Shown one piece after another: positions 1 to 64,000 of a stretch of 64,000 nt of DNA. The first letter of the stretch is position 1, and every line of letters begins with the position of its first letter. The stretch lies in the NCBI GenBank assembly GCA_029948255.1, contig JALIZF010000980.1:1-64000 (forward strand), given 5' to 3'. Origin of the DNA: Telmatactis stephensoni. Lineage: Eukaryota > Cnidaria > Anthozoa > Actiniaria > Isophelliidae. The position numbers and the translations under genes were made by a program. The notes below the pieces were generated by a model that saw only the letters and a list, made by a program, of their open reading frames with translations, ran no database searches and was not told the origin of the DNA.

Positions 1-539
1 ATGAATTTCCTTTAAAATTCTGCCATTTAAAAATACTTGTTAGGCAAGTCAAAAACCGAGGGAACAAAGTGAGGATCGCCGTACTGGTTACTGAGCGTTT
101 TCAATCGCTCGCTTACTAATGCGCAGGTGTTGAGATAGTTGTTAATGTAGTTTTTAGTGAGTTGTTAATCTGGTGTTTAGTCTGTTGTTAATCTGGTGTT
201 TAGTCTGTCGCTAATCTGGTGTTGAGTCAGTTGTCAATCTGTTGTTGAGTCTGTCGTTAATCTGTTGTTGAGACAGTTGTTAATAATTTGGTGTTGAGTG
301 CGCGCGATTGATTACGCGCGGGAGATGCGCAGTAGCAAGGGTCCGAAACTTCCTTAAATTGATAACAATGTGATGTTTAATAGTCAAGCCCTGTTTAAAT
401 GCAATTACCTATTAACGAAACTAACGTATAATGATCTTTGGAATCGTGAGCTAAAGACAACTGATTTTCTACAAGGTGTGCATCGTGCTCTAAACCTGAA
501 AGTTACCATCCATAAACGTGTACTTTTGTTTTTCTGCAG
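1..539. other. Upstream intron or flank of the TSP1/vWA gene, with a minisatellite
   Basis: No coding exon is recognised. Roughly 130-300 holds an imperfect tandem repeat of about 22-24 bp built on 'gttgttaatctggtgtttagtc'. The sequence ends in a pyrimidine-rich stretch and a cag acceptor at 537-539, so at least the last part is intron. Confidence 0.5.
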
Positions 540-716
540 TTGTTATTGACGGAGGCTGGTCGTCATGGCAAGAATGGGATACCTGTGTACCCGAATGTGG
601 TGGTGGAGTGCAGACCAGAGTGCGATTCTGTGACAACCCTTCTCCAGTTTCAGGTGGAAGGCCATGTGAAGGCCAGAATAGGCAATCACGAGCATGTAAC
701 CAACAGCCATGCGAAG
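540..716 (+). CDS. Exon: TSP1 domain 1
   Basis: One TSP1 repeat, phase 1 at both ends. It keeps the tryptophan ladder WSSWQEW (C-mannosylation type) and six cysteines. The core reads VPECGGG, with Glu where the O-fucosylated Ser/Thr usually sits. Confidence 0.85.
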
Positions 717-3700
717 GTATGCTTGCATGTTATATGCTCAGGATCATGGAGGCTCCTGATATGCGCTGATGGAAAATGGGTAGCAATTTATATTGTTTGC
801 TTTTATTCCTTTTTTTGTGCTATTTTGCTTCGAGCATTTCAATTCTCACTTCATCATCACCAACATATTCCAACGTAGAGAAGTGCCAGTTTTATAGTCA
901 ATGCACAATACAAATGATGAGCAGCAACATATTCCAACGTAGAAAGTGCCAATTTTATAGTCAATGCACAATAGAGATGATGGAAAATTCTTTAAGTTTT
1001 GGCCTGGGAAGCCGGCTATGAATGGAAAGAATGTGTGTTTACAGAAATATTATAAGCAAAGAATTTATGTTAAATAACATTTACTCTACTCTAGGTCAAG
1101 TTCAATGCACAGCAAGAGCAGATATTGGTTTTGTCATGGACGCATCTACAAGTATAGGTCCATATGATTTCCAAAAGGAAAGAGATTTCGTCAAGGGTGT
1201 GGCTGGATCGTTTGTGTTTGCCCCTAATCAAGCTATTGCTGGTGTGATCACCTACAATTCGAACGCTTCACTTGATATACCTCTTGGACAGCACATGTCA
1301 GCAGAACACTTCAAGAATGCTATTGATAACATAAGATATACCAAGGGACAAACGAGGATAGACAAAGCTCTTAAACTTGCTCGTACTGATTTGTTTAGTA
1401 GAAGAGGAGGAAGCCGGCATGGTTTTCCTAAAGTCATGATTATTTTAACTGATGGAATACAAACTACAGATTACGATGCCATTCCCCTGGATGTCGCAGC
1501 GAAACCTCTGCATCGATTGGGAGTAAGGGTGTTTGCAGTTGGGGTTGGCGGACACACAAGCGTTAAAGAACTTGAATTGATGGTACAAAATAAAGATGAT
1601 GTCTTCCTGGCGAAAGACTTTGATGACCTTTTACAAAAGACTTACCAAATTGCACAAAGAACATGTCCAGCCGGTAAGGACCGTTTTCATTATTTGCGTA
1701 TATTAAACCTAATTAATTGCAGCAATAGGAAATTGTTATATCAATAAGACGCATTAGGATATTGTTAGATTACCACTGGCAAACAGCAGCCAGTTCATCT
1801 CATTTTAAAAACATAAAAATCGTTAACAACATGCTTTTATTTACCAATTAAGATATATATTATAAGAAAGGTAAATGTTACCTAGACTGATGAACTGAAA
1901 GCTCATCGGTGGACTAAGTGTCGCTCGAAAGAGAACTTTACACTACTTGACCGACACTAATGCATCTAACTTCATAATTTTGTAAAAAAATATTTGTACA
2001 TGCAAAATAGTTAACAAAATTAAAACAGTTTTTTTTAATTTCATTTTCCAATTTCAGTTCATGGTGGTTGGTCGTCGTGGGCCCGATGGGATAAATGCAC
2101 TCGAACATGTGGTGGAGGAACGCAATCTCGTTTAAGAGCTTGCAACAATCCAACTCCAGAAAATGGCGGCAGACCGTGTCCAGGATCAAGACGAGAGACT
2201 CGTTATTGTAATGAACAGTCCTGTAAAAGTGAGTAGCGCTAGTTTTGCTTTTCTTTTTCATTTGAAAAAAAAGTTCAATTAAATGATTGAGTCGGTTTTC
2301 AATGTTCTTTGCACGGCTTTAGATCCTATATTTCCCTGGTCAATACGAATTCAAGGGATTATATCCCTAGTACATTACGAATTCATACAATAATTCATGA
2401 TAATCATTTTTTTAGTTGATGGCAACTGGGGTAGGTGGGGACGTTGGGACAGATGTGATCAAACGTGTGGAGGAGGTAGACAACTACGCAAACGTGTCTG
2501 CGATAATCCCCCTCCTCGCTTTGGTGGACGCCCTTGTTTTGGACAAGACATCGAGTCCCGTCCCTGCAACGAGCAGCCTTGCCAAGGTTTGTAGTTCTAG
2601 CGGTGTTGTGCAAACTATGTCCTACAATTACATGCATGCAGTAATTCATAATTGTCGTTTCTTTTTAGTTGATGGCAACTGGGGTAGGTGGGGACGTTGG
2701 GACGAATGTGATCAAGAGTGTGGAGGAGGCAGACAACTACGCAAACGTGCATGCAATAATCCCCCTCCGCGTTTTGGTGGACGCCCTTGCTTTGGACAAG
2801 ACATCGATTCCCAATCCTGCAACGAGCAGCCTTGCCCAGGTTTGTGTGCGAAATTGAACTGTACATGTTCTTTCTCAGGAACTTGTTTTTAGATGACTAC
2901 TCTTATCTTGTAACAACACTGTTTTATTTCAAACATTTCACAGATACGACATATGTTCAAATTTCTGTGGCCTTTTAATTGAAAACTTATAGGCAAAAGG
3001 TTTAATAATTCTTTCCAACATGCAACAGAGTTTAGCGTTATTTGTTCGTTTCAAAAACTGGTGATGTATTGACTAACTCTCTGATTGTGGACTGCATGAC
3101 TAACGGAATGAATGACTGACTGGCCATCCGATTGGTCGATTGACTGACTTATCGACTGACTGACTGACTGACTGACTGACTGACTGACTGACTGACTGAC
3201 TGACTGACTGACTGACTGACTGACTGACTGACTGACTGACTGACTGACTGACTGACTGACTGACTGACTGACTGACTGACTGACTGACTGACTGACTGAC
3301 TGACTGACTGACTGACTGACTGACTGACTGACTGACTGACTGACTGACTGACTGACTGACTGACTGACTGACTGACTGACTGACTGACTGACTGACTGAC
3401 TGACTGACTGACTGACTGACTGACTGACTGACTGACTGACTGACTGACTGACTGACTGACTGACTGACTGACTGACTGACTGACTGACTGACTGACTGAC
3501 TGACTGACTGACTGACTGACTGACTGACTGACTGACTGACTGACTGACTGACTGACTGACTGACTGATGGATGACAGATAGATGACAGATTGAAAGATTG
3601 ACTTTTTTAGTTCAAGGTGCATGGTCTTCATGGGGTTCGTATAGCATCTGTATTCCCGAATGTGGTGGAGGTAAACAAACTCGTGAGCGAATATGCGATA

Positions 3701-6700
3701 GTCCAATTCCACGCTATGGTGGTAAATATTGTCCTGGATCGATCATCGAGTCACGCTCATGTAACGAACAGCCATGTCCAGGTATCTGTCATTCATCTAA
3801 CATAAGTACTTTTTGTACATTCGCTCACTCTCTCGGTCTCTTCTCCATCGCTAGGCCAATCCCGCTCCCTTTGGATCGTTTTAGGTTTCCCAGAGTTCTG
3901 CTCGTTCAAATTAAAGCCAAATGTGAAGGAACAAGAGAAGTTAGGATAATGATGGCTTTGTTAGCTTATCACTGTCCTCTGCAGAAATCCCCAACCCTAG
4001 TAGCTGTGAGAGTTCTAAATGGAATGGAAAGCACTTAATAAAAATCTTTGAGAGTTCGAGATGACATGGGAAACATATTTGCCAAGTTTCACTATGTTCA
4101 TAGTAATGGTTATTTTAATAAGGGATTTTTTTTTTTTCAGTTAAATGCACTGCGAGAGCAGACTTTGGTTTTGTCATGGATGCGTCGACAAGTATTGGAC
4201 CACTAGATTTCCAGAAGGAAAGAGACTTTGTCAAAGCTATGGCAGGCTCATACACATTCGCTCCTGATCAAGCTATTGCAGGTGTCATTACTTACAGTAC
4301 AAATGCTACAGTTAATATTCCTCTTGGCATGTACTTGTCATCAGAACAATTCAAAGCGGCCATCGACAATATAAAATATACCAAGGGACAAACGAGGATA
4401 GACAAAGCTCTTAAACTTGCTCATACTTACATGTTTAGTAGAAGAGGAAGAAGCCGTCCTGGTTTTCCCAAAGTCATGATTATTTTAACTGATGGAATAC
4501 AAACTACAGATTACGATGCCATTCCCCTGGATGTCGCAGCGAAACCTCTGCATGAATCGGGAGTAAGGGTGTTTGCAGTTGGGGTTGGCGGACACACAAG
4601 CGTTAAAGAACTTGAATTGATGGTACAAAATAAAGATGATGTCTTCCTGGCGAAAGACTTTGATGACCTTTTACAAAAAACGTACAAAATTGCTCAAAGA
4701 ACTTGTGAACAAGTAGGTAAGGTAACAATGCAGTCCCTGGAAAATGTTTCAAGTGGATAGCGACAGCATAGACTAAATGAATGAAATTTTCATCAAATAT
4801 ATCAGTACTCAACATCCAATATGACGTTCAATCATAACTCAACATTATGACTGAGGACGGCTCGTTGATGTGCATGTAAAACAAATAATTAATAATAGAA
4901 CGTTGAAAAAACTAAGTCCAATCAATATTTGGAAGGAGTTTTTTGTCAATGTCGGGTATCATTTGAGGACCTTTTCGTCGTTGAATAAAAGTGGAACATG
5001 TCAGGACAAATTTAATTACTATGGAAAGAAATTCATAATATTTTTTAGATACGTTTTTCTAAAATTAAGGGCTGTCGATAAGAAGGGCTAAACATCTCAG
5101 ATAAGTATGAATCCCGGCGATCCACTCAGTCTGTCTATCTGATTGCTTTGCAAATATAATATATATAATATTCTGAGATGTTTTTCTTATTAAGGGTTGT
5201 CTATTTAGATGTGCTAAACATCTCAGTTGAGCCTTAATTCGATCTATTTAGTCTGTCTAACTGATTCAGGTGAATCCATTTAAACTCGTATTACTATTCA
5301 ATTTATGTAATCAAATATAATTTTCGTGTAAACACAATTTGTATTCTTCATAGTCAAAAACGTCGATGGAGGGTGGTCGCAGTGGACAAAATGGGACAAA
5401 TGCACTCCAGAATGTGGAGGAGGTAGACAAATGCGTCGACGCACATGCAACAATCCCCCACCTGCCGGCAGAGGACTCCATTGTCTTGGTGATGGTAGAG
5501 AGAGCCGAGCATGCAATCAACAGCCTTGTAAACGTATGTTACATTTATTCATTTGAAAATAATGCGCCTTTCTTTAAAATCTTTCGCAATAAAACGTTGT
5601 TTCTTTACACTTATAATCACTGGCATTTATGTGCTATAAAATATCATAATTAACCTCGATCAAAAATATACTATACAATTCATCTATCTATTGTAAGATC
5701 ATTGAGATTTATGTAATGCGCTAGAACTAAATTATTATTATTATTATATTTTCACAGCAAGTAACCTGCAACAGTGTTCTGCTAGGACCGACATTGGATT
5801 TGTCATGGATGCATCCAACAGTATCGCAGAGATTAATTTCCAGAAGCAAAAAGATTTTGTCAAGGGTGTGGCTAGCTCCTTCAACTTCGCTCGGGATCAA
5901 GCTCTGGCGGGGGTCATCAGTTACAGTACAAATGCTAAAGTCCATATTCCAATGGGACAATACAAGTCAGTAGAACAGTTTAAAGATGCTGTTGATCAAA
6001 TAACATACATTCTCGGACAAACAAGGATTGACAAGGCGCTTAAACTTGCCTATACTGATTTGTTTAGTAGAAGAGGAGGAAGCCGTCATGGTTTTCCCAA
6101 AATCATGATTATTTTGACGGATGGAGTACAAACCAAAGACCATGATGCCATTGATTTAGACAAGGCGGTAAAACCTCTTCTTAATTCTGGCGTCAAAGTG
6201 TTTGCGATTGGAGTGGGTCCTTATGTTCGAATCGGACAACTTCGGTTACTGGTTAAGGATAAAAAAGATGATGTGTTCACTGTTGATGACTTCGATGACC
6301 TTCTACAGAAGACATATACCATTGCACAAAGGGCTTGCAAACAGGTAGAGGATCCACCAGAGCCACCAGGTAACTTCAGCGACCCTATCATATCATATCA
6401 TATCAAAATGTACCCTTATAATAAAAAACACTGCGGTCGCCAACACTAACCAGCCGTGCTTGCTAACCGCCAAGCAAAACTTGCAAGGTTACAAGTCAAA
6501 TTCAAGACGTTTGGCAAAAGAGATACTAAAACTTTAGGCAAATAGGAAGACAATAGAATACAAAAAATTAACCTTAAAGGAGTTAAAAATATTTCAAGTG
6601 TCCTTACTCATTGAAGCAGCCAGGAAGAATGGCCGGTACCAACGCGTCCCTCACGTGACTAACAAAACACTCTCGAGGGGTTAGGGTACCATGCCCCCAT

Positions 6701-9700
6701 CACCTTGTCCTACTACAATAATTATTAGCTCACGCGTATAAAATTCTATCAATGAATCAATTGAAATCAATTCTGAGTTGAAAACATAAAAATCATATTT
6801 GTAAACAGCTATATTTCATGTAATGGACTCATAACCAACAATTTGCAGCCCTTTGCAAGTTTACGCTCTCAGCAACATCCAACATTGTTGGCCAACACTT
6901 CCCAACAGTGTTGCCTCCAACATTTGGATATGTTAGAACACCCTTGTGCCGGGTGTTGTTGGCAGTTGATTGTTGGTCAGTTTCAAACTTCGCTCCACTA
7001 CTGTCAACAACGCCGCATCCAACATACTGTTGACAAACAATGCTGGATGTTGCTGGGAGCATTTGCCGGCACAGGGCTTTACAACTTCATTTTGGAGACC
7101 AGAAAAATTACTTCAATCACCAGACGGGAATTCTCGATGGAAGAGCTCTCGTAGTATGATCTCCAGAAATACATGTAAACGTCTATTCTATTTAGTCTTG
7201 TATCATGCGTGTCGTTTTCTTTTCTTTTTATTATTAAGGAATAAAATCTAGAGTTGATGGAGGGTGGTCATCATGGCAGGACTGGGAAAAGTGTGAACCT
7301 GAGTGTGGTGGAGGACAGCAGACACGAAGGCGTCGATGCGACAATCCCGCGCCAGCTAATGGTGGCCGAACTTGTGCGGGAGACAGTACTGAGACTCGTG
7401 CATGCAACCAACAACCGTGTATCGGTAATACTTCTGCGCTAGGTTTCATTTTACCAGTTTTCGTTTGGTTGCACTAAGGCTGAATATTAATTCCAGTGGA
7501 TAGAATAATTTTAATCAATGAAACAATCACTTGGTTCAGAAGATGTTGCAGTCAAACAACGGATTATGCAATATAGTTTATTAGAATTATAAATACTGTA
7601 CGGATGGTCAGTCATGATATAAATGAGTATGCGGAACTTTATCTGACCTTGTTTTCTCTTGTTTGAATTTTCGGCTGACAAAGTTCTACCGCCTTGGTCA
7701 AGGCAGAAGGATGAAGGGTGTAGTTGTCAGCCGAAATTCAAACAAGAGAAAACAAAGTCCGATAAAACGGCTCCTCATACTTATCATTTTGGAAATGATT
7801 GCTTTGATTTACAACTTAACAATTTTTCCTGGCATTACTTCATTTCAGGCAAAATCAGATGTACCGAAAGGGTTGATCTGGCATTCCTTATGGATGGGTC
7901 TGGTAGTATTGGTGCACGGGACTTCCAAAAAGAAAGAGACTTCGTCAAGGCAATGGCAGCCTCATTTACCTTTGCTCGTGATCAAACTCTGGCTTCGGTT
8001 ATCAAATATAACCAAAAAGCCACTCTTGACATTCCCTTGGGTCGTCACCTCAGTGTAGACTCATTCCGCCTGAGAGTTGATCAAATTCATTATACACTGG
8101 GACAGACTCGTATAGATAAAGCTCTCAATATGGCCGCCAAGAAGATTTTTACAACCGAAGGAGGCAGTCGGCTGGGATATCCTAGAATACTTGTAATTAT
8201 AACAGACGGTGTACAAACCAAGGATCCTGATACCGTACCACTTAAGGAGGCTGTGAAACCTTTACAAAGGACTGGTGTTCATGTGATTGCTGTTGGTATT
8301 GGAGGACATGTCGATCGTGATGAACTGCGTGAAATGGTCCAGCGCGACAGTGATGTTCACGTTGTGACGGATTTTGATGATCTCCTGAAAAAAGCTTATC
8401 AGATCGCGCAGCAAGCTTGTGACAGCTTAAAAAGACCTAGAGGTAGGTATATTATAGACTAAGAAATGAATGGAATTTGCAAGACCTGCATGTATACAAA
8501 GGGTACTTACATTACTGTCGTTTCCAAATTAGCCCTAGCTTCGTCGGGGGTCGGATTCATGGGTGGGTTTATATAAAAGTCGGAGAAGTAATAAGCCAAT
8601 AGGAAAGTGGGAAATAGCAGTGTTATCATTGATGTTATTTCGCTCGAATGTGATGGTTACATTAATTAAGTTTATTGAATACAATAAACATTAGATGATA
8701 CGCAATTAAAATGGTTTCTTATGCGGTACGAAGGGCGAAGGCTCGAAACGCCATAAAGCTCTGTTGATATTAGAATATATTTAGGCGAGTTGTCCCTGGG
8801 TAGCCGGAGTAACCCCTTCTTTTCACTGGGGACACTAAAACAAAAGTTACCCCGGCTACTTAGGGACAACGCGGCTTCATATTTTTAGAGCGGATTTCTA
8901 GGGATCGTGCTGCTCTGTCAACTAGCTAGTTTATTGCACTTTGTAAAGCAGGTAATTGCAAGCTGGGCGAGAGTTCGTACTACAAGCTGAGGTAGACCAA
9001 GGCCAACCAGAGAAGAAAGACTTCCTCTAGTCGGTGTGCTTGTCACGGAAGGAGCTCCTTACTCGAACACTTTCCTTACTTAGGTCTATACTTTCCAATT
9101 GAACTTGAGTCGCATCCCAAACTTGCTTCGCTAGTATGTTCAAAGACCATGATCACATTTGTATTCAAAGCGAAACCCTACGTTGGTTCTATATATGTTT
9201 GGGTTATAGTGAACGAGGGCGTGTTACACAGGAAACTATACACAAATCCTATCAAACAAGACGGTCAAGGTTACAACACTAAAAATATGTTTAACTAGCA
9301 AAATAGCTAAAAAATACATTCAGGTTAATAATTATGCAATTACTGAAAATCTGTAGCGTAACAATATAAAAATGTCTTAGGCTTGTAATCAAGATTGAGG
9401 AAATGTACTTTTGTAGTTCTTTAAATTCAATTGGCTGATTTTTTTTGTAGTGAATGGTGCTTGGTCATCATGGTCAAACTGGGAAATCTGCAGCGCAAGC
9501 TGTGATCGAGGAGTTCAGACTCGTACACGTGCATGTGACAGACCCTTCCCAGCCAATGGTGGTTACCCTTGCCAAGGGAGCGACACTGATAAAAAATCGT
9601 GCTTTTTAAGACCATGTTTGGGTAAGACGTTTTTGGAAATCAGGACGTGCATTTACGATGTACAAAGTAAAAATGGACTGATTGAAGCATTGATTTGTTA

Positions 9701-12700
9701 GGACAAGTTTCTTTGTTTTGGGTCCAACTAGCGTTGTGTAAAATTTATATGTAAAAGTATTACAGCATTTCATCGGAACCATGGCTTCCAACCTTTTAAA
9801 TCCCATAATGGATGTCACTTCCTTATAAGTCTACCATTTACAGCATTTTGAATATTGTTGTATCACCTTTAGAGCTAGCCATGCAGAACTTGGTGTTTGT
9901 CTTTTTTAACATTCGAGATATAGTGCGTGCACTTATTGGTAGGCTACCATGTTCATATCAGAGGACAGACATAGCTCGCACTAAAACCTCGAAAATTATT
10001 TTATAAAAGCTATATAAAACGCTCGCTTATGTTTTTGAACTGTGATACGAATACTCTGGAAGATGTACACGTGGAGCATTCAAAAGCACGAGGAACACCT
10101 GTCGTCTCCACGTCGAGTTCCTAACCTTGGAACTCCTTGTGCTCTACACCTTCCATCGTGTTTACATGACAGTACAGCACGTGCGCAAGCGTTTTATATC
10201 ACTTAAATGAGGAGCATGTTGCAGTGAAAACACTTCAATTCTTTCGAATTGAAGCTAAGTGATTTTTAATTTCCCATGAGTATAGCTAATTTTTTAACGA
10301 TGTCTAACGACCTATACGGTATAGGGGATCGAAGTAAGCTAATTGTACATTTTAATCCATTGTCATTTCAGGTGGGGCCGTTGATGGTCGATGGTCGGCA
10401 TGGTCTCAATGGCAACGATGTTCGAGAACTTGTGGAGGAGGAAGACAATATCGACGTCGATATTGTGACAATCCTCGACCAGCCAATGGTGGAAGAAATT
10501 GTTATGGAGAGCCACAACAAACGCGAGTTTGCTCAACCTCTCCATGCTATGGTGAGCTATAATAAGAACCTACAATTCTGGTAAAAACAAACACCGAACA
10601 AGCAAACGTTAAACAAAGTGGTCTCCTACGAACAGCAAACAAGTTACGCGCAAATTCCATCATATATATTTTTTTCTTCCAATAAGGAGCGGTTTCGAGA
10701 ACATACACATGTGCAATTGATGTTTGACGAATTCAAAACGTATTCCTCATTTCCATTTCTAATATTATTATTGACACACAGCTCGAGTTGATGGGCGATG
10801 GACAAAGTGGAGTAAGTGGCGAGCCTGTTCGAGAACATGTGGGGGAGGAATACAGTTTCGCTTGCGCTATTGCACAAACCCTGCCCCAGCCAATGGCGGA
10901 AAATATTGTGTTGGAAAATCTCAAGAGACGCAAAGTTGCGGTAATACTCCCTGTCGTGGTAAGTTCATTTGTTACTTTGCGTATCATGAAATGCACTTCT
11001 TTTCTACTAAACCTGCAAAGTAAAGGCGAGGTTGGGATCGGTACCGCTTCATCAAAGATATGCCCTGAGGTGCCATGCTGTAGCAAATGGTAGAAATATT
11101 CAACATTATTTCAGAAGTTCTAGTTATACTGCAGTAAAACATTCTGGTCTTTGAGTATGCATGTGAACATTGAAATGACATTTAGGCATTTGTATAATTC
11201 GACTTTTACATAATTAGACTGCTAACAAATAAAGCTCGCGCAAATATTATTGATTTTGCCTTGAATTTTCACTTTATCTAATTTTTAAAAAAATTTGCAG
11301 TTCCAGTCGATGGGCAGTGGTCATCCTGGCTTGACTGGCAACGATGCACTGCTACTTGTGGTGGTGGGCGGCAGCAACGAGTTCGCTATTGTTCCAACCC
11401 TAGACCATCCAATGGTGGCCGACCTTGTCAAGGGAAATCACGCGAGATTAGGTTTTGCGCTCTCAATGCATGCTATGGTAATAGTAATGAGGAATTTTTA
11501 TGTAGACGAACCACGTTATATGAAAGTTGCTAAAAATACTTTAGCTGATCGTATACTAGAGGTTGACCTGATAGAGATAGTCGCTCGTAGAAATTCCACT
11601 GTATTTGTTATATTTCTTGATGTTTTGAGAAAATTCAACTGTATATTTACAGGGCGAATCGATGGACGTTGGACAACATGGAGCGATTGGCAAACGTGTT
11701 CAGCAACCTGCGGCGGAGGAAGACAATATCGAGTGCGTCAGTGTTCCAACCCTCCTCCCACCAATGGCGGAAGATATTGTTTCGGAAAATCTCGAGAGAG
11801 TCGGACTTGCTCTACAGCTCCTTGCCAAGGTGAAGGAATATAAAAAGAAATTAGAGTAGCAGTATTGATATGCAAGTTTAAAGCAAGTGCTTACCATACA
11901 GTACAGTGTTGCAAGGGTTCAATTTCAGGGAGAATTTACCACTACCTTGCATAATCTAAAAGAAATATTTGTATATTGTCGTTAATTATATTGCTGAATA
12001 GTTTTGTTCCTCTGAAATGCAATTTGGACATATATCTATGCAATAGGACTTTCAAAATACTTCATTTTATTCTTCCTATCAGTTCCAATACGTGGGTTTA
12101 ACTGTCGGAACCTTAATGGAGAAGTTGTTTTCATCTTGACTTCCTCGAAAAGTGTTGGGGCCACGAATTTCCAGAAGCAAAGAGACATCGTGAAGCAAAT
12201 GGCTGCGACTTTTGGTGTGTCTGATGAAGGGACAAGAGCCGGGATCATTGCATATGGCAACAACGCTAAAGTGTATGCCACTTTTGGAGAGTATCCAAAC
12301 CTTAGAAGCTTTAGTAGAGCAGTGGATGGAGTCAAGTACGAGCCTGGATATAGCAGGATTGACAAAGCACTGAGAATTGCATCAACTCGATTCTTCCCTT
12401 CCAGCGGTATGCCATTACTTGTCGTTATCACTTCCAAAAACAAACAAACAAACAAACAGAAAAACAAGCACAAACAAACCCTCTTCAGCGTCACATAACA
12501 ATGGAGCAGTAGTAAATTGCAGTACTTTTATAATTATACACAAATAAATTCCATCCATTTTTTTACACATAAGGTCTGGTTTCTTACAATGTGCCAAGAT
12601 TCATCATCTTACTTACGGATGATCGCCAAACACGAGACTACGATAGCATTCCTCTTTCAAAAGCAGTGACACCATTAAGAATCGCAAAGGTCAAAATTTT

Positions 12701-15478
12701 TCCCGTTGGAATTGGACAAAGGGTCAGTGCGCAAGAACTTCAAGCTTTGGCAAAGGAAAATGGAAACATTTTCCGCGTTCAAGATTTTGATGATCTGTTA
12801 CGACGAACTAACGAAATTTCAAGACGAACATGCTCACAATTCTTTCCCAGTAAGTAGTTTGGGGTTTTTCAGTACAAAAAGTCAGTATCATAGCTCACAT
12901 TTCCTTTCCAAAGGAAGTGGCGTTAATTTTTTATACCTTGGAGGAGACTGGATGAGGTTGTAGGGGAGACTGATTGTGAGGGGATAGGCCAGGTTAGGGT
13001 TAGGGGAGAATCTCTCTACTAGACACTACTTGATAGTTTTACCTAGGGCGCAATTGAACTTTTACATACTTTGCAGAGCCTCGTCCACCTTGCCTGGGCA
13101 AGACAGATCTTGGATTCATTTTGGACTCTTCATCAAGTATTGGTTACGTAAACTTTGAAAAACAACGCCAGTTTGTCAAGGCCATGAGTTCGTCATTTAC
13201 CGTCGGCGCGTTGTCCACACACGTTGGTGTCATGGCGTATAGCAGCTTTGCTTACGTTTACGTAAGGTTTTCGGATTACTACTCAATCAATGAAATCCGT
13301 CGCGCCCTTAGTAGAATTCCATACAACCAAGGGCAATCCCGCTTAGACATGGCAATGCGGTTGGCGATAAACGACTTGTTCACAGCCAGCGGAGGGGCCA
13401 GGTGGGGTGTTCCAAAAGTCGCCGTGATTCTAACAGATGGTATACAGACAGACCAATCTGTGTTGCAAGAAGCCAGCAAAACCATGCGCCGAGCTGGTAT
13501 TAAGGTACTTGCCATTGGCATTGGTGGTAGCATCGACCCTAACAAATTACGGGGCTTGGTTGAATCGGATAATGAGATGGTTATTGTCAGTGATTTTGAC
13601 AGTCTTTTGACGAGAGCTCATGAAATTGCACTGAGAACATGTCATGATGTCCGTGGTCCTTTTCCAGTGACAGCGACTCTCTCACCAGGTTAGTAACAAC
13701 TCGCTTGAATAGCATTGTATTACAACCAGATCTCTATTCAATTCCAAAGCTGCTTGTATGGGAAAGATCGCTATTCAATTGAAAAGCTGCATGCATGGAA
13801 AGAAGTCGCTATAAAATAGAGCTTGGAGGTTAAAAACAGGTCCCGCTTGTTCGAAGGATGATTAATCCGGCCTGGATTAAGATGGATTAAGATGAATGTT
13901 TTTATGATTTAATCCTAGATTAGTGCTAATCGTCGTGCGAACTGTACAACTCGGCCCTGGCTGACATGATGTGATATCAGTGTTGAAGAAACAAATGCGC
14001 GCAAGGTTTTGCGAAGTTTAGAGCACGCTGTGATGCCAATAAGCAAGCGAAGCACTTCTCAAGGTCTATCCACTCGAGTACTAGTGTTCTGCGCATTCCC
14101 CAAGTGCTAGAAAAAAGCAAGCCCTCGATCGGTTATCAAACTGATTTTATTCAGCCCTTCATCTATTTCACTATTGAATGCTGGACCTCAAACAAACGCG
14201 CCCATGAAAATCGACAAGACAATGCTACTGATAATGACGATGGGTATGAAATTAATTGTAATGATGCAGATGATGTCCGTGATAGTATATAATGATATGA
14301 TGATGATGATGAAGATATTAATAACTTAATCTATTATGAATCTCATTATATTCTAGGACATTCCTCGGGTTGCCCTAACATCATGGACGTAGGTTTTGCA
14401 CTGGATTCTTCATCAGAAGTAACACTAAAGAATTATCGAAAACAAAAGGAATTCGTCAAAAACATTGCGGCTCACATAGGGTTTTCACGATATGGTAGTC
14501 GCATGGGCGTTGTTCTCTATGGGGATACCTCTCTTATAGAAATACGACTGAATCACCATCCTGATGCTGCGGTATTTGGAAAGCACGTCGACCGACTGCC
14601 TTACTATAGCCAGAGAAGGAGAATTGACAAAGCTTTGACTACAGGAAAATACCTATTCGAATTTGCCACTGAAAATTTGCGTAATCCTAAGGTTTTGGTC
14701 CTTGTGGCAACAGGCAGGCGTACCTTGACAAAGGATGGTTTGCCCTTGTTTCAAGTAGCTCAGTCTTTAAAAAGAGCGGGTATCAGAATTATTGTCATTG
14801 GTATTGGTAAAGATATCATTCTTCAGAACCAGCTACGATCCTTTGCAGACCCAAATGACGTCTTTATGATTCCAAATTTTGATGTATTATTGCGACAAAC
14901 AAGAAACTTTAAAAAGATTATCTGTGACGGTAAGCAATATGCTTCATCAAACTAGTATGTATCGGGGTAAGGTGGGAGAGGAAGGTAAGGGAGTGAGATG
15001 TGGTGGCGCGGGTAGGGGAACAAAAGACGAATTTTCCATCCATCCTGAACTCTCTTTGTCAAGTGTCCTTGCTTCTTTCTTAGTGGTAATAAGCTTGATG
15101 GTAGAGGAAATTTGGAGGTATATGAACCCGCGAGTAACGAGTAGAGGTTTCATCCTTTAAAATTAATTGAAATTAATAACAAAAAATTAATAACAAAATA
15201 ACAATTAATAACAACACTGAAAGGACAAATGGAATTTAATTGCCTGCAACATAACTAATATATAATACATATTATAATATATTATTATAATTATTATAAT
15301 ATATTGTTCATATTAATATATAATAGATAATAATTATATGTAATATCTTTTACAGATGTCCAATCCTAAAAGATTATTAAAATCTACCTTACTTTGACTG
15401 AGAATATGGAATTGCCACCGCTATTTACATTTACTATTTGCATTTCTTATTTCAGCTGGAGCACGGAGGCGTGGTTGA
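540..15478 (+). CDS. Secreted multi-domain TSP1/vWA protein, coadhesin-like, 3' part of gene (21 exons)
   Basis: The gene enters from the left edge and ends at a TGA at 15,476-15,478. Exons: 540-716, 1095-1673, 2058-2228, 2416-2586, 2669-2839, 3611-3781, 4141-4716, 5354-5533, 5758-6369, 7254-7424, 7849-8442, 9451-9621, 10372-10551, 10782-10958, 11301-11477, 11653-11829, 12083-12406, 12574-12849, 13077-13688, 14357-14929, 15456-15478. All junctions are GT-AG and phase 1, which allows exon shuffling; together they give about 2,086 residues. The domain order is T-A-TTTT-A-T-A-T-A-TTTTT-A-A-A (T = TSP1, A = vWA). There is no membrane segment before the short basic tail, so the product looks secreted. 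Coral coadhesin from the skeletal organic matrix combines the same domains; adhesion or matrix function is inferred from that. The first exon and signal peptide are not in the window. An AATAAA at 15,635-15,640 is a likely polyadenylation signal. Confidence 0.88.
861..983 (+). repeat. Tandem duplication, two 64-bp units
   Basis: Two near-identical units beginning 'caacatattccaacgtag' lie at 861 and 925, inside the intron between TSP1-1 and vWA-1. Confidence 0.7.
1095..1673 (+). CDS. Exon: vWA domain 1
   Basis: A complete vWA fold in a single exon. The metal-ion-dependent adhesion site (MIDAS) is intact in sequence: DASTS near the start and LTDG in the middle. Its 3' half is nearly identical to the vWA exon at 4141-4716. 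Confidence 0.88.
2058..2228 (+). CDS. Exon: TSP1 domain 2
   Basis: TSP1 repeat of 57 codons with WSSWARW and the O-fucosylation-type core CTRTCGGG. Confidence 0.85.
2416..2586 (+). CDS. Exon: TSP1 domain 3
   Basis: TSP1 repeat with WGRWGRW and CDQTCGGG. It is almost identical to the next exon, 253 bp downstream; the pair is a recent tandem duplication that includes intron sequence. Confidence 0.85.
2669..2839 (+). CDS. Exon: TSP1 domain 4
   Basis: Duplicate of TSP1-3. The core has changed to CDQECGGG, so the Thr that could carry O-fucose is lost in this copy. Confidence 0.85.
3154..3567. repeat. (CTGA)n tetranucleotide microsatellite, about 414 bp
   Basis: About 103 uninterrupted copies of ctga/gact lie in the intron before TSP1-5. 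The array stops 43 bp before the exon's first base. Its minus strand reads as an open frame of Ser-Val-Ser-Gln repeats, which is a by-product of the repeat and not a gene. Confidence 0.97.
3611..3781 (+). CDS. Exon: TSP1 domain 5
   Basis: TSP1 repeat with WSSWGSY and a PECGGG core (no O-fucose acceptor). It directly precedes a vWA exon. Confidence 0.85.
4141..4716 (+). CDS. Exon: vWA domain 2
   Basis: vWA domain with intact DASTS and LTDG. From about 4,378 to the end it matches vWA-1 almost base for base, while the 5' halves differ. Confidence 0.88.
5354..5533 (+). CDS. Exon: TSP1 domain 6
   Basis: TSP1 repeat with WSQWTKW and a PECGGG core; it directly precedes vWA-3. Confidence 0.85.
5758..6369 (+). 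CDS. Exon: vWA domain 3
   Basis: vWA domain with DASNS and LTDG. It has a short Pro-rich end (DPPEPP) that probably acts as a linker to the next TSP1. Confidence 0.88.
6840..7075. repeat. Intronic repeat rich in CAACA/TGTTG palindromes
   Basis: Many short palindromic motifs such as caacattgttgg and caacagtgttg are clustered here. It looks like a degraded palindromic transposable element in the intron after vWA-3; I cannot name a family. Confidence 0.4.
7254..7424 (+). CDS. Exon: TSP1 domain 7
   Basis: TSP1 repeat with WSSWQDW and a PECGGG core. Two AGs overlap at the acceptor (ctagag); only the second, at 7252-7253, restores phase 1 as in the other exons. Confidence 0.84.
7849..8442 (+). 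CDS. Exon: vWA domain 4
   Basis: vWA domain with the classic MIDAS DGSGS and ITDG. A clear tttcag acceptor and a gtaggt donor flank it. Confidence 0.88.
8789..8870. repeat. Intronic inverted repeat (hairpin)
   Basis: Arms of about 26 bp ('gttgtccctgggtagccgg' and its imperfect complement) lie about 30 bp apart in the intron before TSP1-8. It could be a tiny MITE. Confidence 0.6.
9451..9621 (+). CDS. Exon: TSP1 domain 8
   Basis: TSP1 repeat with WSSWSNW. The usual GGG after the second core cysteine is replaced (CSASCDRG), and it is the most diverged TSP1 in the series. Confidence 0.82.
10010..10202. mobile_element. Imperfect MITE-like inverted repeat
   Basis: The ends 'gctatataaaacgctcgc' and 'gcaagcgttttatatcac' are imperfect inverse complements about 190 bp apart, with further internal inverted matches. 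It is intronic. Confidence 0.5.
10372..10551 (+). CDS. Exon: TSP1 domain 9
   Basis: TSP1 repeat with WSAWSQW and a canonical CSRTCGGG core. Confidence 0.85.
10782..10958 (+). CDS. Exon: TSP1 domain 10
   Basis: TSP1 repeat with WTKWSKW and CSRTCGGG. It is similar to TSP1-9, 11 and 12, which suggests local duplication. Confidence 0.85.
11301..11477 (+). CDS. Exon: TSP1 domain 11
   Basis: TSP1 repeat with WSSWLDW and CTATCGGG. Confidence 0.85.
11653..11829 (+). CDS. Exon: TSP1 domain 12
   Basis: TSP1 repeat with WTTWSDW and CSATCGGG. It is the last TSP1 of the gene and, unlike the four other TSP1s that precede a vWA, keeps the O-fucose site. Confidence 0.85.
12083..12406 (+). CDS. Exon: vWA domain 5, N-terminal half
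   Basis: First half of the only vWA split by an intron. The MIDAS aspartate is lost: the DxSxS position reads TSSKS. The rest of the fold is preserved ([17 protein letters not shown]). Confidence 0.83.
12574..12849 (+). CDS. Exon: vWA domain 5, C-terminal half
   Basis: Continues the fold with IILLTDD (Asp in place of the Gly of TDG) and VGIGQRV. The reading frame is open and the splice phase correct, so the domain is probably structural rather than metal-binding. Confidence 0.83.
13077..13688 (+). CDS. Exon: vWA domain 6
   Basis: vWA domain with intact DSSSS and LTDG. It follows vWA-5 without an intervening TSP1. Confidence 0.88.
14357..14929 (+). CDS. Exon: vWA domain 7
   Basis: A diverged vWA: the first motif reads DSSSE (third Ser changed) and the TDG position reads ATGRR. 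Length and fold motifs are kept, but metal binding is doubtful. Confidence 0.83.
15456..15478 (+). CDS. Terminal exon of the TSP1/vWA gene
   Basis: After a tttcag acceptor this exon adds seven in-frame codons, including three consecutive arginines, and then TGA. The basic tail could be a protease-sensitive end. The exon is short, so its identity rests on splice signals and phase. Confidence 0.65.
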
Positions 15479-16008
15479 ATATTCCATGAAAAAAATGCTG
15501 ATCAGTATTGGTTAAAGAAAATAATTCAAAACAGTTTTCAGTTCCATAGAGACTTAATCTATCAGTAATAATGCAAAGTACACTTGCTATGTAAGAAAGG
15601 TACAGCAACTGCTGCGTTCATATATTCTATGATAAATAAACTGTTAATGTAAATTAGATATAAATATCTTTTGTGACAGTATTGTCGATAGAACTAGTTA
15701 TTTTCCCCAATGTAGAGCAAAAGGAAAGGTTAAACCCTTCGAGAGGAAAAGGAATCGTAGTTCCCTTGGTGAGACACACTAGTCTGGTGAAAGTGTTTTC
15801 AACGACTTGTGAAAAGAAGAGATAGTGATGTCAGAGTCTGTTACTTTTGTGATAGATCCAAACAGATCAAAACAGAGGTGTTACGAACAACGCAACTCTT
15901 CAGTTGATCTATTGAAGACAAGTTTCTCCAAGTTACATTTCATTGTATCACCAGCCTCCTTCCCTTATCCAATTTCTGTTTCTTTTCAAGAAGCGACATT
16001 TCAATTCC

Positions 16009-16673
16009 TACTCAAGTACATTAAGGCCTGGGATTTTAAGGCATTTGCTCAAAAATGAAAAAATGCCTGAAATGCGGTCTAGGCTTCAGCCTCAAAGGAT
16101 TTTTTTGCCGAATAACAATTTTTGTTAAACTTGACATTTTGGCATAGGTTTCATAATGGGAGATTGGTCACGTGACCTGTTACATCAGAAAACACGTTTT
16201 TCAATCTCCGGTAGTGAAGACAACACGGACTTTAAATGTTCTTACATTTTTAGAGTTGTGTTAAGGTGTTGTATATGGATCTGTCTTGGCTGCTTGTTTA
16301 CCATTTTTAATTTACGAGATATTCAGGTTAATTTGAAAATAATCGAGGTCACGTGACATATTTTACATATTATCTCTTTAACGAAGATCGATAGTCGAGC
16401 AGCTAAGACAGTTTCATAATCTACACCTAGAAGGAACTCTAAAACTATATATACCACTATGGTTTGTTTTGTCTACACCACCGGAGAGCTAAAAATGTGA
16501 TTTATGACGTCACAGGTCACGTGACTGGTCTTATGTGATAAAAATGGCACCAAAATGTTGAGTTCATCGAAATAAATCTTTTTGTTAGGAATCAATTTAT
16601 GGTTTCTATTATAACAATCCAAGTCAATTTTTGATCATTTTGGGCAAATCCCAGGCCTTAACGTACTTGAGTA
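16009..16673. mobile_element. Non-autonomous inverted-repeat element, 665 bp
   Basis: Terminal inverted repeats of about 28 bp, 'tactcaagtacattaagg' extending to cctgggattt, lie at both ends. The interior is non-coding and contains several gtcacgtgac palindromes. Confidence 0.72.
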
Positions 16674-17356
16674 AGAAGGGTGTGGGCACAAATGAGTAGT
16701 ATTCTGGTAAGGGACGAACCATTAGATTTTGAGATGGGGGATGTTAATAATGGCGGTGCAGGAACATGCACGATTTTTTTTCTTCCTAAGGCTGTGCTCG
16801 AATTTACTTTTGGATATTGCCAAACCTTCCCCCCACTCCCCTCCCCCCCCCCCCCCCCCCTCAAAACTCTAATGGTCCGTCCCTAATCTTATTGCTTTAA
16901 TCTGATATCATTTATAGCTCTTACATATTAATTAAGCAGTTAAAACTAATGTGTATTTTAAGATTAAATTACATTGCCAAAGTTTTGGATTTTTATCTAA
17001 AAAATAAACATTATGGTATCATTTGTAATCAATAAATTAGTTAACATGTTAAAGGTGTTACTATTCTAATTGTTTTTTAATTAATTTAGAATTTGAAACT
17101 AGCTTAACACTAGACTGCGAGGGAGAGGTTATTTTTTTCTCTCCCAGTGTCCAGATATTCTAAACCTTTACTATACTGAATCTGGAGGAAAAAGTGGGAC
17201 TAGCTACTTCAAGTCAGATTTTATCATTTGTAGAAAAACCAAAACTGGAAAATCACATTTTCGTCAGGTACGTAGATTTAACGTAAACGCTACTCGCGAC
17301 GTGAAAGAGGACGGCCTGCGCACTTAAGAATAACGATGATATCACCACTGAATTCT

Positions 17357-18027
17357 GAAGAGGAAAGAAAAAACAGGTGAGGGGACGTCACGTCATGTTT
17401 GCCACAGAAGTCACGCAATGAACAAATGGGAAACATTTGTCATCTCACGTCCCGTTCTCACATCGCGTTGTGTTTGCTAAGCCTACATACAGTGGTACAT
17501 TCATTAAAGGAGAAGAAGAAATTGAAGAAGAAAGTAAAAACAGGTGACTAAGCCTCACGTCACGACGTTTATCACAGAAGTCACGCAATGAACAAATGGG
17601 AAACATTTGTCATCTCACGTCTCGTTCTCAAGTCACGTTGTGTTTGCTAAGCCTACATACAGTGGTACATTCATTAAAAGAGAAGAAGAAATTGAAGAAG
17701 AAAGTAAAAACGGGTGACTAAGCCTCACGTCACGACGTTTATCACAGACGTCACGCAATGAACGAATGGGAAACATTTGTCATCTTACGTCCCGTTCTCA
17801 CTTCACGTTGTGTTTGCTAAGCCTACATACAGTGGTACATTCATTAAAGGAGAAGAAGAAATTGAAGAAGAAAGTAAAAACGGGTGACTAAGCCTCACGT
17901 CACGACGTTTGCCACAGACGTCACGCAATGAACGAATGGGAAACATTTGTCATCTTACGTCCCGTTCTCACGTCGCGAGCGTTGTGTTTATTGCTAAACC
18001 TAAATACAGTGGTACCTACACTAAAGG
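17357..18027. repeat. Tandem repeat, 170-bp unit, about four copies
   Basis: The marker tcacgcaatg recurs at 17,411, 17,581, 17,751 and 17,921, exactly 170 bp apart. Units differ by a few substitutions. Confidence 0.93.
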
Positions 18028-18121
18028 AACCCTAATCAAGCGGACACTATTTATTAAGTGGACACTAACACGAGTCTCGAAATTTCATCACCGATATTTA
18101 CTGTAAACTCAATCTAACTAT

Positions 18122-18328
18122 TAAAGCCCGCCGCACACGTTGAGAAAGTGCGCGAGGAAACTGCCATGCGAGACACTTAACTCAGGCGATTTCTCGCCGA
18201 AGACGACGTTGCACCTTTGGCAACGCGCGCGAGACCAAAAATAGAGCAGGTAAAAGAGCACACGGTGAGAAAAGTGCCCCGCGTGGCAGTTTCCTAACAC
18301 AGTTTCTCAGCGTGTTCGGCGGGCTTTA
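18122..18328. mobile_element. MITE, 207 bp, with TA ends
   Basis: The ends 'taaagcccgccgcacacgtt' and the imperfect complement ending gggcttta pair over about 30 bp. It is GC-rich relative to its surroundings and has no ORF. Confidence 0.75.
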
Positions 18329-19680
18329 GCTCTTCATTCTATATTTCCAGCCTCCTCTCCTTAGATTGAATTTTCTTATCCTTGGATTGAATTTTCGTAT
18401 AAATTTATAAGTATGTACTTAACGGAATTTAACCACAGAAAGGCCTACAGCTTTTCACTATAAGACTCAATCGTTTCTTTCCCCTAGTTCCTTCCCACCA
18501 TAGGCAGGGGGCCCGAGCTCATTATTTTCCTTCAAAAATCGACAAATACATGGACAAAGCCAGGGGAAAAACATAAAGATATTTTTGTATCTAAAATCCT
18601 ATCTTTTTCGACCTAAAATCACAACATAAATAATTTCATTTGCCTGGAAAATGTTTAGATTCGAGAATAAAGCTATATTTCAAGGGTTTTAATTGTCCAT
18701 CCCTTCCGGTCTCTACAAAAAATGGGAATTCATATGCTGACCTTAAAACATGGTGCGTTCGACTGCTATGTAAGTGTAAACCATTCGAGTCATCCAACAA
18801 ATAACGCTTTTACGTTTTTTTCTTAGCTTATTTTTATAAATACGAATTAGACGTTCTGGTTGGTCAACAAAGTCATGAATTATTAATGCTTCGAAAATGT
18901 TTGTACAAAATTCAAAGCGGAACATCTAACAAATTCTTTTTCAAAAAAGCGGTTTGACCATCCTTCTAGCAAAGGGTTTAAAAGGGTAGAAAATGTAATG
19001 GGAAAAATTCTCGACTGTACTGGGAAATGTGTTTTCGAACTTTTGTTATTAGTTGGTCAGTGAGGACCTGGTTGGAAAAAAAACTATCTAGCTTTAACTA
19101 CCTGTTAAATTCTCGTTAAATGAAGGGTTATGATTATTATTTGAAAATACTTTCACAATTTGGCACGTCTGGGTGAAAATAAATCGAGTACTAGGGAAAT
19201 AAAACTTAACATGTGTTGTCTAATTTCACTGTTTTTGTACAAACTACTACTAGTGGATAGCACTGAAGCAGAACAGTGCAAACAAAAATAGCAACGTATA
19301 TATATCTAGCCGTCTTTGCGTACGTAGTTCAGGCCTCAAGAACTCTTAGTTTGTCCATAACTAAATAGTTGATAACTGAATACTAACTATTACGCACCAA
19401 ATAGCTAGTAGTTGTTTCACGGATATATTGCGTGCACACTTGTGATAAACAAAACTTTTTCTTATGATTATTATGATTCCAAAAATAAAAATAAATCATA
19501 TTTCCCGTTTTAGAATTACAACAGAATCCAAGAATTTAATAGTACTAAACATGTCAAATCAATCTAATAATAATAAAATGTAAAGCAACAACCGTAAGTT
19601 AGTTTGGATCACACACGAAACTTGAGCTACATCAGTGACAAGGTTTCCTCTCTGACTACTGATCAACTAGTTAAAAAATC

Positions 19681-21713
19681 ATGTATGGTTTAAGTATTTT
19701 GGTGCTCCTGGTCTTGGCCTTAGCAAACAGTAACAATGCATTACTAACACCAAAGCTGATGGCTAGAATGGACAAACTGGAACAAAAGATAGACCAATTG
19801 ATGGACAAAGTCAGTGGGAAATGCCCTACAGGTAAAGAAACGAATAAGTCAAAATCAGATGAAAATAACGTTAATACAAACGTTGCAGATAAAACATTAA
19901 TTAACGCTTAATTCTCAGATACTTTCTAATCAAATGATTTTGAGCAAAAACGTCAATCTTTCAAGTTATTATATACTTTTTAATTGTTAGCTTTAAGGGT
20001 CGATTATATAAATGTTTAAACCTCAACGGCCAATCATAGGTATTTCGATTGTCCGGAACACTAGACACTGTCTTAGATCAGCACAGCATACGGCTAGAGG
20101 ACCGATACTTCGACCACGCCCCAATACAACGTTAGGCAGCTAAATTTGACGCGTTGCAACCCCACAAATAATTGAGCTCTCTTTAGAACTCAATTCGAAA
20201 GAATTCAGATGGCGGCTGAAATTAAAGCGAATCCATTGCAAAAGCTTAAAAATTTTCACTGTGCATTAGATGCTAGCTGGTCTGTACTAAGACTTACTTT
20301 AACACCGTTTCCATAATCGGCCCTAAATGTATGCGTACATCTCTTCATCGCTCATAATTTCTATATTATAAACAGTAAAGAAACTGTAAAACAAGTTTTG
20401 AAAGAGCTTTTTGGCACCTGCTCTAAGTGACATACTGTGATATACGATTGACTGAGCAAGAATGAATAACGTCTGGTGCCATGGGCTCTAGAGCACGGAC
20501 ATGTCCTCTAGACAAGTCGTCACAGCTTTGTTTCCATTTATATCCTTGTCTTTCCTAAAACAAACGAAAAATAGAAAAAACAACAAACAACAACAAAGCA
20601 CGTTAACTTACAAACCACTTTATTTCATGTCCACAAAACACTAAAAACTCACAACGTATCCCATTTAAGTGCTTCTATTCGCCTTTCGTTCATTATGTAC
20701 TCTTTCTTGCGGCTCCAAATTGGAACGGATTTAAAGAATTGGTTGCTAAGGGTCCTAAGCAACCAGAACCTACTAGCATCCAGAATATGTCATCATACCA
20801 TTAGCAGCAAGCAGCAACACTAAAATAGTTTGTCATTATCTTATTTTTAGCACAGCCATCCTGTCCCAAAAATCCAACCTGTCCGACAAATCCATCCCCT
20901 GCAAAAAAATTAACTTGTCCACAAGGGTGGAAGTCTTTTCAAGATTCTTGCTTCATTGTGTCTCTGGTCAAACAGAACTGGGACAAAGCACGGAGCAGCT
21001 GCAAAGACCTAGGAGCTGATCTAGTGACCATAGCTTCAGATCCAGAAAACGATTTTGTCGCATCGCTAGCAAAGGCCGACTTATGGATAGGATTACGTAA
21101 AGGTAATATCTCGGCTGTTTCTTTCACTGATTGATTGATTGCCCGGGGGGGCTCCATTGTAAAAAGATCGGGTATGCTCGTCGGAAATTTTTAAAAATAC
21201 CCCTAAAAGCCGGATATCGGAAGTCGTTTAAGGAGGGCGTGGCTGGCCGATTTTTAACCCCTAAGAGATACCAGCCTCGCTTTTATTTTCAAGATGCGAG
21301 GGACAATAGTAGCTAAGGGTGCTAAGTAATAGGAGAGAGTAAGTACACACACACACATTCTACACGAGTAGAACGCGCTTCCTGTGTTAGGGACTTAGCT
21401 GTGCGCGGAGAGAGTTGCCCTGTAACCCGTTAGTGGGGCTACGAAATAGCCTAATTCATTTGGCTTTCCTACTTTTCCTCACTCGCTTGCAATTGTTTGG
21501 TTGACTGATTGTTTGGTTCATTGTTTTCTAGACTCAGGTAGTTTCAAGTGGGTAGACGGCTCAGCTCCTAGTTGCTACAACAAGTGGCCCACCTCTATTG
21601 AGCCTAAAAACGCTGATAAAAAATGCGTTATCCTAACAGCGTCGAACAAATCCTGGAAAGATGTGCCCTGTTCCTCAAAGCAAAATATAGTTTGTGAAAA
21701 GCCTAAAAAATAA
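19681..21713 (+). CDS. Small secreted C-type lectin-domain protein
   Basis: Exons 19681-19831, 20851-21102 and 21532-21713 give 194 residues with GT-AG junctions in phase 1. Residues 1-20 form a signal peptide (LSILVLLVLALA core), residues about 24-45 a short amphipathic coil (LMARMDKLEQKIDQLMDKV), and residues about 47-75 a Cys/Pro linker with spaced CP pairs. A C-type lectin fold of about 115 residues follows, recognised by CPQGW at its start, WIGL and the final VPC...VCE. The coil and linker cysteines suggest disulfide-linked oligomers. The usual calcium/sugar motifs are altered: EPK where EPN is expected and WKD where WND is expected, so carbohydrate binding is uncertain. The protein may act at a secreted surface or in immunity, but this is not shown by the sequence. 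Confidence 0.88.
19992..20327. mobile_element. MITE in lectin intron 1, 336 bp
   Basis: The ends 'tttaagggtcgattata' and the imperfect complement 'taatcggccctaaa' face each other. The interior is non-coding. Confidence 0.65.
21140..21310. repeat. Probable dispersed repeat in lectin intron 2
   Basis: It begins with a cccgggggggctcc run followed by a GC-shifted segment unlike the flanking intron. I recall similar G-run repeats from cnidarian genomes but cannot confirm a family here. Confidence 0.3.
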
Positions 21714-22297
21714 TTTCTCAAATTTGTTAATCTCCTTTTTACTATAAAATGCTGATATGACATTAAAAGGAGACCAACGAAATGGTTTATAATTGCTCTA
21801 GTTTTTGGTTTTGATAAATTAGCTACCTCCTTGCCCCTCCTCCCACACAAACAACACAATCTCAAACGAGTAGGCTGATCTATTTCTTTTCAAGTTTTAC
21901 TATGACAACCTTCGTCCGTTTTTACATATTCGATTATGATGTATTCAAGTTCTTCTCCTCTTCATTCTCATTTCGCACTAAGACTTCTGTCAAAACTACA
22001 GTTGTAGTCGATTTTTTTCTCATTTATAACTAAGTCGGTGCTAAGTGCTAGTGTCTCACTGTCTATAAACTGTACCGTCTCAAAATCATTCGAAATTCCT
22101 GTCGTGATTAATTACACCGTCTTCCAAGTCATGCATAAGCTACTCTATTAATATAATTGCCGGTAAATATTAATATCTGTACATAGCAGTAAAACTGTAC
22201 CGCATATAAATAAGCCTCTCCAATCAACCTTCATTATTTTACAATAAATACCGTCTCCTCCTAAAATTATTACGTTTATACAGTATGTAAACATCGC
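21714..22297. other. Convergent 3' region between the lectin gene and BBS5
   Basis: The two genes end tail to tail 584 bp apart. An AATAAA on the plus strand at 22,243-22,248 may serve the lectin transcript. No gene or clear repeat is seen. Confidence 0.5.
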
Positions 22298-25200
22298 TCA
22301 GTTTGGAACTGCTTCCCATAGTTCTTGTAGAGTAAAACCATCCTTGAGCTTCTCGATAGCCAATCCAAGTTGTTCAGAGAACTCTGGCTCTCGATCACTA
22401 GTCTACAAATAAAAAACAGTATTCATTATTGTCGAGCTTGGGCTCCTGTGCTTCGCCCATTAAACGGAGAAGGCGAGAAGGGGAAAGTCGAATTGAATAA
22501 ACTATGTGAGTAATGATGATGATGACGACGACGAATTAAGGTAATTATGATGACAAAGTTACCTTGTTTCCATCAGCAAAATAAGCCTGAAAGAAAACAA
22601 GAGTAGTATTACTGTATAATTGTTAAATCAAAAGCACTTAGAAGTTCAGTATTTACTCACAGCAAAGGCGTCAGTAGTTCCTTCATTGACAATCTCGATG
22701 TCATCTTGTACAGGATCCACTGTTACTTCCTCTAGGTTTGGAGGCTTCAAAGGAATAACAATACCATTCCGTTAAAACAATGTTCTCTTATATTATGCTT
22801 GTAACTATTTTAGACTAGATTTTGGGTGGCAAATGAACTAAAATGTTAAGCGCGCCTTTACCTTTTCTTCTGTCTCGAACTCGACACCAAAGATTGGGCT
22901 TGCTGTGTACACCTAGAAATACAAACACAATTGAGACAATTACAGCTGCCTAATCTTTATAAAAGAGAAACTGGGTTAGAAGAAGAAATTAACAATGTTA
23001 ATATAAAATTGTGTACCTTTTGTAAACTTTGTATTTCTTTTACAGCCTCTTGTAACTTCTCGACTGGGTCAATACGGAAACCTAACACATATCCTCCACT
23101 CTAAAAGCATAAACACATAATCCCATTATCGTGAGCTCAATTATGTCTAAGTAAACTCCTGTGTCCTCAAAATACGCCCCAAACGCATCAAATGTTTCAC
23201 GTCCGAAAACGCTCACCATCACGTCCGAAAACGCTCACCTTATTGACAAAAACGTATCGATTTGAAAACGCTCCCAAAGTGGAGACAGTGCCCTATCGTA
23301 TTAGTGTGGACAGCGAAATTGGAACTGTTCAAAAACCCTGACGTCATTCGCATTACGTTAGCCCTGATTGAGGATACCATCCACACTTGGTATGAATTTG
23401 AAGGGGCATTTTTAGGCAGTGTGAAAGCAATTTGAAACCGCTGTATCAAAATTCGTCCGTTTTCAAACGCAAAACGCATTTGTTTGGACAAGGGTTACAT
23501 GTAAGTCATTCATTTAATAGAATAGATTTCGTATGAAAACGGCACGGTTACGGCAAGAATTTCAATTGTTTTATAGACATCAGAGCACTAACACGGTCAC
23601 GGTGCGGTCCGTTTAACACTCATACGAAAACTGCTCTAATATACACACGTATAATTTACCTGCTGAGACGTTTCTACCACTAAAGCCAGCCCAAACTTGG
23701 AATCACGAATTCGAACAGTTTTCTGAAATTCAAGAGATATTTTCAGCCGTGACGCGTAGGTGCACTATTGTTCAGATAACATTCTAAGTTGATGGACAAC
23801 ACTGTACAGTTTTGAACTACTTCTATATCTGGTGCTTACCATCTGCAAGTAAGGGATACTGACATTGAATGTGTCATTCATGTTGGCATGCCAAACCAAA
23901 CGAACATTTGTGATGTAAAAAGTACCAAGATTACCCTGAAACAAACAAAGTAAGTTAAAACTAAAAAATCAATAAATGACAGCATGAAACATTTGAAAGG
24001 AACGAACAAAGAGAAAAGGAAACGCATGAGAAAGAAATGCAAAGAAATGGAGGAAAAACATAATAAAGGAAAATAAATATAGAAAGAAAGAAGGAAGGGA
24101 AGGAAGAGTGAGAGAGAGGGGAAAAAGGGAAGATAATGAGAAATAAACAAAAAGAAAGAAAGGAAAGGAAAGAGGGAAGGAAGTAAGGAAGGGACAAAGG
24201 AGCAACAAGACAGAAAGAGGGGATAGAAGGAAGGAATGAACTTGAATGAATGAAACAAACAAAGCATAGGAAACTCGATATTCAATGACATGAGATCAGA
24301 GGGTACGAATGTCCCTGCTTGAATCAATTAAGGAGAACTGATGTACACTGGCAAATGTACATTTACCTGGTCACTTGAAAGATTCCAAACACCATTTATC
24401 TTAGAAAAGAAACAAAACATTCACTTGTTATAAAGAAGATATATATTAATTCATGGACATATTACTTATATTTTCACAAAATTTTGCAGTTCTTACTGTA
24501 GACATATGGATTTTTTCTGAAAACTTATAATGAAAACTTACTTTGTCATAGACTTGCTCCAGCGGAAGCATTCTTAGTTGTTTGTTCAGGATAAGTGCAC
24601 CTCTTAGTTTTAAATCTCTGTATAGCTTAGAAGACTCATAAGCTCTGAAAAGTTACAAATATAGGCATGGCTAGTTTTAGTACTTCATTGAAGTACATGT
24701 AGAAACAATAATATGAAGTGATTGCAGTCATGCCAATAGGCCCGGAAAGTTATCATTCAGAATTCATGATAAATTATACTGTTTCAGTCACCCTCAGAAA
24801 CCATGAAGGGTACTATTCTGCCCCTTTTTAAAATGCCCCAAGAGCATGACTTACAGAATTTACCTGTAAACTGAAATCACTGTGGTAAAAAGCCTTGGAC
24901 TTCCAGAAACCTGTTCACATTGGACAGATAATGAGACAGTCACACATTGATCAAATTGACATATATACTGATACAGTAACTACAGTATAATTATTATATA
25001 ATACACAGTAACTACAGTATAATAATTATATATATATAAATGGGACCATATAGATAAGGTCATGTCAATGATCGCCCAAAGTCTACCAGTGCAGACATGG
25101 GTTAAACAATTATATATATATATATGTGTGTGTGTACATGAACCATACAATGTATGTCATGTACTAAAATGTATTCATCAGAACATCTTAGAACATCCAT

Positions 25201-28200
25201 CCTTGGATGGTGGCAGTACATGCAGCAAACAGAAGTTGACATGTGTATGTAAAATTTTAGTCTTATACACCTGCATGATATCAGTACATGAAGTTAAGGA
25301 ATCTCATTTTCAACATTAAATGTTCTCTTTTTCTAAGCTAAGTACAGTAGGTTTGTTAAGAATAATTTAATGTACTGTACTTTTAATTAAAATTACCAGG
25401 TTTGTAAAGATAAACTCAAATCTTGTGTTATTACATCTTGTCAACAGATATAGTGCTTCAGTTTGGCCTCTAAGTTTCTGTAAAGTAATGCCAAACAGTC
25501 TTAAATGAAATAGCATGTAAATATATTTAATCACAGTGTGCAACAGGACTGCACAGTGTTTGGAGTCTGGTAGATTGGTATTTAATTCAATGCAATTTAA
25601 TTCAGCAATAATTATAGCGGAGCTCCCGCGCGGGCCAAAGGCCCGCGCGAGCGGAGCACCATACCTAAGAAAAAATGGTAACCCATCGAGTTGATTTTTC
25701 ATGGACACACAGGGAGCCCAATGGCTGTACGTCCGTCCGTACATACATACATACATACATACGTCCGTACGTCCGTGTACATCGCGATGCTGATTGGCTG
25801 ATTGCTTTTTGGCACCAACTTGACGCGCGCTGACACTTTGAAAACTGAAAATTTACAAGTTTCCTTGCAGTTTTAACTTGCAAAGCTTAAAAATAGTATT
25901 CTCGAAACCTCGTAAAAATTTAGCGATTTTGATGGACATTAATCTGTGCCAATCTTGACAGGTTAAAGCGAAAAAAACCGTACGTTTGAATTTTTTTCGG
26001 GCCTGGTGTCGTTTCAAAAACTGCTCGAAAGACAAAAGACACAGAGGATATTTTCAAAGTTGAACGACTTTTTAGTTGGATTCGTAGTTTAAAAAAATTC
26101 CTCATAATGAATGAGTCATTGAGGATCGTGTATTCTTCGTTTCGTGAAGATGCCTTCAGTAAAGCTGCTTAAAAATCTAGCCAAAGTTGGAAATAAATCA
26201 AGAATCGTCTGCATTGAGCGTGAAACAAGGACCAGTATGCTTCGAAAAGACAACAAGGAAAGCACTTCAAGGTAAAGACCCTGGCCAGAAAATGATATCA
26301 AAAAGTCTCTTGTACCTATATTTGATCTTTTATCTTTGATTTGGGATTGATGACTTTAAAAAAAACCTTTTATGCACGTTGAACTGTGGCCAAGTTTAAA
26401 GAAACACTCGATCAAGCCTTACATGAAATGTACAACGACATTTTGTTTTACGGTGAACTTTTTGCACTAGTTCTAATAATGATAAAATTAGTAAAAAAAA
26501 TTAATTTTGAACTTATTTCAACCCCACTAATGTGTAAATACAGCTCAAGTTTTGGTCTGGAATTTAATGAAACAATTGACAGGAAAAAAAGAAGGAATTT
26601 TGCCATGCAAACTAGAGTTGTTTTACTTTATTCATCTGGATGAAGTTGCTCAGTGAGCCCTGTGAAGCCTTAAATACAGACTGAAAATGCTTAATTCCTT
26701 GTTTTCTTGTTATTTCAATTAGCTGTTTTTATAATCACTTTAAATTGTATTATCAGTGTAACCTGGAAGAGAAAAGTGGGAGACAAGTATTCACCTAACT
26801 AGTGTGTCATTCTATTCTACATTAAATAACAAAACAAAACAACAACAACAACAACAACAACAACCACAAAAAAACAAGATGTCACAAATATAGTGAAGAC
26901 AGACAAATCAATATAGTCAAATATATGTTGTTCTGTAATATTCAGGATGTCAAAAAGGTTTAATTACTTGTATCAATTTAAAAAAATGTTTTGGAGATTT
27001 TGCTTTCTATTTCTGAAAATTATGAACCCTTACAAAGTCAGTTATGAAATCTGACAGTGAATCTGAATATTGAAATTTACTGTAACAAAGGTCACTGAGC
27101 ATACAAGCCCATACAATATACAAACCAAAACCAAAACTTATTTTAAAAATGCTTTTTAAATAATCTTCATTTCAACTTTTTCAATTACCACAGGAAGCCC
27201 AATTCATTTGAATCAAGAACATAAAAAAATTAAAATTGAAATTGGAGCTTTGCTTTTAGGTAGTAGTTGTTTTGAGTTGTTTTACAATTTCATCTAAAGT
27301 CATGATTAGTGTAACCTGGAAGAGAGAATTCTTGTTTCGTGTAAAGACAACTATTTATCAGTGTCATTCTACTCTACATAATACAAAAAAAAAAAAAAAA
27401 CAAGATGCCACAATACTGTCAAGACAGAAAAATCTAAATATAATTTTCTGCAATGTCTAATTGTTTAATTGAAGGATGTTGAATTAGGTTCAGTATTTAT
27501 GTGAATGAAATCAGTTTGAGGGATTTTTGCATCCTATTTCTGAGAATTATGAAGCACTTACTACTAAGTCAATTATAAAATCTGACACAAATATCTGAAT
27601 AAATATCACTATGGTCACTGAGTTGAAAGCCTTATAATTCTCAGGAGACTGAAGGGCAAGAAATAAAGCTTGATCTATAGTCTTTATTTCAACTTTTACA
27701 ACAAAATGCAATCTTTGTTTGCCTATTACCACAGCAAGCCCAATTCATTTGAATCAAAAATGTCAAAATAAAACAAAGTATTTAAAATTATTATTATATT
27801 TAAATGGGAGCTCCGCTATTAGGTAGTACCTAATTTTTATATTATATTAATAATACATGTAGTACAAGCATCTGGTGATCCCTATTTGGAAATAACAGGG
27901 TATTCCACAAGAGTATCACTTTTATTTTTTATGCAGCCTATTGCTATATATCAATATTTTATGGTCAGTGCATCAAATTTATGATTATTACAGGTACATG
28001 TGTACAGAGGATGATTTTATCATATCAAAGATATCAATCTTGAAACCACTTCTAAATCAACTTACAGAATGAGCAGTTCTTGTAGAAATATTGACAATAG
28101 CACCATATCCAACAGCTAAAACAAAAAGTACACACAGCAAGTTTACTTAGTGTTTAGCACAATGTAACCATTACACATAACATATTAAGAACTAGTTTGC

Positions 28201-29924
28201 CATGGAATCAAATTCAAATGCACTAGTTGTTCAACAAAAGCTGAAAAAGTTCAACATTTACAACTTATGGACAAAAGAAATGTTGATCAGAAGTATTGTT
28301 GACATTTTCAGCTGACTGGTATTCAACAAAGTTGAAAAATGTTATTAAAGAAAGTATTGAAACTGTGTATACATACTACTTACATGTAGGCTTATTTACA
28401 AAATTAAGTACTAAGTAAGTAAGACAGGCTGTGCTCTCACCAGAACATTTTTAAACAGTTATCTCACTCTTAACGTCAATGGTCGTAAGAATGTAACCAT
28501 GCCAAGTTTGCTTGTGCACAGTATTCATTCAGTTGTGAAGAATTCATGTAGTACACATATAAGCAACTATAATTGTTAAAGTTGAGTTAACTAATGTATA
28601 TAAATGATCTCATGAGAGTACTGCAACTACAGTATACTCACAAAGGTTGACTCTTGGCATACTTTGTGAATGCCATATTAGTCTTAGATTTGTAACCATT
28701 AACCTTCCTGTTTTAATAACAAAACAGTACAACATAAATTTTTACTTCATAACTTATAGATTAAGACCCTGTTACATGAGGCAAATTTTTCTTACAACTT
28801 GCAATGCAATGCCATTGCAATTAACATGCTGAAGAAGTGAATGCCTAACACCCCCCTCTCTGCAACTTGCATCAGTACATTACAAAAAAAGTCAAACAAA
28901 CTTGTACATTTTTTGCACCAATGAAAAGCAAGTTGCATTGTGTAACATCTGTGCAGCAACTTGCAGTGCAATCACCATCACAAATGGCCAATCAGAGTGC
29001 AGCTCCTGTACATCCCCAACAAATCTAATCTGAAATATCTGATTTTATTGCAGACAAAGAAAGAGTTGTATTGTGAGTTCTGGGGAACTGCACTCATCTG
29101 ATATGTCACTTAAGCAACTTGCACTGTTCTGCTTTTGTCAGCACTGTATTGCAAGTTGCAAGAACAATAATTGCATTATGTAATGGGACTTTAACTATTT
29201 CAGTCACAAGTTTTTGGATGTTTAATACATGTAATTCCTGCCCCCACCCTCCCCCCACTTTAAAATTTTATATAAAAATTTCTATCAACCAATCCAGTGA
29301 GAAATGAGCTAATTATTCACCTTACTAGCCTAAATGATCAAGTAGCATCATTTATCGGAGAGGGATGGGGATGACAAATCCTCAGTGGGGGAGGGGGAGG
29401 GGGATTTACAGTGTTTACGAAATGTAACGTCATGTTAAAGCTAGATCTATATTGAAATGCATATGTACTGAACACACCTCTGTCCCCATTGTTGCCTTTT
29501 GTATCTTCTACTGAATCAAGCTTATCGATTAAAATCTGGGAACACAAATTTTAAAATCTTCTTTGAGTTGTTGAGTAAAAAATTGACAAAGATCAGTTTC
29601 GTCGAAAGTGGAATGGTATAACGATATGAAAAGGCAGGATAAATAGAATGAAATAGTGGAAATATTTATAAAATGTCGAAAGAATTCATATATAATATGC
29701 TTGTGTAGGTATAAATGTGAGATGATAAAAATTGTAGTTGTTGCTAAGGAGAACCAAGCAACTCACCTCACCGGGTCGTAACTGCATCTGCCTGCAATAA
29801 AACAATATCGATGTCAACAAATACTTTCAAATGCTTCACATTTAGTTTTTAAAGGACATCTAACTTACTGTAACGTGATATCGAAGCGAACATCGCGATC
29901 TTCCCACAAATTACACTCCGCCAT
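22298..29924 (-). CDS. BBS5: BBS5, BBSome subunit
   Basis: Sixteen exons join in frame to 341 codons plus stop, the length I recall for vertebrate BBS5. In gene order: 29869-29924, 29767-29791, 29478-29535, 28642-28707, 28066-28115, 25397-25477, 24864-24910, 24542-24644, 24367-24399, 23840-23935, 23660-23722, 23017-23100, 22862-22912, 22661-22744, 22563-22586, 22298-22402. BBS5 is a core subunit of the BBSome, which moves membrane cargo in and out of cilia; its two PH-like domains bind phosphoinositides. Both are present (about residues 5-125 and 140-265), with family signatures such as [29 protein letters not shown] and [17 protein letters not shown]. The start is [15 protein letters not shown]. 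Two exons are tiny (25 and 24 nt). The 2.6-kb intron 5 carries a transposable element. The gene is head to head with a cysteine-rich gene. Confidence 0.97.
23518..23640. mobile_element. MITE copy in BBS5 intron 11, family of three in this window
   Basis: The ends 'atttcgtatgaaaacggcac' and the complement ending 'catacgaaaactgctct' match the copies at 39,851 and 41,413. The interior shares runs such as cggttacgg and cggtcacggtgcgg. Confidence 0.7.
23985..24245. repeat. Polypurine tract (plus strand), about 260 bp
   Basis: An almost unbroken A/G stretch of gaaag/ggaag units lies in BBS5 intron 9. On the sense strand of BBS5 it is polypyrimidine. Confidence 0.85.
25615..27819. mobile_element. 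Candidate transposable element in BBS5 intron 5
   Basis: It is bounded by 'atagcggagctccc' on the left and the inverse complement 'gggagctccgctat' on the right. A GC-rich head palindrome (cccgcgcgggcc) lies at the left. Within it a segment of about 550 bp is tandemly duplicated, starting near 26,756 and 27,307, each unit ending in a similar 'ggagct..gct.ttaggtagta' motif. No transposase ORF is seen. The two ends could belong to different insertions. Confidence 0.45.
25736..25784. repeat. Short catac/cgtcc microsatellite
   Basis: Tandem catac and cgtcc units lie just inside the left end of the intronic element. Confidence 0.7.
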
Positions 29925-30098
29925 TTTGATCTTCTTTCCAAAATGAAATTAAACCCAGTCTTCCTCGCCATGTGTGTATGACGAGAACTGGACACGAAAA
30001 TAAGTTACCAATTAAAAATTGACACTTTAGACCGGAAGACACTGAGTTGCTGAATATTTCACATGATTGTTGTAGGTCATCCTACTTGTGAGTCGACA
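29925..30098. promoter_or_regulatory. Compact bidirectional promoter between BBS5 and the cysteine-rich gene
   Basis: Only 174 bp separate the two start codons, which face away from each other, so both promoters must lie here or in the first introns. A gttacc half-site at 30,004-30,009 resembles half of an RFX X-box of the type used by cilia genes, but a convincing second half is not present. Confidence 0.5.
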
Positions 30099-31522
30099 AT
30101 GTTTCGTGTTTTTCTAGCGTTCCTTTTACTGTCTTTGGTATCGGTAAATTGTGAGGAGAATCCAACGCAAAGGTCAGATGAAGCTCCAAATCAATCGGAC
30201 CAAAAGAAGACATCTAGTGATGGCGTTCCTCTAGAATCTCCTCCGAAAGAAGAGGAGAAATACCAGCTAGGTTCTCTTTGTAATTATTGTACTTACTGTA
30301 AGGTAGGTGGCCCTCTTCTCTTCGTGTAGTTCAATCGTTTATTTTATTTTTTTCTGAACTCTTGGTAACAAATAAATATGAATTTACAAAGATGTATAAA
30401 GCGCAAAGGTCACTCTCCACGCGGGCTGGAAGCCAGCTCATGGTTTCTTTCTCATTACTTCCGGTTTATGTGTACATCAGTCAAAGTCCACAAACTTTTA
30501 GAATTTTAGACAAATCTAGGTGTATGTATTTGTCAAGATAAAATAGCATGCCTATCGAGAAACATCAGGAGTGGGCTCCTGGAAACATACATTTGTATTT
30601 ACATTCTATCTGTATGCATAATTTATTTCATTCAGTTATGCAAGCTGTGTGACAAAGACTGTCCTTGTAAAACTAGCAAGTCAAAGCCAAACTGTCACTT
30701 GTGCAAGGTAAGAAATGGAATGTCGAGTTACCATTTAAGGCACATGTGCAGTGCATTAATAGCAGAGCCTTCTTGGTCTTACTTAGTAAAATCCAGAAAT
30801 TAAAATTCCTTGTACTTCCTAAGTAGCTGGGACCTGTAGGTAGCCTGTGTACTATCCATTGAGGAAGAGGACATAATTAACAGATAGCCTGCCTACATCC
30901 ATTCACTTACCCTATCCTGGTTTTCTTGTGCTTACTATGCAAATGGTTTTAGCGGGGATGGGGTAAGGGTGTGGCCAGGGTAGATAAAGTACAGCTGCTA
31001 GTTGACTCCCTTTGATCATTAATTATGTGAATAAATCAACAGTCAATACGTTTGAATTGTCAAAACTAAAATATTCCCATTTACGTTCTTTCAGTATTGC
31101 AAGTACTGTTTTCTATGTAGCACTTGTGATATAGCTTGTAAACCAGGTAAGATTTTTTCTAAGTTTCTTCCCATATTTTCAGTAATGCACATAAATGTAT
31201 ATCTATCTACATTTGTAAATTTGTACTGATGTACTATCATAAAAGCTTCTCTAATTCTGAGTGAATTTATTTATATCCATTTATTTTATTAAAGGAGGAA
31301 TTTTGGATACCCTTACTTCTGCCATCTATAGGTAAGTTTAAGAGTTTAAAGATTATACTGTAAAATTGACTGCAGTCTGTATTATTCTAAAACCAACTTA
31401 AAAGTCAAATTAATTATGTATTTTTCTCTTTCAGTTCTCTTCCATCATTTACGAAAAAAGAGAAAGATGAGGTAGACAAAGATATTAAGAAAGCTAAAGA
31501 CTGGATCAAAGAATATCTATGA
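30099..31522 (+). CDS. Small cysteine-rich secretory or ER protein, unrecognised
   Basis: Exons 30099-30302, 30636-30707, 31095-31146, 31295-31331 and 31435-31522 join to 150 residues with correct phases. The start at 30,099 is chosen because it opens a signal peptide (FRVFLAFLLLSLVSV, cleavage near VNC-EE); an in-frame ATG at 30,063 would add 12 residues. Residues about 20-57 are polar and low-complexity. Residues about 60-106 hold 14 cysteines, mostly as CxxC pairs (CNYCTYCKLCKLC, CHLCKYCKYCFLCSTC), across three exons. The C-terminus is an amphipathic charged helix ending KEYL, which is only loosely like an ER-retention tetrapeptide. The cysteine block recalls the C-terminus of vertebrate HRC (histidine-rich calcium-binding protein), but I cannot verify this. 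Metal binding or disulfide chemistry in the secretory pathway is a guess. AATAAA signals lie at 31,746 and 32,138. Confidence 0.78.
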
Positions 31523-32922
31523 TAAGAAGCTTGTAAATTTTACAAATATTGCTTTTCTATAGCAAAGAACTCTTCAAATCAGCCTTTTGCTCTGACTAGA
31601 TTTCCTTCATACATGTAGAATGAATCCAAAAAATACACTGAACATGAAGCTATCCACTTCACATTATTAGCCTGCTTGTGACTTCATCTTTATTTGTACA
31701 CTAATTATCTAATGGGAATTTTTTTTATATAAAGTTAAAAATGTGAATAAATCACATTATGTGCTTGCATGCTTCCAGATATTGGCAGTGAATTATCATT
31801 TTGCAATATGCTTTGTGTAATGATTGTAAGTCCATTAGTACATCTATTATTGCCTCTGCACTTTATTCATTGTCAGAAACAAGTTCATTACACTTGTCGA
31901 ATTGGTACACTGTATGCCATTATTGCAGAGATTTTACCACTGTGTGTCCATTATTGCACAAAAGAAATGGCCAACTCTGAATGAATGATATGTATGCACT
32001 AAGTAAATGTGTGTAGTGCTTTACAAGGTCTTACAAAAAGGTTGTACTGAGAAACGCACCATGGTACTGAACTTTTCTCTCATAGTTTCTAATATATTTT
32101 GTAGCTATTTTAAAAATGATTCATATTATCTTGTTGCAATAAACTTGCATCTAACTACTGAAGTTTTAGTATTTTAAGTTATAAAAATTTTATGTTGTTT
32201 AATGTTGTTGTCAGGCAGATGATTAACCAATAGTAATTTAGTAGAATAACATACAGTAGTTTTCATCTTTTGTAGGGAAAGAGGTGGTCTTGTTTTCAGG
32301 GGAAGGTAATGAATGATTATCTGGGCCATAGCCAGACTGAAATGTTTACCATAGCAATCACTTTCACACAATGTTTGTTTTTTATTAGAGTGATTTTCAT
32401 CGGACTGTGAAACAATTACTAATAGTCAGTGTTTAGTAGTGTCTAATAGTTGTATTGCAATGTCTCTAAATCTTGTCTTACATTTTCCATATCCAGCATT
32501 TTCTTGGTCTTCCTCAAGGTCTTTTTTCCACAAACTTCCCTTTTTCAGGTCCTCTTCACCTCATTACAATCACTCATCCTCACTAGGGTGCCAATACCAC
32601 TTCATATGTATGACTCTAACTTTGTTCAGTATGCTGTCGACACCCAGTTTACAGCATAATAGAAATATGTCTTATAAAAAATAATAGAAGTTTTGTGTTG
32701 TGTCATGTTGTTATAGCTTGGTTTTGATGCTACCAGTTATATACACAGTTGGGTTTAAGAAACGGAACCCCCCTTTGAAAAATCTTGGATCTGCTACTGT
32801 ATTATACATGTATTGATCTACATTACACAAATGTTTTTATCCTATGGTACAAGTTGTTCTTTAATAAATAACATAATTGTTAGGTTTTATTAAGTAAAAA
32901 GGTATTTCTGTTCTGCTGTATA
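31523..32922. other. Convergent 3' region
   Basis: It holds the 3' UTR of the cysteine-rich gene (AATAAA at 31,746-31,751 and 32,138-32,143) and, at its right end, the 3' UTR of the acylphosphatase gene (AATAAA on the minus strand at 32,886-32,891). No other gene is seen. Confidence 0.6.
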
Positions 32923-34131
32923 TTATTTTCTGATTTCAAAATTGCGATACTTCAGGCTTGTAATAGTATTTTCATTTGTAAACATGCATCTTTCTATACG
33001 TGATGAAGGACTTCCAGTGTGTTTTAACCACTCTTTCCTAAAAATTAAGCACCAAAAATCATTTTATAAATATATCTTTGCATTGTGATGAAAAAGAAAC
33101 TATGGCAAATTAATCTGGAATAACTTACATGGTATCAACAGAGGTAGCTTCGCCTTGCACTTGACCAATAACCGTGTTTCTTCTTGTGTTTTTAACCCAA
33201 CCAACTAGGTGAAGCTCTTTGGCCTTTAACCTTGTGTACTGATAAAGAAAACAAAATATAAATGTACACAGTACTATACAGGAGAGCACAACCAGGACAC
33301 AGACGCTCCATACTGCTCTTAGTAAAAATCTTTGGCATCCAAATTTAACGTGTTGTCATGCATTGGACTATTTTTAGACCTTGAATGAGCTATGTGACAT
33401 TGTAGATCCACACGTTTAAATTCAGCCAACACTGGTAAAGGAAAGCATGGGAAATATAATAATAATATAAATATTACAATTATATAATAATAATATTATT
33501 ACAATTATATTTCACCTGTCACATCACATGATGCACATCTCTCAGCCTCCATGTACATCTAAATATAACAATGTTGCCATGGTAATAAATATTTAATGGG
33601 CCACTAGGTAATCAACTGTCATAATTAAGCTACATGTACCTGCTCATGCAGTATAAACTATAATATTTGTTCTATATTTTTGGTCGTAGAGATACTTTGT
33701 TGTACAAAATATTGTTCCAAAAACATATCTAAGCATGCATGCACTTTTATTGATAGAAAAAACTACGACAGTGTATAAAGGTATAAGATCTGCAAACATA
33801 ACGTGAATGTGTGGATCTACAAATGTTGCACAGCTCATTACTTCTTATTGTCAACCGATTTTAGATTTCTTCGCTGTATTCATTTCTGCATTGATTGGTA
33901 TAAAAGGAATTCAACATGAAAAAAACAATTGCGTTAATGTCAAGTGATGGGTCTCCCGTGTTTTTTTCTTCTTACCTTTCGAAAAAATACACCTGAAATA
34001 AAAACAAAACGTTAACAATCATTGCACTTAAAAATACAAACTAATCTAAAGACCCTCGCAGTCATCTATATACCTTGAACACGTCCAAACACCTCATAAT
34101 CAACGGACAGAAGTCGTTTTGCTGCCGCCAT
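32923..34131 (-). CDS. ACYP: Acylphosphatase
   Basis: Exons in gene order are 34074-34131, 33976-33992, 33129-33238 and 32923-33037. They join to 300 nt, giving 99 residues, the normal family length. The enzyme hydrolyses the carboxyl-phosphate bond of acyl phosphates in the cytosol. The signature GRVQGVFFRKYT contains the phosphate-binding arginine (Arg24) and VGWVKNT the catalytic asparagine (Asn42); the C-terminal half shows [13 protein letters not shown] as in animal ACYPs. Exon 2 is only 17 nt long (GT GTA TTT TTT CGA AAG) yet encodes the catalytic arginine. The splice between exons 3 and 4 falls inside the Met codon of VDTMKEW. Whether it is orthologous to ACYP1 or ACYP2 cannot be decided. 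Confidence 0.95.
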
Positions 34132-34774
34132 GTTTGATAATAACTAAAATAACTATGGGGGGTAGGGCAGAGTACATACTCGACGATCTTGGCTGGCCGC
34201 CGACGGGGAAAAACAAAGCAGCATTCCTTTCCACATGTATGGTTTCTTGTTTTATAAAATCTATTATTATTCCTTATAAAACTGGATTTTTTCTTCTTCG
34301 GTAGAAAACTACTTTCCTTAGAATCTTATCAGTTGAATGTAATTACACAGGTAGCCCAAGCTATTACACCCAATTTCAAAATTACGCGACTTAGTGGCGA
34401 TGGCTTGTCTGGATTTTAAGCGTCTATCAAATTGTAACGACTAGAATTTGTAAAATTTTAGCTTTCTAAATTGAGAAACAAAACAAACTTGAATTTATTG
34501 ACAAGACATTTAGTATTTTCCGACTTTTGATGTAAATTTAAGCTTGCTTCAGGGAGAACGAATAGTCGGAAATTTGATTGACGGCTGTAGTCAAAACACT
34601 GAAAAAGCCATATTCAAGTGTCGTCTGCAAAGGTCGCGTAATTTTGAAAATAGGTGTAATACTACAGAGAATGTATGCGAGATCGAAAATATAAATTGTA
34701 TCAGTTACCTGCGTTTCATGATTTCATAGCGATACTTTGTGTAACAAAGGAATTGTAATGCTAATATACCAACC

Positions 34775-35058
34775 ATTCAAGAGACCATAATACTAAGAGA
34801 GCGAAGCTCAGTATTGATGTCTGTGCCATGTTCGTGGCGGCTAAGGCTATTTTTAGTAACTTCGCCAGTCGCGCGCGCAAGGCCCTCAACCAATAGAATT
34901 TGCTTTTTGGCGTGCGCGCGGAAGGGACCGTTTGAATTCTATTGTTTAAGTGCCTTGCGCGCGCGATGGCGAAGTTACTAAAAATAGCCTTAGCCGCCAC
35001 GAACATGGCACACACATCAATACTGAGCTTCGCTCTCTTAGTATTATGGTCTCTTGAA
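34775..35058. mobile_element. Fold-back element, 284 bp, near-perfect arms
   Basis: Two arms of about 110 bp beginning 'ttcaagagaccataatacta' are almost identical inverse complements around a GC-rich centre of about 60 bp. A single strand would form a long hairpin. The apparent ORF on the minus strand is a by-product of the palindrome. Confidence 0.9.
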
Positions 35059-35212
35059 CCATTTTAATTTCACAATAGCTTTTCCCAAGTTTCTTTGAAA
35101 AAAAGCCAATCACTCTCTGGTTGGCACATGAATGCTAAACTAGAGGCTTACGTCACACGAAGTATCACTTTTTTTTTGCTTTGTAGTTTTCTTGAGGTTT
35201 GATTGGATTTTA

Positions 35213-36086
35213 AGGTGATTTTAGGAGTTTTAATAATAATAGAGTTAATAGAGGGAACTATCTATTAACTCTGATTTTAAAGTGTGATCTCGAGCTCTTA
35301 ACGAGAGAAACTCTGTAAGTTGTGTTTCCCATCAGCGATTCCATTACTGATGATATACATGTTTCACAAAAACGTAGACGGTCTGACATCTGAATCTAAA
35401 TCTGAATCTGGATCTGAATCTGCGACCGAATAAGATTGTGAGAATGACTCTTATCATTAAATATGCGTGTAATATCATCCATTCATACTCTTATCACTTT
35501 ATAATGTAATTGATTCCAAGTTCCTACCAAGAATTTCCTTCCTTCTCGCTCAGATATAGATTCAGATTCAGATTTCAGACCGTCTACATTTTTCGTAACA
35601 GGTGTATACGGTATGTATGAGCACCGAGGTCCGTTTCGGCACAGGCAGCCCAGGCTCATTTTCTGTGGCTGAGAGACAAGTAGCAAAGTTTATAAAAATC
35701 TCATGAATTTACTAATAACTGTCCACAAACCTAAATACGTCCCTCATGAAGCGATTTATGCCGTTATTTTGCCTTTTCCTGATATAGCCCCTCCCCCTCC
35801 TACTAAAGAAATCAGGAAAAGGCAAAATAACGGCATAAATCGCTTCATGAGGGACGCATTTAAGGTTTGTGGACATTTATTAGTAAATTCATGAGATATT
35901 TATAAACTTTGCTACTTTTCTCTTAGCCACAGAAAATGAGCCTGGGCTGCCTATGCCGAAACGGAGATGGGGAAACACACTGAACTTACAGAGAATCTCT
36001 CGTTAAGAGATCACCCGTTAAAACCAGAGTTAATAGATAGCTCCCTCTATTAACTCTATTAAAATTAAAGCTCCTAAAACCACCTG
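35213..36086. mobile_element. Large fold-back element with a nested insertion
   Basis: The outer arms share 'tagagttaatagaggga' near 35,242 and its complement near 36,040. The centre at about 35,790-35,812 is flanked by near-perfect arms such as 'atcaggaaaaggcaaaataa'. The left arm is longer because a second element is inserted at about 35,350-35,612. Confidence 0.88.
35350..35612. mobile_element. Nested MITE inside the left arm of the fold-back
   Basis: It has its own inverted ends: 'acgtagacggtctgacatct' on the left and the complement of 'atgtagacggtctgaaatct' on the right, each followed by a GAATCT-type short repeat. The right arm of the host palindrome lacks it, which fixes the order of insertion. 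Confidence 0.8.
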
Positions 36087-38615
36087 CCTGTGGTTTCGGG
36101 GGATCATTTTGGGTAAGGGATAATTTCACATGTACAGTACACTAAAAAAACAGTCATTTGCATTTGGCTTGCATTTGATGCGTCCGAGAATGATTTTCAA
36201 GCTAAGTTTTAGCTACGTAATGGCACAGCGTAATGTTACAAGGCTTTTTTTTAAACGTTTTTTGGGCATGTCCGGCACGGTCCCCATTCCCATCCCTCCT
36301 AGAAACTTGCGCCTTTGATTACAGAAACAGCAAACTTGCGATGATGACTGCAATATATCGACAATTGACCAAAAGAATGCCGCAAACCTGAATAAATTAA
36401 CGACATAAAATAAGCCCATGTACAGTTATAAATAAGTGGGTGTACAGTTGTTACCATCTTACTATAGAGAGAAAAGGAAGAAAAGAAAAAAGAAAAAGGA
36501 AAAAAAAAAGAAAAAAATTCTGGCATCGACGAGGCTTGAACCTATGACTCCTAAAAAGGCACCCCCCGGACACCTAGTAACAAAATGAATACCAAAAAAA
36601 CTGAAAAATATGAGGAAAACGTAAATTTTGGGACGATTCTCCCTAGACATTCAAAGAAGCTGAGACATCGAATCGACTTACGTTACGGATGACGATTTCG
36701 GCCCCATCCACGCTATCCCGGTGCTACATATTACAGTTGTCTTAGCCCGAAGGCCAGGGAGGGAGACGATATCCGGACCCTAATCCATACCTTTAGATAT
36801 CACCTTAGACCACTACGCTACCTAGACACTTAATGATTTTAATGACTAATCGGGGTAGTCTATTCGGCGAAGTTTCATTGTAATGCTAATGTTTTGTCTC
36901 AAGTCCTTAGGGAAATAACAGGACCAATCAAAGTCCATGCCAGTTATCTAAAGAATAATTCTACCCATAAATGGAAGTAAATTTGCCATATATTATTCAG
37001 TGCATGAAGCTGCTTTGAACGCAAAAATGAAACTAATGATTGCTGGATGATCATATCACTATTTAAATTTCCCAGATAATCCCGTGAAGCATTATCAGCG
37101 AAGGCTAAAGGCAAGTTATATACTTTTAACGTGTTTTAAAATTTGGATTTTCTTATCACATTGTTGATTTTACATCGATGAAAGCCTTTCGCCGGGCCAT
37201 TCTCAACTTTCATGTACGTCATTTATCAAAAAGTATCTTTACAAATATCTTAAATCTTAAACAGTAAGATTTACATTAATTACCAAATGGTCTGAGGTTA
37301 AGAGACAACACGACCCTTTAGTGAAGTTTTTGCATCACGTAAATCTAAAGCCATTCTCACAAATTACTATTGCAGTCATTTCATGTAGGTAATTTTGCGA
37401 AATTAAAGTTCACAAGAAATATTTCTCAGGACTTAATTTTTGCGGCGATATGTGAAAATAATTTGTTAAAATAAACCAAAATTTCTCAAATTTTGGTCAG
37501 CAAAAATAGCCTACATATCAAAATTTAAATGGCAAGTTTTGCATGCACAATAACCGTTGCTATTGTATTTTATATAATAATTGTTACAGTACCCGCGCTC
37601 TGATTGGTCGAGCCGAGTCAAATTAAAACCTCTGGCCTCGATCGAGGAGAAACTCAAGGCCTTCGTCTGGAAACGAATCTTTTTTCAATAAGTATGAGCG
37701 AGGTCCGTTTCATTTAGAATACGAGATCATTTCAGATATGTACAGTATACTAAAAAGCGCAGTCATTTACACTTGGCTTGCACTTGATGCGTCCAGAACA
37801 TATTGACTAGCTGTATGGTAATATATAGTTTGGTATTTAGTAATTCGATATCCACCTATGGTAGTGTATAACCGTTCGCGCGCCCCACTGAACAACCTTT
37901 ATAAATTAGTTTTTGAAATAAAACCCAAAGCCCATAAATGACATGAATGAGTGTGGATTTTAGTAAAAGTCAAACAATTAAAACTCTCAATGAATTGTTT
38001 TTGTTGAGTCTTTTATTGTAACCAAGTGGACAAATGTGATTTGCTTACAGTTATAATAAAGTTCATCAGACATCGCAATGATAGTAAATACCAGCTAAAT
38101 TAAACCCGAGACTAAAGAAATATTGATAAAACTAATCAGTAGAACTGACAAAAGTGCAATTATGTACCAGCGTATGAGCTGGGATAAAGATAAATTAAAT
38201 GGGATAACGAGTCCACGCGTAACTTGAGTACGTTTATCCCTCGTATGATTTTCATATATATCGCCCGCTATTGCCACGACTACTACGTACTAAGCAAAGC
38301 AAATACGATATACTTGTGGAATCCACCCAATCAAAAAAAAAAAACATTATAAATATCAAAAATATTTACGTTGGTATACAGTACAAGAAATGCAAGAGAA
38401 CGTCCTTAGTTCCGTTTATAAATATACATTTCTATAAAGTATCATCCCCGAAAATGATAGAACGGTAGGAAACTTACATACTTTTAGTTCGGTAATATCT
38501 TCAAATACGGAAAATCCTATTTAAGCAGTATAAAAGTTAAAGGACATTAGTCCACACACAAACACCCCCTCTCCCCAAAAAGTCCAAATGAACCTCCATC
38601 ATCACCATATGATGT

Positions 38616-41600
38616 CTATTCTTGTGGAGACTCATGGATTTCCTCAGCTGTTGTTGCGACATTCACCCGTTCACAAACAACCATCTTGGAACAGTTTCGG
38701 ACTTTAGGAGGATGATAGGGTAAGAAGGGTACAAACTTAGAACATCTGAGCTTGCTTAAGAGGTTCAGCCCAAAAGGCAAGTCGTAGATATGGGTAGTGG
38801 TAGTATTTTTGCCTTCCTCCATGCCTTCGGTTTGTTTTTCTTGGCTTTGCCAGATAAGAAGGCCACGCTCTGCAGCATTTCCAGGGGCCAGATTGTCCAA
38901 AACCAAGGCAACGATGCCTCCCACAGCCATACTGGTCTTTAAAAGAACCGTTATGATTTGATCAAGTTCGTTGACACCTGGGAATTAAGAAAACAAATGA
39001 TAACAACGTTTAATAACATATATTTGATAATAACATATAGCTAATTCAATTAACGTTGTCGCTGAAAAAAAGCCTAAAGCCTAAAGCTTTGAGAGCGGAA
39101 TTCATGAAAAATTTTATCACCGTGACATCATTACAATAAAAATCTCACTGTATGCTCGCAAATTATACAACTCGGACACATATATTCAGTAATTTCTCAG
39201 ATAGCCTACAGAGAAGTTTGTAAGTACACAAAAGATATTTGAAAAGCTTTAGCCTTTAGGCTTTTCAGCGACAACGTTAATTGAAATAGCTATATATTTA
39301 TAACTCGCAAATGCAACATAGCCTTTTCAAATGCGCGCCGCATGCATCAACCAATGATACCTGTCTTGATGGCACCAGGGTGGGTGTTCATGTAGTGAGG
39401 TACACCGAGACCCATCAACAAGGCAAGTCCGACAATAAAGATATTTCTTGAAGAATTCATGTCTGCATACTGTAAATTGGAAATCCCAACAGAGCAAATC
39501 ATCCCAAACATGGCAAAGAACATTCCTCCAACGATAGGGTCTGGGATGGTTGTGAATAAAGCGCCAAATTTGCCAACAGCTCCGAGTACCATCATGAGTA
39601 GACCAGCATACTGGATCACACGTAAACTGCCAACCTGGGAAAAGAACGATTGACAGAAAATGAATGGGCAGCATTTAAAAAAAAAGGAACCAAATAATAT
39701 AATAATAAGATAGGGAGAATTACAATTAGTGGAAAAATTAACGGGTTGATGAGGGAGATTTTCTATGACCTGTCAGTGAATGCACGAAAAGACAGCTCCA
39801 AGATCTTAGAATTATCAATGCAATAATTAGTATAACCGAATTGAAAAGCATAGAGTCGTTTTCGTATGAGTGGGAAACTTACCGCGCCGTACCGTGACCG
39901 TGTCAGTGCCGTAATTGTCTTTAATTAAAAACATTCGAAATTCATGCCGTAACCGTATCGTATCGTAACCGTACATAGTCTCCTTCGCAGCCGTTATTAG
40001 TCTAGCTCCCATTCCCCTGGAGCTAGACTAATAACGGCTGCGAAGGAGACTAAACCGTACAGTGTTCCCACTCATACGAAAACGACTCTATTGAAAAGAC
40101 TGACACCGCGCGCGCCGTTATTGTGTCTTGTTGACCCGCGTTCGAGAACTCGTTCTCCTGTCTCATTCGGTTATTTCGGTAAATATTTTTAAAACTGGAG
40201 GTGAAATCTCTATTCACCGACAGTGAAGAGAATAATTGTTTTAGTATACTAACTCCACAACCCAACATTATAGGATTCATTATTCTTAAAATTTTAACTT
40301 ATTTTTCAAAAAATAAAAAGAAAGAAAAAAAGAAGAAGAAGAAGAAGAAGCAGCTGCAGCAGCAGCAGCAGCAGTAGCGTGACAAAGCGTGACAAAGCGC
40401 ACGAAAGTAAGCCTCGTTTGCAGAGACTGCAGGAGCACGTTTGGTCTCTACAAACACCTGCAGTCTTCACCTATTTTAGCATGTTTCTTAGTGATTTTAC
40501 TGGTGTGAATGGCCCCTAAAACACATTCTCGATGATTAGAGGACAACTGTAATCCTTGCAAACAATTGTTTCAGAACGAAAGGCGATTTTGGAGTCAAAA
40601 ACATTGGAGTCAAACTTTCTCTCGAGAGACCGTCGAAGGTCAGTTCTACAACTTTTTAAAGTTTACTTCAAGTCTTATCTTAAAATGCTGTGTTTGGTGG
40701 ACAAACGTTTTCCAGGCCTTTTGAGGTCCTTTTGAGACATCTCAAGATGATTATTGGCCTCGGTAAATTCTGGAAAACTTGTGCTGTTGTGTTTATTATG
40801 GAAAGAAGCTTCTCTTGGTCATAATCTTGTTCAATGCACCAGCCGCTCGGTGAAACAACTGAAGGTGAGCCGCCAATTATTATAAAATTGATTCCGTCTT
40901 TTTTTTTGTCTAAATGTTCTCTATATTGTCACAAATTTCTAATTATCTTTTATTTCTAAGTCTGCATGTGTTGCTAAAAGACACTATTTATGCAATGGCA
41001 ATGAAAATGCGAGTAAATTTAACAGAAAATTTGCAAAATCTTTGAGTCATTTTACATGACAACATGTGCAGCTCTTCCCGGCTGCTAGCACAGTCTCTCT
41101 CGTGCAGCTCGTTTCTCTCTCAGTACGGATAAATATCGAAGCTTTCTTTAGTTTTAGAAGATTGGTATGATTTTGTTGTAGCTTGTTTAATTTTGTATAA
41201 ATTAGCTCATATCCCGAGCTTGGGATGTAGATATGGTCTCCGAATATTCAGCCAATAGAATCGCTCGATCTTAGGAGGTTGTGGAGTTCGTATACAATAT
41301 GTTTACTCATCAAGCGCAAGTGGCTTGAAAAGTTTTCTTGCGTCGGTTTGTGCTTGTGCTTATGCTCGTGCCGTGTCTGTTCTCGCTTGTGTTACGGTTT
41401 GTGGCCACAGTAATAGAGCAGTTTTCGTATGAGTGGGACACTTACCGCGCCGTACCGCGACCGTGTCAGCCCGTAATTTCTATAAAAACATTCGAAATTC
41501 CTGACGTAACCGTGCCGTTTCGAGGCTGTGCCATTTTCTCAGTCATACGAAATCTGCTCTATATGCTTACGCCGTCTTACATTATTAAAGGCATTCAGTT

Positions 41601-44600
41601 ATGCCGTCGTCGTCCACGTTGCCGTCGTGGTTGCGTAAGGTCCCTAATTATCTCACGTACTGTCGTCGCATCGCGCTTGTTGATCTGTCTATAGAATTTA
41701 GACAACATATCGCCTCGCCAGCAGGATTCTTTTCTTACCTTTGTGATTCCAATTGCTCCTATATTTTCACTATAGGAAGTCGTTCCAGTGCCAGTTCCAA
41801 AAGCCCCGGCAAAGAGGCATCCTATCCCCTCTACCCCTATTCCCCGATTGATAGCATGTTTTGGAGGACGGGGAGCTCCCGAGAGTCTTGCGCATGCGTA
41901 GTAGTCACCAATAGATTCAATGATGGATGCTAAGACACCAGCTAGCATTCCGAACACACCGGCAGCACTGACAGTTGGAGTTCCCCACTGACCTTAAAGA
42001 TGATAAAATGTACACTTATTTCATAAAAGGTTGTCTTAAAGGAGCTAGAGGTGACAAGTTGCCCCGCTTTTGATATACTTTTAGAACTTCCTTTCGAGCG
42101 CTAGCCACTTAAACGCGCAAATAATACGTTTTAGCTGTCAAAGGTTTTTATAAGGGCGCTCGCAGTCTACTGGTTATTTTCCTCTGTCTCTAACTTATAG
42201 TAACCTACTTATAAAGTAATATAAATAGCTGACCTGGGTAAGGAAAACGGAACCATTTAGCTTCTCGTAGCACAGCTGTTCTAGCATCAGTTCTTGCAAG
42301 ATAATTTGGGTTCTTAGGATCTGTAGGGAACCCACCAGCTGCTGTGACAATACCACAAATTGCCCACGCAACTGCTATGGCTAGAATAATCTGTAATTGT
42401 TAAAAATTGCTGAAATAAGTCTGAACGAATTCGTCTGTTCGGCTCTGCTTTAATTTCTTAAGTGTAGATGGGGGAGGGGATTAAAATCCTACGAAATAGC
42501 TTACAATATATATAGAACCTTGTCATTTTGAACTCTAAATAAAAAAAGAGAGGTAAATGCTATGTAAACAAGCTCAATGCACGTAAATTTCCATGTAACA
42601 TTTTTATCATTGGGTTTGTGATGATGATGATATTGTATTGATTTCAGTGTCAATTCAAACTTACAGGAAATAGCTTGAATATTGGATATCTCTTCATCTG
42701 GAATCCGCGACCTCTTTCATAAATTGGAAAAGGAAGTTTGTAGTTTGAAATTAACTGAGAAAACAAAATTATCAACGCCAGTGTCCTAGAGATAAAGTGA
42801 TGTAGGGTAAGTCAAATTCCTTTATGCGGGTAAAATATTTGCATGTGCGCATGCGCGCTTATACATTTACATACATATACATTTATATACATTTTTGTAT
42901 ATATTTTTTTCCAGATGCAATAGCATAGGCTTTTACAAGAAATTCCCAGCATGCAAAGCCTCAATTAATTTCGTGCACCGGCTGTCTATAAATTTTGTTA
43001 TCATATAAACTATACATTGTTTAATTAGTAAATTACAGCTGCTTTATTATCAAATCATGCTCATTGTGAGTACACGTTTAGAAAGTGAGGCTTTGGATAG
43101 TACAGCGCTCACTGTATCTTGGAAAACGACCAAAGTACTTACATCATTGAAATCCCCCAGTGATTCCCTGAAATTAAACAAGAAAATATTGATTCACTGG
43201 TCAGCCTGTTCAATTACAAAATGAACAGAGGTACACGACTCGATGCCGTTTTTGTAATAAACTTGTTAAGTAAATTCCTCAAGCAGAGACTACTTTTATA
43301 AACCCTCCGCCAAGCAAGGGGAGTAACCCCCACAATTCTGGATGTAAAAAAATCATGATCATTCAACAATATAATTTGTACAAATTACTAAATTTAAGTC
43401 CAAAATGTGGAATCAATTTACTCGTGAGATTACTCGGTTACCTGCGTGTTCCGCAGCAACGTGAAACAAGGCTAGCCCAATAAGGCAAACTGTAGGAGCG
43501 ATTGTGATTGGCCCGATAAATTTCATAAGGAAGCCTATCACTCCAGAGAAGCCAATGACAATTTGAAATACTGATGATACCATGATTGCTCCTTGGATCT
43601 AGAAAGACAAGGGAGTAAGAGAGAAAGAACTTCAACTTGCAATTGCTTCAACAAAGTTCCAGTTTGGACTGAACATGTGTTAACAGTATATTTGCAGCTT
43701 CTCGTGAAAGACTTTTTGTTGTTAGAGACTGGGGTAATACTTGCAATATCGCACTGTATCTTGTACTCAATAAAATGATGCAATGTTATAATGGAACAAT
43801 TGGGAGTGGTGGGGATATTTTGCTCATAGTTAACCCGAAAATCTTAAGCTCTTAAAAATGGATGGATACCTCTCGCATTCGCATCTGCCACACTTCCTGT
43901 TTATCTATGCTTGTAAAATTGGAAGTGAAATTTGTTGAGCCTAGAAAAGAATTAAATCAATCAATTAACCAATTAATCGATCAAAACAAACGATGCACAA
44001 TAGAAATGAAAACGAACAAACAACAAACAAACAAACAAACAAACAAACAAACAAAACAAAACAAAACAAAAAAATAAGAACAACAAGAACTAGTAATGGA
44101 CTCCTGAGAACAGAGATAATATCTTAATTTAAACTCTGGCTACTGTCCAAAGAATCATCAAAACTGTGGAACGCATCTTTCATTTTTTTTGCTACAGAAA
44201 GGCACCTCTCTGTTTTATGCAGTGTTAGTAAAACCGACACACATCAGCCAAAACGAATTGAAAAAGTGATACATTATGAAATTTATCGGGATTAGGGCAC
44301 ATTTTTTGTCTCTGTCTTATTTTCTAACTAGAAATAGTACCTTTGATGGGAATTGTCGGACATTTCCATTTAGGTAGCGATAGAATTGCAAATATTGGCG
44401 CGAAAAAAGAGAACGTTCCACCTTGTATGATTGGCAATCTGTCAGAAAATGCAAATTTACTCATAAGATCACTGGCCCGTCACTATGAATTGCCCTGAAT
44501 ATGTGGATTCGGTAAGTACCTGGTGTATGCAACACCAAGTGTATCAAATAAATTGTATATCAATGGATATATCATCTAGGGATACAATTGGTGTTACATA

Positions 44601-45746
44601 CACCAAGTACTTACCATGGATTCGGATTGTGTGTATATAAGGGAACGGAAAAAGAAGGGAAAGTGACGGCGTTACTTGATTAACGCGAGTCTCTCCGGTG
44701 CCCTCCCGCTAGGTTGTGTACTGTGAATTAAAACGATTTTTTTATTTTATCGTTAACAAAATTTATTTCATGGAATGCCCACTTTGATACCTGACACCAA
44801 AAGTAGTCTGCAAGACGGTTATCACTCCAGATACAAACACCAAAGTGCTTAATATTTCAGAAAGAACCAGAGGATTGTTGGCAAAGCACATGGCACCACT
44901 TATTATAAAAGGTTGAGATAAAGTACCACCAATCATCGTCATAAATTGCTGAAAACGAAAACTGTATTATTCAGAGATACACAACAAAAACAATAGTAAT
45001 AACAACAGCACCACCATCACCCATAACAACAACAGCCAAAACAACAATAACAATAACATCAACGACAACTTGAACAAGATGAGCTTACCTGGAAGCCCAA
45101 CGTAAGACACACGTACCAGGGGGGATTTTCATCGATGGTATAAACCAACCCAAGAGCCTCTTTTCTTTCCTTCGCATCGTTAGTGTTACTTTGTTCGTTA
45201 TCCTCGCGATCATCGAGTGCATTCACCTGCAAGAAAAATAAGTTGGACGTATGCGTGAGCTCTGCGGAGATGTACTCTACCACTGTTTATATAATTACGT
45301 GCTGCGTCAGAAAAAAAGTCTCAAACGCATAAATGCCTACAGTCAATTCAATCCATCACATTTTTCAGCCAGAGAAAGTCATGTCCAAAGATTACCGGTA
45401 GACCTATTTGAAGTCGAGATGTTATACGATAGTTATTACAAACATTCGGTTGGAAGGCACTGACGAAACTGATATTAGGGAGCTTAAGCAGGAGACGTTT
45501 TGGTCAACACGGACGTCACACGGACGTTTTCGTTCATCCGTTCGCCGTCATAGATGACGTTGCTGTTCTTGGCAGTAGGTGAAAAAGTCTTAACTGACCT
45601 TCTGCTTAACGAAAACGGACACATCTTTGATGGCGAACGCATGAAGAAGAGTGCACACTGCGGTGACGTCTGCGTTGAAAAAAGTCTCCTGCTTAAGCTC
45701 TCTATTTACAAACCTTGGATAAAGAAATAGATGTTGATGGTTCCAT
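38616..45746 (-). CDS. SLC23-family nucleobase/ascorbate transporter
   Basis: Twelve exons join in frame to 599 residues, close to human SVCT1. In gene order: 45714-45746, 45089-45226, 44791-44948, 44341-44438, 43870-43892, 43442-43598, 43143-43167, 42665-42785, 42234-42390, 41739-41992, 39361-39634, 38616-38977. Members are plasma-membrane symporters with 14 membrane segments. Signatures include [38 protein letters not shown] (here [16 protein letters not shown]), [20 protein letters not shown] and [10 protein letters not shown]. The family motif near residues 379-388 is [10 protein letters not shown]; the known ascorbate transporters SVCT1/2 have Pro at its first position, whereas Glu is typical of uracil-type members, so nucleobase transport is at least as likely. 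The start is fixed by an in-frame stop just upstream. Exons 5 and 7 are only 23 and 25 nt. Confidence 0.95.
39036..39295. mobile_element. MITE in SLC23 intron 11, 260 bp
   Basis: The inverted ends read 'tatagctaattcaattaacg' (left) and the complement 'ttaattgaaatagctata' (right), followed by gttgtcgctgaaaa. The termini resemble those of the element at 54,379-54,663. Confidence 0.8.
39851..40090. mobile_element. MITE copy in SLC23 intron 10, with nested palindrome
   Basis: The ends 'tagagtcgttttcgtatgag' and its complement are present. The string ttgaaaag flanks both sides, a possible 8-bp target duplication. A separate palindrome sits inside at 39,977-40,051. Confidence 0.85.
39977..40051. 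repeat. Perfect 33-bp-arm palindrome nested in a MITE
   Basis: The arms run from 'agtctccttcgcagccgtta' to ctagctcc and back, with a 9-base loop at 40,010-40,018. The sister MITE copies lack it. Confidence 0.95.
40333..40376. repeat. Trinucleotide repeats (AAG)n and (CAG)n
   Basis: Adjacent aag and cag runs in SLC23 intron 10. Confidence 0.9.
41413..41562. mobile_element. MITE copy in SLC23 intron 10, 150 bp
   Basis: The ends 'atagagcagttttcgtatga' and the complement 'tcatacgaaatctgctctat' are present. It has the same family layout as 23,518-23,640 and 39,851-40,090. Confidence 0.85.
44011..44072. repeat. (AAAC)n low-complexity run
   Basis: Simple repeat of aaac/aaaac in SLC23 intron 4. 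Confidence 0.9.
44514..44617. repeat. Intronic inverted repeat, about 100 bp
   Basis: The arms 'aagtacctggtgtatgcaac' and 'gttacatacaccaagtactt' are imperfect complements around an AT-rich loop in SLC23 intron 3. Confidence 0.75.
45475..45704. mobile_element. MITE next to the SLC23 exon 1 donor site, 230 bp
   Basis: The ends 'agcttaagcaggagac' and its complement 'gtctcctgcttaagct' are inverted; TA lies at each border. The right end is about 8 bp from the exon 1 donor at 45,712-45,713. Confidence 0.85.
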
Positions 45747-46232
45747 GGGGACTCCCTACACCAAGGCTTCTGAGTGCTGGTGACTTCTGTGAAAGAAGAA
45801 CAATCTCAACAAAACAAAAGTCACAAAGGTTTTCTGACTGTGAATATATTTTATCATTATACATACATTTAATCACTATCTTCAGATCTAATTAGCCGAG
45901 AGCTTATTTACGGCTAATAATAATTCTCATTGGCTTGTGAACCCAATATACGTAGCGTATATAGTTTTGTCTTTTCCTTTCATCTTTTTCCATTTCTTTC
46001 CTTAATTAATACTTGTTTCATTCTTTAGCCTAAATTATATATGCCCACTAATAAGCGTCCTTGTTCTATACGCAAATTTCCTGTGCATAAATAATAACAT
46101 CCCTCATTCTCATATTTCTCATACTGAACACTGATGAAGGTAAAGTGAAACCGCCGAAATATCTCTGCCTTCTTATTATTTTGCTCTGAGTCCAGGATTT
46201 CAGAATTTTATTCACTTTCTTAACTCATTCTA

Positions 46233-47100
46233 ATGATTTCTTTCTTTCTCCCACATCACCATCAGAAGTGTTCTCTGTTATTTCTTCATTCTCTAATAGC
46301 CGTAGTGATGGTGGTCACGGGTCTGTGCATTTTGCCTTTAAAACTGGTATTGATAGTACTAGCCTCTCCATTATCTCACATCTGTAATTTGTCTTTTTCT
46401 ACTGGGGGTTTCCCCGACAATCTTAAAATTGCTACAGTAAGTCTTAACTGTTTTCAAAAATGATGATGAATCTGAATTTCTCTAATTACAGACCAATTTC
46501 TATTTTGACGTGTTTATCTAAAGTTTTTGAAATCGACGCTCTGACTTCCTTAGCAAATAAATTTTACATCCTAGCTTAACCATACATCACCAATGTGGTT
46601 CTCGATAGCACTATTCTACACATGTGGCTGACTTCTTGTTAGTCACATATTTAAAGGCTTTGAAAACAAGTTAACTACTGAACACTGTTGAACAAAATTA
46701 TTAATTATCGCGACTTTTATGGTACTCCAGACACACCACTGATTGCATGGCTATCCAGTTATATACTTATCTAAAAATATAACAAAAAGCAGTATGTCCA
46801 AATATCTCGCACCATTAAGAGTGGTGATCTACAAGGCCCAGTCCTTGGCCCAGTCCTTTTTCTCATTTACGTACGTAAATGATGACCTATTTCAATTCTC
46901 TAAGTCAGTTGTCTTTTATTCTTTTACCGATGTTACCAATATTTTCTTTAAACTTGGAATAAATGTACTCTCATTAATACTGTCAATTCTGAACTCAGTT
47001 TAATACCTTCTTGGTTTAATGCTAATGAACTTAATGAATTACATTAATTTTCCGATAGTAAGCAAGCAAAAAAGCCTTCAAAACTCACTTCCTCCTATCT
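46233..47100 (+). pseudogene. Decayed LINE reverse transcriptase
   Basis: In plus-strand frames broken by stops and shifts, the typical non-LTR reverse-transcriptase string survives: GGFPDNLKIATV, then NYRPISILTCLSKVFE near 46,490, and further on YVNDDLF and a T-D-V-T-N-I-F segment where YINDL and FADDTNIF are expected. The catalytic FADD is changed to FTDV, so it is inactive. It looks like the CR1/jockey/L2 side of the LINEs. Confidence 0.8.
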
Positions 47101-48409
47101 AGGCTTCGTAAAAATGGTGTTTTTGACTTGTTTGGCACCGAATTGTTTTGGGTATTTCCGGTCTCTAGTCTGAGTCGCGGCGGCGCACATATAACCAACC
47201 ATTTTCGGCTGACCAAGTGCCTTCCCCGTGCACAATCAATGGTTGCACACAATCTTTAGAGTTACAAATAAACCTGAGCAAAGTGAAAAGTGAATCATAT
47301 TGTGAGCTAGGAATACATGGACTTAATAAGATATTAAATAACAGTACATTTACACGGGCGATTTCGTCTCCGGCTGAGATCATCACCGGGAGAGTTCCGC
47401 ATGATTTTCGGGTGAGATGATTGCATGCAGGAGACTGGTAAAACTAACTGCATTCTTTGCCATTAGCTTGCACAGTTCTTACTCGGAGCATTACTTAAAA
47501 CCGATCGTCTCATATTCAACCATGAATTACCAAATCGCTTGTATTGGTTAATCAGGACGTTGATCAAACGCAAGAGACTTAATGAACTATAGGTACAACG
47601 TAGGAAACGCATTTAACAACAAGCACATTTATACCTGGAAATGTGAGAAATTTTGAGATAAAAAGACGAATTCTAGCTTTTCCTTGTAGGGTAACGTACA
47701 TGTATTTCTTCAGGTAGGCAAAGGTACAAACGGGCACCTTTTAGACGCACTTACGAAGCGATGCTGGTCGAATCAAAGATCACCGCACGCAGTATGAAAG
47801 GAGAATGTACGTTCACTAGCCAAAATTATATTTTCCAGGATGTACCGAAAATCAAGAGTCGAGTTGACACAATAAATTGAAGATAAATTAGCCATTGGAC
47901 GGATTTTAGAACCGACGTTTGTGCGAGATTTGAAGCAAATTTAAGGGAATTTGTGCTGAGATCTACCACGGGGGGGATTCTGAAAGTTGCCGACCTTGTA
48001 TAGAAATGCGATTTTCGAAGTGGCTCTAACTTCGAAGTTGTCTTCTTAAGATTTCAGGTTTACTTAATATGACATTCTCTTAATTTTGTGCGCAGAATAA
48101 AGTGCGATTTACAATCATTTATGCTAATGAGCGAAAAACTGCAATTATTTCAGCTTAAAAAAAGCACAAACGTCACGTTGATAGAAGGAAAAAACCCCAG
48201 GGTTATATAAACGGTTCTTTTTAATACACAAATCCGTCACAGTGTCTGGCCAGACGAAAAACTTCAGGAACACTCCTAATCTGAGAATACAGCCGCCATT
48301 GCGCGCCAAAATTGAGGCTCATCTTATGGCGCGGTTTGGCGCGCGCGCGATATTAGAAACCTTAAGCAACCATGGCGACGACTGCTATATTTTTGTGCTT
48401 ATTCATTTT

Positions 48410-48600
48410 ACATACATACATACATACTTTATTTAATGTGGAAATACACTTAGCTACAAGCTAGTTTCCAGGTACTTCACAACAAAATAAGATGAAATAA
48501 ATCTGTAATCAAAAATTACATAAACTATAAATAATATGAATTAGATTTAAAAGTTAAAATATAAAATTCTAAAAATGTTAAAAATGATTTAAAACCTAGA
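48410..48600 (-). mobile_element. 3' tail of a retroelement
   Basis: Read on the minus strand, an AT-rich segment ends in ttaaataaag followed by atgt repeats, the usual end of CR1/L2-like LINEs or their SINEs. Confidence 0.5.
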
Positions 48601-50255
48601 AATAGAAGTAATTTTCAATTGCCATTAAGACCCAGAGTTTTGATATGAATGACAAAGAAAGAGACATTTTCTGGTCAAACGGAAAATAAACTGGTTTACG
48701 TCCTCAAGCTCCCGTTATCTACAGAGCGTGCAATCCGCGGCTAGACTTTTCCACATTGTACTATAGTTTTGCAGAAAATGGTTGGTTGCTTTACAGCTCT
48801 GCTCATCTGCAACAGCAGCTATTGTTTTTTTTTGTAATTAAGGTCGTTGTCTTAAGCCGTTGTCGTCCTCGTTGTAGTCTTGGTTGCTTAGGCCTCCATT
48901 AGTGAGCTGAGCACTGACAAGGCGGCTGTCGGTCGATGCAAGCTGATATTTATCAGAGTTGAAGAGACCGAAAGGAACAAAGATGAATGAACTTGACTTG
49001 AGATAAAACTAGTGTTCAAAACTCAATATTTTTAACGAGAAAATTTTGGTACTTGATATAAAAAGAAACTTTAGGAAAAGCACCGCTTCTTGAATTTGTA
49101 TCGGGGATAGCAAGGTGAAAACACAAAAACTAAACTAAAAGAAAACCTAAATGTAAAAGAAGACAATGATAGAACTAAGTGATACTATTCTAAAACTAAG
49201 CCATGCCACTGTCAACGACGTCAACCAATGAGCTAGATTAAGGAAAATTGCCATGAATCGTGGCTGCATTTTTTGGCTAACCTCAGTGTAAAAACCACTA
49301 GTGACGTCACTTTAAATTTAGTTTGTTTATATTTGTAATTCCTATATACCATTTTGGTGTCTTGTATGGAATGTAGATTATTACAATAGCCAAAAAGGTA
49401 AAACATCGCGCCGTATATGTTAAATATAGATAAAATTGATATTCAACCAACGATTGTACATGAGTTTTATCTATAAAGCACTTATTCAAACTAAGAAATG
49501 AAATGTTAGAATAGAACGAAACAGTGGAGGTTTGTACAGCGAGGTCAACCCCATTTTTTACATTTTCAACGACTGCCGTTGTTTTCCAAAAAGAAAAAGA
49601 AAAAAAAATGAAGAAGAAGAAGAAAATAAGAAATGGAAAAGAGAGGGAAAAATCGAAGCTATAGCTGAAGAGAACAGATAGCTAAAGTAGTAGCTAACAT
49701 CAATATTCACGTACCTTACCGGTTCCTTACTAGCGGAGGATAATTCACTTGACCAAGTGACACAGTTTTTGAAATCGTCCAGACACTAATAGTAAGCAAT
49801 CCGCGAACAAATTTTGGTACCTAATGTTTTATGATGTTCCCGGAGTTAACCTCATTAATATGCACATGAAGGAGCGCCAAAATGTGACCCCTTAACTACG
49901 TCATTGGCTATCAATGATGTTTGGTTGCCGCCTTTGTCTGTTTTTATCAATTTTACTTGGATTAATGAATTTACATATGCAATATTTATTTTTATTTTAT
50001 TGATGTTCTTAGTTTTCTGCATTAATACTCTACGTTTCCATATTTCCAAATATCTAATAGATAACTGAAGTAATGTAATATATACGGATTAATGTATGAC
50101 ATGCAGCCACATGTGCTAATTAAGTTGCATGGTTTTAATTTTATTCTTCTCTAACCGTAGCGTTTGAGTTCATTAACTACCAAAACAATAGATTCTGAGT
50201 TTATATGATTCTTAACTGGAAAAATTACTACTCGTTTGAGTTATATGTTTCAGTA

Positions 50256-50330
50256 GCAAGTGTAGCTCAGTTGGTTAGTGCGCGGCTTTCTGATGCGAGA
50301 GGTCCCGAGTTCGACTCCGGCCCAGTGACC
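50256..50330 (+). mobile_element. tRNA-derived SINE head
   Basis: An A-box-like tagctcagttgg and a B-box-like gagttcgactcc are spaced as in a tRNA. Acceptor and anticodon stems do not pair well enough for a working tRNA, so a SINE promoter is more likely. Confidence 0.55.
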
Positions 50331-50649
50331 TCATGCTCGTTTCGACTTCTTTCCATCTTTACCCTTAAAACAGAGCATTGATGGAGATAGGGCGGTAAAA
50401 GGCGCACCGTCGGTTTCCTTGGAGATCAGCATAATTCTAGCTGAAGGAACGTCCAACGCTAAATATAGTCAGCTTTACCTTAAGAATGATAATAAGTTGC
50501 CTTGAGTTTACTAAGAGACTCTCCTGTATTGTCCGTACTGCAGTATTCACTGGCATTTACAAGACAGCATTTAATTTTTTTTGGATATACAGCTGTATAC
50601 ACCTTTCACAAAACGAAATGGGAGTCTGACAAGAAACGGGATTTTTTGG

Positions 50650-50826
50650 GTGGCACGGGTGGCGTAGTGCACTCGTTTCTCACCGCTGTGGTTCGGGTTC
50701 AAAAATCAACATGCGCGGTTCAGAGTGTCGTATGCAAAATAATTAATGTAAAGGTGGTGAGTGTGGAGAAAACTAGATATTAGCACGTATTTGCTACTTT
50801 GAAATAAATAAAAGGTTATTATTATA
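50650..50826 (+). mobile_element. Second tRNA-like SINE, degraded
   Basis: It starts tggcacgggtggcgtagtgc, has a B-box-like ggttcgggttcaaa, and ends in a ttattattat tail near 50,816. Confidence 0.5.
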
Positions 50827-51130
50827 TCAAACTTTAATTTTGTGCTTTCCTGCTAAAAAATGTAAAATAACTGTTCTTACTAACACATTGTTAAATTACT
50901 AGAAAACTGTGCTGATTATAGCTCTTAATATATTAATATTTATAGTTATTCGGTCACATAAAGGTAAAGATTTAGTTTCTCCATTCTTTGACAGTTAAGG
51001 GCATAACGATAACACGATGTATCATATCGTAAAACTAAGAACCGGGCCACTTAAAAGTTATACTTTTATCGTGAATCGTGATTGAAGCTATAATTGTCTT
51101 TTAATTTGCTTTAATAGTCGTGATTCGTAA

Positions 51131-53356
51131 TTGCTGGGAGCGAAGCGAGCAGCAACACTATTCTTGGTGTGGGATTCCTCTGCGATTTATGACGTCACCT
51201 TAATATTGATCCACGAACTCGATTTTTATGTACGGTGGTAGCATGTATACAATTTGTCTGCGCATGTCTGTGTTTTGGGCTTGAAATTCATTTGCATAGG
51301 CGAATGCAAGAAATTTTATGTTGACACGGAATATTTGGCTGGCTATCTCGTTCTTCAAAATTATGTTCAACTACCGAAATACTGAGACAACTAAAGCATG
51401 AGCAGTCTGCCTACCGCTAGTGCGCTGTGGATAATTATCCAGATCGAAGGCACTCCAGATGGGAAAATATCACGCGTCAAAGTCAGTAGAAAGTTGTGGG
51501 AAGGACCAGAACTCCGCACTTTCGAGTTATAATGCTGGCGTTGAATTCATGTATAAGGTAAATTTAGTAATGGATGTCATTACCAACATGATACTGTGTG
51601 AATTGGATCCAATAAGAGTACTCTGGACTTCATTGATTGTTGAATAATTAGCCATGTTTACTGGAATCTCGTACTTTTTCGCGCAAAATTCTTGCAATTC
51701 ATTCTGAAAAGTTTACATCTTTGACGGCGCCCCCCAGCAAAATTATTTAATAATACACTTTTTCCATGCTTCGTTCTTGTAAAACAGAGCTTTCTTGGAG
51801 GAAACTCCTGGTCCCTACATGTGATTTCAAGCAATGTTTACAGCCGGGTTCAAGCCTTGTTAAAATTGACATATTTCGGTATAGCCTATATTTTATAATC
51901 TGCAACATTTATCTAGAAGTTAATGACCTATTTTTATACGTGGTGAGGCATACAGTTTGTGCCGTATGAAGCAGCGTTTTATACTTCATGAAAGAGCAAT
52001 AAATTCATCGCTGAAATTTGCATGCAAACAACGTGCTTGGAAACACGTTCACAAAAATACTTTAGATCACATGTAGGGACCACGAGTTTGGACTAGAAAA
52101 GCTCAGTTTTGCAAGAAAGAAACGTGGAAAAAGCGAATTACTAAATAAATTTGCTGGGGAGCGCAGTCTAAGATGTCAAATTTTGAAAGTGAATTGCAAG
52201 AATTTTGAGCGAAAAAGTACGACATTCCAGTAAACATGGCTAATTATTCAAACGATCGATGGAGTCTAAAATACCCTTATCGGGTCTAATCTACACAGTA
52301 ACTTGTTGTTAATGGCTTCCACTGCTTATCGTACCTTACATATAAATTTAGCGCCCACAATATTACTCGAAAGTGCGGAGTTCTGGTCCTTCTCACAACT
52401 TTCTACTGACTTTGACGCGCGATATTTTCCCATCTGGAGTGCCTTCGATCTGGATAATTATCCACAGCGCACTAGCGGTAGGCAGACTGCACATGTTTTA
52501 GTTGTCTCAGTATTTCGGTAGTTGAACATAATTTTGAAGAACGAGATAGCCAGCCAAATATTCCGTGTCAACATAAAATTTCTTGCATTTGACATGCAAA
52601 TGAATTTCAAGCCCAAAACACAGACATGCGCAGACAAATTGTATACATGCTTACGGTGGTATGTTCATGGCGAACCTTGACGTCACAGGGATGAATTGGG
52701 ATTCCTGTGCGATTCCATTCGAGAGGTTTTATGTTTCTCGAAGTATAAATGAAGGTTACAAAATGCTAAGTGATATTTTTTCGAGAGGGCAATGTTCCGT
52801 TACGGGTCATTTTGCGTATTACTGTTCGAATCGAAGCTCGTCTACGGGCCGAATCAATTCAAGCCAAGATAATAAGTATGAAGTGAGGTCGCGCTGAGAA
52901 TCTCTGTAATATATTTGGTTACCCCATGAAAGAAAATTTTATACTTTGTATGTGATGGAATTGTATTTATCATTCGTTTAATCTAAAGTGTCAAATACAG
53001 TAGACAATGCGGTTTGACCGTGATGCAACGTACAACTAGCTTTTTAAAATCAGTTAGTTTTATAATCATTGCCAACGCTAGCCGTTTGTGATTGTTTGAA
53101 AAATTGCTTTTACTCAAAGTGCTAAATATTTTAAACAGTCATAGTGTGTGTCCGACACTGATCCTGGAGAATTATGTTTTGTAGTTCAACATTGAAGGTC
53201 AACTAGCAATGTTCGTCACACAACGCACAAGAGAAACATTTCATATATCAGAGAAAGCGGTGTACTTTCGTGAGTTTTAGGGGAACAGTTCTGCTAACGT
53301 GGATACACCAGCTGTTTTCTGCTCGCAGCACTTCACTTTCTATTAGAAATGGCTAG
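51131..53356. mobile_element. 2.2-kb element with an internal 1.5-kb fold-back
   Basis: It starts ttgctgggagcgaagcgag and ends ctattagaaatggctag. Inside, arms from about 51,190 and 52,690 are near-identical inverse complements, including 'ctgtggataattatccagat', meeting near 51,960. A deletion derivative with the same two termini lies inverted at 60,681-61,151. Both sit between an A and a T and end in CTAG, which fits a Helitron-like insertion, but the 5' end is not TC. No ORF of an autonomous element is visible. Confidence 0.7.
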
Positions 53357-54378
53357 TTCTTTAGCTTTTTACGTGCGTGCAAAACCTATGTTGAACGTGA
53401 CTGTTGAATGAAAGGCCAAATACTTCTGTCAATTAATTTTTCAAACTGGGGCTATAGGAGACGGGTGTTGCGTACTTTAATGTACATATATTTTTGGTAG
53501 TAACACGGCTAACATCAAATGGAAAATATATCAATATCTTTGCTTTTGACAAGCTCCAATTTTCGGATGATATATATGTCAATCATTCATTAAAATGTCA
53601 GGAAAGAGGGCAATTTTATATAGATCATGAATTACGACAACCCAGTGAAAGTTTCGTGCCTTAGGTATCGCGGTTGCCATACAATCTTTCTTTTCGTGAC
53701 TATGGCAAAGGATAAAGACCCTGAATTACGTTAATCAGTTTTACATATGCCAATTGCTAACACGTTAACCAGAACTTCACTTCAAACAACATTAACCGCC
53801 CATCCCGCGCATAAGTTTAAGATAATTTGCAATAAGAATTTGATTTGAAATTTGAATATTTCTTTGTAAGGTCAATAATTTTTCGAATTGGGCGGTATGA
53901 TTCTTACCCGCCAAGTATTTTTGTCATTTGAAATGATAACCGCTAGCTACTCCCTGGGAGGGCTAAAAAAGACTTGCAGCAAACTACAGTTCGTTATGTG
54001 ACCTGAACATGGATAATAATTGATCATGTAAACTCTAAGAATCATAGACAAGAATGTATTTTCAAGTAGACTCTCCCATCATCGGAGACCCAAGGCCCTG
54101 AAAGGCATGATATAAGTTCTAAATCAGGGGGTGGGGGTAAGAAATGGCGTTAAGAGAACAACTGACGCGGTTGCAGTTACAGGGACATCAATCTCCTTTC
54201 TCTCTACTTTTGAGCCTCACTTCTAGTCTAGTCACTTCTAGTATTCGTGCTTCAGCTCCCTCTTTCAAACCAACTTAAAAACTAAATTGATTAAGAAATT
54301 AATAAAAAGTGTTTATTATGAGTGCCTAATGTCTTCTAGCGCATAAGCACTAATTGGCCGGGACGCATGTTTGAAACG

Positions 54379-54663
54379 TATACACCTATTTCAAAAAAGG
54401 TTGTCGTACGAGAGGTCACAAGCCTACGCGACTAGACCGAAAAGTAGCATGGGTAGTAGCAAAACTTCTACTCTCTTGTCGGCTTGGGTTTTGATTTTAG
54501 CATCAATAAATAAAGTTCTTTAGTGTACAAGGTCAAGGGAAGCTGAATTTGAATTGTCGTGTGGATATTCATGTGGTTTCTTTTTTTTCACTTCTACCCA
54601 TACTCCCTTTCGGGCGAGTCGCGTAGGCTTCGTACCGACAACGTTTATTGAAATAGGTGTATA
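54379..54663. mobile_element. MITE, 285 bp
   Basis: The ends 'tatacacctatttcaa' with gttgtcgtacg and the inverse complement at the right end pair imperfectly, followed by 'aagcctacgcgac' on both arms. The termini share tatttcaat.aacgttgtcg with the element at 39,036. Confidence 0.8.
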
Positions 54664-55126
54664 TTCTCTCCACACACATACTACCACTACATTCTAATGT
54701 TCTGTGCACATAACTTTCAACTCACTGTAGTTCGTTTTTTTTACTGGGGACCGGGAGAAAAACCACGGATCCGGAGGAAAGGGAGAGAATGTGTCAGTTA
54801 TTTATTCCTCCTCCTCGTCAAACAGATTCTCTACCCTGTTTCTTCAATTCACAAAGCTAAAATTCTTCAGTTTTTAGTATATGGCCTGTCCTACTTTTCA
54901 CAATTTCTAACAAGTGCTTGTAGATGAGTAAAATTTTAACTGAAGCCGGCCACTGAAAACATCTTCGGACCAAACTTATCATTGTAACTTACTCTAAGAC
55001 ACTAGACACAACACCACAGCTAATTAATGCCTCAAATTATCTTTATTTAGAATGAAATTTGCATACATTATGAATGTTACCTTAACTTTTGTTAGCACTT
55101 TTCGTGTTTTAGCTTCCATCGTTTTT

Positions 55127-55150
55127 TTGTTTGTTTGTTTGTTTGTTTGT
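55127..55150. repeat. (GTTT)n microsatellite
   Basis: Short gttt run downstream of the oxidase gene. Confidence 0.8.
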
Positions 55151-55300
55151 CAGGGTTTTTTTTTCTTTTTTCCTATGATTCTTATTGTTGTTGTTTTATT
55201 TTTTTTTCAGAACTATCTAATTTGGTCTCCATGTTCCGGTCTAGACAAATCCTTTTTTCAACCTTAGTTATCAAAAACAGGAATCGAAACTTCAGTGGTT

Positions 55301-58300
55301 TTAGGAGGTGGCATCATGATGGCCATGCATATTGTACTTATAGTACTTATGGTAATAACCGCCACCGTCAGATCCTGGGTTAATTGCCCAGCCTTCTTTC
55401 AGGGCATGCCGGGCAGATATGATCGCACCCTGACACCATGCACGCTCCGGACCGAAAGCTTCGCCCACAAGGAAGATATCTTTGCCTGGTAGAGGTCTCT
55501 TGGCCCATTCGACGATCTCCTCGATGGTGAACTCAAAGCCCGACTTTTGGAAATGCCTAAGAGGTAAAAAGATATGCTTATAAAACCATAATGAACCAGG
55601 TCCTGGTTTTATGATTATTTCAAAAATGCTTGATTGATTTTAAAAACGCCCGAAATGAACGTCAAATTTGCAATTTGCAATTTTACAAAACATGATTAAA
55701 ATGAGGTGTCGAAATTCATCAAAATTCATCAATTTTTGAGGAAATACGCGAAATCCAAAATTAAGGTTTTGGTGTATGAGTTGGCTTTAGTAAAATAGAT
55801 ACAGGGCGTACTATTAAAACAGAAAGCAGTAAAGATATATCTAAAAAACGAGCCATACGGAGACATAAGCAATAGTTTTATGTTGCTTTTATAAATCTTT
55901 TCAAAGTTTTTGTTGCGAGCCTATCTCTGTCCTATCACGGTCACCAGCCAATCAGTGCGCGCTTTTCGATATTGGAGTCTAAAAACTAACCATGTTTGGT
56001 GTTCTCGATAAGAACGTGAATCTATAAGTTCCGCGAAGGAATTGCGGCACTCCAGAAATGGCATTTTCCCGCCTTATAATCGAAGACTAATTGGTGCGCT
56101 GTTGCGGCCAGCATAGTAATCACGTTGCTTAGTAACGGATATGTTACAACATTCTTAAAATCCGCGTCCTTCCGCGAAATTAAAGATCAAGGGTACTAGG
56201 ACAAACACTCGGGTTTTAAGCAAGCGTTAGCCGTTATTATAAGTCATTAGATTGTTACATCTGTTTTAATTTGCTGTATCAAGGCTTCAATTGCTAATTT
56301 CTTTCATCGATTAGCTGTGTATAAATACTGAAAACTCTGCTGTGACAAACGCTTAAATCGTACATAATGAACTACTGTATTCTAGCTACCGCGCGGCCTA
56401 TTACGTAAGCGTACGCGTTTAATAAGTTTAAAACCATTCAAATTCTCCTAAATATTTAGGGGACTTGGATTATCTAAATATATTAGGGGGTTTGGATTAG
56501 CTTATTGTCTAAATAGTTAGGGATTGAGTTAACTTATCAACTTATTAACCGACGCGTACCGCTTACGTAACGGGTCATGCGGTAGCTGAGGATGCAGTAG
56601 TTCGTTACTTACGATTAGCCGTTTGTCTCAGCAGATTTTGTAGCCAGAATACAACAAAACAGATAAGTTACAATTTATTGACTTATAATAACGAAGTCGA
56701 ACGGCTCAAAAACCACGTATATTTGTCTTAGTTTCCCTAAAAGATGAAACCGCAAATGACCGAATACAGATGGATCCCGGTCCGAATACCCCGTCCCCCA
56801 AAGTAAATCTTGTGTTATTCGTTCTTTAACTCACCATGCAGGATCCCAGTATTCGAAACGAGTATCAAGGGCCTTGGGAATTCTTGCTCCATACTTCGAC
56901 TCGAGAGCTCTATGGACCTCGTCTTCAATGTAGTGTTTGCCTAGGTCGTGAATGTCCTTCCATCTCCTTGCGCAGTGGCCGTCTGTGTAAATGCTGTGCA
57001 GAACGCTTTCTCCATTGGTGCCTTTGCCTCTAAAATATAAAAAGCAGAACATTTTGTTAGTTATTTTCTAACACCAGAAAATACAAAAAAGGACCAAAGA
57101 AGATCTGAACGATAAAATTATCAGATTCAAATTTATGATTTTAAACAATTTTGTTGCGATACAAGTTTGTATTCGCGTGGAAAACGCGCATCATTGCTTT
57201 TCAACTCGTCTCGCAGCAATGTTGCGAAACAAGTTCAGTGATTTTGTTGCTCGTATTACTGCAGTAGCTTTAATAGTGTCTGTACATGTCCGATCATAAA
57301 GAATAACGGACTAGTTCAATAGCATGAGCGACAGAAATTTTGACTCGGATGTTAACACGCACTTACTTGTAGAACAAGCTTGCCCCAAGACAATTATCAT
57401 GAGACACAAACTGTTGACGTTCTTTAATTTTAACGGAATTTTCACCGATTCGCACTTTCTTCCACCAGCGCTCACTGTATATCGCTGCACCTTTGAACGC
57501 TGGAATTGGTATAATGGAATTGAATTGGGGCATATCTTGAATCTTCTTGGCTATGCCTCCTTTGATCTTTCGGAATGGTCCAGGGGGTATAGCTACCACT
57601 ACCATGTCAACTTCGACTTTGAATTTGGATGTCTTAAGACTGTAGACGGGCCTTTTACGCTTTTTAGTTATGGACAATACTTCAGTATTGGTGTAAATTT
57701 TGCCGTCCATTTTCTTAACTTTTTGGGATAGCTGTTTGATAATTTTAGACATGCCTCCGTTCGGCCTGAAGTAATCTCTGGATGTTTTTAACTCCCCTTT
57801 AATGAAGTCAATGAACTGAGCCGGACTCACTAGTTCCTGGATTTCGCCTCTGTGGAAGGCTAAGTCATGAATAAAGTGAGCTCCCTCCGAAGTGGTTAAA
57901 TTGGAAGCATACGAGTAGAAAGTTGGGAACTTGTTAGCATTATCAGCATTTTCTTTGGCGATGAGATATTTGATCAATTCCGAGCTATTTTTATGTCCTA
58001 GATCGGAATGATTTTTAAGTTTAGGGTAGACTTCTTTAATTTTTTCTTCCTTTTTAGATGCCATCCCTCTAGACTTATATAAATCAGGCTTTGTAAGGGT
58101 CCAATCGTGGTAGTCAATGCCAAGTTCTTGCAACAGATTTCTAAATGAAAAAGAAATCTTAATGAGTTTTAATTACTTTGATAAATATCTAGTTGAGGTA
58201 TTGATTAAGCCGATTTGCTAGTATCATTTTTAGCGCATATTTTGTTTTCTTTGGATTTCGAAAGGAAATACTGGATAAATTACAACTTTTGGGAAAAGAC

Positions 58301-59028
58301 AGGGACGTCACAAGTTTTGGGAAGAGACAGAGACGTCTGGTTTCTAGTTTTTTTAAAGACGAAAAAACAGCTAACCAAACAAATCATAGTATCAATTTAA
58401 TTAGGCGCAAAAAAGCTAAATAGTTCAGTATTAATTGATATGGTTACATCATGATCTTTTGGTCTTTACTAATTCTCCAAGCTCCCATTCCTGAAAATAA
58501 CAAAATATATGTTAATACAAACTCAGCATTCATTCAAGTATGCTTCAGTTGAAAATCTGAAATCGTTCGTAGACATTCGAAAAAATGTTTGAAAAACCCG
58601 CGAAATAATTCTGTGAGCGCTATTAATACCTCATTCTCAGCAAGTTATATGCATTTCTCAAAGAGTTACGTTTCAGTTATATGCATGTGAGTAGAGCTTA
58701 GTGTGAATAATTCTATTTTCAAATAGACGTAGCAAGCGCCAGCAGATGACGGAAGAACCATCCACTATGTGAATACACTGCTCTTATTAGTTATTTATTA
58801 TTTATTGTTTAGTTATATATTCAATTATAAACGGTTATTATTTACCAACGGCGATGTTTGGAGCATTATCAAAATAGTGATCAAGAATCCTCCCTCCAAG
58901 TTTACGTTTTTTCTCAAAGACGCATATCTTGTCAGTTGCATATACTTTTGCAATCTCATAGGCCATGTAAAGGCCCGATATCCCTCCACCTATGATACCA
59001 ACATTGCAACGACGACGACGATATCCAC
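55301..59028 (-). CDS. L-amino-acid-oxidase-like flavoenzyme, five recognised 3' exons
   Basis: Exons in gene order are 58846-59028, 58448-58490, 57367-58140, 56835-57029 and 55301-55556, all GT-AG with matching phases, giving about 483 residues. Family members use FAD to oxidise an L-amino acid to the keto acid, releasing ammonia and hydrogen peroxide; many are secreted defence or venom proteins. The dinucleotide-binding motif is VGIIGGGISGLYMAYE, followed by KLGGRILDHYF and VGMGAWRIS, the usual FAD loop. PNGGMSKII and VVVAIPPGPF mark the central part, and IFLVGEAFGPERAWCQGAI the C-terminal FAD contact. The tail is rich in Gly, Tyr and His and ends at TAA 55,301-55,303. The signal peptide exon is not in the window, so secretion is only inferred. 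The upstream neighbours on this strand are the 27-nt exon copies at 60,028-63,856. A minus-strand AATAAA at 55,195-55,200 is a plausible polyadenylation signal. Confidence 0.92.
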
Positions 59029-59099
59029 CTGAGAAATGATAGTTAAAGTAAATATACTGAAACTACTTTGCATCTCTATTTTGGGGGTTTTAACCGAGG

Positions 59100-59200
59100 A
59101 ACAATTAAAGTATATATGACCAATTAAAGTATATATGATCAATTAAAGTATATAGGATTAAATTAAAGTATATAGGATCAATTAAAGTATATATCTATCA
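59100..59200. repeat. Tandem repeat of about 20 bp, five copies
   Basis: The unit caattaaagtatatatgac and variants follow one another. Confidence 0.85.
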
Positions 59201-59352
59201 TAAATGTAAATATTTAAAATTGTAAAAAATGTATTTTCTGTATATATTGTAAATGTATTTTAAATGTAAATGTATTTATCTTAAATGTAAATATATTTTC
59301 TGTATATATTGTAAACGTGTGTGTGAATAAAGTTCAGTTCAGTTCAGTTCAA
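59200..59352 (+). mobile_element. LINE-like 3' end with ttcag microsatellite
   Basis: A segment ending gaataaagttcagttcagttc, typical of CR1-type retroelement 3' ends. Confidence 0.45.
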
Positions 59353-59691
59353 AAGTAGAGGCCGATTTAATAGAATAAATAAGCCGGCCAGTAAGGTTTA
59401 TGTAGCAATACCAGTAGCTCTGTAGCTAGAACTACATAATAATGAACACTTTCATAATCTAAAATTTATGTTCAGTTGAAGGTCACCAATGTCCTTAAAA
59501 ACATTAAATTACCAATTTACCATCCGATCGCTCAAAAATGAAAAATGAAATTTTAGCATTTATATATAATGCGCTTAAAGTTTGTTACATGTAATTAGTA
59601 GTAAGATGGGGCCTACGGTTTAACGTCCTTATCCGAGGACCAGCCAGCCAGCCAGCCAGCCAGCCAATTTTTTTACTTTCATTGCAATGTA

Positions 59692-59980
59692 TATATAGCT
59701 ATTTGCACAAACATTGACCCTTTCAAAATCATCCGGCGAACCTAGAAGCTGAGACCGAAATGGCTCCTGGGTACACTAGTAATATCTGGATTTTCTTTCG
59801 TTCTATCTATGAATGTGCTGAATAAATGCATTTGGAATACCAAGAATTTGCTTCAGTCGTTTGAAACGTCCACGTCCACTCGCTTCTTTCAAATCATCTA
59901 ATCAACAGATTTCCCGATGTTCATTTCGGTCTCAGCTTCTATGTTTTGAAAGGGTCAATGTTTGTGCAATTAGCCATATA
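59692..59980. mobile_element. MITE, 289 bp
   Basis: Arms of about 60 bp: 'gcacaaacattgaccctttc' on the left and its complement near 59,955 on the right, continuing into 'agctgagaccgaaatg'. Confidence 0.88.
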
Positions 59981-60027
59981 ATGAAAGGTAGACACCGAGC
60001 TTTGAGAAGTAATCTAGAAGGATTTAC

Positions 60028-60054
60028 CATTGTGATGATCTATCAAATCGGGCC
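60028..60054 (-). CDS. Candidate 27-nt oxidase exon, copy A
   Basis: On the minus strand a pyrimidine-rich tttctttcc...caag acceptor is followed by 27 nt and a gtaaatcc donor. Read in phase 1 it adds a Gly-completing codon and PDLIDHHN, and its end phase matches the oxidase exon at 58846-59028. Expression is not shown. Confidence 0.5.
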
Positions 60055-60290
60055 CTTGAAATGGAAAGAAAAAATGCATGTAAGTGTAAAAGGGAAACAT
60101 ATACAAATTCACCAGAATATGCATAACTAAAGAGAAATAAATATATAAATGAAAAATAACGGCAATAAATAAACAAAATCAATCAATAAATACCCTTCAT
60201 TGCAAAAACGTATGCGTCGTCATAAAAAATAAACTTTAAAAATTAAAAAAAATATCAAATAGGATTGAAATGCAATCTAGAAGGATTTAC

Positions 60291-60310
60291 CATTGTGATG
60301 ATCTATCAAA
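60291..60310 (-). pseudogene. Broken copy B of the 27-nt exon
   Basis: The donor half is intact, but a small deletion has removed the acceptor AG and the first codons, so this copy should not splice. Confidence 0.6.
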
Positions 60311-60386
60311 TAGAAAGATAAGTGTAAAAGAAAAATATATACATATTCACCATTCTATTGAAATGATCACTAAAGACAAATAAATG

Positions 60387-60443
<57 letters not shown>

Positions 60444-60505
60444 TTGAAAAATTGAAATTTGAAAAAATAACAAATAGGAATGAGATGTAATCTAGAAGGA
60501 TTTAC

Positions 60506-60532
60506 CATTGTGATGATCTATCAAATCGGGCC
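60506..60532 (-). CDS. Candidate 27-nt oxidase exon, copy C
   Basis: Same sequence as copy A (PDLIDHHN), with both splice sites intact. Confidence 0.5.
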
Positions 60533-60680
60533 CTTGAAATAGATAGAAAAATCAAATATAAATAAGTGTAAAAGAAAAATATATACATATTCACCATTCT
60601 ATTGAAATGATAACTAAAGACAAATGAATGAATGAATGAATAAATAAAAAGATAAATAAATAAATAATTAAATAAATAAA

Positions 60681-61151
60681 CTAGCTATTTCTAATAGAAA
60701 GTGAAGTGCTGCGAGCAGAGCTGTTCCCTTAAAACTTACGAAAGTACACCGCTTTGTCTGATATATCAAATGTTTCTTGTCTATCTCCTGTGCTATGCGT
60801 TGTGTGACGAACACTGCTAGTTCATGGCTAGTTGACCTTCAATATTGAACTACAAGGATCAGTGTCGGACACACACAGTTCAAAATATTTAGCACTTTGA
60901 GTAAAGCAATTTTTCAAACAATCTCAAACGGCTGATTATAAAACTAACTGATTTTAAAAAGCTAGTTTATTTAGGGAAAAATGTGAATCGCTGATCGTAT
61001 GTATCGCGTGTTCGTCTAGTGACATCCTTGAATCGACTCTCGATACGGTATGGACTTGAACCGCTGATCGTATGTATCGCATGTTCGTCTAGTGACATCC
61101 ACAGATTACACTGTGTTCCGAATAGGAGGCTACTCGCTTCGCTCGCAGCAA
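60681..61151 (-). mobile_element. 471-bp deletion derivative of the 51,131 element
   Basis: Read on the minus strand it starts ttgctgcgagcgaagcgag and ends ctattagaaatagctag, the same termini as 51,131-53,356; about 300 bp next to the 3' end also match. It interrupts the exon array between copies C and D. Confidence 0.8.
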
Positions 61152-61223
61152 TAATTGAAAAATTGAAATTTGAAAAAATAACAAATACTAAATAGGAATG
61201 AGATGTAATCTAGAAGGATTTAC

Positions 61224-61250
61224 CATTGTGATGATCTATCCAATCGGGTC
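61224..61250 (-). CDS. Candidate 27-nt oxidase exon, copy D
   Basis: Variant copy: GA CCC start and a TGG codon, giving PDWIDHHN. Acceptor caaag and donor gtaaat are intact. Confidence 0.5.
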
Positions 61251-61547
61251 CTTTGAAATTGAAAGAAAAAAACAAATATAAGCTAAGGGTAAAAGAAGAA
61301 TATATACACATTCACCATTCTATTGAAATGATAATTAGAGACATGAATAGAAAAATAAATAAATAAATGAAAAAATATATAAGTAATCAATCAATCAACC
61401 AATCTATCTATCTATCTATATATGAATAGATTATAAATTAATGAATAAATAGATACACTTAATTGCAAAAATGTTGTCAGAGAAAAATAAAATTGAAAAA
61501 TTGAAAAAATCTCTAATAGGAATAAAATGTATTCTAGAAGGATTTAC

Positions 61548-61574
61548 CATTGTGATGATCTATCAAATCGGGTC
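61548..61574 (-). CDS. Candidate 27-nt oxidase exon, copy E
   Basis: GA CCC start as in copy D, but with the TTG codon (PDLIDHHN). Splice sites are intact. Confidence 0.5.
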
Positions 61575-61841
61575 CTTTGAAATTGAAAGAAAAAATCAAA
61601 TATAAGCTAAGTGTAAAAGAAGAATATAAACATATTCACCATTCTATTGAAATGATAACTAAAGACATGAAAAGAAAAATAAATAAATAAATTAAAATAA
61701 TAAATAAACAAGTAATAGATAGATAAAATAAATAAATAAATTAATTAATTAATTAATTAATTAATTAATTAATTAATAATTGAAAAATTGAAATTTGAAA
61801 AAATAACAAATAGGAATGAGATGTAATCTAGAAGGATTTAC

Positions 61842-61868
61842 CATTGTGATGATCTATCAAATCGGGCC
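61842..61868 (-). CDS. Candidate 27-nt oxidase exon, copy F
   Basis: Same as copies A and C (PDLIDHHN); splice sites intact. The transposon at 61,931-63,660 is inserted just upstream of it on this strand. Confidence 0.5.
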
Positions 61869-61930
61869 CTTGAAATAGAAAGAAAAATCAAATATAAATA
61901 AGTGTAAAAGAAAAATATATACATATTCAC

Positions 61931-63660
61931 GGTCCGTGTAGCACTTGCTAATTGAATTTTCTATTTTAAAATCTAAAAACAAAATTCAAAATTTATCATG
62001 ATTTATGAATTTTGATTATTTGAAACTCAATTAAAAATTAAAAATTACTTATTTTTGTGTTTCTTAATATTGTTAATAAAGTTCAAAAACTTTAATAGAC
62101 CAGATGAATCCGCATTTCGTTGATTCGGATAGCAGACATAAAAACGATCATGAGCTGTTTGAATATTAATAGTTTGAAACTAAATTGAATTTCAAAAAAA
62201 CTCCCTTGTTTGTTTTCTTTATTATCAAGGGAAGGGATTTCCCTTCTGGGGTGGGGGGACAGGAGATTTTGTCAAAATTTAGTCAGCTGAACGAGCTGAA
62301 ATTCACACCAATCAGTATTCAAATTAAATATCAGAATACACTGATGTCCTGAAATAATGTCGTAATAACCTGAAACCACAATACCGTAATAGAAACAAGA
62401 TTTTGCTGCTCAGAAGCAGAAGACACAGTTTATATTCTCAGAAAAGGCGACCACTTTGACGGTTTGGTCAAATAAAGGAGGAGCTGTGCCATCCAACGTT
62501 AGTAGACAAGACAGACGTTCTGGGTGCGAGTAGCAATGATAATGATGATGAAGATGATGATGATGACGCAAATGCTGTCCTCGACAGTGACGAAGATAAA
62601 GCCAATGACTATTCTTGTCGCGAGTAGTGATGACGAAGATGATGATGTTCAAAAAGATGATGTCGAGTGTGAAGAAGACAATGATCACGTTGTAGTCGTG
62701 ATCAGAGATGATGATGATGAAGATGATGATGATCATCATCAAAGAGATGTCGCAGGTGCTGACGACTTTGAAGACAGTGACGTTCTGGTGGAGTCTAGTG
62801 CTGCTGCTGATGATGATGTCGATGCAAAAGACGACGTCAAAAATAGTAAGATCCATTTTTATAGAAACGAACCTAATCTGCCAATTTTTAAGTCTGGGAA
62901 ACACAACCTTACATTTGCTGAATTCTTTACTCATCTTGTAGATAATCCTGACATAAATCTAATCGCTAAGGAAATTCCCAGTCGTGTCGAAAACGACGTC
63001 TCTTATACTTTATCAGTCAATCAAGGTGATGTTCCACTTTCCGGATGTCACTTGCGATCAATATATCCTTATTAGGACATTATTTGACATTGTATTCTGA
63101 TATTTTGAATACTGATTGGTGTGAATTTCAGCTCGTTCGCCCTAAATAAGGTATATCCTGAAAACTTACAAGCACTTATAGGAGAGATCGAAGGTAATTT
63201 TTGCTACTATATTGATTTTTAAAAAGGTATCCGTGTTATCCGTGGTATCCGCGAAGTCGAAATGCCGCGAAAATCACTGTTGGCCGAGCTGGTGCCTAAG
63301 TACGCTGACTAACTTTTGACAAAATCTCCTGTCCCCCCACCCCAGAAGGGAAATCCCTTCCTTTGATAATAAAGAAAACAAATAAGGGAGTTTTTTTGAA
63401 ATTCAATTTAGTTTCAAACTATTAATATTCAAACAGCTCATGATCGTTTTTATGTCTGCTATCCGAATCAACGAAATGCGGATTCATCTGGTCTTTTAAA
63501 GTTTTTGAACTTCATTAACGATATTAAGAAACACAAAAATAAGTAATTTTTAATTTTTAATTGAGTTTCAAATAATCAAAATTCATAAATCATGATAAAT
63601 TTTGAATTTTGTTTTTAGATTTTAAAATAGAAAATTCAATTAGCAAGTGCTACACGGACC
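61931..63660. mobile_element. DNA transposon with long inverted repeats, 1.73 kb
   Basis: The termini 'ggtccgtgtagcacttgcta' and their exact complement are flanked by attcac on both sides (61,925-61,930 and 63,661-63,666), a 6-bp target duplication. The inverted arms run to about 62,368 and 63,060; the right arm has about 150 bp extra (about 63,150-63,310). The centre carries one ORF. The superfamily is not recognised. Confidence 0.88.
62524..63075 (+). CDS. Acidic ORF inside the transposon, function unknown
   Basis: An open frame of 183 codons. Residues about 30-105 are dominated by Asp and Glu with some His, written largely by gatgat-type repeats; residues about 108-183 are of normal composition (NLPIFKSGKHNLTFAEFF). 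The stop lies at the inner end of the right inverted repeat. It may be the remnant or N-terminal fragment of a transposase, but no catalytic motif is visible. The first 25 residues are Met-rich and may not be used. Confidence 0.4.
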   Translation: MRVAMIMMMKMMMMTQMLSSTVTKIKPMTILVASSDDEDDDVQKDDVECEEDNDHVVVVIRDDDDEDDDDHHQRDVAGADDFEDSDVLVESSAAADDDVDAKDDVKNSKIHFYRNEPNLPIFKSGKHNLTFAEFFTHLVDNPDINLIAKEIPSRVENDVSYTLSVNQGDVPLSGCHLRSIYPY

Positions 63661-63829
63661 ATTCACCATTCTATTGAAATGATAACTAAAGACAAATAAA
63701 TGAATGAATGAATAAATAAAAAGATAAATAAATAAATAAATAATTAAATAAATAAATAAATAATTGAAAATTTGAAATTTGAAAAAATAAATACTAAATA
63801 GGAATGAGATGTAATCTAGAAGGATTTAC

Positions 63830-63856
63830 CATTGTGATGATCTATCCAATCGGGTC
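63830..63856 (-). CDS. Candidate 27-nt oxidase exon, copy G
   Basis: Identical to copy D (PDWIDHHN) with intact splice sites. The repeat unit continues to the edge of the window, so more copies may follow. Confidence 0.5.
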
Positions 63857-64000
63857 CTTTGAAATTGAAAGAAAAAAGCAAATATAAGCTAAGGGTAAAA
63901 GAAGAATATATACACATTCACCATTCTATTGAAATGATAACTAAAGACATGAAAAGAAAAATAAATAAATTAATTAAAATAATAAATAAACAAGTAATAG

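Follow-up and report, generated by a model that had tools for sequence, protein, structure and literature searches.

The oxidase gene and its relatives

The window analysed here is a 64-kb stretch of Telmatactis stephensoni DNA from the contig that we call C970. Its minus strand carries five oxidase exons with GT-AG internal junctions and a stop at 55301. The first catalytic exon (58846..59028), which is FAD-binding, runs from phase 1 to phase 1 and matches Pfam NAD_binding_8 (4.8e-09). It is followed by exons at 58448..58490, 57367..58140 (Pfam Amino_oxidase, 1.7e-08) and 56835..57029, and by a last exon (55301..55556) that holds the stop codon and encodes a His/Tyr-rich C-terminus. The N-terminal end of the catalytic part carries the FAD-binding Rossmann motif GIIGGGISGLYMAYEI (NAD_binding_8, 36.8 bits for a cut-off of 21.9), and the Amino_oxidase match (PF01593) in exon 58140-57367 scores 34.6 bits (cut-off 19.8). 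PDB matches include solved L-amino-acid oxidases. The gene is a predicted flavin-containing amine oxidoreductase of the L-amino-acid-oxidase-like type.

The closest named relative is Nematostella vectensis LOC116602233 (P0001), with 47% identity over 92% of the query; exon 58846..59028 aligns with its residues 88-142. P0001 has a CBM14 chitin-binding domain near its N-terminus. The catalytic exon starts in phase 1 in four paralogous loci too, and a symmetric (1-1) exon of chitin-binding type was recognised by eye in two paralogs. The neighbouring SLC23-like transporter shares 56-61% identity with its best ten listed matches (at most 8000 candidates considered), the nearest being from Nematostella and stony corals, as expected of a hexacoral-like anthozoan.

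A tandem array of 27-nt segments upstream of the catalytic exons

Seven 27-nt segments lie on the same minus strand, upstream of the oxidase exons: 63830..63856, 61842..61868, 61548..61574, 61224..61250, 60506..60532, 60291..60317 and 60028..60054 (each named below by its 5′ end, the higher coordinate). Six of them retain an AG acceptor, the exact length and a gtaaat donor. Copies 61250 and 63856 encode GPDWIDHHN, and the other four intact copies GPDLIDHHN. The unit around 63856 is identical to the one at C970:67596, and the flank of the last copy, 60054, is strongly diverged. No extra copy was found on either strand of the window with up to 9 mismatches of 33. The preliminary description had given the same count of seven with six intact, and its two Trp-bearing copies, D and G, are 61250 and 63856 if counting starts at the oxidase side. 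It was also right that the segments are symmetric (phase 1-1) and stay in frame at any number, with an end phase that fits exon 58846-59028.

The exception, 60317, lacks the acceptor as well as its first 10 nt, on C970 and on the collinear contig C23 (below) alike. In this damaged copy a pyrimidine tract now precedes an internal AG, giving a potential symmetric 12-nt exon (60291-60302, DHHN).

The intron around the copies has also received insertions. A foldback transposon-like element with 357-bp terminal inverted repeats (98.3% identical) and GTGAAT at either side sits between two copies (61931..63660, no strand assigned); its comparison with a plasmid collection gave no match and was uninformative. 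A second insertion (60679..61150, edges approximate, no strand assigned) separates copies 61250 and 60532, and part of it resembles positions 53034-53358 of the window on the opposite strand. No known structured RNA reached the gathering threshold in 58000-64000.

Copy number differs between two contigs

On C970 the array continues past the window to 77385, for a total of 22 copies. C23, which is collinear and 99% identical, carries 16. The flanks of the two arrays are 99.0% identical over 16.8 kb, and C23 is probably the other haplotype of the locus. The copy difference corresponds to one six-copy block, which is 98.1% rather than 100% alike over 4.0 kb. Units are spaced 215-424 bp apart wherever no large insertion intervenes, and the whole unit is duplicated, intron included (pieces 69-97% identical). 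The proposal that the array spreads by tandem duplication is thereby strengthened, as blocks have been duplicated and copy number differs between two haplotype-like contigs. No further diverged copy was detected in C970:1-93000 or C23:236001-266000 with nhmmer at E < 3.

AG, the 27-nt length and GT are retained in 21 of the 22 copies on C970 and 15 of the 16 on C23, diverged end copies included. For example, end copies 77385, 77065 and 71739 keep both splice dinucleotides (AG and GT), the 27-nt length and an open frame on both contigs, with exons that differ from type 61868 at 5-7 of 27 positions. C23 copy 251151 has a weaker donor (gtacat).

If both contigs are haplotypes and soundly assembled, exon number differs through a multi-exon block, and the N-terminal length of the oxidase may differ between alleles if the copies are spliced in. 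False expansion in one contig, or collapse of near-identical blocks in the other, could produce the same difference, given the length of the blocks and their 98% similarity. We regard such an assembly artefact as very unlikely: across 4.0 kb the two blocks of C970 are set apart by 26 differing positions and 17 gap openings, the flanks show a difference of about 1%, which would suit alleles, and C970 has three copies of the foldback element, whereas its first 40 nt were not found in the examined C23 stretch, where the spacings leave no room for it.

Specificity of the repeat and expectation by chance

All 31 places listed in a genome-wide search with the exact pattern, and all 34 listed with up to 3 mismatches, fall within the C970 and C23 arrays; a reversed-pattern control gave none in either search. 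The array is not a chance repeat. A dispersed repeat family was rejected as no listed place lies outside the two arrays, within the limited reach of a pattern that, even at 3 mismatches, fails to recover four of the 38 known copies, namely two damaged ones and two of type 77065. More diverged copies elsewhere could therefore escape it. Parts of the upstream regions of the paralogs (L035-L039 and L016, partial introns) contained no convincing unit (nhmmer E 3.8 at best). A Pfam search of the repeat gave no match, and no PDLIDHHN-like repeat was seen in the P0001 sequence. A close relative bearing the repeat was not found in the protein database, where the best among 40 and among 24 listed matches are 47-49% identical and six sequences were inspected. 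We also considered the mini-exon as a part of CBM14, or the array as a linker between CBM14 and oxidase. Both were rejected for want of Pfam or tblastn support; a tblastn search with three CBM14 stretches found no match at E <=10 on the gene strand in either C970:55001-93000 or C23:236001-266000.

We next asked how often a comparable exon-like segment, meaning a stop-free phase-1-1 exon of 12-60 nt with splice sites as good, would arise by chance, using splice-site weights that were not trained on the present data. In second-order Markov sequence the expectation per 290 bp is 0.003-0.004; real sequence held 7 in about 123 kb (~0.017 per 290 bp), some of which may be true exons. Looser cut-offs gave 0.018-0.025 per 290 bp (Markov) and, for about 123 kb of real sequence, 26 segments (~0.06). 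A chance origin of the exon-like segment is unlikely but possible. In 11 of the distinct units, two invariant dinucleotides at an ungapped distance of 27 nt occur at only 3 of 185 alignment offsets, namely AG...GT and its two neighbours, in a test biased toward the centre by the lower homology of the alignment edges.

Variability of the 27-nt exon and its flanks

The preliminary description had contrasted an exon of constant length with a drifting intron. Selective conservation of the exon did not emerge from our comparison: across all lineages, 13 of 27 exon columns and 37 of 73 flank columns are variable (p = 1.0). Among the six copies of the window the figures are 2/27 and 18/71 (p = 0.054, or 0.22 when the last copy is left out), and the most conserved stretch there straddles the donor, not the exon. 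The indel check suggested earlier gave no indel column in the exon (0/27) and seven in the flank (7/73), a difference that is not significant (p = 0.18). A hand count gave 11 nonsynonymous to 3 synonymous changes for 62:15 possible (p = 0.74). Purifying selection on the nine residues is accordingly unsupported, the exon being as variable as its flanks and the amino-acid changes looking neutral.

These observations speak for a purely intronic tandem repeat, duplicated in satellite fashion, whose exon-like segment is spliced never or by accident. Duplication of the whole unit with its flank fits this reading, as do an enzyme frame that reads through without any 27-nt segment and an intron made unstable by microsatellites and insertions. 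We nevertheless hold it to be rather unlikely, since only ~0.003-0.06 of 290-bp stretches, depending on background and cut-off, would by chance hold such a segment in the matching strand and phase, and since splice dinucleotides and length persist in the diverged copies.

A probable signal-peptide exon

Beyond the window, a candidate first exon of 52 nt (C970:79938-79887) encodes the signal-peptide-like sequence MKVLVFWLGLSLLVSAS and ends in phase 1 with a G as its last base. Six hydrophobic candidates in phase 1 were seen from the array up to position 93000, and of these it alone is identical on C23. This hydrophobic exon was picked by eye and through weak homology to a neighbouring paralog, whose first exon it matches at 76% over 33 nt (E 0.092); the match scores 26, and a score of 27 was reached by 1 of 60 Markov sequences. 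It is probably the signal-peptide exon. Its phase and final G would place every intact 27-nt segment in frame as GPDLIDHHN. The earlier placement of the array beside the mature start holds if this exon anchors the 5′ side.

Full frames are stop-free with 0 or 21 copies on C970 and with 15 on C23, and the predicted proteins range from 500 residues to 689 (C970) or 635 (C23).

A model of allelic micro-exon number

The array, its phases, the intact oxidase frame and the difference in copy number between the contigs are established at the level of the assembled DNA. The rarity of such segments by chance, the AG, 27-nt length and GT retained in diverged copies and the in-frame first exon suggest micro-exons; against them stand an exon as variable as its flanks, read-through without the segment and the loss of the 60317 acceptor on both contigs. 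On balance, we consider it somewhat probable that the array consists of real symmetric micro-exons that are spliced in, with a length set mainly by allelic exon number.

Accounted for in this way, the 27-nt segments would be phase 1-1 micro-exons of a secreted flavoenzyme of the L-amino-acid-oxidase-like type, placed in the intron that separates its signal-peptide exon from the first catalytic one. Unequal exchange of blocks of units would have multiplied an ancestral mini-exon together with its flanking intron, giving haplotypes with 22 and 16 copies. With each included copy the mature enzyme would gain nine residues at its start (GPDLIDHHN and variants), and the result would be a His/Asp-rich repeat tail whose length is fixed chiefly by the exon number of the allele. 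As all intact copies are symmetric and free of stops, any subset of them could be skipped without harm to the frame. Such a tail would probably serve as a spacer or for binding to surfaces, and its length and frame would outweigh the individual letters.

Alternatively, subsets of copies may be chosen per transcript, tissue or individual, with the array maintained for length diversity. In favour of this are the symmetry, the fitting phase and the similar splice sites of the intact copies, the internal AG that would leave copy 60317 usable as a 12-nt exon, and the schistosome micro-exon genes, which are described as using short symmetric exons in this way (PMC4350168). We judge such alternative splicing unlikely; in chicken BG1, the nearest parallel that we know, each haplotype is reported to make one predominant transcript, with a length set by the allele (PMC5043582). 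A combined N-terminal length dial, in which haplotype blocks and variable splicing together would yield a ladder of 0-21 nine-residue repeats across individuals and tissues, seems quite unlikely. Such a ladder would gain four more residues should the 12-nt copy count.

Comparison with known systems

To our knowledge, and within the scope of our literature search, no length-variable exon ladder has been described in a secreted enzyme or in cnidarians. The array may represent a known kind in a new setting, the known kind being that of BG1. The statement in the preliminary description that no such system is known was too strong, as the repeat exons of BG1 (PMC5043582) and the schistosome micro-exon genes (MEGs; PMC4350168, PMC5825161) precede it. 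The cytoplasmic tail of BG1 is described as built from 21-nt repeat exons encoding seven-residue repeats, 13 to 21 exons by allele; a four-exon block has been gained or lost, which its authors attribute to unequal crossing-over and not to splicing (PMC5043582). Common to both are a tandem array of short exons, an allele-dependent number and steps of multi-exon blocks (PMC5043582). Known from sequence only, the cnidarian array has tandem segments with splice sites, a symmetric phase and one peptide repeat apiece. BG1 is a membrane protein with a presumed coiled-coil tail and transcripts in hand (PMC5043582), whereas here the exon has 27 nt and nine residues, the block has six copies and the position is the mature N-terminus of a probably secreted flavoenzyme.

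MEGs are reported to have about 80% of their coding region in exons of 6-36 bp, and some MEG-26 genes to repeat an exon-length pattern (PMC4350168, PMC5825161). They share short symmetric exons with the array, and their proteins are described as secreted or membrane-anchored, with a signal peptide, and varied by splicing (PMC4350168, PMC5825161). Unlike in MEGs, the cnidarian mini-exons would account for no more than 567 of the 2067 coding nt (27%) rather than most of the coding region, are mostly near-identical and precede a conventional enzyme. Human LPA kringle IV type 2, given as 1 to >40 copies per allele, likewise repeats an intragenic unit of exon and intron that sets isoform length by allele (PMC6314250); its unit is 5.6 kb with exons of 160 and 182 bp (PMC6314250), compared to one 27-nt exon here. 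Mutually exclusive tandem exons contribute one copy per transcript, whereas the symmetric phase here imposes no exclusivity. Sea anemone toxin genes are reported with 3-5 microexons (PMC10210398), and no closer case came up in PMC9013439, PMC10210398 or PMC2812944.

If the segments are spliced in, a lineage far from birds would have independently built a protein segment from micro-exons of variable copy number, and one animal would offer 16 and 22 copies for comparison. The locus would test the faithful splicing of strings of near-identical 27-nt exons, as well as a possible tuning of a secreted enzyme by polymorphism in exon number. Exons of this kind will probably escape gene predictors.

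Extent and structure of the putative mini-exon array

The minus strand of the window carries the 27-nt segment seven times. A pyrimidine-tract AG acceptor and a gtaaat donor flank six of these copies, in agreement with the counts in the preliminary description. No further copies are found in the window on either strand with up to 9 mismatches of 33. Self-comparison of the window shows that the whole unit including its intron is repeated (pieces 69-97% identical). Two insertions break up this repetition, one of 1.73 kb and foldback type at 61931-63660 and the other near 60679-61150.

The array continues past the window end. We searched the 484-Mb assembly using the reversed pattern as a control: the exact pattern occurs at 31 places, 19 on the contig holding the window (C970, where the window is positions 1-64000) and 12 on a second, collinear contig (C23), with none for the control. 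A degenerate pattern allowing up to 3 mismatches, which overlooks 4 of the 38 known copies, occurs at 34 places, all inside these two arrays (control 0). Counting diverged and damaged copies, C970 has 22 (77385 to 60054) and C23 has 16 (245078 to 255298).

Outside the array, blast pieces longer than 300 bp align 16,786 bases of the two contigs at 99.0% identity, gaps left uncounted; one 1.7-kb piece has 91.8%. Because they are collinear and this similar, we take them as two probable haplotypes. C970 carries an extra six-unit block, with 68855-64889 matching 65125-61150 at 98.07% over 3,997 bp (26 mismatches, 17 gap openings); the suggestion that the segment spreads by tandem duplication is supported at the level of whole units. 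Unequal exchange is expected to homogenise the middle of an array and leave diverged units at its ends. The most diverged units do lie at both ends (C970:60054-77385; C23:245078-255298) around a homogenised middle, as such exchange would leave them.

The C970 array contains the foldback insertion three times (61931-63660, 67400-65670 and 70918-69133). The first 40 nt of the insertion are absent from the C23 sequence fetched, where copy spacings of 223-730 bp are too tight for it. The element looks transposon-like: its inverted repeats are 357 bp long, and GTGAAT stands on either side of the window copy.

Gene model of the oxidase

Downstream of the array, the L-amino-acid-oxidase-like gene has five exons, GT-AG internal junctions and a stop at 55301. 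The exon model confirms that the phase 1-1 segment suits the first catalytic exon (58846..59028, minus strand). As previously proposed, any number of intact copies fits the frame: models that begin with the probable first exon described below have no internal stop without mini-exons (C970, 500 residues), with all 21 intact mini-exons of C970 (689 residues) or with all 15 of C23 (635 residues).

A 52-nt signal-peptide-like candidate at C970:79938-79887 (phase 1, last base G, donor gtatgc) reads MKVLVFWLGLSLLVSAS, and with it every intact copy starts with glycine. A head-to-head paralog has a signal-peptide-like exon at C970:99290 that matches it at 76% over 33 nt (E 0.092). The match is weak alone, scoring 26 when 1 of 60 Markov sequences reaches 27. 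Six hydrophobic phase-1 candidates lie from the array up to C970:93000, and C23 has an identical copy, at 242484, of this one alone. As the candidates were read up to C970:93000, we grade it as the probable first exon. In the paralog itself, two 49-nt phase-1 exons of signal-peptide-like sequence, MRELIIKVLSLFIDVSG and MRGLITLGLLLLIGVSG, lie 116 bp apart (positions 574 and 690 of stretch L039, C970:99174 and 99290), perhaps a duplicated first exon.

Copy 60317 lacks its acceptor and first ten bases and was previously counted as lost. The deletion, found on both contigs (C23 copy 255035), sets the pyrimidine tract beside an internal AG scoring 3.1, near two oxidase acceptors (3.26). With this usable-looking acceptor, 60291-60302 would become a symmetric exon of 12 nt (DHHN).

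Exons or intronic repeat

In favour of exons, by untrained splice-site weights it is rare for a phase-1-1 exon of 12-60 nt to be free of stops and have splice sites as good: second-order Markov sequence gives 0.003-0.004 per 290 bp, and about 123 kb of real sequence contains seven at the same cut-offs (looser cut-offs: 0.018-0.025 and 26). The AG, length and GT are kept in 21 of 22 C970 copies and 15 of 16 C23 copies, one of the latter having the weaker donor gtacat. Diverged copies also keep length, splice sites and frame (77385 and 71739 read GPDIIARHI, 77065 reads GHDLIDNDN). In an alignment of 11 distinct units, chosen from 14 distinct core sequences and with less homologous edges that favour the centre, only at 3 of 185 offsets do invariant dinucleotides stand on both sides of an ungapped 27-nt stretch: the splice-site offset and its two neighbours.

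Against the exon reading, the 14 distinct core sequences, which stand for 36 copies with the two damaged ones excluded, have variable columns at 13 of 27 in the exon vs 37 of 73 in the flanks (p=1.0). The earlier view of a conserved exon in a drifting intron is not supported by this; the indel comparison it proposed gave 0 of 27 exon vs 7 of 73 flank columns (p=0.18). Nonsynonymous to synonymous changes number 11:3 vs 62:15 possible (p=0.74, hand count). Neither column variability nor this count gives a sign of purifying selection on the peptide; the retained length and splice sites are weak signs of constraint on those features. We consider a purely intronic repeat somewhat unlikely.

We find it most likely, with moderate confidence, that the copies are micro-exons at least partly included in the mRNA. 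Inclusion would place a repeat tail, possibly functional, at the mature N-terminus of a presumably secreted enzyme, and its length would vary mainly through exon number per allele, by unequal exchange of blocks. Active alternative splicing, which the frame-neutral copies would permit, likewise seems somewhat unlikely to us.

Related genes and known systems

Two named cnidarian relatives are among the protein-database matches listed: Nematostella LOC116602233 at 47% and an Actinostola protein at 49% over 79%. No other named cnidarian is among those matches, although the database also has stony-coral proteins. LOC116602233 carries a chitin-binding CBM14 domain, and we first expected the array to link CBM14 to the oxidase; three CBM14 queries against the gene strand of the fetched C970 and C23 stretches gave nothing at E up to 10.

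The catalytic exon also starts in phase 1 at four paralogous loci (L016, L017, L020, L024), and a symmetric 1-1 CBM14-type exon precedes the catalytic part in two paralogs (C1102, C74), all by eye. Across the family, these phases make the intron before the catalytic part look like a slot that takes symmetric modules, here occupied by the array. The family is large, with at least 82 exon-level matches among those listed, on C23, C970, C74, C137, C290, C161, C1102, C72, C1089, C68 and C545.

The preliminary description knew of no such system. The nearest described case is chicken BG1, whose 21-nt repeat exons number 13 to 21 per allele according to PMC5043582; that paper attributes the variation, by a block of four exons, to unequal crossing-over and reports one predominant transcript per haplotype. 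It shares short repeat exons, a probably allele-variable number and a multi-exon block with our array, here known from sequence. In schistosome MEGs, as outlined in PMC4350168 and PMC5825161, secreted proteins are also encoded with short symmetric exons, but most of the gene consists of them, unlike in the oxidase gene. LPA KIV-2 likewise has allele-set exon copy number, according to PMC6314250. Because of these shared features, we regard the array as a variant of an already described kind of system; for cnidarians or secreted enzymes, the open-licence literature searched gave no comparable array.

Elsewhere in the window, 3103-3606 is a long simple-repeat tract with SVSQ repeats, open in all three minus-strand frames.
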